Below, piece after piece: positions 1 through 36,192 of a DNA stretch of 36,192 nucleotides. The stretch lies in IMG/VR virus record IMGVR_UViG_3300044641_003963, positions 1-36,192 of that record; one strand, written 5' to 3'. The notes beneath the pieces are model-generated. The model saw only the letters and a program-made list of their open reading frames with translations, was not told the origin of the DNA and did not search any database. Position 1 is the first letter of the stretch, and each line of letters opens with the position of its first letter. The stretch is from a virus. The position numbers were made by a program, and so were the translations under genes.

Positions 1-126
1 TTGCGGCGTTTTTGCTTCTATCGGGGCTTAATTCTCGCCTGACACGGCAACCAATAGCGCCTTGTTAAACTCTAGGCGGTCCTTTTCCAGTTGGCGGGCC
101 GCTTGCTCGGGGGTCATATCCTCGGG
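1..126. repeat. Terminal direct repeat, left copy
   Basis: These 126 bases are identical to 36059-36184. The repeat carries the last codons of the loader-like gene (stop at 28-30). Its length, about that of a large assembler k-mer, and the lack of any site-like structure suggest a circular genome linearised by assembly rather than a biological terminal repeat. The unit genome would then be about 36,058 bp. Confidence 0.95.
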
Positions 127-693
127 GTCTTTGGCCGGGGCCTTGGTAACTTTGCGGGTCGCGTCGTTGATGTACTTTTGCGCTTTGGCGATTTGCTCGG
201 GGGTTAGTTGGGGGCGCTCGGGTTGCTCGGGATTTGCCTTGCGGTGGGCGGCTTGAGCGCGGTTCAGTAGGAGGACACGCTTTGACTGTTCGGGTTTAAC
301 GAGGTTCAGGATTTCCGCCGGGAACGGCATACGGTTGCCCCAGGTCCAAGACGCCTTAACCCGGCTAATGGCTAGGGTCAGAAGGTCACCCGGCAGCTTG
401 CCTAGCTGTTCGAGATAGATCGCTTGCGCCGTCTCCGGGTCTTGGCACGGTATCCCGAAGGCTTGGGCGAATTGAATGAGGTCTTTCATCGCTAGCACAT
501 AGTCGCGGGGGCTGGCCGGGGCCATCTGCGCCGATAACCTCGAAATCACCGTCGATAGTTGATCCTTCGTCGCCGGGGCCGGTTCCGTCGCCTCCCATTT
601 TTCCAAAGCCGAGAGCGTTTGCAAGTCCTGCGTAGTGGGCGGCGGCAATGTCCTGACCGCTTGGCGCGACGTTGGTTTTAGTGCGGTTGTCAT
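28..693 (-). CDS. Putative helicase-loader-like replication protein
   Basis: This encodes 221 aa, starting at an ATG preceded by a strong ribosome binding site (TGGAGGGG, 699-706). An in-frame start further upstream (744) lacks such a site. The middle contains a pattern (residues about 105-133) of alternating alanine, leucine and isoleucine followed by F-P-A-E-I-L, which resembles the 'ai...kFfPtpaEil' region of phage DnaB-loader proteins of the lambda P and G39P type. The C-terminal half is charged, rich in lysine, glutamate and proline, and probably helical or disordered. It lies directly downstream of the initiator-like gene, the usual O-P order, and overlaps it by 308 bp in another frame. 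The function is inferred from weak sequence pattern plus position; a generic replication accessory protein is the alternative. Confidence 0.6.
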   Translation of the reverse strand: MTTALKPTSRQAVRTLPPPTTQDLQTLSALEKWEATEPAPATKDQLSTVISRLSAQMAPASPRDYVLAMKDLIQFAQAFGIPCQDPETAQAIYLEQLGKLPGDLLTLAISRVKASWTWGNRMPFPAEILNLVKPEQSKRVLLLNRAQAAHRKANPEQPERPQLTPEQIAKAQKYINDATRKVTKAPAKDPEDMTPEQAARQLEKDRLEFNKALLVAVSGEN

Positions 694-1378
694 AAAACCC
701 CTCCAAAAGTCGGGTGAATGATTTTTCTTGAAGCATGAAGTCAAAGTCGGCTTTCCAGCCCCGGTCGTTTTTACCGGCGCAGAAGTCCGAAGCCCGGAGT
801 TTGGCTAGCGCTGCTTCCCACCCCGTCACCCCGCCACAGTCCGAAAGGCGTTTGGCAAGCTTGGCCCGTCTTGCGGTCGAAAGCCGCTGGCAAGGGGGGA
901 TGCCTATTTGTTGGGCGATAGCGTTGTAGGCGTCAACGGCAAGTGTCTCGGGTTTGCTTACTTCCTGCTTATTTGCCCGCGCTTCCGCTTCTAAAACCAC
1001 CTCCCCCTTTAGGGGGTATCTTTCTGTATCTGTACTATATGCCTCTGTCTCTGGTCTAGCATCGGCTATCGTTTGCTTGCCTTTGCTATCATCTGCTAGC
1101 GGATTTACGAGAAAACCGCATTTTATCAAGTCGTTAAGTTTTGGCTCATAGTCTAAATACGCCACCCGCTTAATGTACGCGGGATTGTTCGGAACCTTAC
1201 CGTCAGCCTTAGCGGCTATGACCATGCAAACGACCGCTAGCAGTTTGCTAGCATCGGATAGCATCACCCAATCTTGGCTAGATAAAATCTCGACATGGAG
1301 CTTAATCCACGGAGGGTTGCGGTCGCGGTAGTGCTGGTGCTTCCGCCAATTTTTAATCTCAAAATAGTCTGGTGGCAT
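386..1378 (-). CDS. Phage replication initiator-like protein
   Basis: This encodes 330 aa. The chosen ATG (1376-1378) follows an AAGAGG ribosome binding site; an in-frame start 34 codons upstream has none and adds a low-complexity tail. The first ~75 residues (M-P-P-D-Y-F-E-I-K-N-W onward) resemble the N-terminal winged-helix region of phage replication organisers, with a hydrophobic core around 'KLLAVVCMVIAA'. Residues about 165-240 form a second helical domain with a W-K-A-D-F-D-F-M-L-Q pattern typical of the C-terminal part of such proteins. By analogy it would bind the phage origin and recruit the helicase loader. The last ~100 codons are glycine- and proline-rich and overlap the next gene out of frame. 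A near-consensus promoter lies 140-170 bases upstream. Confidence 0.72.
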   Translation of the reverse strand: MPPDYFEIKNWRKHQHYRDRNPPWIKLHVEILSSQDWVMLSDASKLLAVVCMVIAAKADGKVPNNPAYIKRVAYLDYEPKLNDLIKCGFLVNPLADDSKGKQTIADARPETEAYSTDTERYPLKGEVVLEAEARANKQEVSKPETLAVDAYNAIAQQIGIPPCQRLSTARRAKLAKRLSDCGGVTGWEAALAKLRASDFCAGKNDRGWKADFDFMLQEKSFTRLLEGFYDNRTKTNVAPSGQDIAAAHYAGLANALGFGKMGGDGTGPGDEGSTIDGDFEVIGADGPGQPPRLCASDERPHSIRPSLRDTVPRPGDGASDLSRTARQAAG

Positions 1379-1516
1379 TGGTTGCCTCTTGTGTGATTCC
1401 AAAGTCTTGGGGCGGCTCGCGTGCTTGTCTCGGCTGGAACCAACCCCGGAGGAGGGCAAGAGGAGTACCGGACAACGCATCGCGACAAGGGGGAGCTACC
1501 CCGCCGCCTTCATGGG

Positions 1517-1545
1517 ATTATACGCTTATTGCAAGAGTGTATCAA
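1517..1545 (-). promoter_or_regulatory. Leftward sigma70-type promoter for the replication genes
   Basis: Read on the minus strand the site is TTGATA, 17 bases, TATAAT. The -10 is perfect, the -35 is 5/6, and the spacing is optimal. It lies in the 243-base gap without a convincing gene upstream of the initiator-like gene, and would give a leader of about 130 nt. The transcript would run through the replication genes and, on the circle, towards the terminase genes. Confidence 0.75.
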
Positions 1546-1566
1546 AGGAATTGCGGGTTATACCGA

Positions 1567-1585
1567 CACGCAACACGGGTGCGTG
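1567..1585. promoter_or_regulatory. Inverted repeat upstream of the replication promoter
   Basis: CACGCA and TGCGTG are separated by 7 bases. The centre lies about 30 bases upstream of the -35 hexamer of the leftward promoter, a position suited to an activator or repressor site. No T-run follows on either strand, so it is not a terminator. The role as a regulatory site is inferred. Confidence 0.35.
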
Positions 1586-1621
1586 GGGGCAAATAAAAAG
1601 GCGGTTACGTAGATTCCCGGC

Positions 1622-1672
1622 TCATCTCTCATCCCCCTGTGTCTGGTTCTGTGTGTAGTCTGGTATGGTCAT
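1622..1672 (-). CDS. Possible 16-aa leader-type peptide
   Basis: A 16-codon frame (M-T-I-P-D-Y-T-Q-N-Q...) starts 2 bases after the stop of the 42-aa gene. It has an AAGGA element overlapping the end of that gene, 6 bases before the ATG. It is hydrophilic and rich in glutamine and asparagine. Only the ribosome binding site and the tight spacing support it; chance is a real alternative at this length. Confidence 0.25.
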   Translation of the reverse strand: MTIPDYTQNQTQGDER

Positions 1673-1674
1673 AG

Positions 1675-1803
1675 CTATTCCTTCACACAGATGAAATTCA
1701 GTCCGTTCCTACGCGCGCCATGATGGGCGGTTAAGCGCCAGCATATCCAGCCTTGGGCGTGGTAGGCGGCTACGTCAGATTCGCGGGCGTAGATGATGAT
1801 CAC
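1675..1803 (-). CDS. 42-aa protein translationally coupled to the methyltransferase
   Basis: The GTG start overlaps the methyltransferase TGA in a GTGA junction, with a GAGG ribosome binding site 5 bases before it. The protein begins M-I-I-I-Y-A-R-E-S-D-V and ends F-I-C-V-K-E. The middle is rich in tryptophan, histidine and arginine (G-W-I-C-W-R-L-T-A-H-H-G-A-R-R). The strand-helix-strand look and the basic centre would suit a small nucleic-acid-binding or ferredoxin-like fold, but no family is recognised. The open frame extends further upstream inside the methyltransferase, but the coupled GTG is the only well-placed start. Confidence 0.55.
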   Translation of the reverse strand: MIIIYARESDVAAYHAQGWICWRLTAHHGARRNGLNFICVKE

Positions 1804-2684
1804 GATACCCTCGACAGCAAATCCTTGGCGTCGGCTTCCGCCGTTTCCATGTTGCGGATTGCCTGTTTGAAATAGGACGGCTTCAACTCCACCCCCATGC
1901 CATACCGACCAGCACAAACAGCGGTATGGACTTCGCTACCGATCCCGGCAAACGGGGTGAATACGATATCGCGGGGATTACTCCACAGGTCGATACAACG
2001 CCGGATCACGCCGAGCTGTAGTGGGGCAATGTGCCGCTCGTCGTTATTGTCCCGGCCCGCACGATATTGCAGCGTATCGCTCGGGTTAATATCCATCCAA
2101 ACAGGGGATGCGTATTTCTGCCAGACTTGGACCGGGAAACTCTCGTTAGTGTGGGAGATGGGTTCGGGGTTTTCTCCGGGCTTGCGAAGCGTCACAACGT
2201 AGTCCGCGATGCCCTGACGTGACAGGGCGCTGTCCTTCTTGATCTGTTTATGCAGCAACCCAATGGCCTTTGTGCGCTGCATGGCGGTTACGGGGTCTTT
2301 CCAGATTGTGACCCTCGAATGATAGATAAACCCTTCCTTTTCAGCGGCGCGGATTAGATCGCCGGGAAAGTCTGATAAACCAATAACGCCGTCCCGCACT
2401 TTGCTGGTAGGCAAGTCCATGCAGTGCATAGACATAAGGCGTCCAGGCTTTAGGATGCGGGACAACTCACGCAGGGCATATTGGAAATGATCAAAAAACT
2501 CCCCCGCGTTTTTGCAGTTGCCCATATCGCGGTCGGAATTGCTGTAAGTGTATAGCGACGCAAACGGCGGCGAAAATACCGAGTAATGCACCGACGCGTC
2601 AGGCAACCCCGCCATGACTTCTACGCAATCGCCGTTGTAGATAATCCAATCTTTGCCTTCGGATTGGTCTAATACGTTGCTCAT
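1800..2684 (-). CDS. DNA methyltransferase (N4-cytosine/N6-adenine, SPPF type)
   Basis: This encodes 294 aa. The catalytic motif IV is S-P-P-F at residues 38-41, following the N-G-D-C-V-E-V-M segment (17-24) that usually precedes it. The AdoMet-binding motif I is T-P-F-A-G-I-G-S at 243-250, and a G-V-E-L motif lies about 12 residues further on. Motif IV before motif I is the beta-class order of exocyclic amino methyltransferases. S-P-P-[YF] is more usual for N4-cytosine enzymes than D-P-P-Y, but target base and site cannot be read from sequence. The start overlaps the helicase stop in an ATGA junction. No restriction endonuclease partner is adjacent. A likely role is protection of phage DNA or regulation through methylation; this is inferred. 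Confidence 0.88.
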   Translation of the reverse strand: MSNVLDQSEGKDWIIYNGDCVEVMAGLPDASVHYSVFSPPFASLYTYSNSDRDMGNCKNAGEFFDHFQYALRELSRILKPGRLMSMHCMDLPTSKVRDGVIGLSDFPGDLIRAAEKEGFIYHSRVTIWKDPVTAMQRTKAIGLLHKQIKKDSALSRQGIADYVVTLRKPGENPEPISHTNESFPVQVWQKYASPVWMDINPSDTLQYRAGRDNNDERHIAPLQLGVIRRCIDLWSNPRDIVFTPFAGIGSEVHTAVCAGRYGMGVELKPSYFKQAIRNMETAEADAKDLLSRVS

Positions 2685-4069
2685 GCTGCCCCCATAAATG
2701 CTGGAATTTTGATCTGTTTAGCTGGATTGTAGTCTGCTTTCTCACGCTCCTGGCCGCGTATTTCCGCGCGGTTTAGATCGGCCATATGCGCTATCATGCT
2801 CTCGGCCATGCGTTCGGCGTCGGCTTCTTTGCGGCGTAGGTTTGCTACCACCGCGCCTTCAATCTCCGACGCGATAAAGTGAACATCAACCGGTTGCGTC
2901 TGCCCGAAGCGCCAGAACCTCCGGACGGATTGAAAGACCTGCTCAAAGCTATCGTTAAGCCCGACGAATACGGTATTCCGGCAATGCTGCCAATTTAGGC
3001 CAAACCCGCAGATCGAAGGCTTTGTGACCAGAACCCTCAACCGGCCTGACGCGAAGTCGTCTAGGATTTTTTCCTTTTTCTCTTGGCTATCAGATCCCCG
3101 CAATTGAACCGCGCCGGGGATGGTCTTTTCTAGAGCATCACTTTCGCTATTGAGATTGCACCAGCACACCCACGGTTTATCATTCCCGTTTACTAATTCG
3201 GATGCAGCCTCTACGCGGTCGTCAACAGTTGAACGTCGCGCGCTAATGCGTTCCGCAAGTGTCTGAGCCTCGATGGGGAATAGAAACCCCGTATCAATAT
3301 CCGCTTTGTATTCGACGGCCACAGAGTGCTGATGGGTTCTGAGGGGTGGCAGATCAAATCCGCCGTTCTCATATCCCAAGTCCGAAGGCTTGCGGAGCAT
3401 GACAGCCCAGGAACACATCCACTTCCAAAATTCGGATTCGGCGTGGCCCTTAAGCCTCCATTTCTGCGTATCTCCCCCGTCATGGACAAAGAACATGGCG
3501 AGCATTTCGACATAGGACATAACCCCCAAGAACTCAGCGTGGTTGCCCAATTCCATGAAGTCGTTAGGTGCCGGGGTCGCGGTCGCGGCAAGCCGAAACG
3601 GAACGGCCTGGCAATCCTCGATCAGCTGGGTTCGGGTCTTACCATCGTATGATTTAAGGATGCTGCTTTCGTCCAGAACCACGCCGATAAACTTGGACAG
3701 GTCAAAGTTATGCAGCTTCTCGTAGTTGGTTACGGTAATACCCGGCGTTACCTCTGACTGACTGATGCACTTCCGAATGGTGATGCCAAACTTCTCTCCC
3801 TCTTTTGCCATTTGTGCGGCCACCGCAAGCGGGGTGATAATAAGAACATCACCACCCGCCTCGGTGTGGATCGCATGCGCCCATGACAACTCCATGAGAG
3901 ACTTGCCCAGGCCGGTCCCGGCAAACACTGCGGACCGGCCACGACGCAACGCCCATGACACGATATCGCGCTGAAACGGAAACAGCTTATCATTCAGCGG
4001 CGGGATTGTTTTAAGCCCCGTAGGCTTGTCGATCAGCTTCTTGCGGTTTAGGTAGTGGGCGTATTCCAT
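2681..4069 (-). CDS. SNF2-type superfamily 2 helicase/translocase
   Basis: This encodes 462 aa. Walker A is G-T-G-L-G-K-S at 51-57, the Walker B-like box is D-E-S-S at 133-136, and motif III (T-A-T-P) is at 163-166. Near the C-terminus is the 'VRRFWRFGQTQPV' segment, matching the SNF2 arginine-finger motif VI (R-x-x-R-x-G-Q). It is a compact ATP-dependent dsDNA translocase without obvious accessory domains. It overlaps the DnaA-domain gene by 22 bp and the methyltransferase by 4 bp, so the three are co-translated. Pairs of SNF2 helicase and methyltransferase are frequent in temperate-type phages; their role is not established. A GGGAAG element precedes the ATG. Confidence 0.88.
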   Translation of the reverse strand: MEYAHYLNRKKLIDKPTGLKTIPPLNDKLFPFQRDIVSWALRRGRSAVFAGTGLGKSLMELSWAHAIHTEAGGDVLIITPLAVAAQMAKEGEKFGITIRKCISQSEVTPGITVTNYEKLHNFDLSKFIGVVLDESSILKSYDGKTRTQLIEDCQAVPFRLAATATPAPNDFMELGNHAEFLGVMSYVEMLAMFFVHDGGDTQKWRLKGHAESEFWKWMCSWAVMLRKPSDLGYENGGFDLPPLRTHQHSVAVEYKADIDTGFLFPIEAQTLAERISARRSTVDDRVEAASELVNGNDKPWVCWCNLNSESDALEKTIPGAVQLRGSDSQEKKEKILDDFASGRLRVLVTKPSICGFGLNWQHCRNTVFVGLNDSFEQVFQSVRRFWRFGQTQPVDVHFIASEIEGAVVANLRRKEADAERMAESMIAHMADLNRAEIRGQEREKADYNPAKQIKIPAFMGAA

Positions 4070-4374
4070 TCTTCTTCCCCAATTCTCTCTTTGTGTTTGT
4101 TTATGCCGTGAGCAACGGTCGTATGATGGCGCTTGCCGAGATATTTCCCGATCTCTGTTAGGGTGTGATGCGTTTCACAGTCCGCGCGGTACATAAAATG
4201 GTGCCGGGCTTTGACGTATTGGGCGCTGCGCCGGTCGCTCAATAAATGCTTTAGTGTGATCTGGTGTTGGGTGCAGATATCGCGGGCAATCTCTTGCAAG
4301 CTAATATAATTGGCGTTCCTGAATATCTCGGGGATATTCTTGCGCCCTGGTTCACCCCATGCAACCCCGATCAT
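4048..4374 (-). CDS. Stand-alone DnaA domain IV (DnaA-box-binding) protein
   Basis: This encodes 108 aa from the ATG that overlaps the upstream TGA (ATGA). A GTG nine codons earlier is possible. Residues about 30-95 match the DnaA C-terminal domain: the D-R-R-S-A-Q-Y-V-K-A-R-H segment aligns with the conserved basic region, and L-T-E-I-G-K-Y-L-G-K-R-H-H-T-T-V with the DnaA signature helix-turn-helix (eIG..fG.RdHtTV). There is no AAA+ ATPase domain; full-length DnaA is about 450-500 aa. It may bind DnaA boxes on host or phage DNA and so compete with or mimic host DnaA. The start at a 4-bp overlap indicates coupling in the operon. Confidence 0.82.
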   Translation of the reverse strand: MIGVAWGEPGRKNIPEIFRNANYISLQEIARDICTQHQITLKHLLSDRRSAQYVKARHHFMYRADCETHHTLTEIGKYLGKRHHTTVAHGINKHKERIGEEEWNTPTT

Positions 4375-4739
4375 ATCTGCACACACATAGCAGCGGCGCA
4401 CCCAATCACCGAGTTTTGCAAATAGCGTGCGGGTTTTCCTGACCGTGGTGCGTCTGCGCTGATCTTGCGGGCTTCTTCTCTCGTAACGTCCTCAAACCGC
4501 AACCCCATTATCACCATCATGGGAGGTTTAGCCTGAAACTTTCGCGCTTCTCTAGCGGCTTTGAGTGCAGACTTGTCAGCCTTGGCTCTCATGCGTAACG
4601 GCTGCACCCCGTTTCTAAGTAGGAACTCCCTAATAGCCTCATGCGATGCGCCCAGGTCGTATGCAATGTCAGTTATCGGCATTTCCTTCGCCAACAATAA
4701 CGCACGCTGTCTTGTCTCTGGTGTCCATTTAAACGGCAT
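4371..4739 (-). CDS. Small helix-turn-helix protein
   Basis: This encodes 122 aa with a strong ribosome binding site (AAGGGGGA) that overlaps the end of the upstream 38-aa gene. Residues 3-45 (W-T-P-E-T-R... I-T-D-I-A-Y-D-L-G-A-S-H-E-A-I) form an HTH of the kind found in small phage regulators. The tryptophan-threonine start and the I-A-x-x-L-G turn loosely recall the N-terminus of GcrA, but the C-terminal half is not the GcrA C-terminal domain. That half is basic and then ends in a hydrophobic, cysteine-containing tail. It probably acts as a DNA-binding regulator. The GcrA comparison is only a visual resemblance. Confidence 0.6.
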   Translation of the reverse strand: MPFKWTPETRQRALLLAKEMPITDIAYDLGASHEAIREFLLRNGVQPLRMRAKADKSALKAAREARKFQAKPPMMVIMGLRFEDVTREEARKISADAPRSGKPARYLQNSVIGCAAAMCVQI

Positions 4740-4741
4740 AG

Positions 4742-4858
4742 TTAATCCCCCTTAGGTCCAATGAAATAAACTGTAGCCCACGCGGCGAGTGTAAAAACGA
4801 TGATGAGAGTGCCGATAGTCCCGCCGGGCGTGAAATGGTCTAGGTAGTCTTGGATCAT
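4742..4858 (-). CDS. 38-aa single-span membrane protein
   Basis: The ATG overlaps the upstream TGA (ATGA) and is preceded by GGAG 7 bases away. The protein begins M-I-Q-D-Y-L-D-H-F and has one clear transmembrane segment (about residues 13-33: G-T-I-G-T-L-I-I-V-F-T-L-A-A-W-A-T-V-Y-F-I). It ends G-P-K-G-D. Its stop lies inside the ribosome binding site region of the HTH gene, so it is fully embedded in the operon. The family and function are unknown; small membrane proteins of this kind can act in superinfection exclusion or host-membrane interference. Confidence 0.6.
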   Translation of the reverse strand: MIQDYLDHFTPGGTIGTLIIVFTLAAWATVYFIGPKGD

Positions 4859-5049
4859 ATCGGCGCTCCGTAAATCTGATCTGTTTCCACCCTCTCAACC
4901 CGTTCCGCTTCTACATCAGCCTTAATAACCTCTAGGGCGGATTGTGAGAGGGCTTTTGACTTTCTGGCACGCTCGCCCTTAGCTGCTATGCGGTATTGCT
5001 CCCTAGCATTCATATAGGCTGTGTGGGCGGCTATCTGGCGGGGGGTCAT
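4855..5049 (-). CDS. Small hypothetical early protein
   Basis: This encodes 64 aa and is highly charged. An arginine- and alanine-rich helical N-terminus (M-T-P-R-Q-I-A-A-H-T-A-Y-M-N-A) is followed by K-G-E-R-A-R-K-S-K-A and an acidic stretch. The sequence looks like one long amphipathic helix. It starts in an ATGA overlap with the nuclease gene and ends in an ATGA overlap with the small membrane gene. No family is recognised. Confidence 0.65.
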   Translation of the reverse strand: MTPRQIAAHTAYMNAREQYRIAAKGERARKSKALSQSALEVIKADVEAERVERVETDQIYGAPI

Positions 5050-5426
5050 GCTACGGCCTCCAAAACTTCATCCAGAGACGTACAAACGTGAACCTCAAAG
5101 CCCAACACTCTCAGCGTTGAGTGGCAAATAAGCTGGGCATCTGATACAATTCCCTTGGGCGTTTTGAGTTCGATAAACACGACGCGGCCCGGCTTGATGG
5201 CTTGCAGATCGGGAAACCCGACGACTAGCCCCCGGCTTTTCATGATCGACATTTGCCGCGCGGTGCATTTGATCCCGTTGGCGCTCGCGCTCACGAACCA
5301 TCCAAGGTCACGCAACGCAGTCACGCAACGGCGCTGCAAATCGCCCTCGCTTTCGTCCGCGAAATACTTGCCAAGCGTTTTACGGGCTTCCGCTGCGGTC
5401 ATGTTTGATGGCATTTCGAGGGTCAC
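5046..5426 (-). CDS. VRR-NUC domain nuclease
   Basis: This encodes 126 aa if the GTG at 5426 is used. Internal ATGs at 5414 and 5402 are alternatives, and none of the three has a clear ribosome binding site. Residues 65-125 carry the PD-(D/E)xK core of the VRR-NUC family: G-F-P-D with catalytic Asp at 73, then V-F-I-E-L-K with Glu 86 and Lys 88. After this comes a helix with conserved-looking Q and L residues and a final V-H-V-C strand. Stand-alone phage VRR-NUC proteins are taken to cut branched or flapped DNA, fitting a role in replication or recombination intermediates. Its operon neighbours are the GapR-like protein upstream and small proteins downstream. Confidence 0.85.
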   Translation of the reverse strand: MTLEMPSNMTAAEARKTLGKYFADESEGDLQRRCVTALRDLGWFVSASANGIKCTARQMSIMKSRGLVVGFPDLQAIKPGRVVFIELKTPKGIVSDAQLICHSTLRVLGFEVHVCTSLDEVLEAVA

Positions 5427-5428
5427 GA

Positions 5429-5722
5429 TTAGGCAACCGTTTTCAGCGCAGCTTGGCCGAGGGGTGCGGTGGCAAAGTCGCCCAAGGCGTTTGTGTAAGC
5501 CTCCACAAGCGCGTCACGCTCCGCACGTTCGGCAGCGTCTAGCTTACGGTCGGCAATGACGCGGCGCATGATCTTGGTATCAAAACCTTCACTCTTGGCT
5601 TGTTTGAATACCTCAGCAATGTCCTCAGAAATCGCGGCCTTTTCATCGTTTAGCTTTTCGATGCGGGCAATAAACCGCGCAAGCGATTGATCCCCAATGC
5701 TGTTGTGTCCTATGTCGCTCAT
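5429..5722 (-). CDS. GapR-like (DUF2312) nucleoid-associated protein
   Basis: This encodes 97 aa. The sequence matches the DUF2312 pattern: an N-terminal helix with L-x-x-F-I-A-R-I-E-K-L-N-D-E-K-A-A-I, an acidic helix (S-E-D-I-A-E-V-F-K-Q-A-K), then G-F-D-T-K-I-M-R-R-V-I and a final helical hairpin. In Caulobacter, GapR forms rings around overtwisted DNA and supports topoisomerase action and replication. The family is essentially confined to alphaproteobacteria and their mobile elements. The protein has a normal length with an added alanine-rich tail (residues ~85-97). It may act on phage or host DNA topology during replication; this is inferred. The start is in an ATGA overlap with the gene upstream. 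Confidence 0.88.
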   Translation of the reverse strand: MSDIGHNSIGDQSLARFIARIEKLNDEKAAISEDIAEVFKQAKSEGFDTKIMRRVIADRKLDAAERAERDALVEAYTNALGDFATAPLGQAALKTVA

Positions 5723-5889
5723 GCTTCAACCTTTCTCGCTGGTAATTTCTTAATCTCGTTCCGCATCAGCCATTCGGCCTTTGCTTTTTCTTTCGCCTCA
5801 ACGTCACTTTTGCTGTCGGGCGGCGTTCTGAGTTTTGTGGAGAAGTCTAAGCAATGCCATTTTTTGTGTGGTGGATGGTGGCGGTTCAT
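5719..5889 (-). CDS. Small basic hypothetical protein, first gene of the left operon
   Basis: This encodes 56 aa from ATG 5889. A GTG 9 codons upstream would lie inside the terminator T-tract and is unlikely. The N-terminus holds a histidine cluster (M-N-R-H-H-P-P-H-K-K-W-H-C) and the remainder is a lysine-, alanine- and glutamate-rich helix ending L-P-A-R-K-V-E-A. It ends in an ATGA overlap with the GapR-like gene. It directly follows an intrinsic terminator hairpin, so its expression depends on read-through. No family is recognised. Confidence 0.55.
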   Translation of the reverse strand: MNRHHPPHKKWHCLDFSTKLRTPPDSKSDVEAKEKAKAEWLMRNEIKKLPARKVEA

Positions 5890-5900
5890 GGGTTCTCGGG

Positions 5901-5934
5901 GAAAAAGACCCCCCACGCCGTTAAGCGTGAGGGG
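5901..5934 (-). terminator. Intrinsic terminator or attenuator before the GapR operon
   Basis: On the minus strand a 10-bp stem (CCCCTCACGC with GCGTGGGGGG, one G-T wobble) and a 6-base loop TTAACG are followed by TCTTTTT. The wobble pairs only in the minus-strand RNA; on the plus strand it would be a C-A mismatch. That supports leftward use. It lies 11 bases before the start of the first operon gene, so transcripts from the switch region must read through it. Confidence 0.75.
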
Positions 5935-5985
5935 CGAGTTTAGGGAACGAAGGGCATGGCAACAAACTCACCCATACCCGGTAGG

Positions 5986-6108
5986 CACCCAACACCATGT
6001 CGGGCGATCCGGCGCGGAGAACGCCAGGATTGTTGCGCCCGGTGCGGGTGTAGCCGCTGCGGTGGGGGGACCGCTTTTCCGGGCGCGCGCGGCAGGGGAA
6101 TACCGCGC
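5986..6108 (-). ncRNA. Candidate structured leader RNA (three tandem hairpins)
   Basis: The 187 bases between the HTH regulator and the terminator can fold, on the minus strand, into three hairpins. The first is at 6087-6108 (GCGCGG/CCGCGC). The second is at 6059-6074 (GCGGT/ACCGC with a run of six C). The third is a long interrupted hairpin at 5986-6050 with five nested paired blocks: CACCC/GGGTG, CACC/GGTG, GGGCG/CGCCC, ATCC/GGAT and GGCG/CGCC around a 7-base loop. No good reading frame explains this base pairing. It could be a leader controlling the terminator downstream, or a small RNA ending there. A relation to the phage C4 antisense RNA class is possible but not shown. Confidence 0.5.
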
Positions 6109-6123
6109 ATTTCGTGGGGTGGG

Positions 6124-6327
6124 TCATTTCTGACACCCCTTTTCAAAATCAGCTTCCGTTATGCCCAAACGCTTAGAGCGTGCGGCCTGTAAGACCTCGG
6201 GCCAACGCCAGCGGGGGATTTTTTCTGTGATGCCCCAATACTGCACAACGGTGCGGTTTTTGTGGCCCAAAAGACGGGAGAGGGCTGTAACACCCCCTAG
6301 CTTTGCGATGATTTCAGCGTGTTTCAT
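6124..6327 (-). CDS. Small HTH regulator (Cro/carph-isopro type)
   Basis: This encodes 67 aa: M-K-H-A-E-I-I-A-K-L-G-G-V-T-A-L-S-R-L-L-G, then R-T-V-V-Q-Y-W, then I-P-R-W-R-W-P-E-V-L-Q-A-A. This is the compact HTH of small Cro-like phage regulators, frequent in alphaproteobacterial prophages (the 'carph-isopro' group). It would bind the dyad in the adjacent switch region and control both directions. The ATG has no ribosome binding site at normal spacing. A -10-like element ends 6 bases before it, so the message may be leaderless. A short protein like this has no cleavable CI-type C-terminal domain. Confidence 0.78.
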   Translation of the reverse strand: MKHAEIIAKLGGVTALSRLLGHKNRTVVQYWGITEKIPRWRWPEVLQAARSKRLGITEADFEKGCQK

Positions 6328-6333
6328 GCTGAC

Positions 6334-6361
6334 AGATTATCACCTGAAAAGGCTACGTCAA
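6334..6361 (-). promoter_or_regulatory. Leftward promoter candidate for the HTH regulator
   Basis: On the minus strand TTGACG, 16 bases, TAATCT. The -35 is 5/6 but the -10 is only 3/6; an overlapping GATAAT (5/6) would give 14-base spacing. Transcription would start at or just before the regulator ATG, giving a leaderless message as lambda cI has from PRM. The leaderless reading is inferred. Confidence 0.5.
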
Positions 6362-6366
6362 CTATT

Positions 6367-6384
6367 TTCGTTACACCTAACGAA
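6367..6384. promoter_or_regulatory. Operator dyad in the switch region
   Basis: A perfect inverted repeat, TTCGTTA-CACC-TAACGAA, lies between the two opposed -35 elements. A degenerate related copy (TCGTTTAGGGGTGTAA) lies at 6399-6414 and overlaps the rightward -10. The 18-bp dyad size suits a small HTH dimer such as the neighbouring regulator. Binding is inferred. Confidence 0.6.
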
Positions 6385-6389
6385 TTTTG

Positions 6390-6417
6390 TTTACAGGGTC
6401 GTTTAGGGGTGTAAGAT
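6390..6417 (+). promoter_or_regulatory. Rightward early promoter
   Basis: TTTACA, 16 bases, TAAGAT. The -35 is 5/6 and the -10 is 4/6. The start would be near 6424, about 20 bases before the first rightward gene. The spacer and -10 contain an operator-like half-site, so repression by the small HTH protein is plausible. Confidence 0.55.
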
Positions 6418-6442
6418 GGGGCCACAAACACGGAGAGAGAAA

Positions 6443-6583
6443 ATGACCAACACCAAAATCAGCCTTCGCATCCTCGCCGCCATCAACAGCGGCATGACCA
6501 TTGAACAGGCCATTAACCATGTTTTGGGGGCCGGTTCTTTTGAGCGCATCGCAGCCGACGTTTACAACGCGTTGCGGGCCTAA
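6443..6583 (+). CDS. 46-aa first protein of the rightward operon
   Basis: The ATG is preceded by GGAG 7 bases away and sits about 20 bases downstream of the predicted start of transcription. The sequence M-T-N-T-K-I-S-L-R-I-L-A-A-I-N-S-G-M-T continues with E-Q-A-I-N-H-V-L-G-A-G and ends Y-N-A-L-R-A. It looks like a compact three-helix protein, possibly HTH-like. First-gene position suggests an early regulator, but no family is recognised. Confidence 0.6.
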   Translation: MTNTKISLRILAAINSGMTIEQAINHVLGAGSFERIAADVYNALRA

Positions 6584-6634
6584 TCCATGATCGCCACCCC
6601 CTCAATGCTAGACCCCACAATCTTGGAGGACGCC

Positions 6635-6934
6635 ATGAACCCGGCAGAGAACACCTGGACAAAGCCCGTTAAACATATCTCCGGCCTAGCCGATGCCAAT
6701 GCAGACCAGGCCACCATCAAACGCGTTCGGGAGATTGCCCGCGGTCACCTGTTAGCCATTCTCTCAGTAGCGCGCGGTTTGTCGGTCGGTATGGATAGCG
6801 GGTTGCGCGAGAAGCTTATGGCGGACCTGACGACGTATCTGCACCCTGACGGGCAAGCGGCGGATTTGATCTCGGATGCCTTTAGCGGGGCTGAGTTGCG
6901 GGCAGAACTCAATATCATGGACCTGGGGGGCTAG
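6635..6934 (+). CDS. Hypothetical early protein
   Basis: This encodes 99 aa from the ATG that follows a strong GGAGG (6625-6629); an upstream in-frame ATG at 6587 lacks a ribosome binding site. The sequence is mostly helical: I-K-R-V-R-E-I-A-R-G-H-L-L-A-I-L-S-V-A-R-G is followed by a second helix with L-R-E-K-L-M-A-D-L. It ends in an acidic segment. The family is unknown. Confidence 0.7.
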   Translation: MNPAENTWTKPVKHISGLADANADQATIKRVREIARGHLLAILSVARGLSVGMDSGLREKLMADLTTYLHPDGQAADLISDAFSGAELRAELNIMDLGG

Positions 6935-6935
6935 C

Positions 6936-7013
6936 ATGACCCACGCCCTCAGGGACGCCCTCCTTCTCTCTGCCCTATTTGGGCTTCTGTTTTACGCGGA
7001 GTGGATCATATGA
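6936..7013 (+). CDS. 25-aa membrane peptide
   Basis: An ATG lies 2 bases after the preceding stop with a G-run 6-8 bases before it. The peptide is M-T-H-A-L-R-D-A then a hydrophobic span (L-L-L-S-A-L-F-G-L-L-F-Y-A) ending E-W-I-I. Its stop overlaps the next start in ATGA. Tight spacing on both sides argues for a real gene. The function is unknown; it could insert in the inner membrane. Confidence 0.5.
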   Translation: MTHALRDALLLSALFGLLFYAEWII

Positions 7014-7096
7014 CATGGTTTGAGGCGATGGTTCTGACTGTAGCTGTATCGCTCTTTGTGGCGGGTGTTGTGGCTCTGCATGGGGTGGGGTTATGA
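7010..7096 (+). CDS. 28-aa membrane peptide
   Basis: It starts in an ATGA overlap with the previous small gene, with GGAG 8 bases upstream, and ends in an ATGA overlap with the next gene. One transmembrane helix takes most of its length (M-V-L-T-V-A-V-S-L-F-V-A-G-V-V-A-L). With its 25-aa neighbour it forms a pair of coupled membrane peptides. The function is unknown. Confidence 0.5.
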   Translation: MTWFEAMVLTVAVSLFVAGVVALHGVGL

Positions 7097-7443
7097 GAGA
7101 AATACAGTGGAGAACTGATTGGAAGGTCGGGGACAAGCCTTGGATGTTTGACATAAACAGGCGCGATTATTCGAATGGCAGACGAGAACGTCCGTCATAT
7201 CGCGGTCACTTCTATCAAACCGAAATAACCGGGGAAACATCCCGTTCTTGGATAGCGGGGCCAGAATGGGACAAAATTAAAATCCCAAAGAAAACCGGAG
7301 CCGGTTTTTACGACCTTGCTATGATCGAAGATGAGGTTTGGATAAATGAACACAAGCCCCGAATTTTACGGGAACTTCAATCGGCCAATGTAGGCATTAA
7401 CGAACTCAAGCAAATCTCCGCAATGATCGGATACACGCCATGA
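7093..7443 (+). CDS. Hypothetical early protein
   Basis: This encodes 116 aa, starting in an ATGA overlap. It is rich in arginine, tryptophan and aromatic residues in the first half (W-R-T-D-W-K-V-G-D-K-P-W-M-F-D) and has an acidic patch (M-I-E-D-E-V-W-I-N-E) near residue 80. The C-terminus is a short helix. By eye the gene has lower GC than its neighbours, suggesting a separate origin. No family is recognised. Confidence 0.7.
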   Translation: MREIQWRTDWKVGDKPWMFDINRRDYSNGRRERPSYRGHFYQTEITGETSRSWIAGPEWDKIKIPKKTGAGFYDLAMIEDEVWINEHKPRILRELQSANVGINELKQISAMIGYTP

Positions 7444-7643
7444 GCATTATGCGTTGTGACGGGTGCGACGGCTTCATTGATACAGATGAGGGGACGGGCC
7501 TGTTTGAGAACGCCAAGCCCTACCGATTTTGGTGCGATGATTGCGTTATGACGGCGTTTGACCACATGGCCGCGAATTGCCCGATTGTTGCGGCGGTCAA
7601 GGTGCAGAACCCCGACGCCTATGCAGAACTGACGGAGGCGTAA
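7440..7643 (+). CDS. Small zinc-ribbon-like protein
   Basis: This encodes 67 aa with two C-x2-C pairs (C-D-G-C at residues 6-9 and C-D-D-C at about 32-35) separated by 22 residues, as in a small zinc ribbon. The rest is helical and acidic. It starts in an ATGA overlap. Zinc-ribbon peptides of this size are common in phage early operons; the binding partner is unknown. Confidence 0.68.
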   Translation: MSIMRCDGCDGFIDTDEGTGLFENAKPYRFWCDDCVMTAFDHMAANCPIVAAVKVQNPDAYAELTEA

Positions 7644-7644
7644 A

Positions 7645-7758
7645 ATGGTTATCAGATCAGTCTTATTCGCCATCAACGACGAGCCTGTAAACCATAAGCG
7701 TAGGCAAATGTGGTTGAAGCTGTGGCGGAAGTTACTGCCGTTTGGGTTTTTTGATTAA
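7645..7758 (+). CDS. 37-aa basic peptide
   Basis: A GGAGG overlaps the end of the preceding gene and lies 7 bases before the ATG. The sequence begins M-V-I-R-S-V-L-F-A-I-N-D-E and continues with a basic amphipathic helix (H-K-R-R-Q-M-W-L-K-L-W-R-K-L-L), ending P-F-G-F-F-D. It could bind nucleic acid or the membrane. No family is recognised. Confidence 0.5.
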   Translation: MVIRSVLFAINDEPVNHKRRQMWLKLWRKLLPFGFFD

Positions 7759-7769
7759 AGGGAAATGCT

Positions 7770-8477
7770 ATGACAAAAGAAGCCGCGCCGCCGAAGAACA
7801 TTCACCAGCGCATCCATGCTGTTATGCAAGATGTTGCGTACATCCAGAAAGACCGCAACGTGGGCAACTATAAGGTTGTCAGCCATGACGCCGTGACCGC
7901 CAAAGTGCGCCCGGTCCTCGTCAAGCATGGGGTCATTTACTACCCCCAAAACATGGTTCACGAGCAGAACGGAAACCGCACCGAAGTGTCGATGGAAATC
8001 GTGTTTGTGAACATTGACAACCCCGAGGATAAAATCGCGGTGCCGACGTTTGGCTACGGCATCGACCCAAGCGACAAGGGGCCGGGCAAGGCTGTTTCGT
8101 ATGCCGTCAAAATGGCGCTGCTGAAAGCCCTTGGTCTTGAAACGGGCGAGGATGCAGACGACGGGACGGACCAGAACCACGAACCCGCTCCACAACCCGT
8201 AAAGAACGCCCCAGGCATCACCGAGGCCCGCAAGTGGGTTGATGGGCACATGAGAGAACTTCACGCGTCAGAGGACGGCGTAGGCATGATGGCAACCATC
8301 GCCGCAGTAGTGGACCGCTGGTATCGGATTAAGAACGTCTACCCCTCACTATGGCAGGGGCCTAACGGCAGCGGCTTGTATAACGAGGCCCGCAAGGTGG
8401 CTTCCGTGTACCAATGTATCCCCGAGTACGACGCGTTTATTAAGTCGCTCGATAACCCGCAACAGGATGAGGCTTAG
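7770..8477 (+). CDS. erf: ERF-family single-strand annealing protein
   Basis: This encodes 235 aa. The ERF signature is present: an N-terminal helix with I-H[11 protein letters not shown], the strand Y-K-V-V-S-H-D-A-V, and the block [20 protein letters not shown], then [12 protein letters not shown]. The family (P22 Erf type) anneals complementary single strands and promotes circularisation of phage ends. That matches the neighbouring SSB and the headful type of genome. The C-terminal ~90 residues are variable. A GGGAAA element precedes the ATG. Confidence 0.88.
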
Positions 8478-8479
8478 AC

Positions 8480-8905
8480 ATGGCTGGCTCAGTCAATAAG
8501 GTAACGCTCGTCGGCAATCTTGCCCGCGATCCTGAATGTAGATCATTACATAACGGGTCCAAGGTCTGCAACATGACCGTGGCAACGTCAGAGAGTTGGC
8601 GCGATAAAACCTCTGGCGAGCGTAAGGAAAAGAGTGAATTTCACCGCGTCGTTATTTTTGGCAACCTTGCTGAGATTGCGGAGAAGTACCTACGCAAAGG
8701 CTCCAAGGTCTATGTCTCTGGCTCGCTCCAAACCCGTTCATGGGAAAAGGACGGGGCCAAGCAATACACAACCGAGGTTGTCTTGCAGAACTTCGGCGGG
8801 GAGTTAGTCCTTCTGGACGGCAAAGGCGAGCGGGACGCTGGGCCCGTTGCTGACAAGGGGCGGGCGACTGCGCCGGTACACGATGACGAACTCCCGCCCT
8901 GGTGA
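8480..8905 (+). CDS. ssb: Single-stranded DNA-binding protein
   Basis: This encodes 141 aa. The OB fold of bacterial SSB is intact: [14 protein letters not shown] at residues 6-19, [18 protein letters not shown] and [14 protein letters not shown]. The acidic C-terminal tip D-D-E-L-P-P-W (135-141) corresponds to the host D-D-I-P-F tip used to recruit repair proteins, with Trp instead of Phe. The linker is short. It is coupled to the annealing protein (3-base gap), forming a recombination unit. Confidence 0.95.
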
Positions 8906-8908
8906 TCC

Positions 8909-9439
8909 ATGACTAAACCCGCCGCCATACGCGCCGACTTTGCAGACTTCCGTCAGGTGAAATCACGCAAGGTTGCACAGCTTATATTCGAGGTCCCATT
9001 GGAACAATTGCCAGAGGTTATGCAGGTCTTGGGCTGGCCCCGGCCTGATGGTAATATACCAGTTGGAATAGCGCGCTTGGTTGCAGAGATTGGGCCTGAC
9101 TTGAAAGCGGAGAAATCCGCAGATAAGCCCGTTACCCCATCAGCGTCCGGAGAAGGTCAGGATATCCGGCGCACCTACAGCAGATCACAGATGGCGGCGA
9201 TACTTTGCCAGGACGGTGACTTTTGCCGTTGGTTGTTTTCAACCTACAGCGTGGAAGCTGACGGGCTGATTGATGAGGGCATTATCAAGGAAGGTTCGGA
9301 ATATGCGGCATCTGCCCCGACACTTCTGCGATTTGTTTTGCTGGTAGATTCTCGCTCCGAACTCGACACCGACCCTTTAAAGGGTGAGGCATGGGACAAG
9401 CTGTATAACAGCTTTAAATATAGAGATGTTGCAAGATGA
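8909..9439 (+). CDS. Hypothetical protein between SSB and nuclease
   Basis: This encodes 176 aa. The N-terminal third (A-D-F-R-Q-V-K-S-R-K-V-A-Q-L-I-F-E-V-P) looks like a small alpha/beta domain with the pattern seen in phage proteins that precede DUF968-like genes. A flexible lysine- and serine-rich linker (about residues 68-85) leads to a helical C-terminal domain with F-C-R-W-L-F-S-T-Y. It ends in an ATGA overlap with the nuclease gene, suggesting joint function in recombination. The function is not known. Confidence 0.7.
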   Translation: MTKPAAIRADFADFRQVKSRKVAQLIFEVPLEQLPEVMQVLGWPRPDGNIPVGIARLVAEIGPDLKAEKSADKPVTPSASGEGQDIRRTYSRSQMAAILCQDGDFCRWLFSTYSVEADGLIDEGIIKEGSEYAASAPTLLRFVLLVDSRSELDTDPLKGEAWDKLYNSFKYRDVAR

Positions 9440-9768
9440 TCCCCAAGCTAAGCCCCATCCGTGACCGCGCGTATCTAGACCACCTCCGCACAGAGCCTTG
9501 CATCGTGTCAGGCTATCGTGGGGAGGGAGTGGACCCTGCACATATCGGGACGCTTGGGCGTGGGATTAAAAGCGGCGACGATGAGGCCCTACCGCTGCGC
9601 CACATATTCCACATGACGGGCCACCAAAAGGGGGAGATGTCCATGTTCCGCCATGAACTCCCCGACCACGTTCTACGCATGGCCTTAAGGGCTTTAGCGC
9701 GTGAGATGTACAGAGAATGGAAGGACGGGATTGAAATGACCATACGCAAGGCTGGGGGTGTGAAGTGA
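9436..9768 (+). CDS. DUF968/HNH-like recombination nuclease
   Basis: This encodes 110 aa. The pattern R-D-R-A-Y-L-D-H-L-R-T-E-P-C-I-V-S-G, then D-P-A-H-I-G-T and P-L-R-H-I-F-H-M-T-G-H, matches the beta-beta-alpha metal fold of DUF968-type and related phage HNH proteins (usual form C-x2-C ... H-x2-H). The second cysteine of the usual zinc knuckle is missing here (C-I-V-S). Such genes sit with ERF and SSB genes in many phages and act as nickases or Holliday-junction-related nucleases. Activity of this degenerate version is uncertain. Confidence 0.72.
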   Translation: MIPKLSPIRDRAYLDHLRTEPCIVSGYRGEGVDPAHIGTLGRGIKSGDDEALPLRHIFHMTGHQKGEMSMFRHELPDHVLRMALRALAREMYREWKDGIEMTIRKAGGVK

Positions 9769-9995
9769 AGGCGCTGGAAAGAGTGAAACGCGCAGCAGAG
9801 CCGGGGGCAAGCCCATATAACTGCTATCCGAGTGACTTGTTAAAGCTGCTTGCGGTGGTAGAGGCGGCGCAGGAACTTTACCGCAACACAGCGGACTACA
9901 TCACTCGAAACAACTTGGGCGACGTTCACCATAACCGCGACATGCAGATGGCTCGTGACGCGCTCGCCGCACTGACGGAGGACACCACACCATGA
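9765..9995 (+). CDS. Small hypothetical protein
   Basis: This encodes 76 aa from a GTG that overlaps the upstream TGA (GTGA). Two helices can be seen: L-L-K-L-L-A-V-V-E-A-A-Q-E-L-Y and a C-terminal R-D-M-Q-M-A-R-D-A-L-A-A-L. Between them is a short polar segment (T-R-N-N-L-G-D-V-H-H-N). Proteins with this helix pattern are common as unnamed members of phage early operons. No function is recognised. Confidence 0.65.
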   Translation: MKALERVKRAAEPGASPYNCYPSDLLKLLAVVEAAQELYRNTADYITRNNLGDVHHNRDMQMARDALAALTEDTTP

Positions 9996-10459
9996 GCGAC
10001 GCGGAAGAAAAGCTGACGCTGCTGACTGAACGCGAACGTGAGCGTGTAGAAAGCGCCCGAGAAGTAATAAACACGCCGGGGCATGAATGCGACTGTGATC
10101 TTAAGGGCTTGCTCGCCACCATCACCTCCCTACAGGCCGAGAACGCGGCGCTGGTGGAAGCGGTGAAAGGTAACTGTATAGAACCATTCGGTGATAGGTT
10201 GGCTTGCGTATTTTGCGGCGAGACTTACGCCCCAACGCCGACTTTCGGATGGAAAGATTTGACACACAAACCCACTTGCATTGTCTCAAACCCCACCTCT
10301 GCCGGTTCCGCGCTGCTCAAGAGGCTGGAGGATGCGGAGGCCACGCTGACAGAGGCGCGCAAGACGATATTAGAAGCCAACGCCGATATTGTTGCCATCA
10401 GAAAACGCGCTGAAGCTGCTGAAGCCCTCCTAGCCATACGATCACAGGAGAATAAGTGA
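9992..10459 (+). CDS. Coiled-coil protein with a cysteine cluster
   Basis: This encodes 155 aa. A helical N-terminus (L-T-E-R-E-R-E-R-V-E-S-A-R) and a long C-terminal coiled coil (about residues 108-150, alanine- and glutamate-rich) flank a central cysteine region. That region has C-D-C at 33-35 and C-V-F-C-G at about 72-76, followed by H and C near 92-95, like a zinc-binding C2HC site. It starts in an ATGA overlap. It could be a structural adaptor; no family is recognised. Confidence 0.65.
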   Translation: MSDAEEKLTLLTERERERVESAREVINTPGHECDCDLKGLLATITSLQAENAALVEAVKGNCIEPFGDRLACVFCGETYAPTPTFGWKDLTHKPTCIVSNPTSAGSALLKRLEDAEATLTEARKTILEANADIVAIRKRAEAAEALLAIRSQENK

Positions 10460-11064
10460 TGCACCCCCACTGGCCTTTAACTCCTGGTTCATGGATCAAG
10501 TACGCGGTGTTCGATATTGAGGGCGACTTTGACCCAGACAGCGGTTATTTTGGAATTACAAAGCAAAGCCCGCACGCCAATAGCCCGCAGCAATGCACTG
10601 TGGTCCAAAGGGGCGCTTTACGGGGGAGATGCTTTCACCAGCCCGGACAACCGGCCATCATCACGCCGGGTAACACCATCTACCAAGCCTTGTGGGATGG
10701 ATGCGTTACGGAAGCCGCTGGCACGCGATGTACTCAGTCGGGCGGCATTCCCCTACTCCCGGAGAAACCCGTTTTAGGGCCTTCTGAGGGCTGTTTGGCG
10801 GTATGTCATTTTGATACCGATGGCGAGCCGGTAGAGTTTGGAGAATACAGGTATAAGCGGTGGGTTCACCATATCGGGCAACCGTGGGCAACATGGCCCG
10901 ACACGATCCGAACGAGCCTCATTGAAAACGTCCCGGCGAATGTGGTTATCGCCTACGTGTTTGCAAGAGGTGTAGGCCCTGTGGATTATTGGCGGGGCGA
11001 GTTGCAGCCTGACGGAAAGACGGTGCTTAATGGAACGCGGTTTTACTGCATAGGGAACGGATGA
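10459..11064 (+). CDS. Hypothetical protein, paired with the next gene
   Basis: This encodes 201 aa from the ATG that follows AGGAG with 8-base spacing; a GTG one codon earlier is an alternative. Features are Y-F-G-I-T near residue 31, the run R-G-A-L-R-G-R-C-F-H, a G-C-L-A-V-C segment near 115, and several tryptophans near the C-terminus. The F-G-[IL]-T and G-A-x-x-R elements recur in the following gene, suggesting a pair of related beta-rich proteins. The function is unknown. Confidence 0.65.
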   Translation: MHPHWPLTPGSWIKYAVFDIEGDFDPDSGYFGITKQSPHANSPQQCTVVQRGALRGRCFHQPGQPAIITPGNTIYQALWDGCVTEAAGTRCTQSGGIPLLPEKPVLGPSEGCLAVCHFDTDGEPVEFGEYRYKRWVHHIGQPWATWPDTIRTSLIENVPANVVIAYVFARGVGPVDYWRGELQPDGKTVLNGTRFYCIGNG

Positions 11065-11597
11065 TCTACACACACTCGGGCAATTTACCCTTCCACATTG
11101 ACTGTTATGCAGACACGGCTTTCTTTATGAAAGAGCCGTCAGGGTCCGCACCTGTAAGATGGTTTGGGCTTACGTCTAAATACGGTGAGATGTGGGGCTG
11201 CAATCTGCTGCTAGAATGCGGTGCGGTGTATCGTAACATCCCACCTCACGCTATAGCGTTTAGGAGCGATCCAGAGCCTAAGTGGGGGCCGTCAGATGCT
11301 CAGAAATGGGACTGTTACGGGCCGCAGTTTAGCACGCTGGAATACTCTGCATTGGTAAACCTAGACTGCACCACCATTGACGGGCACGAGGGGTGCTATC
11401 TGTTTACAGCCGTTCCGCTGTTTGATGGGTTCTCGCGCGATCCGGGGCAGAGTAAGGAATTTATGTTCCTGAAACTGGACAACGGGCGCTTGTCGATTGT
11501 CTCGACCGATATGGTACTGTTTAGGGACAAGTCGTTTACCACAGGTGGATGGCCCAAGGGTCTTAAGAGGCAATCAGAGACTTGGCATTGTGAGTAG
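11061..11597 (+). CDS. Hypothetical protein, last of the rightward operon
   Basis: This encodes 178 aa starting in an ATGA overlap. It contains W-F-G-L-T-S-K-Y-G near residue 34 and C-G-A-V-Y-R-N near 54, recalling the preceding protein. The remainder is beta-like and aromatic, with six cysteines. Its stop codon (11595-11597) directly abuts the stop of the convergent Rz gene, leaving no room for a terminator. The function is unknown. Confidence 0.65.
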   Translation: MIYTHSGNLPFHIDCYADTAFFMKEPSGSAPVRWFGLTSKYGEMWGCNLLLECGAVYRNIPPHAIAFRSDPEPKWGPSDAQKWDCYGPQFSTLEYSALVNLDCTTIDGHEGCYLFTAVPLFDGFSRDPGQSKEFMFLKLDNGRLSIVSTDMVLFRDKSFTTGGWPKGLKRQSETWHCE

Positions 11598-12080
11598 TCA
11601 TTTCCCGACGCTCGTAGCCCAAGAATGACAGGCTTTTGCGTAGGCTTGGAGGCTTATGGCGTAGTCTCGGAGCCGCCCACCAGCCTCAATATCAGGTCCT
11701 CGATATTGACCGTCGCTGCTTCCGGCAGGGTCCGAACCGATGCCGGGATTAGGGGCTTCTCCGCTGGGGGTGTTTGCACAACGCGCCCGACTTGCGGCGA
11801 CGCGCAGCCGCTTAGTAAAATCATCACGGCTAGCAGCGGCATCAGATAAAGCTTTTGCATGGGTTTCATCCACTGTGCGGGCTAGGAGGCTATTAGCGGC
11901 CTCTAGGGCGGCGTTACGGTTGAGGGCATCCACATATAGCGCGTTGGCTGCGTCCGCTTGCTTGGCCATCTCAGCGCGCCAGGATAGGTCTTTAACACGG
12001 CCACCGAATAAGAACGCCGAAGCCGTCCAGGCTAGGAAGCCTACAGCTATGATAGCGTATTTGATTTGGGTCGGGGTCAT
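11598..12080 (-). CDS. Rz: Rz-like inner-membrane spanin
   Basis: This encodes 160 aa from the ATG in an ATGA overlap with the 63-aa gene; a longer frame upstream lacks a supported start. The N-terminus is a signal anchor (Y-A-I-I-A-V-G-F-L-A-W-T-A-S-A-F-L-F). It is followed by a periplasmic coiled-coil region with L-Y-V-D-A-L-N-R-N-A-A-L-E-A and a C-terminal domain with cysteines. This is the i-spanin layout. Its role is fusing inner and outer membranes at lysis, so the host is Gram-negative. The o-spanin is nested within it in another frame. Confidence 0.82.
   Translation of the reverse strand: MTPTQIKYAIIAVGFLAWTASAFLFGGRVKDLSWRAEMAKQADAANALYVDALNRNAALEAANSLLARTVDETHAKALSDAAASRDDFTKRLRVAASRARCANTPSGEAPNPGIGSDPAGSSDGQYRGPDIEAGGRLRDYAISLQAYAKACHSWATSVGK
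11654..11869 (-). CDS. Rz1: Rz1-like outer-membrane lipoprotein spanin, nested in Rz
   Basis: This encodes 71 aa read in a different frame wholly inside Rz. It has a lipoprotein signal: K-L-Y-L-M-P-L-L-A-V-M-I-L-L-S-G-C, with the lipidated cysteine at residue 22. The mature part of about 50 aa is proline-containing (T-P-P-A-E-K-P-L-I-P). This is the classical embedded Rz1 arrangement of lambda. The start may be ATG 11869 or ATG 11860; neither has a clear ribosome binding site. It would span from the outer membrane to Rz. Confidence 0.82.
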   Translation of the reverse strand: MKPMQKLYLMPLLAVMILLSGCASPQVGRVVQTPPAEKPLIPASVRTLPEAATVNIEDLILRLVGGSETTP

Positions 12081-12268
12081 GTCCAAACACCAGACCCCCA
12101 ATTGCCCGGAGGGTATGGGTAAGGGGAACCCCACTGATTCTGAGGGACCGAATGCTGGTGATAAACCGTGAATCCGCCAAGACCCCCGGACTTTCCGTTA
12201 AGGGCGTTGATTGCTTCCGCCAACTTAAGCATGGCTGCTGCTAGTTCTTTCGCTGTCTCGTCTGTCAT
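12077..12268 (-). CDS. Small hypothetical lysis-region protein
   Basis: This encodes 63 aa. An alanine- and leucine-rich amphipathic helix (E-L-A-A-A-M-L-K-L-A-E-A-I) is followed by G-G-L-G-G-F and a tail rich in proline, glycine, tyrosine and tryptophan (S-P-Y-P-Y-P-P-G-N-W-G). It ends in an ATGA overlap with Rz. The tail looks disordered and surface-like. The ribosome binding site is weak. No family is recognised. Confidence 0.55.
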   Translation of the reverse strand: MTDETAKELAAAMLKLAEAINALNGKSGGLGGFTVYHQHSVPQNQWGSPYPYPPGNWGSGVWT

Positions 12269-12277
12269 GTTATAATC

Positions 12278-12367
12278 TCATTGCTGCGGCGCTTGAGAGT
12301 CGGCACTAACCGTACCAGCCGCCCGTCGATCTGCGAATATAGCAGGGGAGTACGGACGCCGCAGCAT
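12278..12367 (-). CDS. Possible 29-aa peptide within an RNA-like structure
   Basis: A frame of 29 codons (M-L-R-R-P-Y-S-P-A-I-F-A-D-R-R) starts directly after the stop of the 35-aa gene, with GGTGG upstream. Both ends coincide with a 10-bp inverted repeat, so the open frame may be incidental to the RNA structure. Coding support is only position and spacing. Confidence 0.3.
   Translation of the reverse strand: MLRRPYSPAIFADRRAAGTVSADSQAPQQ
12282..12366 (-). other. Nested inverted repeats, possible structured RNA
   Basis: TGCTGCGGCG at one end pairs with CGCCGCAGCA at the other over 10 bp. Inside, CCGTAC/GTACGG (6 bp, 12310-12315 and 12350-12355) and CTGC/GCAG (12331-12334 and 12342-12345) are nested in order. 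It lacks a tRNA T-loop and the correct arm lengths. It lies between two small lysis-region genes and may control their translation or RNA stability. Confidence 0.5.
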
Positions 12368-12475
12368 CTACCACCCCCACCTTTTCCATAACCCATCCAA
12401 CGTCCCGTTCCATCGTCGGCAGACGTAGTAACCACCGCCAAAGCCTAGAATGAATGAGACTAGAACCCAGGTCAT
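12368..12475 (-). CDS. 35-aa membrane peptide in the lysis cassette
   Basis: The ATG follows GGGAG/AGG elements. The peptide is M-T-W-V-L-V-S-F-I-L-G-F-G-G-G-Y-Y-V, one transmembrane span, then a basic, tryptophan-rich tail (C-R-R-W-N-G-T-L-D-G-L-W-K-R-W). Lying between endolysin and Rz, it could be a holin, antiholin or signal-anchor release factor. The assignment is by position only. Confidence 0.55.
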   Translation of the reverse strand: MTWVLVSFILGFGGGYYVCRRWNGTLDGLWKRWGW

Positions 12476-12498
12476 TAGCCTAACTCCCTCTGCTGTTA

Positions 12499-12969
12499 TC
12501 ACGAGAACGGGTGGCCTATGTCCGGCAAGCCCCTAACCGTGCCGGAGGCACTAACAGTTAAGCACTCTTGCCTACAGCCCTCAGCCTTATACGAAACATG
12601 CACCCACCCACTATCGGGGATGCCGGGTTTGTAGAACTCTAAAATACACTGGTCGAATGTGAGGTTATCCCTGACCCATCTCGCAACAGCGGCGTTGTCG
12701 ATGCCGGGGATCTCAAAATCCACCGCTTCCCCTTTAACATGCTGCGATCCAGGCTTGGACCCGATAGCCTTATTAACTTCCGGGGAGCGGTAAAACGAGT
12801 TGATGATAACCGGCTTGTCGAAATGTTTCCTGACAGGCTCTAGGATATTTTCAGCAACGGCAATCATGCGGTCTAGGGTATCGGCATCGGGAGAGTTGCT
12901 AATCCCCATGCGCTCAGCCCGTTGGGATTTACAGGCTTCCTCAAGGGTAAAGTGCGGGGATAGGTTCAT
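12499..12969 (-). CDS. Peptidase M15 endolysin
   Basis: This encodes 156 aa. The M15 (D,D/L,D-carboxypeptidase-like) zinc site is complete: H77-V-K-G-E-A-V-D84 and the W-V-H124-V motif. The family fold starts with S-P-H-F-T-L-E-E and has V-I-I-N-S-F-Y-R-S before the first zinc ligand. It would cut the peptide cross-links of peptidoglycan. It has no signal peptide and so needs a holin. It is followed by spanin genes and preceded by two small membrane proteins, a standard lysis order. Confidence 0.9.
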   Translation of the reverse strand: MNLSPHFTLEEACKSQRAERMGISNSPDADTLDRMIAVAENILEPVRKHFDKPVIINSFYRSPEVNKAIGSKPGSQHVKGEAVDFEIPGIDNAAVARWVRDNLTFDQCILEFYKPGIPDSGWVHVSYKAEGCRQECLTVSASGTVRGLPDIGHPFS

Positions 12970-13220
12970 TTCTTCTCATCCGGTATGCCCCTAACGCCCT
13001 TCACGAGCGATACGAGGTCATCAATTGTTGCGCCGCCGACGTAGATCAAAAATACACCAGCTAGAAGCCATATGCAGCCCTCGGCAATCATCTGGTGCAA
13101 TCTACCATCTTGGATGCCGTACCACGCCAGCCAAGTGATTATCCCCATAGAGAACGCCATGACGGCGAAGGCCATAGACCGCCGCCACATCCATGAGTGA
13201 GGACGGGCAGGGGCGCTCAC
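12966..13220 (-). CDS. Holin-like protein with two membrane spans
   Basis: This encodes 84 aa, starting at a GTG that overlaps the upstream TGA; an ATG ten codons in is an alternative. There are two predicted transmembrane helices: A-F-A-V-M-A-F-S-M-G-I-I-T-W-L-A-W (about 18-37) and M-I-A-E-G-C-I-W-L-L-A-G-V-F-L-I-Y-V (about 44-62). A charged tail ends D-E-K-K. It lies directly before the endolysin in an ATGA overlap. This is the topology of class II holins. The assignment rests on topology and place. Confidence 0.65.
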   Translation of the reverse strand: MSAPARPHSWMWRRSMAFAVMAFSMGIITWLAWYGIQDGRLHQMIAEGCIWLLAGVFLIYVGGATIDDLVSLVKGVRGIPDEKK

Positions 13221-13495
13221 CGCACACCCAAGGACGCCACAACGGCCAAACCTTTACTCAGCAACCAAGCTAGACCCCCAACCAGCGCAGCAAATACCGC
13301 GCCGATGGTTGTCTTGCGTATAAACGCTGTCCCGGCCCGCGTGTCGTTAAGCCAAGTCCAGTTTTCTCTTACAGCCTTGCGCCCGTCTGCGGTGCTAATA
13401 TCCGCCCCGAGGACTTCAAAAAGGTCTGTCAGGGCTTGCTTTGCAGCCCGGGCTGCAATTTCTTCTAGTCTGCTATCCTCTGCCCTGCGCTCCAT
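13217..13495 (-). CDS. Small tail-anchored membrane protein of the lysis region
   Basis: This encodes 92 aa from ATG 13495, preceded by GGAAG; a TTG two codons earlier is less likely. The N-terminus is helical and charged (R-L-E-E-I-A-A-R-A-A-K-Q-A-L) with V-L-G-A-D-I-S-T-A-D-G-R in the middle, a pattern common in phage proteins next to endolysins. One C-terminal transmembrane helix (G-A-V-F-A-A-L-V-G-G-L-A-W-L-L). It may be a second holin-type component, or structural. Confidence 0.62.
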   Translation of the reverse strand: MERRAEDSRLEEIAARAAKQALTDLFEVLGADISTADGRKAVRENWTWLNDTRAGTAFIRKTTIGAVFAALVGGLAWLLSKGLAVVASLGVR

Positions 13496-13497
13496 TC

Positions 13498-13821
13498 TCA
13501 AGCTTCCGGCCAGTTATCAGCGCCGACAAGTAAAGCGCGCTGCTGCGAAGTCAGGATGCCGTCAGACACAAGCGCCGCCGTAAAAGCTGCTACGTCTGCT
13601 TTCTCATAGGTGGTGGCCTTAGACCATGCCGCGTAGGCGTCGAGAACGTCACCGTTGGTTGATTGAGACGCAGCCTTAAAGGCTTGACCGTAAACCCCAC
13701 CGCCTAACTTGTTCTGCACATGCTTGCGGAATTGCTTGTCGGTCATGATGACGGGCTTAGGAGGGGGTGCCTTGCTCGGGGTTTCCGTAACTGTTCCGTC
13801 TAGGTGAAAAAATCGCGCCAT
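13498..13821 (-). CDS. Small hypothetical late protein
   Basis: This encodes 107 aa with a good GGAGG upstream. It starts M-A-R-F-F-H-L-D-G-T-V and has a proline-rich spacer (P-S-K-A-P-P-P-K-P). The helical domain has F-R-K-H-V-Q-N-K-L-G-G-G-V-Y-G-Q and A-Y-A-A-W-S-K-A-T-T-Y-E-K, a helical pattern seen in phage proteins encoded next to tail-fibre genes. It may be a fibre-associated or tail-assembly factor. No function is established. Confidence 0.6.
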   Translation of the reverse strand: MARFFHLDGTVTETPSKAPPPKPVIMTDKQFRKHVQNKLGGGVYGQAFKAASQSTNGDVLDAYAAWSKATTYEKADVAAFTAALVSDGILTSQQRALLVGADNWPEA

Positions 13822-13823
13822 GT

Positions 13824-14441
13824 TTAGACCTCCAACACGCCGATGAGTGGCATGGTATCAACCGATCCTGATGGTGTTCCGAAGGGGTCGGGCAACGCGC
13901 CATATACGGCAGTCTTAGAAAGAAACGGGGCAAGCGCGGTCCCGAGTGAGGGAAGGTCAGCCTCCCACATCGCAAACCCCGACCGCACGTTATACATGGC
14001 CAAACCAAACCCGCCCGAGGATACGGTAGTCGCCGCCGTGACAAGGCCCCAGTTGGTTGTGGCATCACCTGTGAAGGCTAGCCAATAAGATGTTCCTTCA
14101 ACTAATGGCGTTGAGGAAATGGCCGCGAAGTTTACATCCACCGCAGCGCCAAGGGTGATTTCTGCCGCCGCCGCAATAAGAGCGCCCGGCAATCCGTTGG
14201 CCGTCTCGGCGTAAATTCCAAGGCGCGCCTTTTCACCAGTATCACCAGCCCCGGCGTTTTCGACCACAAGCGCGTCAATGCTCATATTGTACGGGGCTTG
14301 GAACCTCATGGCTCGGATGGTGCCTGTGGGCAGAGTGGCCGCGCCGAACTTAATGTCCGCCAAAAACGGTACATGGACGCGGTTTGCGCCGCTAAACGTC
14401 CCGGCATTGTATGGATATCCACCGCCGTCAAATGAACTCAT
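13824..14441 (-). CDS. Beta-rich virion protein, likely receptor-binding accessory
   Basis: This encodes 205 aa from the ATG in an ATGA overlap with the fibre gene; an ATG four codons earlier is possible. Regular glycine-, threonine- and alanine-containing beta segments and the S-Y-W-L-A-F-T-G motif give a jelly-roll-like look. There are no coiled coils or enzyme motifs. It lies downstream of the head-binding fibre gene, so it could form or decorate the distal part of the fibre. The family is not recognised. Confidence 0.6.
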   Translation of the reverse strand: MSSFDGGGYPYNAGTFSGANRVHVPFLADIKFGAATLPTGTIRAMRFQAPYNMSIDALVVENAGAGDTGEKARLGIYAETANGLPGALIAAAAEITLGAAVDVNFAAISSTPLVEGTSYWLAFTGDATTNWGLVTAATTVSSGGFGLAMYNVRSGFAMWEADLPSLGTALAPFLSKTAVYGALPDPFGTPSGSVDTMPLIGVLEV

Positions 14442-15298
14442 AATTGCACCCATCCTGTGTTGGCGTCAGTGTATTGCCACATATTAAATCCCGGTCGCGT
14501 CGTGATGGGATTTGTCGAAATCCCTTGAAAGTTTAGGCCATCCAGATTGACGGTCAAAACGTCCGTCCCGTATTTACCAAAGGCAAAAATAGTCCCCTTC
14601 GTGGGGCTGGTCGAAGTCGGCCCCGGTGTTTTCATGGTTACGGTGCCGCTTACGGTGTAACGAGTAGAAGCCGCCGCCGTGAAGTTGGTTGTCTTATCCC
14701 CACCGTCCGCAAGACCCAAAACCAGAATATCAACCGGAGGCCCCCAGTTTACCGCGTCTGCGGTGGGGTTGTTGCCAAGGTTGCCGTTGGCTAATGACTT
14801 GTAGAAAAGACCATCCGAACCCTTAACCGTATCATTTAGGGCGTAGGTTACGTTGGTATTCCAGATGCGAAGAAACTCTAGCTGTTCCCACCATGTAGGC
14901 GAGGTGGATGGTTCATTGTCTGTATTGGCCGCTGCTAAAGAGCGCCACAAGTTACCGTTTGAAGTGATGACAATGCTATAAAGGCCATAGGTCACATCCG
15001 GGGACCACTGAGACAGCGGGCCGGTGATGTTGTCCCCACCTACCGGGTCAATGTCCCAAATCAATGTTCCATCGGCTTCGCGTAAGACTTGGCGGGCGGT
15101 CCCGTCAAAGAACACGCTAGGCAAACGGCCATCAGCGGAAAGAACAACCGGGTTAGTGTTGGCTGTACTCAGGTTTACATCTGAATACGTTGTCTTGAAC
15201 GTGGTTGTTCCGGGTTCGTAGAAATACATCAGCCCCGAGACGAGAGGATCGCCGGAACTGTCGAAAAACTGCGGGCGGGGGTTAACGCTGCGGGGCAT
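14438..15298 (-). CDS. Tail fibre/spike with P22-type head-binding start
   Basis: This encodes 286 aa. The N-terminus (N-P-R-P-Q-F-F-D-S-S-G-D-P-L-V-S-G, then Y-F-Y-E-P-G-T-T-T) resembles the head-binding domain of P22-type spikes. The middle has two similar W-x-x-x-V-T-Y modules (W-S-P-D-V-T-Y and W-N-T-N-V-T-Y, each followed by a W or Y K/R-S-L segment) like small carbohydrate-binding modules. The C-terminal part is beta-rich. No endorhamnosidase-type beta-helix is evident, so cleavage of the receptor is not indicated. It overlaps the ejection-protein gene by 17 bp. Confidence 0.75.
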   Translation of the reverse strand: MPRSVNPRPQFFDSSGDPLVSGLMYFYEPGTTTFKTTYSDVNLSTANTNPVVLSADGRLPSVFFDGTARQVLREADGTLIWDIDPVGGDNITGPLSQWSPDVTYGLYSIVITSNGNLWRSLAAANTDNEPSTSPTWWEQLEFLRIWNTNVTYALNDTVKGSDGLFYKSLANGNLGNNPTADAVNWGPPVDILVLGLADGGDKTTNFTAAASTRYTVSGTVTMKTPGPTSTSPTKGTIFAFGKYGTDVLTVNLDGLNFQGISTNPITTRPGFNMWQYTDANTGWVQL

Positions 15299-17456
15299 CT
15301 TCTTCGTCCCTGTTTAGAATGACGGGCAAGCCAATGACTGACGCAAGGCTTGGGTAATTGTCCGCGATAAGCCGGGCTTGCTTCATCAGTTCGGGGCGAC
15401 CGCGTAGGGCTTTGTTAACCGCCCGATCATCAGCCCCGGCCCGGATGATAAAGTTAACCACATCAACCGCAGGGGCCACGACTGGCAGACGACCAACCCG
15501 AGCCAACGCATCCAAGATGATCGGGGCCGAACCTTTCGGGGTCGCAGCACTTGCCGGTTCCAAGTCCAGGGCAATCTGGCGAAGGTTTCTGAGGCGGTTC
15601 AAAGCGCCCTCATTGCCTTGGAAAAGGACGGCTAATTTGTCCTCTCCCAACGTGTCGAGGGTCTTGGCGAATTGGTTGCCGCTAATTGTCTGGACGCCTG
15701 TGGTCTTGCGGCTTGGGGCTTTAAGTGCGTTATCCAAGGCTTGCATGATGGCCGCGCCCTGCAAGTCCTTCATGGCCTGAGCGCCACGGTCACCACTCTT
15801 AGAAAGATTGGTTACTACCCGTTGAAGGTTTTCAATCGGAGTTCCCGGGGCTAGTAGGTTACTGGCCACCTGAGACGCCTCAATAACGGGCGTAACGCCG
15901 TCCCGTTTAACATCAACGAGACGCCCAACAATCGACTGTGGAGAAAAGTCTGTTTTTAGTTCTCGAACGCGTTTACGCGCTTCGCGCAGGGTGTCCAAAA
16001 CCCCCTCGTCACTAAGCCCTGAACGCTTAACCGCGTCATCAATTAACGCGGCTTCCTCGTCCAATGCCTCCTTAATCGGCTTTGTTAGATTTGATATAGC
16101 GCCGGTTTGGTCTGTGCGCTCAATAAGGTTTAATGCTTGCCTAAAGTCCTCAAAATTCCCCAATGTCAACGGGGTTATTTCTGCTTCAGGGTTTGCTTTT
16201 ATGTAAGCATCTACAGCAGACTTTTTCTGGTTTAACCCAAACTCCACTAAAAGATCATCAAGCGCCGCGCCCTGCGTTCCCGCAAGACGCTTAACTCGGC
16301 GTTGAGTGGCCGCTTGTGGGATAGCCGCTATAATACTGTCGGTCAAAATGGGAGCGTTTGACAGTTGCGGAGACGCTTCCGAAACCTTTTTGTAAAGGGC
16401 GTTTTTTTCTTGCCGCAAAAGTTTCTCACGCCCCATCAGGGCCGCTTTTATCTTTTCCCCTGCGTCTCCTGGGACGCCTAGTTTGCCGACAAGATCAGTA
16501 ACGCTGTTCTCGAATTGTTGGCTCTGTTCTAGAAACCTTTGGCGCAAAGGTTCGCCATCGGGTCCGGTCGCCATGCTCGTCAAACGAGCCTCACGCGACT
16601 GTTGGCCGAAGTCCTGCGTCACCTGTCCCGTTGTGGGTTCGATGCCTTCCGAACGGAAGCGGGCAAGCCGCGCCGCTTGGTCGGGGTCTGTCAGGTCTTT
16701 TAGCTTTTTGATTTCAGTGAGGGCTGTGTTTTGAATATCGGCAAAGGAAATCCCGGCCTTGTCCAAAGCCTTCTGAAACAGATCGGTCGGGAACCCATCG
16801 GGGGTTAGGAGTGCAATCCCCGACCCAATACCTAGTTCGCGAGCAACCGTGCCAGCAACGCGACCAATAACAGGGAGCAGAACCTCAGAACCCACACCAA
16901 CCCCGGCCCCAATGCCTCCTGCAATGGCTGATTGTGTTTTTGTTCCACCTTGACCTCTTGTTACTGTGTAGCCCTCAACCGCGCCGATACCACTCATAGC
17001 AGCCGCGCGAACGGGCAAGCTGGCGATATTAGCAGCTAAACCCGCAGGGACCAAGAACGGAGCAACCTGCCCCAATATCTCGCCAACAGTGGCTTCGGGG
17101 TTTTGTTTCGCGAAAGCGTCAAATTCCGCCCGTTGCTCCGGGGTCATCTGGTCTAGAACGCCGAACCCGCGCCCAATATCCCCCAAGCCCTTAGCCGTCC
17201 CGCGCGCCATAGCCTTAGCGCCTTGCGGGGTCATGGTTCCCTCGCCCTCGATGGCCGCGCCGAGAATATCCAACATGCCGGGATTTGGGGGGCGGGCGGG
17301 GGTCGTCGCTGGACCACCCTGCAATTTCGTGCGGAGTTGGATCAGTTGTTCGTCAGACATAGCTGACAGGTCTTGCGGTGGAGACGCCGGACCACCGCCA
17401 AGACGAGCCTTTAGCGCCAACAATTCCGCATCTGTCATAGTGGAAAGGTCAGACAC
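15282..17456 (-). CDS. Large DNA-ejection (internal virion) protein, gp16-like position
   Basis: This encodes 724 aa, starting at a GTG in a TAGTG junction with a GGAAGG ribosome binding site. The N-terminus holds two copies of a short motif, D-L-S-T-M-T-D-A-E-L-L-A-L and D-L-S-A-M-S-D-E-Q-L-I-Q-L, joined by a proline-rich linker. This is typical of phage internal virion proteins. Residues ~140-215 are glycine- and alanine-rich and hydrophobic (G-I-G-A-G-V-G-V-G), compatible with membrane insertion; the rest is helical. It is the last of three large ejection-type genes, as P22 gp16 is. Ejection into the host envelope is inferred from composition and order. Confidence 0.75.
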   Translation of the reverse strand: MSDLSTMTDAELLALKARLGGGPASPPQDLSAMSDEQLIQLRTKLQGGPATTPARPPNPGMLDILGAAIEGEGTMTPQGAKAMARGTAKGLGDIGRGFGVLDQMTPEQRAEFDAFAKQNPEATVGEILGQVAPFLVPAGLAANIASLPVRAAAMSGIGAVEGYTVTRGQGGTKTQSAIAGGIGAGVGVGSEVLLPVIGRVAGTVARELGIGSGIALLTPDGFPTDLFQKALDKAGISFADIQNTALTEIKKLKDLTDPDQAARLARFRSEGIEPTTGQVTQDFGQQSREARLTSMATGPDGEPLRQRFLEQSQQFENSVTDLVGKLGVPGDAGEKIKAALMGREKLLRQEKNALYKKVSEASPQLSNAPILTDSIIAAIPQAATQRRVKRLAGTQGAALDDLLVEFGLNQKKSAVDAYIKANPEAEITPLTLGNFEDFRQALNLIERTDQTGAISNLTKPIKEALDEEAALIDDAVKRSGLSDEGVLDTLREARKRVRELKTDFSPQSIVGRLVDVKRDGVTPVIEASQVASNLLAPGTPIENLQRVVTNLSKSGDRGAQAMKDLQGAAIMQALDNALKAPSRKTTGVQTISGNQFAKTLDTLGEDKLAVLFQGNEGALNRLRNLRQIALDLEPASAATPKGSAPIILDALARVGRLPVVAPAVDVVNFIIRAGADDRAVNKALRGRPELMKQARLIADNYPSLASVIGLPVILNRDEEDAPQR

Positions 17457-18745
17457 TATTTAGCCTTCCGTTTAGCAAGTTCGGCGTCGATGGCTTCAAT
17501 CGTGTACGAACGATTAATTGGGCGGTCGATTTCCTTTTTGACACCCTCGAAAACTGTTTCAGCCTCTTTTCGCCAAGCTTCGTTGATACCGCGAATAGAG
17601 CGAGTGCCTTCGATATGTCCGGCTTTGAAACGGTTGTAAGCCGCGTCAAGAGCCGCGATCTTGGCTTGACCACGCAGAAAGCTGGCGATGTTCTCCTTGG
17701 TGGCAGTCTTACCGGGCACACCCTCAAGCGCCAAAGCAATGTCGGCGTCGGAGGCTGCGCCGGGCGGTAGATTGCGAACCACAACAGAATTTCGTGTAGC
17801 TTGGAAACGCTCGCGGAGCGCCGTGATATAATCCTGTTCGCCAAAGAACCCCTTAGCCGCTTCGTCAAGCGCTCCACGCGCGCCAGCTTCCAATTCTGGC
17901 AACACTTCAAAATCCGCAGCTAGTTGGGTCATTTCAGCGGCCCGCTGCGTAGCCGCTCGCTCGGCGTCGCTGCTTTCTGTGTAAAGCTTCAAATACTGCT
18001 CGGGAATGTCGCGCTGCTTGGCTTCAAACTCGGCTTGTTCGCGCTCCGCTTTCTTCCGTTCAATCGCGGCCTTTTGCTGCTCAATGCGGAGTTTCGCGCC
18101 TTCGGTCCCACCGAATGAACCGCCGCCAGCGGAGGGGATGCCGCCACCCATACCGCCGCCCGAAGCCTGAGGCGCACCCGTAGGGGCCTGTGCCATTTGC
18201 CCGCCACTAGTCGCGCGACCGGGCGCGGGCACGCCGTACTGCATTTCGAACACGCGGCGCTCAAGGTCCAGCTTTTCGCGCTTAATGCGCTCATCTTCGG
18301 TTACGAGAGGCTTAATCAGCCCTTGGATTTCCTTATTAGTCAGAAATACATCGAGTTCCTGTAACGCCTCGTCTTTTTTGTCATTCGCGAGAAGGTCACG
18401 GATTTCAAGTGTGTGCGAAGGATCGCCGCCAAGCTGTTCAATAAACCCAAGGCGGTTGTCGATAAACTGAATGGCTTGCGGGGTATAACCCTTTTTTACT
18501 AACTCGCTCACCGTTTGGGCGTCCTGCGCCATTGCGATCATGCGTTCTTGAGATAGGGCTTTTTCCTCTGCCTTTAGTGCGCGCTTTTCCTCGCGTTCTA
18601 ACATCTGCGTCCGGGATCGGTTGGCGTCGAACTCTGACAAGTTGCCCTGGAAGCCCGCGCCCATGCGTTGAATGGCGAGGTTCCAGTCTTTTTTAGGAGG
18701 CGTGCCGCCGAGAGCCGCCGCGAGGTTTACGGTTTGGTCAGACAT
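17456..18745 (-). CDS. DNA-ejection protein with coiled coil
   Basis: This encodes 429 aa. A charged coiled coil (K-R-A-L-K-A-E-E-K-A-L-S-Q-E-R) lies near residues 50-75. A glycine- and serine-rich linker around 185-215 leads to a second coiled coil rich in K, E and Q. The C-terminal domain contains N-L-P-P-G-A-A-S-D-A-D-I-A-L-A-L-E-G-V-P and K-A-G-H-I-E-G-T-R-S-I, motifs repeated in many phage virion proteins of this class. Its position between the other two ejection genes suggests a P22 gp20-like role. Confidence 0.72.
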   Translation of the reverse strand: MSDQTVNLAAALGGTPPKKDWNLAIQRMGAGFQGNLSEFDANRSRTQMLEREEKRALKAEEKALSQERMIAMAQDAQTVSELVKKGYTPQAIQFIDNRLGFIEQLGGDPSHTLEIRDLLANDKKDEALQELDVFLTNKEIQGLIKPLVTEDERIKREKLDLERRVFEMQYGVPAPGRATSGGQMAQAPTGAPQASGGGMGGGIPSAGGGSFGGTEGAKLRIEQQKAAIERKKAEREQAEFEAKQRDIPEQYLKLYTESSDAERAATQRAAEMTQLAADFEVLPELEAGARGALDEAAKGFFGEQDYITALRERFQATRNSVVVRNLPPGAASDADIALALEGVPGKTATKENIASFLRGQAKIAALDAAYNRFKAGHIEGTRSIRGINEAWRKEAETVFEGVKKEIDRPINRSYTIEAIDAELAKRKAK

Positions 18746-20168
18746 TCAAAACCCCATAATTCACGCGAAGCCACCCATCATCGCCCTCGATCACCGCTTC
18801 GGGGTGGGTTTCTCTAACTTCCTGCGCAATAACGCCGAAGCCGGATGTTTCGCCGGTCACGCGCCGCCCGTCCTCGTTCCAATCCCAAACATAAAGCGGG
18901 ATGCCATTAACGGATTGGCCAACGCGCTGGATGTTTTCCTTAAGGCGGATGTCAGACGCCGACAAAGCCGCGATGCCGGTCGCCGCCTTGCCAATGTTTC
19001 CAAGAATGCCTTGGGTTTCCTGAATACCCGGGATACCCGGGAGGCTTCCGACTTGCGAGCCTTGACCAGATGCGATGTTGGCAAGGATCGTGGCCAAGTT
19101 CTGCTGAGACTGACCCTGTTGGGCACCAGCCCCGGCGAGGATGTTGGCAAGGTTGCCCGCGCTCGTGCCGATGGTTTCAGCAAGCCCTGTGCCCTGCTGA
19201 TTAGCGAGGTTTGCTAGTGCGCTGATAGTCCCGCCCGTAGCCGCCGCAATGTCTTGCCCGGTCTGGAAACGGCCCTTAGACAAGTCCTGCCCGGTCTGCT
19301 GACCCAGGAGGCCGACGTTCGCCCCGGTCTGTGACGATATGTTCGCAAGGGCCAAACGACGCGCGTTCTCGTTCTGCATCGCCTGAGTGTCGATATTGCC
19401 TTGGACGCCCATGCGCTGGCCTTCAAGGTTCCCGGCGATGCCCGCCTGTTGGCCGTAAAGGTTAGACTGTTGCTGCGCCGCGCTAAGACCGGCCTGAGAT
19501 AGCGACCCAAGGCGGTTGAATGAATTGTCGAAGTCCTGCGCCGCAAGCCCTTGGGCCTGTCGCTGCAATTCCATGCGGACCCGACCCCCACCCAAACCAC
19601 CGATAGCGGCTTGGTTGCGGAGAAGGGATTTCTCGGATTGCTCGCGTAAATACTGCTGTCCGGGGCTTTCTTGGAAATTCGCATAAGCCTGTTGCTGCGC
19701 GGGCTGACCCATCGCACCAGACAGCGCGGCCTGTAGGTTGAAGGCTTGCGCGCCGGGTTGAGCGAATGGGTTTAACTGCCCAACGCCCTGCCCGATAGCA
19801 CCCTGGACCCCACCCATATTGTAAGATGCCGCCTGGGGCGTCATTCCGGGGCCTGTGAGGGCGTTTTGCGCCTGACCATAACCGCCCATCAATCCAGCGA
19901 GGGCCGCTTCTGCGCCGCCCTGCAGGGCCATCTCTGAGCCGATAAGGCCAGTGGGGGGACCGGACATTTGGGGCTGTGGCGTCATCATGCCCTGGGGCAG
20001 AGCATTGGTCGGGGGTTGGGCATACTGCATACCCATCGGAGTAGGCGTTTGCGCGGGCATCGTCTGACCCATGCCAATCTGTGCCGGTTGCGTCGGCATC
20101 ATTCCTAGGGGCATTTGACCGCCCTGCGGCATACCGGCGAGCATGTTTTGAACGTCCATCGGGAGCAT
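18738..20168 (-). CDS. Ejection-type protein with a C-terminal S74 chaperone domain
   Basis: This encodes 476 aa from ATG 20168; a GTG six codons earlier is possible. The N-terminus is rich in Met, Gly, Pro and Gln (many M-P-x-G repeats). The middle is a long alanine- and glutamine-rich helical repeat region. The last 74 residues (403-476) form an intramolecular chaperone/peptidase S74 domain: S-D-I-R-L-K-E-N-I with Ser 405 and Lys 410, G-I-P-L-Y-V-W-D-W, G-F-G-V-I-A-Q-E-V and a final V-N-Y-G-V-L. In tail fibres this domain trimerises the protein and cuts itself off. It is fused here to an ejection-like body, which is unusual outside fibres. Confidence 0.75.
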   Translation of the reverse strand: MLPMDVQNMLAGMPQGGQMPLGMMPTQPAQIGMGQTMPAQTPTPMGMQYAQPPTNALPQGMMTPQPQMSGPPTGLIGSEMALQGGAEAALAGLMGGYGQAQNALTGPGMTPQAASYNMGGVQGAIGQGVGQLNPFAQPGAQAFNLQAALSGAMGQPAQQQAYANFQESPGQQYLREQSEKSLLRNQAAIGGLGGGRVRMELQRQAQGLAAQDFDNSFNRLGSLSQAGLSAAQQQSNLYGQQAGIAGNLEGQRMGVQGNIDTQAMQNENARRLALANISSQTGANVGLLGQQTGQDLSKGRFQTGQDIAAATGGTISALANLANQQGTGLAETIGTSAGNLANILAGAGAQQGQSQQNLATILANIASGQGSQVGSLPGIPGIQETQGILGNIGKAATGIAALSASDIRLKENIQRVGQSVNGIPLYVWDWNEDGRRVTGETSGFGVIAQEVRETHPEAVIEGDDGWLRVNYGVLNV

Positions 20169-20169
20169 G

Positions 20170-20643
20170 CTAACCACGGTAGCCACCCTGGATTTGGGCC
20201 AAGAGCGTCGAAAGGTCGGTCTGTTGGGGTTGGGCCGGTGGCGTCAAGGCTTGTGCGCTGCTCGCAAACTGCGGAAGCGTCTGCCGGGCAAAGTCCGCGT
20301 TATACGAAAGCTGCGTTGGGCGAAGCGATCCCATATTCATAGGTTGCCCCATCAGCGCGGCTTGGATCATCGGAAGCCCGCCAATAAGCTGGCCCTGCGC
20401 CCCAACATTGCCTTGCTGCTGTAGGCTTAACTGCTGCGGGATTGTCCCACCCAAAAGACTAAGGGCTTGCTGTAATGAGGTGTTGCGGTTCTGGTCGGCA
20501 GCGCCAAAAAGGGATTGAGCCGCACCAGAGGACTGTTCGGCAAGCTGCTTGAATAGCGCGCGGTCCTGCGCATTGGCGTCAATCTGCGCCTTTTGCGCCG
20601 ACTTATCCGTCCCGCCAAAAATGCTTTTGACAAAGCTACCCAT
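20170..20643 (-). CDS. Small internal virion protein, gp7-like position
   Basis: This encodes 157 aa, rich in glutamine, alanine and leucine (Q-Q-A-L-S-L-L-G-G, S-L-Q-Q-Q-G), with a start M-G-S-F-V-K-S-I-F-G-G-T-D-K-S. Membrane-proximal amphipathic starts of this sort are found in the small ejection proteins of P22-like phages, and the place after the gp14-like gene is that of P22 gp7. The function is inferred from order and composition. Confidence 0.66.
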   Translation of the reverse strand: MGSFVKSIFGGTDKSAQKAQIDANAQDRALFKQLAEQSSGAAQSLFGAADQNRNTSLQQALSLLGGTIPQQLSLQQQGNVGAQGQLIGGLPMIQAALMGQPMNMGSLRPTQLSYNADFARQTLPQFASSAQALTPPAQPQQTDLSTLLAQIQGGYRG

Positions 20644-21104
20644 TATGCGTTTCCAATCTCAGGGCGCGTTATTCCTAAAATCCACTGGTCGTGAATTGCG
20701 CCGTTTTTCAGGTAACTCTCTCGGTTAGTCCCTTCCAACTTAAACCCAAAGGACAGCGTGAAATCGCGCACGTTGGGATATAGCGATGGGATAACCGCGA
20801 TAATCTTGTGGATTTGAGGCAAGTTCTCATGCACCCAAGCGAGTGCGGCCCTGCCGGTGGCCTTGGAATGCGGCTTGCGGTGTTCGGGCAACACGTTCGC
20901 ATGGATTTGCGCCGTGATGCTGTTTAGGCGCTCAATCTGGTAAATACCCACCTCGGTAGTACCAGACTTCATCAGGAGCCAAATGTTGCGCTCCATGTCA
21001 GGCTCGAAATCGTCCGCGCCGTCCTCGGCTATTGTCGCAACAATCTCGGGCCTTAACAAGATTGATTTTACCACCCCCGCGTCATAAACGCGAGAAGCAA
21101 TCAC
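20643..21104 (-). CDS. GNAT-fold head assembly protein (P22 gp14/DUF2824-like)
   Basis: This encodes 153 aa from the GTG that overlaps the upstream TGA (GTGA). The open frame continues upstream without a good start and is rejected there. The pattern of GNAT acetyltransferases is visible: W-L-L-M-K-S-G-T-T-E-V-G-I-Y-Q-I, then I-H-A-N-V-L-P-E-H-R, the K-A-T-G-R-A-A loop, and D-F-T-L-S-F-G-F-K-L-E-G. P22 gp14 (172 aa) has this fold and aids head assembly; it sits in the same place between gp10/gp26 and gp7. Loss of catalytic activity is likely but not shown. Confidence 0.76.
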   Translation of the reverse strand: MIASRVYDAGVVKSILLRPEIVATIAEDGADDFEPDMERNIWLLMKSGTTEVGIYQIERLNSITAQIHANVLPEHRKPHSKATGRAALAWVHENLPQIHKIIAVIPSLYPNVRDFTLSFGFKLEGTNRESYLKNGAIHDQWILGITRPEIGNA

Positions 21105-21352
21105 ACCAGTATCCACCCTTGCGTTGGATCGCCCCCGATAGCCGTGTCCCTCTTGATATACAAAATGGACCCCGCCGTCCCCGCCGTGTTCATGTATAGG
21201 CTGGTCTGAGGGGCGTTCACTACACCCTCCGGTGATCCCGAGCCGGTGATGATCGAGAGCAGGGAGACTTGTTGCGTCCAAGTCCTGAATACTTGCGCCA
21301 TGCGGCCATTCAGGTCCGTTATTGGCTGGCCTTGGTTCGGGGGTATAATCAT
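21101..21352 (-). CDS. Small virion protein with fibre-tip-like motif
   Basis: This encodes 83 aa, coupled by ATGA to the gp10-like gene. The N-terminal helix (N-G-R-M-A-Q-V-F-R-T-W-T-Q-Q-V) is followed by G-S-P-E-G-V-V-N-A-P-Q-T-S-L-Y and T-A-G-S-I-L-Y-I-K-R. This G-x-P-E-G-V-x-x-A-P ... S-L-Y pattern is found at the end of many phage fibre proteins. In P22 the tail needle gene occupies this place; this short protein could serve as a needle substitute, which is inferred. Confidence 0.6.
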   Translation of the reverse strand: MIIPPNQGQPITDLNGRMAQVFRTWTQQVSLLSIITGSGSPEGVVNAPQTSLYMNTAGTAGSILYIKRDTAIGGDPTQGWILV

Positions 21353-22797
21353 CCGACAACATCAGCCTCCAACTTGATAAACACAGGCTTAACCGGGTCC
21401 GACATTTGAAAGCGGAAAATCTCAAACCGTTGGGCTTGCCCGTTCCTGCGCCAGATCACCCTATGCGTATAATCACCTAGGCGACCGATGGACCGAATGC
21501 GCGGCGCGGTCCAAGTCTTGCCATCGAGCGAACGTGTCATGGTTATTTTAGGGTCGGGGACTGTGGCGTTGCCCACCCCGCTTTCTACGGTCAACTCTAG
21601 CCAAGGAAACGACACGGGCTTGGAGTTATTGCTAAAGGGCATAGTGCTTACATCGCGCAATATCTCGGTGCCGTAATCGGTGTAAGCGTCGGGGGATAGT
21701 TCACCAATGCGGCCATCTAAGTAGTCCGCCACGATGGTCCGGTTGTACGCCGTCACGAGGGATTGAACACGCCAGCGTGAATTGATTACGCCGTCAATGG
21801 TGGTTACGCGCGATTTGCGCTCATGCCATTTCTTGCTGCGCTGCTCATACACGACACAGGTATCAGGCAGCACCCAACCCACAAACCGCGCGCCATCATC
21901 GCTATATGAGAACCCATAGACTTGGCTTAATTCCTCGGGGGTCAGGTCTTGCAAAAGTAGGTCAATGCCATCAGACGAGATGGGGACCATTTGGGAACCG
22001 TCGAAGGCCATGACCTGGGGGTTTTCGTTTACATCCCCGCCGATGCAATAGAACGTGCCGTGGGCGTTCACAATCGAGAGAGGCGCGTCGATCCCGCTGT
22101 CCATCACTAAACCTTGAACGCGTTGGAATGGAAAGTCTGTGCCGCCGATATTCTGGAAAGCCTCGATAGTCTGCGCGCCCCCAATATACAATTGGTTGCG
22201 GTGTACGATGGGGGCGACAATATCGTCCGGGTCAGTCTCAGCGGAGCCGAAGTCTAGCGCGTTCCAATCCAAGCCGTCGTTCAGGGCAGAGGCTATAAAC
22301 TTCTTACTGTCTGTCGTGCATACAAAATACCCGTCGATATAAACCACATATTGAGGGTTTCCGTTTGCGTCAAAGTCGGGGTCCGTTATTTCCACAAGGC
22401 CCCCGGATACGGTGTAGATATAGCCCGTTCCACCCGGCACCAAGATCATCAATTGCGTGCCGTTGTCGGCTATGCTCACGCGGCCAGTGCCCGAGATGTT
22501 CCCCAAAAGGGTTGTGCCCCAAGTCTCGGTTGTTCCGCTGACGGTGCGGTCAAGCCTGTAGAGCCAACCACCCTGTACGAAATACGGCACCCCGGCCATA
22601 ACATACGAGCCACGGTTAGCGTGCTTCCGGCCTCCCGTTGTCGTCAATTGCGTAAGGCCCGGCGTGCCAAAAAGCACCTCGGGAGACATGCCGCTATCAA
22701 CTACTTGAACGTAGAGGTTCGAGCATTGCTGCGCCGATATGGGCTTGGACCGGCTTACATAGAACCCATTGGTAAACGGAAGCGGGGTTTCGGTCAT
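21349..22797 (-). CDS. Packaged-DNA stabilisation/tail hub protein (P22 gp10-like)
   Basis: This encodes 482 aa, close to P22 gp10 (472 aa). The opening P-L-P-F-T-N-G-F-Y-V-S-R-S-K-P-I-S-A-Q-Q-C-S-N-L-Y is the family pattern (N-x-Y ... P-x-x-x-Q-x-x-x-N-x-Y). It continues with G-L-T-Q-L and many short beta strands of a propeller-like hub (V-Y-I-D-G-Y-F, V-H-R-N-Q-L-Y-I-G-G). It closes the portal channel after packaging together with the gp4-like adaptor. It is coupled to both neighbours by 4-bp overlaps. Confidence 0.85.
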   Translation of the reverse strand: MTETPLPFTNGFYVSRSKPISAQQCSNLYVQVVDSGMSPEVLFGTPGLTQLTTTGGRKHANRGSYVMAGVPYFVQGGWLYRLDRTVSGTTETWGTTLLGNISGTGRVSIADNGTQLMILVPGGTGYIYTVSGGLVEITDPDFDANGNPQYVVYIDGYFVCTTDSKKFIASALNDGLDWNALDFGSAETDPDDIVAPIVHRNQLYIGGAQTIEAFQNIGGTDFPFQRVQGLVMDSGIDAPLSIVNAHGTFYCIGGDVNENPQVMAFDGSQMVPISSDGIDLLLQDLTPEELSQVYGFSYSDDGARFVGWVLPDTCVVYEQRSKKWHERKSRVTTIDGVINSRWRVQSLVTAYNRTIVADYLDGRIGELSPDAYTDYGTEILRDVSTMPFSNNSKPVSFPWLELTVESGVGNATVPDPKITMTRSLDGKTWTAPRIRSIGRLGDYTHRVIWRRNGQAQRFEIFRFQMSDPVKPVFIKLEADVVG

Positions 22798-23645
22798 CGA
22801 GACGCTATGAAAATTGCGTTAGTGACTGTTAGATCGTCCGGGTTTGTGTCGTTTGCTACATACAATTCGATGTAATCGTTCTGCGCCAATTCGAGAGAAT
22901 ATGGCAAACAAACGGCGTGTTTATTATTTTGGTTGGTTGTGGATGTAACCTGAGACGCCGAGATAACCGACCCGTTTTTATACAGGTAGGCAGAAACATC
23001 CACGTTCCCCGAGCCTGTAGCCCTTAACATTGTGATGGATGCTTTGATGGAAAAACGCGCGGTTTCTGCGCCTGTGTAGGTTAAGCGGCCACCAGTAGAG
23101 GCGCTAAAGTTTTCAGTGTCCCCCGCCGTCCAAGTCCCTGCGACAATGACCGGGGTAGCGGTGCCCGCAATAGTGGTAGCCGTCGAATTGCCGTGCATCG
23201 TCACAATGCCGAATGGCTGGTCTCCGGTTGCCGAGATGGTGATGATGTTTGAGGCTTTGGCGACCGAAATACCCGTTCCAGACTTAAGTGACGCAAAAAC
23301 CGGGGATGAAACAGCAAAGCTGCTGACGAGGCCGGTAAATGACCCCTCTTGCGTAAAGTTGGTAGATACCGTGATCCCGTTGTCAGGGGAGACACTACAA
23401 ACTATACCGTTCCCGTCCTCTAAGCCTCGGATGGTATAGACCGATCCCGCCGTCTGAAGGACTGGGGTGGCCGAACCCGCACCCGCCGCAACCAGTGTCC
23501 CAGTAACACCCAATGCCGTGAGAAAGTTGGCTTTCGTGATTTTGTAGTTTGTCGAGCCTGAGACAAACGTAAGGACCGCGCCGTCTGGAATGGACGTAAG
23601 CGCGGGGAAGTTCGATATTTTCCGGCCTTGGGAATCAATGGTCAT
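22794..23645 (-). CDS. Tail-associated beta protein with C1q/TNF-like C-terminus
   Basis: This encodes 283 aa between the gp4-like and gp10-like genes, where P22 has none. Residues 1-60 hold the motif K-I-S-N-F-P-A-L-T and K-A-N-F-L-T-A-L-G. The C-terminal ~130 residues alternate short strands (F-S-I-K-A-S-I-T-M-L, D-Y-I-E-L-Y-V-A-N-D) in the manner of a C1q/TNF-like jelly-roll, similar in look to the knob on Sf6-type tail needles. A trimeric minor fibre or needle is inferred. No coiled coil is seen. Confidence 0.62.
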   Translation of the reverse strand: MTIDSQGRKISNFPALTSIPDGAVLTFVSGSTNYKITKANFLTALGVTGTLVAAGAGSATPVLQTAGSVYTIRGLEDGNGIVCSVSPDNGITVSTNFTQEGSFTGLVSSFAVSSPVFASLKSGTGISVAKASNIITISATGDQPFGIVTMHGNSTATTIAGTATPVIVAGTWTAGDTENFSASTGGRLTYTGAETARFSIKASITMLRATGSGNVDVSAYLYKNGSVISASQVTSTTNQNNKHAVCLPYSLELAQNDYIELYVANDTNPDDLTVTNAIFIASR

Positions 23646-24139
23646 GGCGTTGAAGCCTCTGCGGTGTTGCTTTCCAGGCTAATGGACCCGGTGGTTTCTG
23701 CCAAAATCTCAGCCTCGTTTGCGCCATCATAGAAACGGCTGGTATTGAAGGTGTTGGCACCCTCGTTCCCGCTGCCAATGGGCAATGTGGAGGGATAAGA
23801 GGTCGGGCTGATCGTCTGCCCAATAATCCGCATGGCCTGTAGGCCCTGAGCCGCAGCCGTCACAAGGGCGGGGCTGATGGTCCCGTTGTAGTCGGGGGCC
23901 ACCTCGATGGCCATGTTTGCAATGACGCCGCGCAACGCCCCGGTGGGGATGGTTACTTCGTCGCCTAGGTCGCTGACTTCGGTAAAACCGAGCGTGATGC
24001 CTTCAGCATCCAGCGCAAGCATGTAGTTGTTCAGGGCAAAAATGAAGTCCTGATACTCGTCAGCCTCAAGCGGAGCATCTGCCGCCTGGACGAGAATGCG
24101 CTTAAGGGCCGCGTTGGCGACCTGTGCGACCGTCGCCAT
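23642..24139 (-). CDS. Head-tail adaptor (P22 gp4-like)
   Basis: This encodes 165 aa (P22 gp4 has 166). Features of the family are the N-terminal helix V-A-N-A-A-L-K-R-I-L-V, the L-E-A-D-E-Y-Q-D-F-I-F-A-L-N-N-Y-M-L-A-L block, and a mid-protein G-A-L-R-G-V-I-A-N-M-A. The gp4 protein binds under the portal ring and is the first plug of the packaged head. It starts in a TAATG junction with the gene before and ends in an ATGA overlap with the next. P22 gp4 also has cell-wall hydrolase activity; this cannot be judged here. Confidence 0.8.
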   Translation of the reverse strand: MATVAQVANAALKRILVQAADAPLEADEYQDFIFALNNYMLALDAEGITLGFTEVSDLGDEVTIPTGALRGVIANMAIEVAPDYNGTISPALVTAAAQGLQAMRIIGQTISPTSYPSTLPIGSGNEGANTFNTSRFYDGANEAEILAETTGSISLESNTAEASTP

Positions 24140-24333
24140 TATTCATCTTTCTTGGGATGTCTGCCACGGCGCGGGGCGGGTTCGGACGGCGCAGCGGGAG
24201 CGCCACCATCAACGCCGACTTCAGCGCCCTTCGGTTTCCAGCCCATTTCCGCGCACGCCTTAATCGTATCGGGGGAACCGTTGGTCGTGATTTCAGTACC
24301 GCTTGGGCGCACCCAAGTAATCGTGTCGGCCAT
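24139..24333 (-). CDS. Small hypothetical late protein after coat
   Basis: This encodes 64 aa with AAGAGGG upstream of ATG 24333. The sequence includes I-T-W-V-R-P-S-G-T-E-I-T-T-N, a short beta hairpin, then G-W-K-P-K and an alanine- and proline-rich linker ending in a basic tail (R-R-G-R-H-P-K-K-D-E). Small proteins with this beginning often follow phage major capsid genes. It ends in a TAATG junction with the gp4-like gene. The function is unknown. Confidence 0.68.
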   Translation of the reverse strand: MADTITWVRPSGTEITTNGSPDTIKACAEMGWKPKGAEVGVDGGAPAAPSEPAPRRGRHPKKDE

Positions 24334-24360
24334 GATGCCCTCTTGATCGAATTAAACGAG

Positions 24361-24387
24361 AAAGTAAGAGGGGGCCGAAGCCCCCTC
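24361..24387 (-). terminator. Terminator-like hairpin after the coat gene
   Basis: On the minus strand GAGGGGGC-TTCG-GCCCCCTC (8-bp stem, UUCG tetraloop) follows the coat stop by 7 bases. Downstream is a modestly T-rich stretch (TTACTTTCTCG). It may be a partial terminator or a stabiliser of the 3' end, giving a higher coat message than downstream genes. Confidence 0.65.
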
Positions 24388-24394
24388 CCCTTCA

Positions 24395-25666
24395 TTAGCC
24401 GCCGTAACCCTGGCCCGCAAAGAACGGGTTAAGGCACGCATAGGCCGGGCGGAAGTCGAAGCGGACAATCTGTTTGTTCGCCAGGAAATCCGTACCCTTA
24501 GACACGCGGAACTGCAACCCGTCCTCGGTCGTGGCAATCGTATCCGTCGAGTAGAGTTTCTTGATCGGCACGGAGCCAATCGAGAACGCCTGAGGATGCC
24601 AGAACAGGTTGGGCTGGATGGTGGTGAGAGCCGCGCCGCCCAGGCTGATAACGTCGCCCGAGACAACCGCCGTTGCCGTGGTGTTGTACTGGCCACCGCT
24701 TTCAAAGATAGCGGGACCGGCCACCGTAATCGTGCCCTGACCGGAACCGTTCAAGGTCACGCCAGTTGTCACAACACCCGACCAGATAACCGCCGCGCCG
24801 CTCGCGTCCAGAATAGGCTGACGGGTCGAGAGGTTCAAACGGTTGCGCCCAGTGATGCGGACAGGTTCACCCGCCGCAATCGCCAAGTTCGCCTGGAACC
24901 CAGTGATAGCGATACTCTGGGTCATGGTGTCTTTAGCCGTGACGTAGGTCACATCCGGGTTGGTGGCGACTGTACCGGCACGGTCGGCACCCGAACCAGT
25001 GGTAAAGCTGGCCAGCGTGGTCGCGGTCATCACATCGAAGCCCGCAAAGTTACGGGTGATGGTCGCGCGCTGGTTAGCGTTATCAACGGTCTTGTCCGAA
25101 CCACCGCCGAGCGAGCGTTGGTTAGAGGCGAGGCTGCGCTGCGTGAACGGGTTTACCGCGTAGCACCACGGCATATCCATCGGCACGCCCACAGACTGCA
25201 TGAGCGCGCCAGCGCCCGCAATCTGATCCCAAGTCGTGACGCCCGTACCAATCGAGCCGTAAACAAGGTTGCTGTTCTTCATCATGAAGGCAGCGAAGTC
25301 GAGTTCAAGGTCGGTCTTAATGCGGGTGGCCATCGGAGCCAAAAGCTGGTCCAACTGGTCCATCTTAAGGGCTTCGTCGGCTTCGTCGTAGTTAACGTGT
25401 ACCGAGAAGTAGTTTTGCACCGTCCCGGAGGCTTTGCCGGTGATGATATCCGAGGCGGTGTTAGACGTCAGATCGCCGTTAGAAGTGCGAACCGACTTAT
25501 AATCAGTCGGGCGTTTGAAATCGACAACCGTACCCGTCGATGGGTCGAATTTGCCGGTCAAAAGCTGCGTGTTAACATTCTTGGAGAGAACGCGGTCACT
25601 GTCGAATTTTTCGAGAAAGACGCGCGCAAGTTTTCGGGTGAAGTTCGAGTCAAAGTTATTGGCCAT
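24395..25666 (-). CDS. Major coat protein (P22 gp5-like)
   Basis: This encodes 423 aa (P22 gp5 has 430). The N-terminal region (F-T-R-K-L-A-R-V-F-L-E-K-F-D-S-D-R-V) and the block V-D-F-K-R-P-T-D-Y-K-S-V-R are typical of P22-type coat proteins with the HK97 fold. Residues about 225-345 contain the strand-rich insert (I-A-A-G-E-P-V-R-I-T-G-R-N-R-L-N), in the P22 I-domain place. The end is F-R-P-A-Y-A-C-L-N-P-F-F-A-G-Q-G-Y-G-G. The scaffold gene is directly upstream. Confidence 0.9.
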   Translation of the reverse strand: MANNFDSNFTRKLARVFLEKFDSDRVLSKNVNTQLLTGKFDPSTGTVVDFKRPTDYKSVRTSNGDLTSNTASDIITGKASGTVQNYFSVHVNYDEADEALKMDQLDQLLAPMATRIKTDLELDFAAFMMKNSNLVYGSIGTGVTTWDQIAGAGALMQSVGVPMDMPWCYAVNPFTQRSLASNQRSLGGGSDKTVDNANQRATITRNFAGFDVMTATTLASFTTGSGADRAGTVATNPDVTYVTAKDTMTQSIAITGFQANLAIAAGEPVRITGRNRLNLSTRQPILDASGAAVIWSGVVTTGVTLNGSGQGTITVAGPAIFESGGQYNTTATAVVSGDVISLGGAALTTIQPNLFWHPQAFSIGSVPIKKLYSTDTIATTEDGLQFRVSKGTDFLANKQIVRFDFRPAYACLNPFFAGQGYGG

Positions 25667-25674
25667 CTTATGTC

Positions 25675-26493
25675 CTATTCAAAGGTGGCACCCTTTGGGC
25701 CTCGGTCCTTTCTTGGCGATCCACCGCCATCAAGAACATCAGCCGGGTCGGGGGCCTGGGTTCTGGATTTGACGGCTGCGAGTTTTGGCTTGATCTCGGA
25801 GGCGATATAAGCACCCACATCAATGGGGCTTAGGCTCGTCACCCGTTCAAGAACGCCAGGGTTTTTCGCTAGATACATCGTCATCAGCGGGCCTTGGTCG
25901 TCCTTCAGGAGAAACTGCGTCAAATCCTCAGAGATACCGTAATTTGACAGGGCCGTGGCTGCGTTCTGTAGGTCCGGGGCCGGGATGCCCAACTTGTCCG
26001 AACGCTCTTTGTACGCAACTGCGGTTTTATACAGGTCCGCCTGTTTAGCCTCAAAACGCTGGCGCTCTAGTGCTTCGCGCTGCTCTTTCGCAGCTTGCTG
26101 TTTAGCGTCGAACGCCGCCGCCGCTTGTATTGCTCGATCCCGTTCCGCGATTTTCGTCTCATAGTCCGCGTCGTAGGGATCGGGAAGCTTCGGAACTGCG
26201 GGCCTGTTTTCCTTTGGAAGTCGGGCCTCCATCTCTCGCAACTTTTCCTCGGCTGCTTGAAACTTTCGCTCGGCTTCCCGGGCTTTGAAGGTCTTTTCGC
26301 CAATTACCTTGTCGAAAATGGCCTGTTGCTCGGGGGTAAACTGGACCTTTTGTTCCGTTGTGGCAGTTTTGCCACCGTCCGCCGCTGTGTCGGACTTATC
26401 GGATGTGCTTGCGTCTGTTTCTGCTGTGCCTGTTTCCAGGGTTTCAACGTCATCCGCCGCGTCATCCGCTGCCAGCGTGTCTTGTTCGCTCAA
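25675..26493 (-). CDS. Scaffolding protein (P22 gp8-like position)
   Basis: This encodes 272 aa from a TTG with AAAGGG 6 bases before it; an ATG at 26526 in frame has no ribosome binding site. The N-terminus is acidic, the middle is a long coiled coil rich in K, E, A and Q (R-E-A-E-R-K-F-Q-A-A-E-E-K-L-R-E-M-E), and the C-terminus is basic (R-K-D-R-G-P-K-G). An acidic-coiled-basic layout directly before the coat gene is that of phage scaffolds. The coat-binding end would be the C-terminus. Confidence 0.78.
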   Translation of the reverse strand: MSEQDTLAADDAADDVETLETGTAETDASTSDKSDTAADGGKTATTEQKVQFTPEQQAIFDKVIGEKTFKAREAERKFQAAEEKLREMEARLPKENRPAVPKLPDPYDADYETKIAERDRAIQAAAAFDAKQQAAKEQREALERQRFEAKQADLYKTAVAYKERSDKLGIPAPDLQNAATALSNYGISEDLTQFLLKDDQGPLMTMYLAKNPGVLERVTSLSPIDVGAYIASEIKPKLAAVKSRTQAPDPADVLDGGGSPRKDRGPKGATFE

Positions 26494-26526
26494 TTTTTGC
26501 CCTTTGAAGGTTTGGAGGCCACGCAT

Positions 26527-26642
26527 CTGCGCGTACCGACACGGTGTGGTAAATTTGCAAAAAGGTCAAGCAAAAATACCACAGTGACTATTAGGCCACA
26601 CTGTTGCGTAAATACAACATTGTTTCGCGTGAAACGTGGCAC
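26527..26642. other. Intergenic gap before the scaffold gene
   Basis: This is an AT-rich 116-base gap in an otherwise packed operon. It contains the perfect dyad GTTTC-ACGC-GAAAC (seen on either strand near 26622-26635) and the inverted pair ACAGTG/CACTGT (about 26581-26606). A TTGACC occurs on the minus strand, but no -10 lies at the right distance. It may be a regulatory site for the scaffold and coat genes; no promoter can be supported. Confidence 0.35.
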
Positions 26643-27125
26643 CTACATCAGCAGGAGGAACGCCGCCGCGTTGCGCTGCCTTAACAGACGCAATCTCTCA
26701 GCCTCAGCCATCTCAGCGGCGAGCCTCATCTCGTCCGCGAGACGCTTGGCCCTAAACCGTTCCATGATGGCCAACGCTTCAGCCCTCGATGTAATGGGCT
26801 TGGGGGCTGGTTCTTGAACCAACGGGCGCGCAATGACGGGGGCCTGTTCGGGCTTAATCCCGAAGCTGTCGAGCAATTCCCAGGGCGTGACAATTTGCGC
26901 GGGGCCTTGCGGAACCTTACGGGGTGCGCGGGCCTTTTTGACTACCGGGGCCGGTTCGGGCCTGTAATAGCCTGGGTAATCTTCTAGGTAATCAACGCGC
27001 CACGGCTTCTTCGATCCACCGCCGCCACTGGGGGCCGGTTCCGGGGGGATTACGCCGGAATAACTGCCAAGGCCAGCAACTACCGCACCCGGCCATATAC
27101 CGCCAAGGCCGCGTGTAACTAGCAT
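26643..27125 (-). CDS. Hypothetical proline-rich virion-region protein
   Basis: This encodes 160 aa whose ATG abuts the TAA of the previous gene. It has a glycine-rich start, a proline- and alanine-rich middle (P-E-P-A-P repeats) and a basic, arginine- and alanine-rich C-terminal helix (R-A-E-A-L-A-I-M-E-R-F-R-A-K-R-L). No family is recognised. It closes the block of extra genes between portal and scaffold. Confidence 0.6.
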   Translation of the reverse strand: MLVTRGLGGIWPGAVVAGLGSYSGVIPPEPAPSGGGGSKKPWRVDYLEDYPGYYRPEPAPVVKKARAPRKVPQGPAQIVTPWELLDSFGIKPEQAPVIARPLVQEPAPKPITSRAEALAIMERFRAKRLADEMRLAAEMAEAERLRLLRQRNAAAFLLLM

Positions 27126-28061
27126 TTAGGTCAACTCGTCTCGGCGGTTGATACCCGCCGTTCCGTCATAAGGTTGAGTACCAGAGGCATCATTAAACAC
27201 ATCTGCCTCGAATAGAACCGTGGTGCCGTCGTCGGCATAGACCGTCATAACCCCTGTGGCTGGGTCGGTCTTTTGGGCGTTCTTCAAGATTTGCTTGATG
27301 ATGTAGAGGATGCCGCCAGCCTGTGTGGAACTGTATGTTCCGGGTAAGGTCGTGATCCAGGGGTCGCCCGCTGATCCGGCAGCAGCCAAAGCCTCGCCGG
27401 TTGATCCTGGGTTGTTGTGGCTTGCAAGGGTTTCATCCCACACCGCAGCCGCCACAGCAGCCGCAGTAAGGGCCGCGCCCGCGCTCGATATGTCGGCGTA
27501 CATAAACCCGATGCCGGTCAAGCTGGACTCTGCCGCCGTACCATTCCCCGACAATGCCGCCGTCAGGCTGGCGATGCCGGTCAAGGTGCCGTCAACGTCG
27601 CCGTTGGCGATAAGGTCGGCCAGCATGTTTAGACGTAGGGCCGCCGTTCCCGTCAGAGCGCCGTTTGCCGTCAGGTTGGCAATCATGCTGATGACGAGGC
27701 CAGCCGTACCGCTTGCCTCGCCGTTGGCTGTTAGGTCGGCTTCCATCAAGAGGCCGAGTAGCATGGACGCCGTGACGGTGTTCCCGCCGTCAATCCAGGT
27801 AGCCATCTCCCCGGCTTTCGACGGCAGGGCATAAGCACCGGGCGGATAATACCCACGCGGCTTTGCGGCAGTCTTAACGAGAACGACAGTCGTGCCGCCT
27901 GAGTTGTCCTGTTGGCTGAATTTGCGCCAGTCGGAATACTTCATAATGGAGGATTTAGTGGCAGTATTCGTCCCCGCACCCGAGGCGTGCGCCGTCGAGT
28001 TGCCCGCGAGCCATCGCCCACAAGTTTTGTTCAGAACCGAATAGTTACCAATCAGCGCCAT
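27126..28061 (-). CDS. Virion surface-type protein with internal repeats
   Basis: This encodes 311 aa. Residues about 105-190 hold four tandem imperfect repeats of about 18-22 residues built on A-x-L-x-[AG]-N-G-x-x-x-G-T-A. They are followed by A-A-V-W-D-E-T-L-A-S-H-N-N-P-G-S-T-G-E-A-L, a motif seen in many phage structural proteins. The N-terminal part is rich in Y, G and T. It is coupled to the next upstream gene by a TAATG junction. A head decoration or fibre-like role is inferred from place and composition. Confidence 0.62.
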   Translation of the reverse strand: MALIGNYSVLNKTCGRWLAGNSTAHASGAGTNTATKSSIMKYSDWRKFSQQDNSGGTTVVLVKTAAKPRGYYPPGAYALPSKAGEMATWIDGGNTVTASMLLGLLMEADLTANGEASGTAGLVISMIANLTANGALTGTAALRLNMLADLIANGDVDGTLTGIASLTAALSGNGTAAESSLTGIGFMYADISSAGAALTAAAVAAAVWDETLASHNNPGSTGEALAAAGSAGDPWITTLPGTYSSTQAGGILYIIKQILKNAQKTDPATGVMTVYADDGTTVLFEADVFNDASGTQPYDGTAGINRRDELT

Positions 28062-29227
28062 TACGACCAGCCGAACTCAATGTGGCCGTTGTAGTTGGAG
28101 TTGGTCGGGATGGTCGCAACACCGTTGTAGTGCAGCCAAACAAGGCACGCGCCGTCATACACTCTCGGCATGGACGGAAGCTGCGAGATAAACTCACGCT
28201 CCGCAGGTACGCCGATAGTTGTCATAGGCAGGGTGATGAGGGGCTTATAGGCGATCATGTTGTAAACGCCCGCCGTCACACCCGAGGACGCGAGGATCAC
28301 GTCTTGGATGGACTGCACCCCGGCGTCAGCGCCTTGGAGGGGGATTTGTGGGCCGAACTTGCCCGAACCTGTCCCAGAGAACGGAACTTGCAACAGGGGG
28401 GCGGTGGCATTATTTAAGGGCAACGCCGGTGATGTCGGCGTCTGACGCGAGCCTGTCCCGGCGCTGTTCGTGTAGGTGGGGCGGAAGGTCGTCGTGCCCG
28501 CCGATCCAGCCGTCGAAACCGCCATTGTCATCTGCACACCAGCACCCGAGGTATAGCGCGGCCAGCGGAAGTTGAAGGTATTAACTGCAACACCGCTGTC
28601 AGTATACGGGATGGCCGATCCAGCGACAGCGTTTGTCAGGCTCGTCGCAATGCGCGAAGTCGTGGAACTCTGGCGGATCGTCCAGTAGGTCGTGGTGTTC
28701 GCAATGCCGGTCGGGCGCGTACCGGCACCCGTTACCTGAAACGCCGTGAAGGTGTCCCAATCGGTCGTGGTAGTCATCAGCAAGTTGCCCGCGTCGTTCG
28801 AGAACGTCACGTTTTCAAACTGGGCAAAGGTCTTTGTGCCGGTCGAGTTAATTGTAGCGTTCGCCATCGTGGCGTAGGCCAGAAGGTCAACCAACATAAA
28901 CACCGAGGGCATCGTGGTAGCCGCCGCCGAGAAGGCCGAAGCGTTCAAGATGCACTTATAATCCGTAGCCGACGCCCCGACATCGCCGCCGTGCCAGATG
29001 CCACCGCCCGTCGCGGAACGGTCGTACATGGGCTTCCAGACCATCGTCGTGCCAGAGCCTAGCGCGGTATTAGCAGGAGGATTACCCGCGCCACCAGCCA
29101 AGCAAGACCACGTATTGACCACAACAGTTCCCGCCGTGGCGGTTTGCTTGTTCCAGTCCGCACGCCAGAATTTTCCGTTGGTGCTGATCTGGTTAATCAG
29201 GTCGTCTTGCGAGGTAAAGCCAGCCAT
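28061..29227 (-). CDS. Beta-rich virion protein, larger paralogue
   Basis: This encodes 388 aa, rich in threonine, glycine, alanine and asparagine. It shares several segments with the following 281-aa protein: P-R-Y-T-S-G-A-G-V-Q-M against P-R-Y-P-T-G-A-G-V-Q-I, T-Y-T-N-S-A-G in both, and P-L-Q-G-A-D-A-G-V-Q-S-I against P-L-Q-A-G-D-S-G-V-R-S-I. The first ~200 residues have no counterpart and may form an extra domain. It is likely a head-surface or capsid-decoration protein; the family is unknown. Confidence 0.65.
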   Translation of the reverse strand: MAGFTSQDDLINQISTNGKFWRADWNKQTATAGTVVVNTWSCLAGGAGNPPANTALGSGTTMVWKPMYDRSATGGGIWHGGDVGASATDYKCILNASAFSAAATTMPSVFMLVDLLAYATMANATINSTGTKTFAQFENVTFSNDAGNLLMTTTTDWDTFTAFQVTGAGTRPTGIANTTTYWTIRQSSTTSRIATSLTNAVAGSAIPYTDSGVAVNTFNFRWPRYTSGAGVQMTMAVSTAGSAGTTTFRPTYTNSAGTGSRQTPTSPALPLNNATAPLLQVPFSGTGSGKFGPQIPLQGADAGVQSIQDVILASSGVTAGVYNMIAYKPLITLPMTTIGVPAEREFISQLPSMPRVYDGACLVWLHYNGVATIPTNSNYNGHIEFGWS

Positions 29228-29230
29228 GTC

Positions 29231-30076
29231 TTAACTCCAAAATGTTGATATTTCGCCCATAATCGCAGACGACGCCACAGTCCCAGACGGCAGACAAATG
29301 GCCGAAAGGAAGGCGTCATCAACGATGGTAGGGACAATGTTTTTGTCGATTATCAAGTCCGTCTCGACCGGGGCGGTTATGTCATAAATCATTGTAGTGA
29401 GTAGGGGCTTCACCAATACAGCGGCAAATAGGCCAATGTCTGACCCTGTGATGGTTACGCTCTCGATAGACCGCACACCACTATCACCAGCTTGAAGCGG
29501 CACGAAAGGCCCACGGCCCGCCAATGTCGCCGCGCTCGTGTTGATAAGCGTTCCGGCTACCGTCTGCGTGTTGGCTGTGACGGTTCCAGTCGTTCGCCCC
29601 GCAACGCCCGCGCTGTTTGTATAGGTGAACGAGAATGACGTTCCGCCAACGTGCGCGTTCGTCAGGACCGGCATAATCTGGACCCCTGCGCCTGTCGGAT
29701 AGCGTGGCAGGGTGACGACGTTCGTCATCGCGGCAGTCCCGTCTGATTGCTCAATGAACGGGTAGAACATCAGATAATCCATGACGATCAAGGGCAGCGG
29801 AACTGCGGTCGCCGTCTGCGTCATCGCCATAAACTTGTGAAAATACTTGGTAGAGGGCGAGACGTTCGGGCCGTGATTAAACCCGCCATCACTGGACCTT
29901 GTTAATGCCGTGGCGGTGTATGGCGTCCCGATATAGTAGTTCGGCGCAGGGGTTCCGGGGGACATACTCAGGTCAAACCAAATGCTCGTCGCGGTCGTCT
30001 GCGTCGGGTTCTTGCGCCATAGCGCCAGCGAGTTTTGACCCGCAGCGTAGGATGAAACTAGGTCGCTAATTCTCAT
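29231..30076 (-). CDS. Beta-rich virion protein, smaller paralogue
   Basis: This encodes 281 aa and shares collinear segments with the 388-aa neighbour (G-A-G-V-Q, T-Y-T-N-S-A-G and G-V-x-S-I blocks). It lacks the long N-terminal part of that protein. The start M-R-I-S-D-L-V-S-S-Y-A-A-G-Q-N-S-L-A-L-W-R-K is distinctive. The shared segments suggest a tandem duplication within the virion module. No function is known. Confidence 0.65.
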   Translation of the reverse strand: MRISDLVSSYAAGQNSLALWRKNPTQTTATSIWFDLSMSPGTPAPNYYIGTPYTATALTRSSDGGFNHGPNVSPSTKYFHKFMAMTQTATAVPLPLIVMDYLMFYPFIEQSDGTAAMTNVVTLPRYPTGAGVQIMPVLTNAHVGGTSFSFTYTNSAGVAGRTTGTVTANTQTVAGTLINTSAATLAGRGPFVPLQAGDSGVRSIESVTITGSDIGLFAAVLVKPLLTTMIYDITAPVETDLIIDKNIVPTIVDDAFLSAICLPSGTVASSAIMGEISTFWS

Positions 30077-30227
30077 TGTTTTCGGGAGGCGGTGTGGCCG
30101 CTTCCTCGTCCTCGTTTATTTCCTCAAACGGGCCTTGCTTATGGACGCACGCAATATGATCCGGGTCGCTCTCGTCACACCGGGTAATAAGCCCGCAGAT
30201 CAAGCATGTGCGCCTAATTATTGCCAT
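30066..30227 (-). CDS. 53-aa zinc-knuckle-like protein
   Basis: An ATG inside the last codons of the upstream gene starts a 53-aa frame: C-L-I-C-G-L-I-T-R-C-D-E, then H-I-A-C-V-H and an acidic, proline-rich tail. The C-x2-C, C, H, C and H spacing looks like a small zinc site. The frame overlaps the next gene by 11 bp and the previous one by 10 bp. No clear ribosome binding site is seen. Confidence 0.5.
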   Translation of the reverse strand: MAIIRRTCLICGLITRCDESDPDHIACVHKQGPFEEINEDEEAATPPPENNEN

Positions 30228-30493
30228 ACAACTGAGCGCCCGAGCAACTTTGAAAGTAGCTTTGCGACAACAGTATGTTTAACAAAATGTTCGGCGTTAG
30301 AAATCATGCCGCCGTGGGCTTTGCAGCGCGCCGCGACGTTGGCGTAAATCTTGCCGGTGTGGTCGCACTCCCGAACAAATACGGGGTCGCCATCAGCATC
30401 GTGGCCGCTGATAGTAACCTTCGCTCCGCACTCGTGGCCATCAACAATCTCGCCGCACGAATACAGGCTGCGCTTGTCCACATAGAACCCCAT
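30218..30493 (-). CDS. Small cysteine- and histidine-rich protein
   Basis: This encodes 91 aa. It has five cysteines and several histidines (L-Y-S-C-G-E-I, H-E-C-G-A-K, R-E-C-D-H, A-R-C-K-A-H), which may form a metal site. A basic and hydrophobic C-terminal helix (V-A-K-L-L-S-K-L-L-G-R) follows. It begins one base after the stop of the previous gene. No family is recognised. Confidence 0.62.
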   Translation of the reverse strand: MGFYVDKRSLYSCGEIVDGHECGAKVTISGHDADGDPVFVRECDHTGKIYANVAARCKAHGGMISNAEHFVKHTVVAKLLSKLLGRSVVWQ

Positions 30494-30494
30494 G

Positions 30495-30944
30495 TTAGGT
30501 AATCGTGATGGTTAGTGCGCCAATCGCAAAGCGCGGCTGCACGCCAGACGAAATGCTAATCGGGGCCGACAAGTCACCAGCCCAGAAGTAGTCAGTCGCA
30601 CCGGATGAACTTTTGCCCACCGATACAGCCACCACGGTTTGAGACGAGGTGGAGGTGTCCCAGTCGATATCGGCTTGGTTTGATGTAGCGCCACCTGACG
30701 CCGCCGCGAACGCACCACCCGCCGTCGAGCGCGGGACCGCGATGCGAGCGTATCCACCGCCGCCGCCCGTCCATGATGCCTCGTCGGCAGACTGGTTATC
30801 GCCAGCGACATAGGATGACGTAGCTTGGGCTACATAGACGTTCGTCGTTGGCGAACCCGCTGCGTTGTCCGCGATGTTGGCAATAGCTGTGGCGCGGAGG
30901 TACAGGTTCAAGATGTTGTTAGCCGTTACTGTCGAAGTGGTCAT
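30495..30944 (-). CDS. Virion beta-sandwich protein
   Basis: This encodes 149 aa with AGGA upstream. The sequence follows a common phage pattern: N-I-L-N-L-Y-L-R-A-T, then T-N-V-Y-V-A-Q-A, G-G-G-Y-A-R-I-A-V-P, the long serine- and alanine-rich stretch, W-D-T-S-T, and a final P-I-S-I-S-S-G-V-Q-P-R-F-A-I-G-A-L-T-I-T. Such proteins are found next to tail or head-surface genes. Its place is directly after the portal gene. It is likely a head or fibre component. Confidence 0.65.
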   Translation of the reverse strand: MTTSTVTANNILNLYLRATAIANIADNAAGSPTTNVYVAQATSSYVAGDNQSADEASWTGGGGGYARIAVPRSTAGGAFAAASGGATSNQADIDWDTSTSSQTVVAVSVGKSSSGATDYFWAGDLSAPISISSGVQPRFAIGALTITIT

Positions 30945-30956
30945 AGGTTCCTCATT

Positions 30957-33170
30957 CTACTGTAAAGTCGGTGACGGAACACCCGCCACAATGTTACCGT
31001 TGTCATCATAAACCGCAACGCGCGGCATACTCATGGCTTGGGACACGCCGCGTATCTCTTGGGCCAGCATCCCTACCAGCGCCTCTACGTCAACTTGAGG
31101 CTCAACGGGTGCCGGGGCGGCTTGCTGCATCTTCATAGCTTCGATGGTCACGGCTTTGCGGTATTCAGCTAAGGCCCTCATTTCCGCCAACATCGTCTCG
31201 TGGTCGCGGTCCATCATCTTCTGCACGTTCTCGTCCGATTGTTTCTTGTCGGACAGTTTGATTTTCTCTTGCGCCTGTTGCAGTTCGATAGCCGAAACCG
31301 CCGCCTCAGTCTTGGCAACTTGCGCCTTGGTCTGTGCAATCTGCGCCTCAGCTTGGGCCTTCAACGCTTCAGCCTCAGCAATCTGCGTGGCCGGGTCTTT
31401 AGGTTTGGGCTGAGATTGAGCCTGGGCAATCATCGCCCGTTCTTCCTCGGTCATCTGCGTTTGAGGAATGGCCCCCGCCGCAATCAACTGCTGACGCTTA
31501 CGCTCGGCAATAACATCCATGCCGGGCGCGTCCATGTTGTTAAACAGAATATCCGCGCCGCCCTGTAGGATTGTGGGGTCATACTGCGCCATCTCGATAA
31601 TCGTGTTAACCGTCTCTTGCGCGCGGCTTTGGAAGGCCGGGCCAGCGGAGCAGGTTACGTCATACTTCCCTTTAGACAGGTCGTTCATAACCACAGGCTT
31701 GCCCGTCTGGTTATCAATCACGATCTGGTTGACAATCTTCATTTCTGAAGAACCGTCAGGGCTTAACATACGCATGGTGCGCGCCGTGTCGTACACCTTC
31801 GGCACGCTCGAGATGAGAAGCCGGGCCGTCTGGCAGATGCCAATCTCTACGGCTTTGAAATACTTAATTGTCCCATTGTCGCCCTTGGCCTGAAGCTTCT
31901 GGATTGCCACGCCGGATTGAAGGCCCGGGTTATCGCCCATGTTAGCTGCGAACATGCCAGCCGTTTGCCCCATGATCTGCCGCATGGCCTCGGAGATAGT
32001 GCGAAGGCCGGGATTAACTTGGGCACCGCCGTTCTGTTGCGGGGGGCCTGGGTTCTCGGGGTCGGGGTTGTAAAATTGGACCGGGTCTGAATTGGTGTTG
32101 AGGGTCTTAAGCTTCGCCTCATGGCCCGCCGCTTGCTTAGGCGTCATCCAGTACTTAGCGCGAGGGGCTAATGCGCCTTCCTCAATCTCACGCGACATTG
32201 CGTAGTTCATCACCCGCTGAGGGTCCATCAGCTTTTGAACAACGCCACGGTAGACGGTCTTGTCCTCGATAACCTTGAAGTTGCCATAGATCGGGACAAC
32301 AGGGATTTGGGAGAATACGGTTTCTTGTTCTTCCTTCAACCACCCACCGCCGTCAAACAACCGGCTGTAGAATACATGGCGTGGTCGGGTGCGGGACTTG
32401 ACTACGGTTACACCCTGAAGCGCCAACTCATCCAAGATACTCTTGGTGTCGTCGCTGAGTTCAATCACCTGCCCGTTGCTCATCAGGGCTAGTTCGCGGT
32501 CCTCGGTCTTAAGGTAGTAAATCTGCCCGATAACGATGGTCGAAGCCTTCTGGTAATAGCCGGACTTCGTGCGGTCAGTTGATACGCCTTGCTTTGACCC
32601 CTTGGGGAAGCGTTCTTCGTATTCATCGGTAGGGATGGCAGAGAGTACAAAGCCATACTTGCTGTCCGAACGGTCGCGGCGCTGTGAACCTACGTCAAAC
32701 CACACGCGCTCGGAGAAGTTATAGATTGGCTTAATCATCAGGTCTTGTTCAAAGCTGTCGGCGTCCACAAACTCTTGGACCACGCGCCAGCCGTCGATAC
32801 CTGTCGCCACCATGTTACGCGCGGCGTGGCTGTAAATGTCAGAAGCCGCTGATATGTTCTCAATGTTCCGCACAATCCCGTCGAGGATTTTGGCGTTTTC
32901 CTTTGTCGCGTCACCGTCTGCGGGCTTGATCTTAATGTCAAAGTCCGCTTGCTCAATCTCCCCGGCGATTTGATCCACAATCGGGGAGGTCATGTCGAAA
33001 GTGTATCGGGGCTTGCCGTTGTTCTCGTTCCACCAGGACGGCTCCCATTGGCCGTCTGTCTTTTCAATAAACCACTGGGCCTCTAGTGCGCGCTCGCGGT
33101 TGTCTGTGTCCGCCTCTTGCGCCTCGGTCAGTAGCTTTAAGACTTCTGCGTGGTCGGAGTATTTAGGCAT
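30957..33170 (-). CDS. Portal protein (P22 gp1-like)
   Basis: This encodes 737 aa from the ATG in a TAATG junction with the terminase gene, which has GGATGG upstream; an ATG three codons earlier is possible. P22 portal has 725 aa. The N-terminal region with W-F-I-E-K-T-D-G-Q-W-E, the clip-domain-like centre and the long Q/A/E/K helix near 580-690 (A-Q-A-E-A-Q-I-A-Q-T-K-A-Q-V) match a long-barrel portal. It forms the dodecameric DNA channel at one vertex and docks the packaging motor. Confidence 0.88.
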   Translation of the reverse strand: MPKYSDHAEVLKLLTEAQEADTDNRERALEAQWFIEKTDGQWEPSWWNENNGKPRYTFDMTSPIVDQIAGEIEQADFDIKIKPADGDATKENAKILDGIVRNIENISAASDIYSHAARNMVATGIDGWRVVQEFVDADSFEQDLMIKPIYNFSERVWFDVGSQRRDRSDSKYGFVLSAIPTDEYEERFPKGSKQGVSTDRTKSGYYQKASTIVIGQIYYLKTEDRELALMSNGQVIELSDDTKSILDELALQGVTVVKSRTRPRHVFYSRLFDGGGWLKEEQETVFSQIPVVPIYGNFKVIEDKTVYRGVVQKLMDPQRVMNYAMSREIEEGALAPRAKYWMTPKQAAGHEAKLKTLNTNSDPVQFYNPDPENPGPPQQNGGAQVNPGLRTISEAMRQIMGQTAGMFAANMGDNPGLQSGVAIQKLQAKGDNGTIKYFKAVEIGICQTARLLISSVPKVYDTARTMRMLSPDGSSEMKIVNQIVIDNQTGKPVVMNDLSKGKYDVTCSAGPAFQSRAQETVNTIIEMAQYDPTILQGGADILFNNMDAPGMDVIAERKRQQLIAAGAIPQTQMTEEERAMIAQAQSQPKPKDPATQIAEAEALKAQAEAQIAQTKAQVAKTEAAVSAIELQQAQEKIKLSDKKQSDENVQKMMDRDHETMLAEMRALAEYRKAVTIEAMKMQQAAPAPVEPQVDVEALVGMLAQEIRGVSQAMSMPRVAVYDDNGNIVAGVPSPTLQ

Positions 33171-34618
33171 TAGCGCCATCCATCAAAATCAATCGGCTTA
33201 AAGTCCGTTGAGGATGGCGGGACAAACATGCTCATCATCACGGCGTCGGACATATTCGGGGATTTGATGCCGGTCTTTTTCATGTCGATCTTGGACATTA
33301 TCTGCTCAAGACCATTGCCGTCCGGCTTACGCGGGATGCGGCACATTTCAGACCGTAGGCCCACCATATCATCAATTCCCTCAGAATTTAAGCTAATCAT
33401 TTCTGCCGGGTCGGCGTACTTGCCTTTCGCCACAAAGTCATAGGTCGCCTTAAACCGATTGGCCAAGGCGATGTAGTACTGCGCGCGGTTGTTCTTGAAC
33501 GTGTCGGCGTAGGTCTTGGGCTTCTGGTCGCCCTTGGTGGGTTGGTAAATTGCGGCGGCGTTGTCCTGGGCTGATCCCGAGAGACTGCCCCGAAACATCT
33601 GGTAGCGGGTTCGGGTGCCGTCAAAGGCTAGGGCAATTTGCCGCTTAAGGCCGGTCCCCATGCCGTCACCGTCCCATATAAACCAGTCGGCGTCATGCTT
33701 CCGCGCGTGGCCGGTGGCCCAATCGCACACCTCATCAATAACGCCCTGATGCTTGGAGGATACGTGCTGGATAATCGACCCGTGCCGAACGGCTAAACCG
33801 CCCGCGTCCTCGCCGTCATCGAAGGGGTCATGCGCCACAATCACAGGGCCGTGGGGTTTAAATAGCCCCTTTGTGCGCTCGTCTAGGAGGTGGGCGTCAA
33901 TAGCCGCGTCAAACCATTCAGGCTTGATGATCGAGCCGTCAACGCTATCGTTAAAGGCCCCTTCCCATATCCAGTCGTATTCGGTGCGGGGGCGGTTGTC
34001 GTAGTCCCATTGGCGCAGCTTCTCTTGCTCGTCATTCCACCACGGGTTGTCCCGCCAGTTCACCTTGATAATCAGGTGAAGGTCGTCCTCGTAATAGCCT
34101 TGAGTGTTTATCTGGTTGAGGTACGGGACGATAAACCGCTGGCTAAACGGGTCCGAACTGCTCTGAGGGTTGGCGCTAAACCAGCACTCAGCCCCAGGGT
34201 TTCGGATGATGGTGGGCAATAGCTTGTCTAAGCTGGTCTTTGACGCGCGGTGCGCTTCTTCAAACCACGAGTATTTATAACCTTGGGCCGATTGGATGCT
34301 GTCTGGGTTGCGTGAAGCCCCACGGTAAACAGTCCGCGCGCCGTTCGGGGCTTTAACCCGCTTTTCCTCGACCGTCCATCCCGTCAGCTTAAGCCGGTCC
34401 TCGATGCTATCCACAAACACTCGATGGACTGAATCAATGACGCTCTCTTGGAACTCCCGAAGGCAGTAAATGTCCGCCTGTTCGGTCGCCATCTTCATGG
34501 TGAATATGTCACCGAAGCCGATGGATTTACCAGAACCACGGCCACCGATAGCAACCTTGATCGGCTTGGGCTTGGTGAGGAACGGTTCTAGCTTACGGTT
34601 AACCTTTAGGCGTGGCAT
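33170..34618 (-). CDS. terL: Terminase large subunit
   Basis: This encodes 482 aa. Walker A is G-G-R-G-S-G-K-S at 25-32, the Walker B-like box is Y-S-W-F-E-E-A-H, and a coupling motif follows in S-A-N-P-Q. The nuclease part has V-I-V-A-H-D-P-F-D-D-G-E-D-A-G-G with acidic residues for metal binding and a later D-D-M-V-G-L. It is of the P22/Sf6 type that packages by headful, which agrees with a circularly permuted genome. The start overlaps the small subunit gene by 20 bp. Confidence 0.93.
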   Translation of the reverse strand: MPRLKVNRKLEPFLTKPKPIKVAIGGRGSGKSIGFGDIFTMKMATEQADIYCLREFQESVIDSVHRVFVDSIEDRLKLTGWTVEEKRVKAPNGARTVYRGASRNPDSIQSAQGYKYSWFEEAHRASKTSLDKLLPTIIRNPGAECWFSANPQSSSDPFSQRFIVPYLNQINTQGYYEDDLHLIIKVNWRDNPWWNDEQEKLRQWDYDNRPRTEYDWIWEGAFNDSVDGSIIKPEWFDAAIDAHLLDERTKGLFKPHGPVIVAHDPFDDGEDAGGLAVRHGSIIQHVSSKHQGVIDEVCDWATGHARKHDADWFIWDGDGMGTGLKRQIALAFDGTRTRYQMFRGSLSGSAQDNAAAIYQPTKGDQKPKTYADTFKNNRAQYYIALANRFKATYDFVAKGKYADPAEMISLNSEGIDDMVGLRSEMCRIPRKPDGNGLEQIMSKIDMKKTGIKSPNMSDAVMMSMFVPPSSTDFKPIDFDGWR

Positions 34619-34877
34619 TTACAAATTCGACAACCCACTTGCCGTCAACCTGGACCGCGCCGCCGTCAGGGCCGCTGACTTGGAGGGGCAAAAGTTTGGG
34701 GTAGATGCTTGTCCAGAAGGCCCGTTCGTTCTCGCTGTCCTCTTGCGCCCATTCAAACAGGCGAGCGCCTCCACCTAGCTTTGAGGCAGCAAACTCAATG
34801 GCCTCTTTCGCCGTCTTTGTCAGGCGGTTTTGAGCGCCCTTTGGCCTTCCGGGTGGTTTGGTTTTCGTCTTGGCCAT
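34599..34877 (-). CDS. terS: Terminase small subunit
   Basis: This encodes 92 aa. A basic start (K-T-K-T-K-P-P-G-R-P-K-G-A-Q-N-R-L-T-K-T) leads to a helical core (A-K-E-A-I-E-F-A-A-S-K-L) and the end P-L-Q-V-S-G-P-D-G-G. It is small for a TerS (P22: 162 aa) but is directly upstream of the large subunit with a 20-bp overlap. It would recognise the pac site and regulate cutting. The preceding gap is AT-rich and contains a short GGCT-GTT-AGCC hairpin. Confidence 0.72.
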   Translation of the reverse strand: MAKTKTKPPGRPKGAQNRLTKTAKEAIEFAASKLGGGARLFEWAQEDSENERAFWTSIYPKLLPLQVSGPDGGAVQVDGKWVVEFVNATPKG

Positions 34878-34920
34878 ATTTTAATGATTAACAAATTGAT
34901 AGGAAACTATGTTTCTGCGG

Positions 34921-34962
34921 CTAACAGCCTTTGCCTTTACCGCGCTTCTTGGTCTTTTTCAT
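34921..34962 (-). CDS. Possible 13-aa lysine-rich peptide
   Basis: A 13-codon frame (M-K-K-T-K-K-R-G-K-G-K-G-C) overlaps the end of the DUF115-like gene, with AAGGA 9 bases before the ATG. Very short basic peptides of this type recur near phage terminase genes. Its coding nature is weakly supported. Confidence 0.2.
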   Translation of the reverse strand: MKKTKKRGKGKGC

Positions 34963-35956
34963 CGGGTGTTTTCCTTGCCCATTTAGCGTTCATCTCGGGG
35001 TCGGCGTGTAGGCCATAGCCCGCAGCTAATGATGGTAACATTCCGTCACCGTGTACGATAGGAAAATCTATCGGGTTCCACAACCCCTTAGTGTTCCAGT
35101 CCTCGATATGTTTGAGAACACCCTCGAATAGTTCGACTTGGCGGGTCATATGTTCGTTACTGTAGAATGAGACTTCATGGCCGTTAATACGGAGGGTGGC
35201 GGTTCCCTCGTCCGCATCGGCGGGGTGGGCTTTGTCATAGGCGTAAAGCTTGCCCTCCCTCATGCTGCTATCAAAGCCGAATAGGTGGGTTGATTTGAAG
35301 CCTAGGAATTGGGCGATAAAGATCGACCGAAGGCCCCCGGTATTTCCGCCAGCTAAAACGCGCCAAGCCCGGGTGGGGTATTCATCCCGCAAGAGGTGGC
35401 CGGGGACTATTTCGTCGTCGGTAACAAAATTCGGGTCGCTGGCGTCAGCGTGCCACAGGTAGCAATCGGCATGGGACAGGGCGTTGAAGGTTTGCTCATG
35501 GCATTGACCGGCAATCAAGACCTTGGTTTGGGGGGTGGCCAATTTAACATATTGGGAAACATGCGGCATAGGGTCCAATAAAACCACGGCGTAAGGCTTA
35601 AAATTGCGCTTTACGAGACAATCATAGGTCTTGTTTGTGCAGATGATCTTATGGCCTCGGTTGTATAGCTTCCGGAGGGTGCCCACAGTATCCGCTAGGG
35701 ACGGCCCACCCCCACAGATAAGGGCGGTTTCGTCCCAACATTTGTTTCGGAGGTCCATGATTGATTTCATATTCCGGGCCATCGCGGCGCGGGTGCGGAT
35801 TTTAACTTCCTCGTTACTGATCCGGGTCGTTTGTGGGGGTTTGAAGCCTCCAATAGTCTGGCTAATCGTGGCAAGCATATCCGAGGCACTACCCCCCCGA
35901 AGTGGGGCAATAGGTGTAAAGGCCGGGAGGTTTGGGATATTCTGGATAACGTCCAT
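34937..35956 (-). CDS. DUF115/MptE-like protein
   Basis: This encodes 339 aa. The Rossmann-like core carries the DUF115 signature: A-L-I-C-G-G-G-P-S-L-A-D-T-V near residue 80, then H-K-I-I-C-T-N-K-T and P-Y-A-V-V-L-L-D-P-M. A later segment reads L-A-G-G-N-T-G-G-L-R-S-I. The family includes archaeal MptE (6-hydroxymethylpterin diphosphokinase) and bacterial proteins linked to flagellar glycosylation. The G-G-G-P-S-L loop suggests nucleotide-sugar or nucleotide binding. In this phage it precedes the terminase genes and may modify the virion or DNA. The substrate is unknown. Confidence 0.75.
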   Translation of the reverse strand: MDVIQNIPNLPAFTPIAPLRGGSASDMLATISQTIGGFKPPQTTRISNEEVKIRTRAAMARNMKSIMDLRNKCWDETALICGGGPSLADTVGTLRKLYNRGHKIICTNKTYDCLVKRNFKPYAVVLLDPMPHVSQYVKLATPQTKVLIAGQCHEQTFNALSHADCYLWHADASDPNFVTDDEIVPGHLLRDEYPTRAWRVLAGGNTGGLRSIFIAQFLGFKSTHLFGFDSSMREGKLYAYDKAHPADADEGTATLRINGHEVSFYSNEHMTRQVELFEGVLKHIEDWNTKGLWNPIDFPIVHGDGMLPSLAAGYGLHADPEMNAKWARKTPDEKDQEAR

Positions 35957-36058
35957 TTATGGTATCTGCCTATTATTTAACCAATTTAGGAAGCCTCTAG
36001 GATTGCATTAGAGCGCCGATGGATGCTGTGTTTGGCTTTGGCTACCCATCCCTATGTC

Positions 36059-36184
36059 TTGCGGCGTTTTTGCTTCTATCGGGGCTTAATTCTCGCCTGA
36101 CACGGCAACCAATAGCGCCTTGTTAAACTCTAGGCGGTCCTTTTCCAGTTGGCGGGCCGCTTGCTCGGGGGTCATATCCTCGGG
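36059..36184. repeat. Terminal direct repeat, right copy
   Basis: Identical to 1-126 over 126 bases. The last 8 bases of the window (36185-36192) then differ from the left copy at three of eight positions. The segment carries the 3' end of the loader-like gene. Confidence 0.95.
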
Positions 36185-36192
36185 TGCTTTAG
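36086..36192 (-). CDS. Partial copy of the loader-like gene (C-terminus)
   Basis: This is the end of the gene at 28-693, repeated because the circular genome is written past its start. It runs from the window edge to the TAA at 36086-36088. In the last bases the codons read A-K-A-P-E-D-M against A-K-D-P-E-D-M in the left copy, so the frame is kept. It is not an extra gene. Confidence 0.85.
   Translation of the reverse strand, partial: KAPEDMTPEQAARQLEKDRLEFNKALLVAVSGEN

What the first reader, a model, noticed from the sequence alone, without database searches (positions are those of the whole stretch)
4048..5722. Phage operon carrying mimics of host cell-cycle and chromosome proteins
One overlapping operon encodes a GapR-like nucleoid protein, a stand-alone DnaA domain IV and an HTH protein whose start recalls GcrA. 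It continues into a DNA methyltransferase. DnaA, GcrA, the methyltransferase CcrM and GapR are all parts of alphaproteobacterial replication and cell-cycle control. The combination suggests the phage takes over or blocks host replication initiation and chromosome topology. The GcrA likeness is weak and the methyltransferase is SPPF type rather than the D-P-P-Y of CcrM.
Basis: partly seen in the sequence, partly recalled or inferred. Interest (0 to 1): 0.7.

Follow-up and report, generated by a model that had tools for sequence, protein, structure and literature searches.

The report
Phage replication operon with GapR and DnaA-domain
A phage, probably infecting alphaproteobacteria, carries in its early replication operon a copy of the host DNA-twist protein GapR and the DNA-binding end of the host replication starter DnaA; the same pairing recurs, in the same gene order, in very different phages, so it is a real inherited unit and not a chance mixture.

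Summary
The core observation holds. Window 5722-4048 (-) encodes a clear GapR protein (PF10073, 1.8e-26) and a stand-alone DnaA domain IV (PF08299, 4.1e-17); the operon runs on into a helicase, a methyltransferase and an O/DnaD-like replication protein. The GcrA likeness is rejected by profile, PDB sequence and fold searches. The gene set is conserved: GapR-VRR-dIV-Rep in a complete circular phage (MW202613), GapR-VRR-dIV-MT-A70 in L152; in L170 and L142 GapR is followed directly by a full-length phage DnaA and a methyltransferase. GapR and dIV lie close together on one strand more often than random placement gives (P=0.0002), whereas none of 80 host dnaA loci has GapR within 6 kb. Best reading: early replication module of an alphaproteobacterial phage, GapR probably managing positive supercoils. 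Host replication block is possible but unproven: three base-contacting residues of the DnaA domain are changed (P423T, D433H, L438A), and no DnaA-box cluster was found. GANTC, the CcrM site, is depleted sevenfold (12 vs 84.7), consistent with a CcrM host; the window methyltransferase is not CcrM-like. New variant of a known kind.

The parts
6124..6327 (-). Cro-like repressor candidate, first gene of the minus-strand early operon
   Evidence: phrog_8008 DNA-binding 9.5e-6; P22_Cro 0.0053 and YdaS 0.0024, both below cut-off
5719..5916 (-). 65-aa ORF of unknown function overlapping the GapR start
   Evidence: ORF; no Pfam/PHROG match
5429..5722 (-). GapR-like (DUF2312/PF10073) DNA-binding protein, 97 aa
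   Evidence: PF10073 1.8e-26; PDB GapR 6e-18; DNA-contact residues K56, K59 (as R), K66 and structural R65, E28 kept
5046..5426 (-). VRR-NUC nuclease / Holliday junction resolvase-like
   Evidence: PF08774 4.8e-7; phrog_93 endonuclease 2.7e-15
4855..5049 (-). 64-aa ORF, unknown
   Evidence: ORF; no confident family
4742..4858 (-). possible 38-aa single-TM peptide (MIQDYLDHFTPGGTIGTLIIVFTLAAWATVYFIGPKGD)
   Evidence: read from the sequence; overlaps the stop of the 64-aa ORF; not tested further
4371..4739 (-). small HTH protein, 122 aa; not GcrA
   Evidence: no GcrA match; AlphaFold helices 7-16, 22-29, 33-42 at pLDDT ~90; no close viral relative
4048..4374 (-). stand-alone DnaA domain IV (Bac_DnaA_C), 108 aa, RHHTTV instead of RDHTTV
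   Evidence: PF08299 4.1e-17; 1j1v alignment; residue survey
2681..4069 (-). DEAD/SNF2-type helicase
   Evidence: phrog_62 DNA helicase 1.8e-66; 55-63% identical viral relatives
1800..2684 (-). N6/N4 DNA methyltransferase, SPPF motif
   Evidence: PF01555 1.9e-16; phrog_67 3.1e-39; 309 phage records with relatives
386..1378 (-). O/DnaD-like replication initiation protein / helicase loader (start inferred; frame open to 1480)
   Evidence: phrog_345 'replication initiation O-like' 1.2e-17

Best explanation
The genes form the early, lambda-pR-like DNA-replication operon of a podo-like, probably alphaproteobacterial phage, with the order [Cro-like]-GapR-VRR nuclease-HTH-DnaA domain IV-helicase-methyltransferase-Rep. 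Shown: family assignments, operon layout, and recurrence of GapR + DnaA(-dIV) + VRR + MTase in other phages. Inferred: GapR encircles overtwisted DNA ahead of phage forks and transcription and helps type II topoisomerases remove positive supercoils. The DnaA domain, without an AAA+ domain, cannot be an initiator by itself; it is a sequence-specific DNA-binding part re-used at phage sites (origin or early promoters), in the slot that other phages fill with full-length DnaA, while Rep does the helicase loading. Its target is probably not the classical DnaA box.
For: Gene order conserved: GapR-VRR-dIV-replisome organizer, all overlapping or adjacent, in the complete circular MW202613; GapR-VRR-dIV-MT-A70 in L152 and GapR-VRR-dIV in L005; GapR-full-length DnaA-fused helicase/MTase in L170 and GapR-DnaA-MT-A70 in L142, whose contigs carry phage tail genes, L170 also a terminase; isolated Rhizobium phage RHph_N28_2 has S24 repressor, GapR, MTases, DUF1376 and dIV in one stretch. 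dIV sits within 60 bp of helicase/MTase, VRR or GapR in many loci. Adjacency beats random placement, P=0.0002. 0/80 host dnaA loci have GapR within 6 kb, so the pairing is a phage feature. GapR keeps K56, K59 (as R), R65, K66.
Against: No DnaA-box cluster or clear iterons mark a phage origin: boxes are scattered (14 with one mismatch; decoy mean 5.5, P 0.018), there is no dense 300-bp cluster in the window or relatives, and the repeats in the Rep gene are not above chance genome-wide. Most GapR loci lack a detectable dIV (81/100) and most dIV loci lack GapR (61/80), so the parts also work apart. No expression or biochemical data.
Confidence: 0.52

Rival explanations
1. Host replication interference: the free DnaA domain IV occupies DnaA boxes at host oriC as a competitor without AAA+ domain and blocks initiation; phage GapR redistributes host GapR/topoisomerase activity.
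For: A domain IV without AAA+ is in principle a competitor; R399, R407, R432, H434, T435, H439 are kept. Precedents of phage attack on DnaA: lambda P and YfdQRST (PMC4776307). No oriC-like cluster on the phages that would otherwise explain DnaA.
Against: Base-contacting residues P423, D433 and L438 are changed to T, H and A; H at 433 is in only 4 of 112 phage domains, the rest nearly all keep D. The gene is embedded with Rep, helicase and MTase genes. Other phages carry full-length DnaA with AAA+ domain in the same place, which would favour rather than block initiation.
Confidence: 0.22
2. Early-gene transcription regulators: dIV and the small HTH protein are ordinary DNA-binding regulators of the phage early operon, like many HTH remnants, and GapR acts as a structuring or late-transcription factor as proposed for T4 DsbA.
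For: DnaA is a known transcription factor through domain IV (established knowledge); the dIV family in phages is very divergent, down to sub-threshold copies; T4 DsbA is reported as a GapR homologue linked to late promoters (PMC7824862).
Against: Does not explain the recurring association with VRR nuclease, MTase and Rep genes or the exchange with full-length DnaA.
Confidence: 0.2
3. No functional link: GapR, dIV, VRR and MTase are common accessory genes of alphaproteobacterial phages that meet by mosaic shuffling in the early region.
For: Each part also occurs without the others; GapR is in 149 of 50,697 phage records; helicase-MTase relatives lack GapR in 12/12.
Against: Adjacency beyond random placement (P=0.0002) and the same order with overlapping stops and starts in unrelated phages.
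Confidence: 0.15

Closest known systems
GapR (Caulobacter CCNA_03428; PF10073/DUF2312)
   Same: Whole domain; residues E28, K34, K49, K56, R65, K66 and basic 59 kept; 97 aa
   Different: Phage-encoded; K42 is A; N-terminal MSDIGHNS start common to phage versions; no function tested in phages. One paper (PMC12185513) reports GapR in an Erythrobacter phage as a first, although phage records already carry DUF2312 annotations.
DnaA domain IV (E. coli 1j1v; PF08299)
   Same: Complete domain IV with R399, R407, R432, H434, T435, H439
   Different: No domains I-III; P423T, D433H, L438A
Sinorhizobium phage phiLM21
   Same: Inducible temperate alphaproteobacterial phage with a MTase (p027) and a stand-alone DnaA-C protein (p033, PF08299 43 bits) in the replication region
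   Different: No GapR; p027 is GANTC-specific (PMC5537653) and unrelated in sequence to the MT-A70 MTases of L142/L152; the window MTase is N6_N4 with SPPF
EBPR podovirus 1 / Synechococcus phage S-CBS3 helicase-MTase pair
   Same: MTase 59-60% identical; in EBPR podovirus 1 a Cro-near early operon with helicase followed by the MTase
   Different: EBPR podovirus 1 has no GapR and no DnaA domain; these two families were not searched in S-CBS3
Lambda P, E. coli CPS-53 YfdR (phage factors acting on DnaA)
   Same: Phage early proteins touching replication initiation (PMC4776307)
   Different: They bind DnaA; they are not DnaA-derived DNA-binding domains

Membership tests
GapR (PF10073) | Profile match over the whole GapR domain above cut-off | tested here: met
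   92 bits vs 22.6, residues 12-81 on profile 3-72 of 72
GapR (PF10073) | Conserved helix-2 basic residues contacting DNA (K56, K59, K66) and R65-E28 pair | tested here: met
   K50, R53, K60, R59, E22 in the window protein by the 6jyk alignment with residues from PMC7373187
GapR (PF10073) | Tetrameric ring binding overtwisted DNA | not testable with these tools
   needs biochemistry
DnaA initiator | Domain IV HTH | tested here: met
   PF08299 62.4 bits
DnaA initiator | AAA+ domain III and domain I | tested here: not met
   no Bac_DnaA or DnaA_N match; 108-117 aa
DnaA initiator | Conserved base-contact residues 399, 423, 432-435, 438-439 | tested here: inconclusive
   5 of 8 kept (R399, R432, H434, T435, H439), 3 changed
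GcrA (PF07750) | GcrA profile match | tested here: not met
   no match at E<=1 for the protein nor six-frame at E<=0.1, while one other viral contig does match
CcrM | CcrM-class MTase with D-P-P-Y | tested here: not met
   27.4 bits vs cut-off 830; motif SPPF
CcrM | GANTC specificity | not testable with these tools
   needs a methylome; GANTC is avoided in the window
VRR-NUC | PF08774 match above cut-off | tested here: met
   30.3 bits vs 23.8

The most novel reading that the evidence does not exclude
Alphaproteobacterial phages share a widespread GapR-VRR-DnaA(or DnaA domain IV)-methyltransferase cassette: a portable copy of the host's replication-control set that lets the phage run or re-time replication independently of the host cell cycle, with DnaA repeatedly captured from hosts and in many lineages, including this one, reduced to its DNA-binding domain with changed specificity.
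Probability: 0.3. Interest if true: 0.8.

Novelty: new variant of a known kind. Interest (0 to 1): 0.58.

Why it matters
GapR is a chromosome-structuring protein important for replication in alphaproteobacteria, and DnaA is the near-universal bacterial initiator. A phage unit that joins both with a DNA methyltransferase and a replication protein would give a small, testable system for asking why topology control is coupled to initiation, and how phages of hosts with strict cell-cycle control replicate outside the permitted window. I found no paper in the library that describes the linkage; the searches returned single parts only.

Tried and rejected
GcrA identity. A close-relative search for the HTH protein gave nothing. 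Phage oriC made of DnaA boxes: no cluster. Iterons in the Rep gene: three 13-mers at 1056, 1086 and 1248, but ten matches genome-wide against 7.4 expected. CcrM-like MTase: rejected. Link of the L142/L152 MT-A70 enzymes to the proven GANTC enzyme of phiLM21: no sequence similarity. Prophage copies of the GapR-DnaA pair in named genomes through the L170 DnaA query: the 80 loci returned had no GapR nearby and look chromosomal, useful as a control. Tree of full-length phage DnaAs: at least five label changes, eight of 15 in one long-branched group beside Xanthobacteraceae, but long-branch warnings forbid conclusions. Defence-system reading: PADLOC gives only generic MTase and weak helicase matches.
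Full report
What is there. The window is an IMG/VR virus record, 36,192 bases, with a podo-type head and packaging set (portal phrog_156 and major head protein phrog_283; large terminase related to many podo-like phages). On the minus strand a tight operon starts after a Cro-like gene (6124-6327) and runs through a 65-aa ORF, GapR (5722-5429), a VRR-NUC nuclease (5426-5046), a 64-aa ORF, a probable 38-aa membrane peptide, a small HTH protein (4739-4371), a stand-alone DnaA domain IV (4374-4048), a helicase (4069-2681), a methyltransferase (2684-1800) and an O/DnaD-like replication protein. Stops and starts overlap at several junctions (ATGA). In the other direction lie an ERF annealing protein and SSB. 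The layout is that of a lambdoid early region; no integrase was looked for specifically, so a temperate life style is inferred, not shown.

Checking the parts. GapR is unmistakable and keeps the residues shown to bind DNA in Caulobacter (K56, K59 as R, K66, with R65 and E28; PMC7373187). The DnaA piece is a complete domain IV and nothing else. Of the eight E. coli positions listed as making base-specific contacts (399, 423, 432-435, 438-439; PMC5043019) five are kept and three changed (P423T, D433H, L438A; alignment). Among 112 phage domains collected here 105 have D at 433 and only 4 have H (part of the set was fetched with a pattern that allows only D or H there). GcrA is not supported by any test. 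The methyltransferase belongs to a helicase-MTase pair found in phages of many hosts, so it is no sign of CcrM.

Conservation. Two sets of viral loci were fetched, one by GapR (100 loci used) and one by the DnaA domain (80 loci). After clustering, 31 of 35 pairs are on the same strand and 11 lie within 500 bp, against 2.9 expected if GapR were placed at random (P=0.0002). Gene order repeats: GapR-VRR-dIV in L005; GapR-VRR-dIV-MT-A70 in L152; GapR-VRR-dIV-replisome organizer in the complete circular MW202613; GapR-VRR-MTase without dIV in L074, L076 and L078. In L170 and L142 the gene after GapR is a full-length DnaA (DnaA_N, AAA+, domain IV), followed directly by a helicase-MTase fusion or an MT-A70 MTase; both contigs carry phage tail genes, L170 also a terminase. 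So the stand-alone domain of the window occupies the slot of a full phage DnaA. As a control, 80 cellular dnaA loci contain no GapR within 6 kb. Isolated phages show the same pieces: Rhizobium phage RHph_N28_2 has GapR, two MTases, DUF1376 and a DnaA-domain protein downstream of an S24 repressor; Sinorhizobium phage phiLM21 has a GANTC MTase and a stand-alone DnaA domain but no GapR. The linkage is not universal: 12 of 15 GapR phages tested from the phage collection have no domain IV, and 12 of 12 helicase relatives have no GapR.

How it most likely works. The neighbours of GapR and of the domain are replication genes, and the domain is exchanged with full DnaA; the simplest reading is a phage replication module in which GapR manages positive supercoils and the DnaA-derived domain marks phage DNA for Rep or regulates the early operon. 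Against a simple DnaA-box origin: the boxes are few, imperfect and scattered, with no cluster in the window or in the relatives with full DnaA (for the relatives only the fetched stretches were scanned). Host interference is therefore a serious rival, weakened but not excluded by the changed contact residues.

Host signal. Among all sixteen XYNY'X' palindromes, only GANTC is strongly depleted in the window: 12 found, 84.7 expected; the other fifteen lie between 0.77 and 1.36. GANTC is the CcrM site of alphaproteobacteria. This supports an alphaproteobacterial host and suggests that GANTC is costly for the phage and that its own MTase does not simply supply GANTC methylation (inference; a HinfI-like restriction enzyme would leave the same trace). 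In the other loci pooled ratios are 0.45-0.86, so such strong avoidance is not a general property of GapR phages.

What is known. GapR in phages is known as DUF2312 in records and was described in an Erythrobacter phage (PMC12185513); T4 DsbA is proposed as a GapR relative (PMC7824862). CcrM-like MTases in replication modules of alphaproteobacterial phages are known (PMC5537653). I found no description of the GapR-DnaA linkage. I rate it a new variant of a known kind: known parts, a conserved combination not described as far as I could search.

Limits. Everything rests on sequence; HMMs for the survey were built here and may miss diverged copies; viral contigs may be incomplete; the co-occurrence counts are not corrected for host taxonomy, although the adjacency test and the host-locus control are less affected by it.

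Noticed in passing
window, whole: GANTC is depleted sevenfold (12 vs 84.7 expected), the only strongly depleted 5-base palindrome of its type.
   Followed up: partly
L170 6510-8291 and L142 6585-8366: Full-length DnaA genes (domains I, III, IV) in phage contigs directly after GapR, 37 and 13 bp apart.
   Followed up: partly
L214 (Zymomonas CP006891 9254-9732); L125 7669-8216: Two GapR/DUF2312 genes side by side: annotated tandem genes in the Zymomonas plasmid record, possible in L125.
   Followed up: no
L031 (G007, 8993-9211 of contig 3300032286_002092): A real GcrA-family domain (PF07750, 41 bits) in a 448-residue open frame of a GapR-carrying viral contig.
   Followed up: no
window 4742-4858 (-): Possible 38-aa single-transmembrane peptide gene inside the operon.
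   Followed up: no
L043 7646-7999, L038 9772-10083: Very diverged DnaA-domain-IV-like small proteins just after the same helicase-MTase pair (HHTS, DHTS motifs), below the Pfam cut-off.
   Followed up: partly
window 1056-1260: Three 13-base repeats CTAGCATCGGCTA in the Rep gene; matches are not above chance genome-wide.
   Followed up: yes

Follow-up and report, generated by a model that had tools for sequence, protein, structure and literature searches.

The DNA analysed here, referred to as the window, is the whole length of the 36,192-base virus record IMGVR_UViG_3300044641_003963. Sequence inspection and domain searches place along its minus strand, in this order, a putative promoter, a cro-like gene, a structured RNA, an intrinsic terminator and a replication operon, and the rightward unit on the far side of the promoter region carries ERF and SSB-like genes. 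The features of the leftward unit are as follows:

6328..6443, both strands: putative divergent early promoter/operator region, with a -35-like TTGACG on the minus strand (6361-6356) and TTTACA...TAAGAT on the plus strand (6390-6417)
6124..6327, minus strand: gene for a Cro/YdaS-like DNA-binding protein of 67 aa, the first gene of the leftward unit
5921..6127, minus strand: open frame of 68 aa, overlapping the cro stop codon (ATGA) and ending inside the terminator loop
6123-5902, minus strand: structured element, directly 3' of the Cro/YdaS-like gene and downstream of the divergent promoter region
5902..5935, minus strand: intrinsic terminator, a 12-bp stem with a G-U pair (5935-5908) and loop UUAA, then CUUUUU (CTTTTT, 5907-5902)
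5719..5889, minus strand: first small gene beyond the terminator, 56 aa from ATG 5889, overlapping the gapR start; its codon score is ambiguous
5429..5722, minus strand: GapR-like DNA-binding protein (Pfam GapR_DNA-bd, 1.8e-26)
28..5426, minus strand: remainder of the leftward operon, with a VRR-NUC nuclease, small ORFs, a helicase, an N6/N4 methylase and an O/DnaD-like replication protein

A promoter/operator function of the 6328-6443 region is suggested by its sequence, which includes a 17-nt inverted repeat (6357-6373/6378-6394) whose outer ends bear both of the -35-like boxes. The repeat could serve as the operator for Cro, and the transcript may carry almost no leader ahead of cro. The 67-aa protein gave a weak match to Pfam YdaS_toxin/P22_Cro, below the cut-off, and a match to PHROG 8008 (DNA-binding; 9.5e-6); the codon score of its gene is coding-like (0.14) and the fold of the gene is ordinary (z -0.22). 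Over its full length, the protein shares 37% identity with the product of an ORF that lacks annotation in Azospirillum phage Cd (L035 3001-3204). Searches of viral contigs, 50 related records and 385 genomes returned only weak matches outside the window's own phage group, and the best of the genome matches (L184) overlaps no listed ORF of at least 60 aa. Within the cro-like gene, approximately 65 nt before the first hairpin of the structured element, lies a boxA-like octamer, CGCTCTAA (6180-6173, minus strand), which could be there by chance; the window contains three such octamers, with 1.5 expected.

The terminator at 5935-5902 has the GC-rich stem (-22.8 kcal/mol, z -5.2) followed by a U run that is typical of intrinsic terminators. 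The initial annotation of this DNA had described it correctly, apart from placing it 11 bases before the first gene of the operon; the next ATG, at 5889, lies 12 nt past the U run. Its further statement that no promoter separates the two agrees with a promoter scan, which reported no promoter-like site between terminator and operon, and with the spacing itself, since 12 nt leave no room for one.

Fold of the structured element

A folding energy of -110.3 kcal/mol (z -4.7) was computed for the minus-strand sequence 6123-5895, a value that 200 shuffles all failed to reach. The structure is biased to that strand, with z values of -4.67 on the minus strand and -0.88 on the plus strand. When both strands were scanned in 902 segments of 160 nt, the most extreme z value (-5.97) belonged to minus 6160-6001; among 14,448 segments of 75 nt, none was more stable than minus 6107-6033 (-41.2). 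Most of the signal comes from the two hairpins nearest to cro, H1 and H2 (z -3.95 to -4.5); the stretch 6036-5940 alone has a z of -1.65. The predicted fold consists, besides the terminator, of:

6115-6111/5951-5947, minus strand: closing helix
6087..6108, minus strand: hairpin H1, 8 bp with loop UUCCCC, beginning 15 nt past the cro stop codon
6035..6086, minus strand: H2, 52 nt, an 8-bp stem adjoining H1 and bearing two inner hairpins (three-way junction)
5952..6030, minus strand: H3 (6030-6007), H4 (6006-5986) and H5 (5979-5952), predicted only, the conserved core being H1-H2

The presence of a structured RNA and an intrinsic terminator before the GapR-containing operon, as initially proposed, is thus borne out. 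The architecture first ascribed to it, three tandem hairpins of which one comprised 65 bases with five nested paired blocks, gives way to five hairpins and the terminator, with a branched H2. Elsewhere in the window, further very stable local folds occur at 13332-13173 (minus strand) and 28046-28130 (plus strand), within or across coding sequence.

Rfam searches of the whole window, and then of the locus at relaxed settings, yielded no credible match, and DNA searches for the element in phage records and in 50 related records returned short chance matches only. C4 antisense RNA is a structured phage RNA of the immunity region and to that extent resembles the element, but the suggested assignment to its family (RF01695) failed, there being no covariance-model match even at E values up to 10. 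The lack of a C4 match or of any Rfam family also counts against the idea of a stand-alone small RNA that would act in trans, arising by processing or from a start of its own inside cro. A very stable RNA of approximately 220 nt with an intrinsic terminator at its end would fit this description, but the promoter scan reports no sigma-70-like minus-strand site inside cro, and such an RNA is considered very unlikely. Least credible of all is a ligand-binding riboswitch, which the branched fold before a terminator might call to mind; no Rfam riboswitch matched, the element is positioned behind a gene and not at a 5' end, and it is conserved only in part.

The 68-aa open frame was also considered, a protein frame across the element having been named at the outset as evidence against an RNA. 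By codon usage this frame looks non-coding: its score is -0.147, compared with 0.137 +/- 0.082 for true genes, which is below the 1st percentile of true-gene pieces and coincides with the midpoint of the wrong frames, and it lacks the codon usage typical of a translated small gene or leader peptide. Chance alone gave an open frame of this length in 34% of shuffles, the translation matched no protein family in Pfam or PHROG, and the RNA structure is stronger than that of all 300 of 300 peptide-preserving codon permutations of the frame. It is probably not a normal gene.

Conservation in a related phage

A terminase search identified 80 relatives, among which the early region is poorly conserved. 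In one relative, L126, with identities to the window of 84% in the terminase, 70% in the portal and 54% in GapR, the layout is the same: a cro-like C-terminus, an ATGA overlap, a structured stretch (z -5.1), a terminator (14 pairs, -24.8 kcal/mol) and an operon with gapR. The two hairpins begin 17 nt past the cro stop in L126 and 15 nt past it in the window, and the pair tops the 75-nt stability ranking in both. A covariance model, R1, built from H1-H2 of the window alone, found a sole match in L126, full length and at the expected place (18842-18768; 22.5 bits, E 0.0028). Four control loci gave no match, and across 40 phage records no other score exceeded 17 bits. When the two elements were aligned, 97.8% of the pairs were kept and five double (compensatory) changes were counted, compared with none in slid controls, for a comparison of two sequences that were aligned by fitting them to the structure in the model. 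H1 is paired in L126 with two compensatory changes and one one-sided change, and the outer stem of H2 is kept with two compensatory changes. Conservation is argued from structure and position, as the two elements show little pairwise similarity in DNA or protein. The compensatory changes that the initial annotation had put forward as support for an RNA are therefore present, in the single relative L126. The element is a real, locally conserved structured RNA of the minus strand which, together with its terminator, lies behind cro.

A search of 289 genomes with R1 gave one match, of 30 bits, but this lay within a gene of 902 aa and proved to be false; scores of this model in GC-rich genomes consequently need context to count as evidence. 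The search filters can also lose true matches, and since L126 itself was dropped in a larger search for this reason, a negative R1 result is not strong. In the window, R1 matched only H1-H2, with no second copy. In L126, the stretch 18645-18566 (minus strand), in which a second hairpin directly follows the terminator, is among the most stable of that phage.

Stop signals close to cro also occur in other phages. Sinorhizobium phage phi2LM21 has a 13-bp terminator near cro (L036 3270-3320; -26.8), Paracoccus phage Psul1 a hairpin across the cro stop (L188 2703-2760; -23.5), and a more distant phage of gammaproteobacterial type (L128) a terminator at the cro stop; no obvious H1-H2 was seen in these three. 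A stop signal behind cro is thus a common plan, and what distinguishes the window and L126 is the abutting H1-H2 pair. In L128, the 190 nt before the terminator (3509-3303, minus strand) are mostly cro coding sequence and have a z of about -5, from which it follows that coding sequence can reach such values. Strong fold matches were also returned for L128, L136, L146, L148 and L166-L178 by terminator-anchored and sliding scans, and those inspected were coding or unrelated.

The occurrence of such cro-proximal hairpins and terminators in phi2LM21, Psul1 and L128 favours the main rival to a regulatory role, a plain attenuator in which the element would be the stable 3' end of the cro mRNA, the terminator would be leaky, and the operon would live on constant read-through with no regulated antitermination. 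The role of the hairpins would then lie in protecting or processing the short transcript of cro, perhaps with release of a small RNA, and 3'-end protection could equally account for stable hairpins. A simple terminator, however, does not need 74 nt of genome-topping stability some 100 nt upstream, kept by compensatory changes, and this explanation is judged to be somewhat unlikely.

The rival that ranks next is translation-coupled attenuation, whereby ribosomes that have completed cro would re-start at the ATGA, translate the 68-aa frame and melt both the hairpins and the terminator, such that read-through would report translation. The ATGA overlap is preceded by purine-rich sequence in both the window and L126, an ATG at the cro stop is found in phi2LM21 and Psul1 as well, and the stop codon of the 68-aa frame falls in the terminator loop. 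The corresponding frame in L126 extends for 124 codons and crosses the L126 terminator, and with its intermediate codon score (-0.017) it might conceivably be translated. Weighing against such coupling are the score of the window frame, typical of wrong frames, the openness of the L126 frame by chance in 11% of shuffles besides the higher figure for the window, and the protein similarity of the two frames, which does not rise above chance; with the L126 frame as protein query, only L126 itself was returned. Coupling to translation is accordingly regarded as improbable.

Proposed function and relation to known systems

Given the order of features on the minus strand, the H1-H2 element may act in cis to control read-through from cro into the leftward replication operon, a reading that is favoured here tentatively and at somewhat less than even confidence. 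Control of the operon by read-through was also part of the initial annotation and stands as the best reading. The accompanying view of the RNA as a leader does not, because a Cro/YdaS-like gene precedes the element on the same strand, and the promoter of that gene would serve the unit as a whole. Polymerase from the leftward early promoter would thus transcribe the cro-like gene, the compact structured RNA with H1-H2 (its first 74 nt) as the conserved core, and the intrinsic terminator. Some transcripts would by default stop at the terminator in vivo, leaving a short cro mRNA whose 3' end is protected. The H1-H2 RNA, presumably co-transcribed with cro, would either act on the elongating polymerase (put-like) or bind a host or phage protein (nut-like), and the resulting antitermination would increase read-through so that GapR, the nuclease, helicase, methylase and replication genes are expressed at the right level and time. 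No choice is made here between put-like, RNA-only action and nut-like, protein-assisted action; an N-like or other known antiterminator protein was not recognized among the early genes scanned. A more specific proposal, that H1-H2 represents a new, protein-independent family of antitermination RNAs, put-like yet unrelated in sequence and found in GapR-carrying phages, presumably of Alphaproteobacteria, is doubtful. If true, a second, unrelated put-like family in another host lineage would reveal whether RNA-only antitermination is widespread, and the element is compact enough for direct testing. Were it merely an attenuator, it would still document how expression of the replication operon is set in little-studied phages.

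Among known systems, phage lambda has cro, nutR, the tR1 terminator and the replication genes in that order, and the window repeats the sequence of cro, RNA signal, terminator and replication genes. Lambda tR1 is Rho-dependent, whereas the stop in the window is intrinsic. With the Caulobacter GTA, polymerase must get past a GC-rich terminator that follows the leading gene of a phage-like cluster; GafZ, a protein loaded at the promoter, is involved there, and no RNA element is (PMC11150451). The terminator past the first gene is common to both systems, and the structured RNA sets the window apart.

The put RNAs of phage HK022 measure approximately 70 nt and contain two stem-loops; they target the zinc-binding domain of the polymerase beta' subunit without dedicated protein factors, and approximately 270 nt separate putR from the PR start upstream of it (PMC9378689). 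Membership of H1-H2 in this group is not claimed. HK022 has two put sites and the window one copy of H1-H2; with its one R1 match, the window does not present copies behind both early promoters. In GC content and stability, H1-H2 also far exceeds the putR region of HK022, whose z of +0.75 indicates that extreme stability is in itself no mark of put. A search of HK022's own put region with Rfam 15 gave no match, there being no put model in Rfam, and hence the absence of an Rfam match for the window element says nothing on put. The likeness to putR lies in position and architecture: the element is found behind cro and ahead of the first terminator, as putR lies between cro and tR1 in HK022, and H1-H2 comprises two adjacent stem-loops in 74 nt, approximately 220 nt from the presumed start of transcription.
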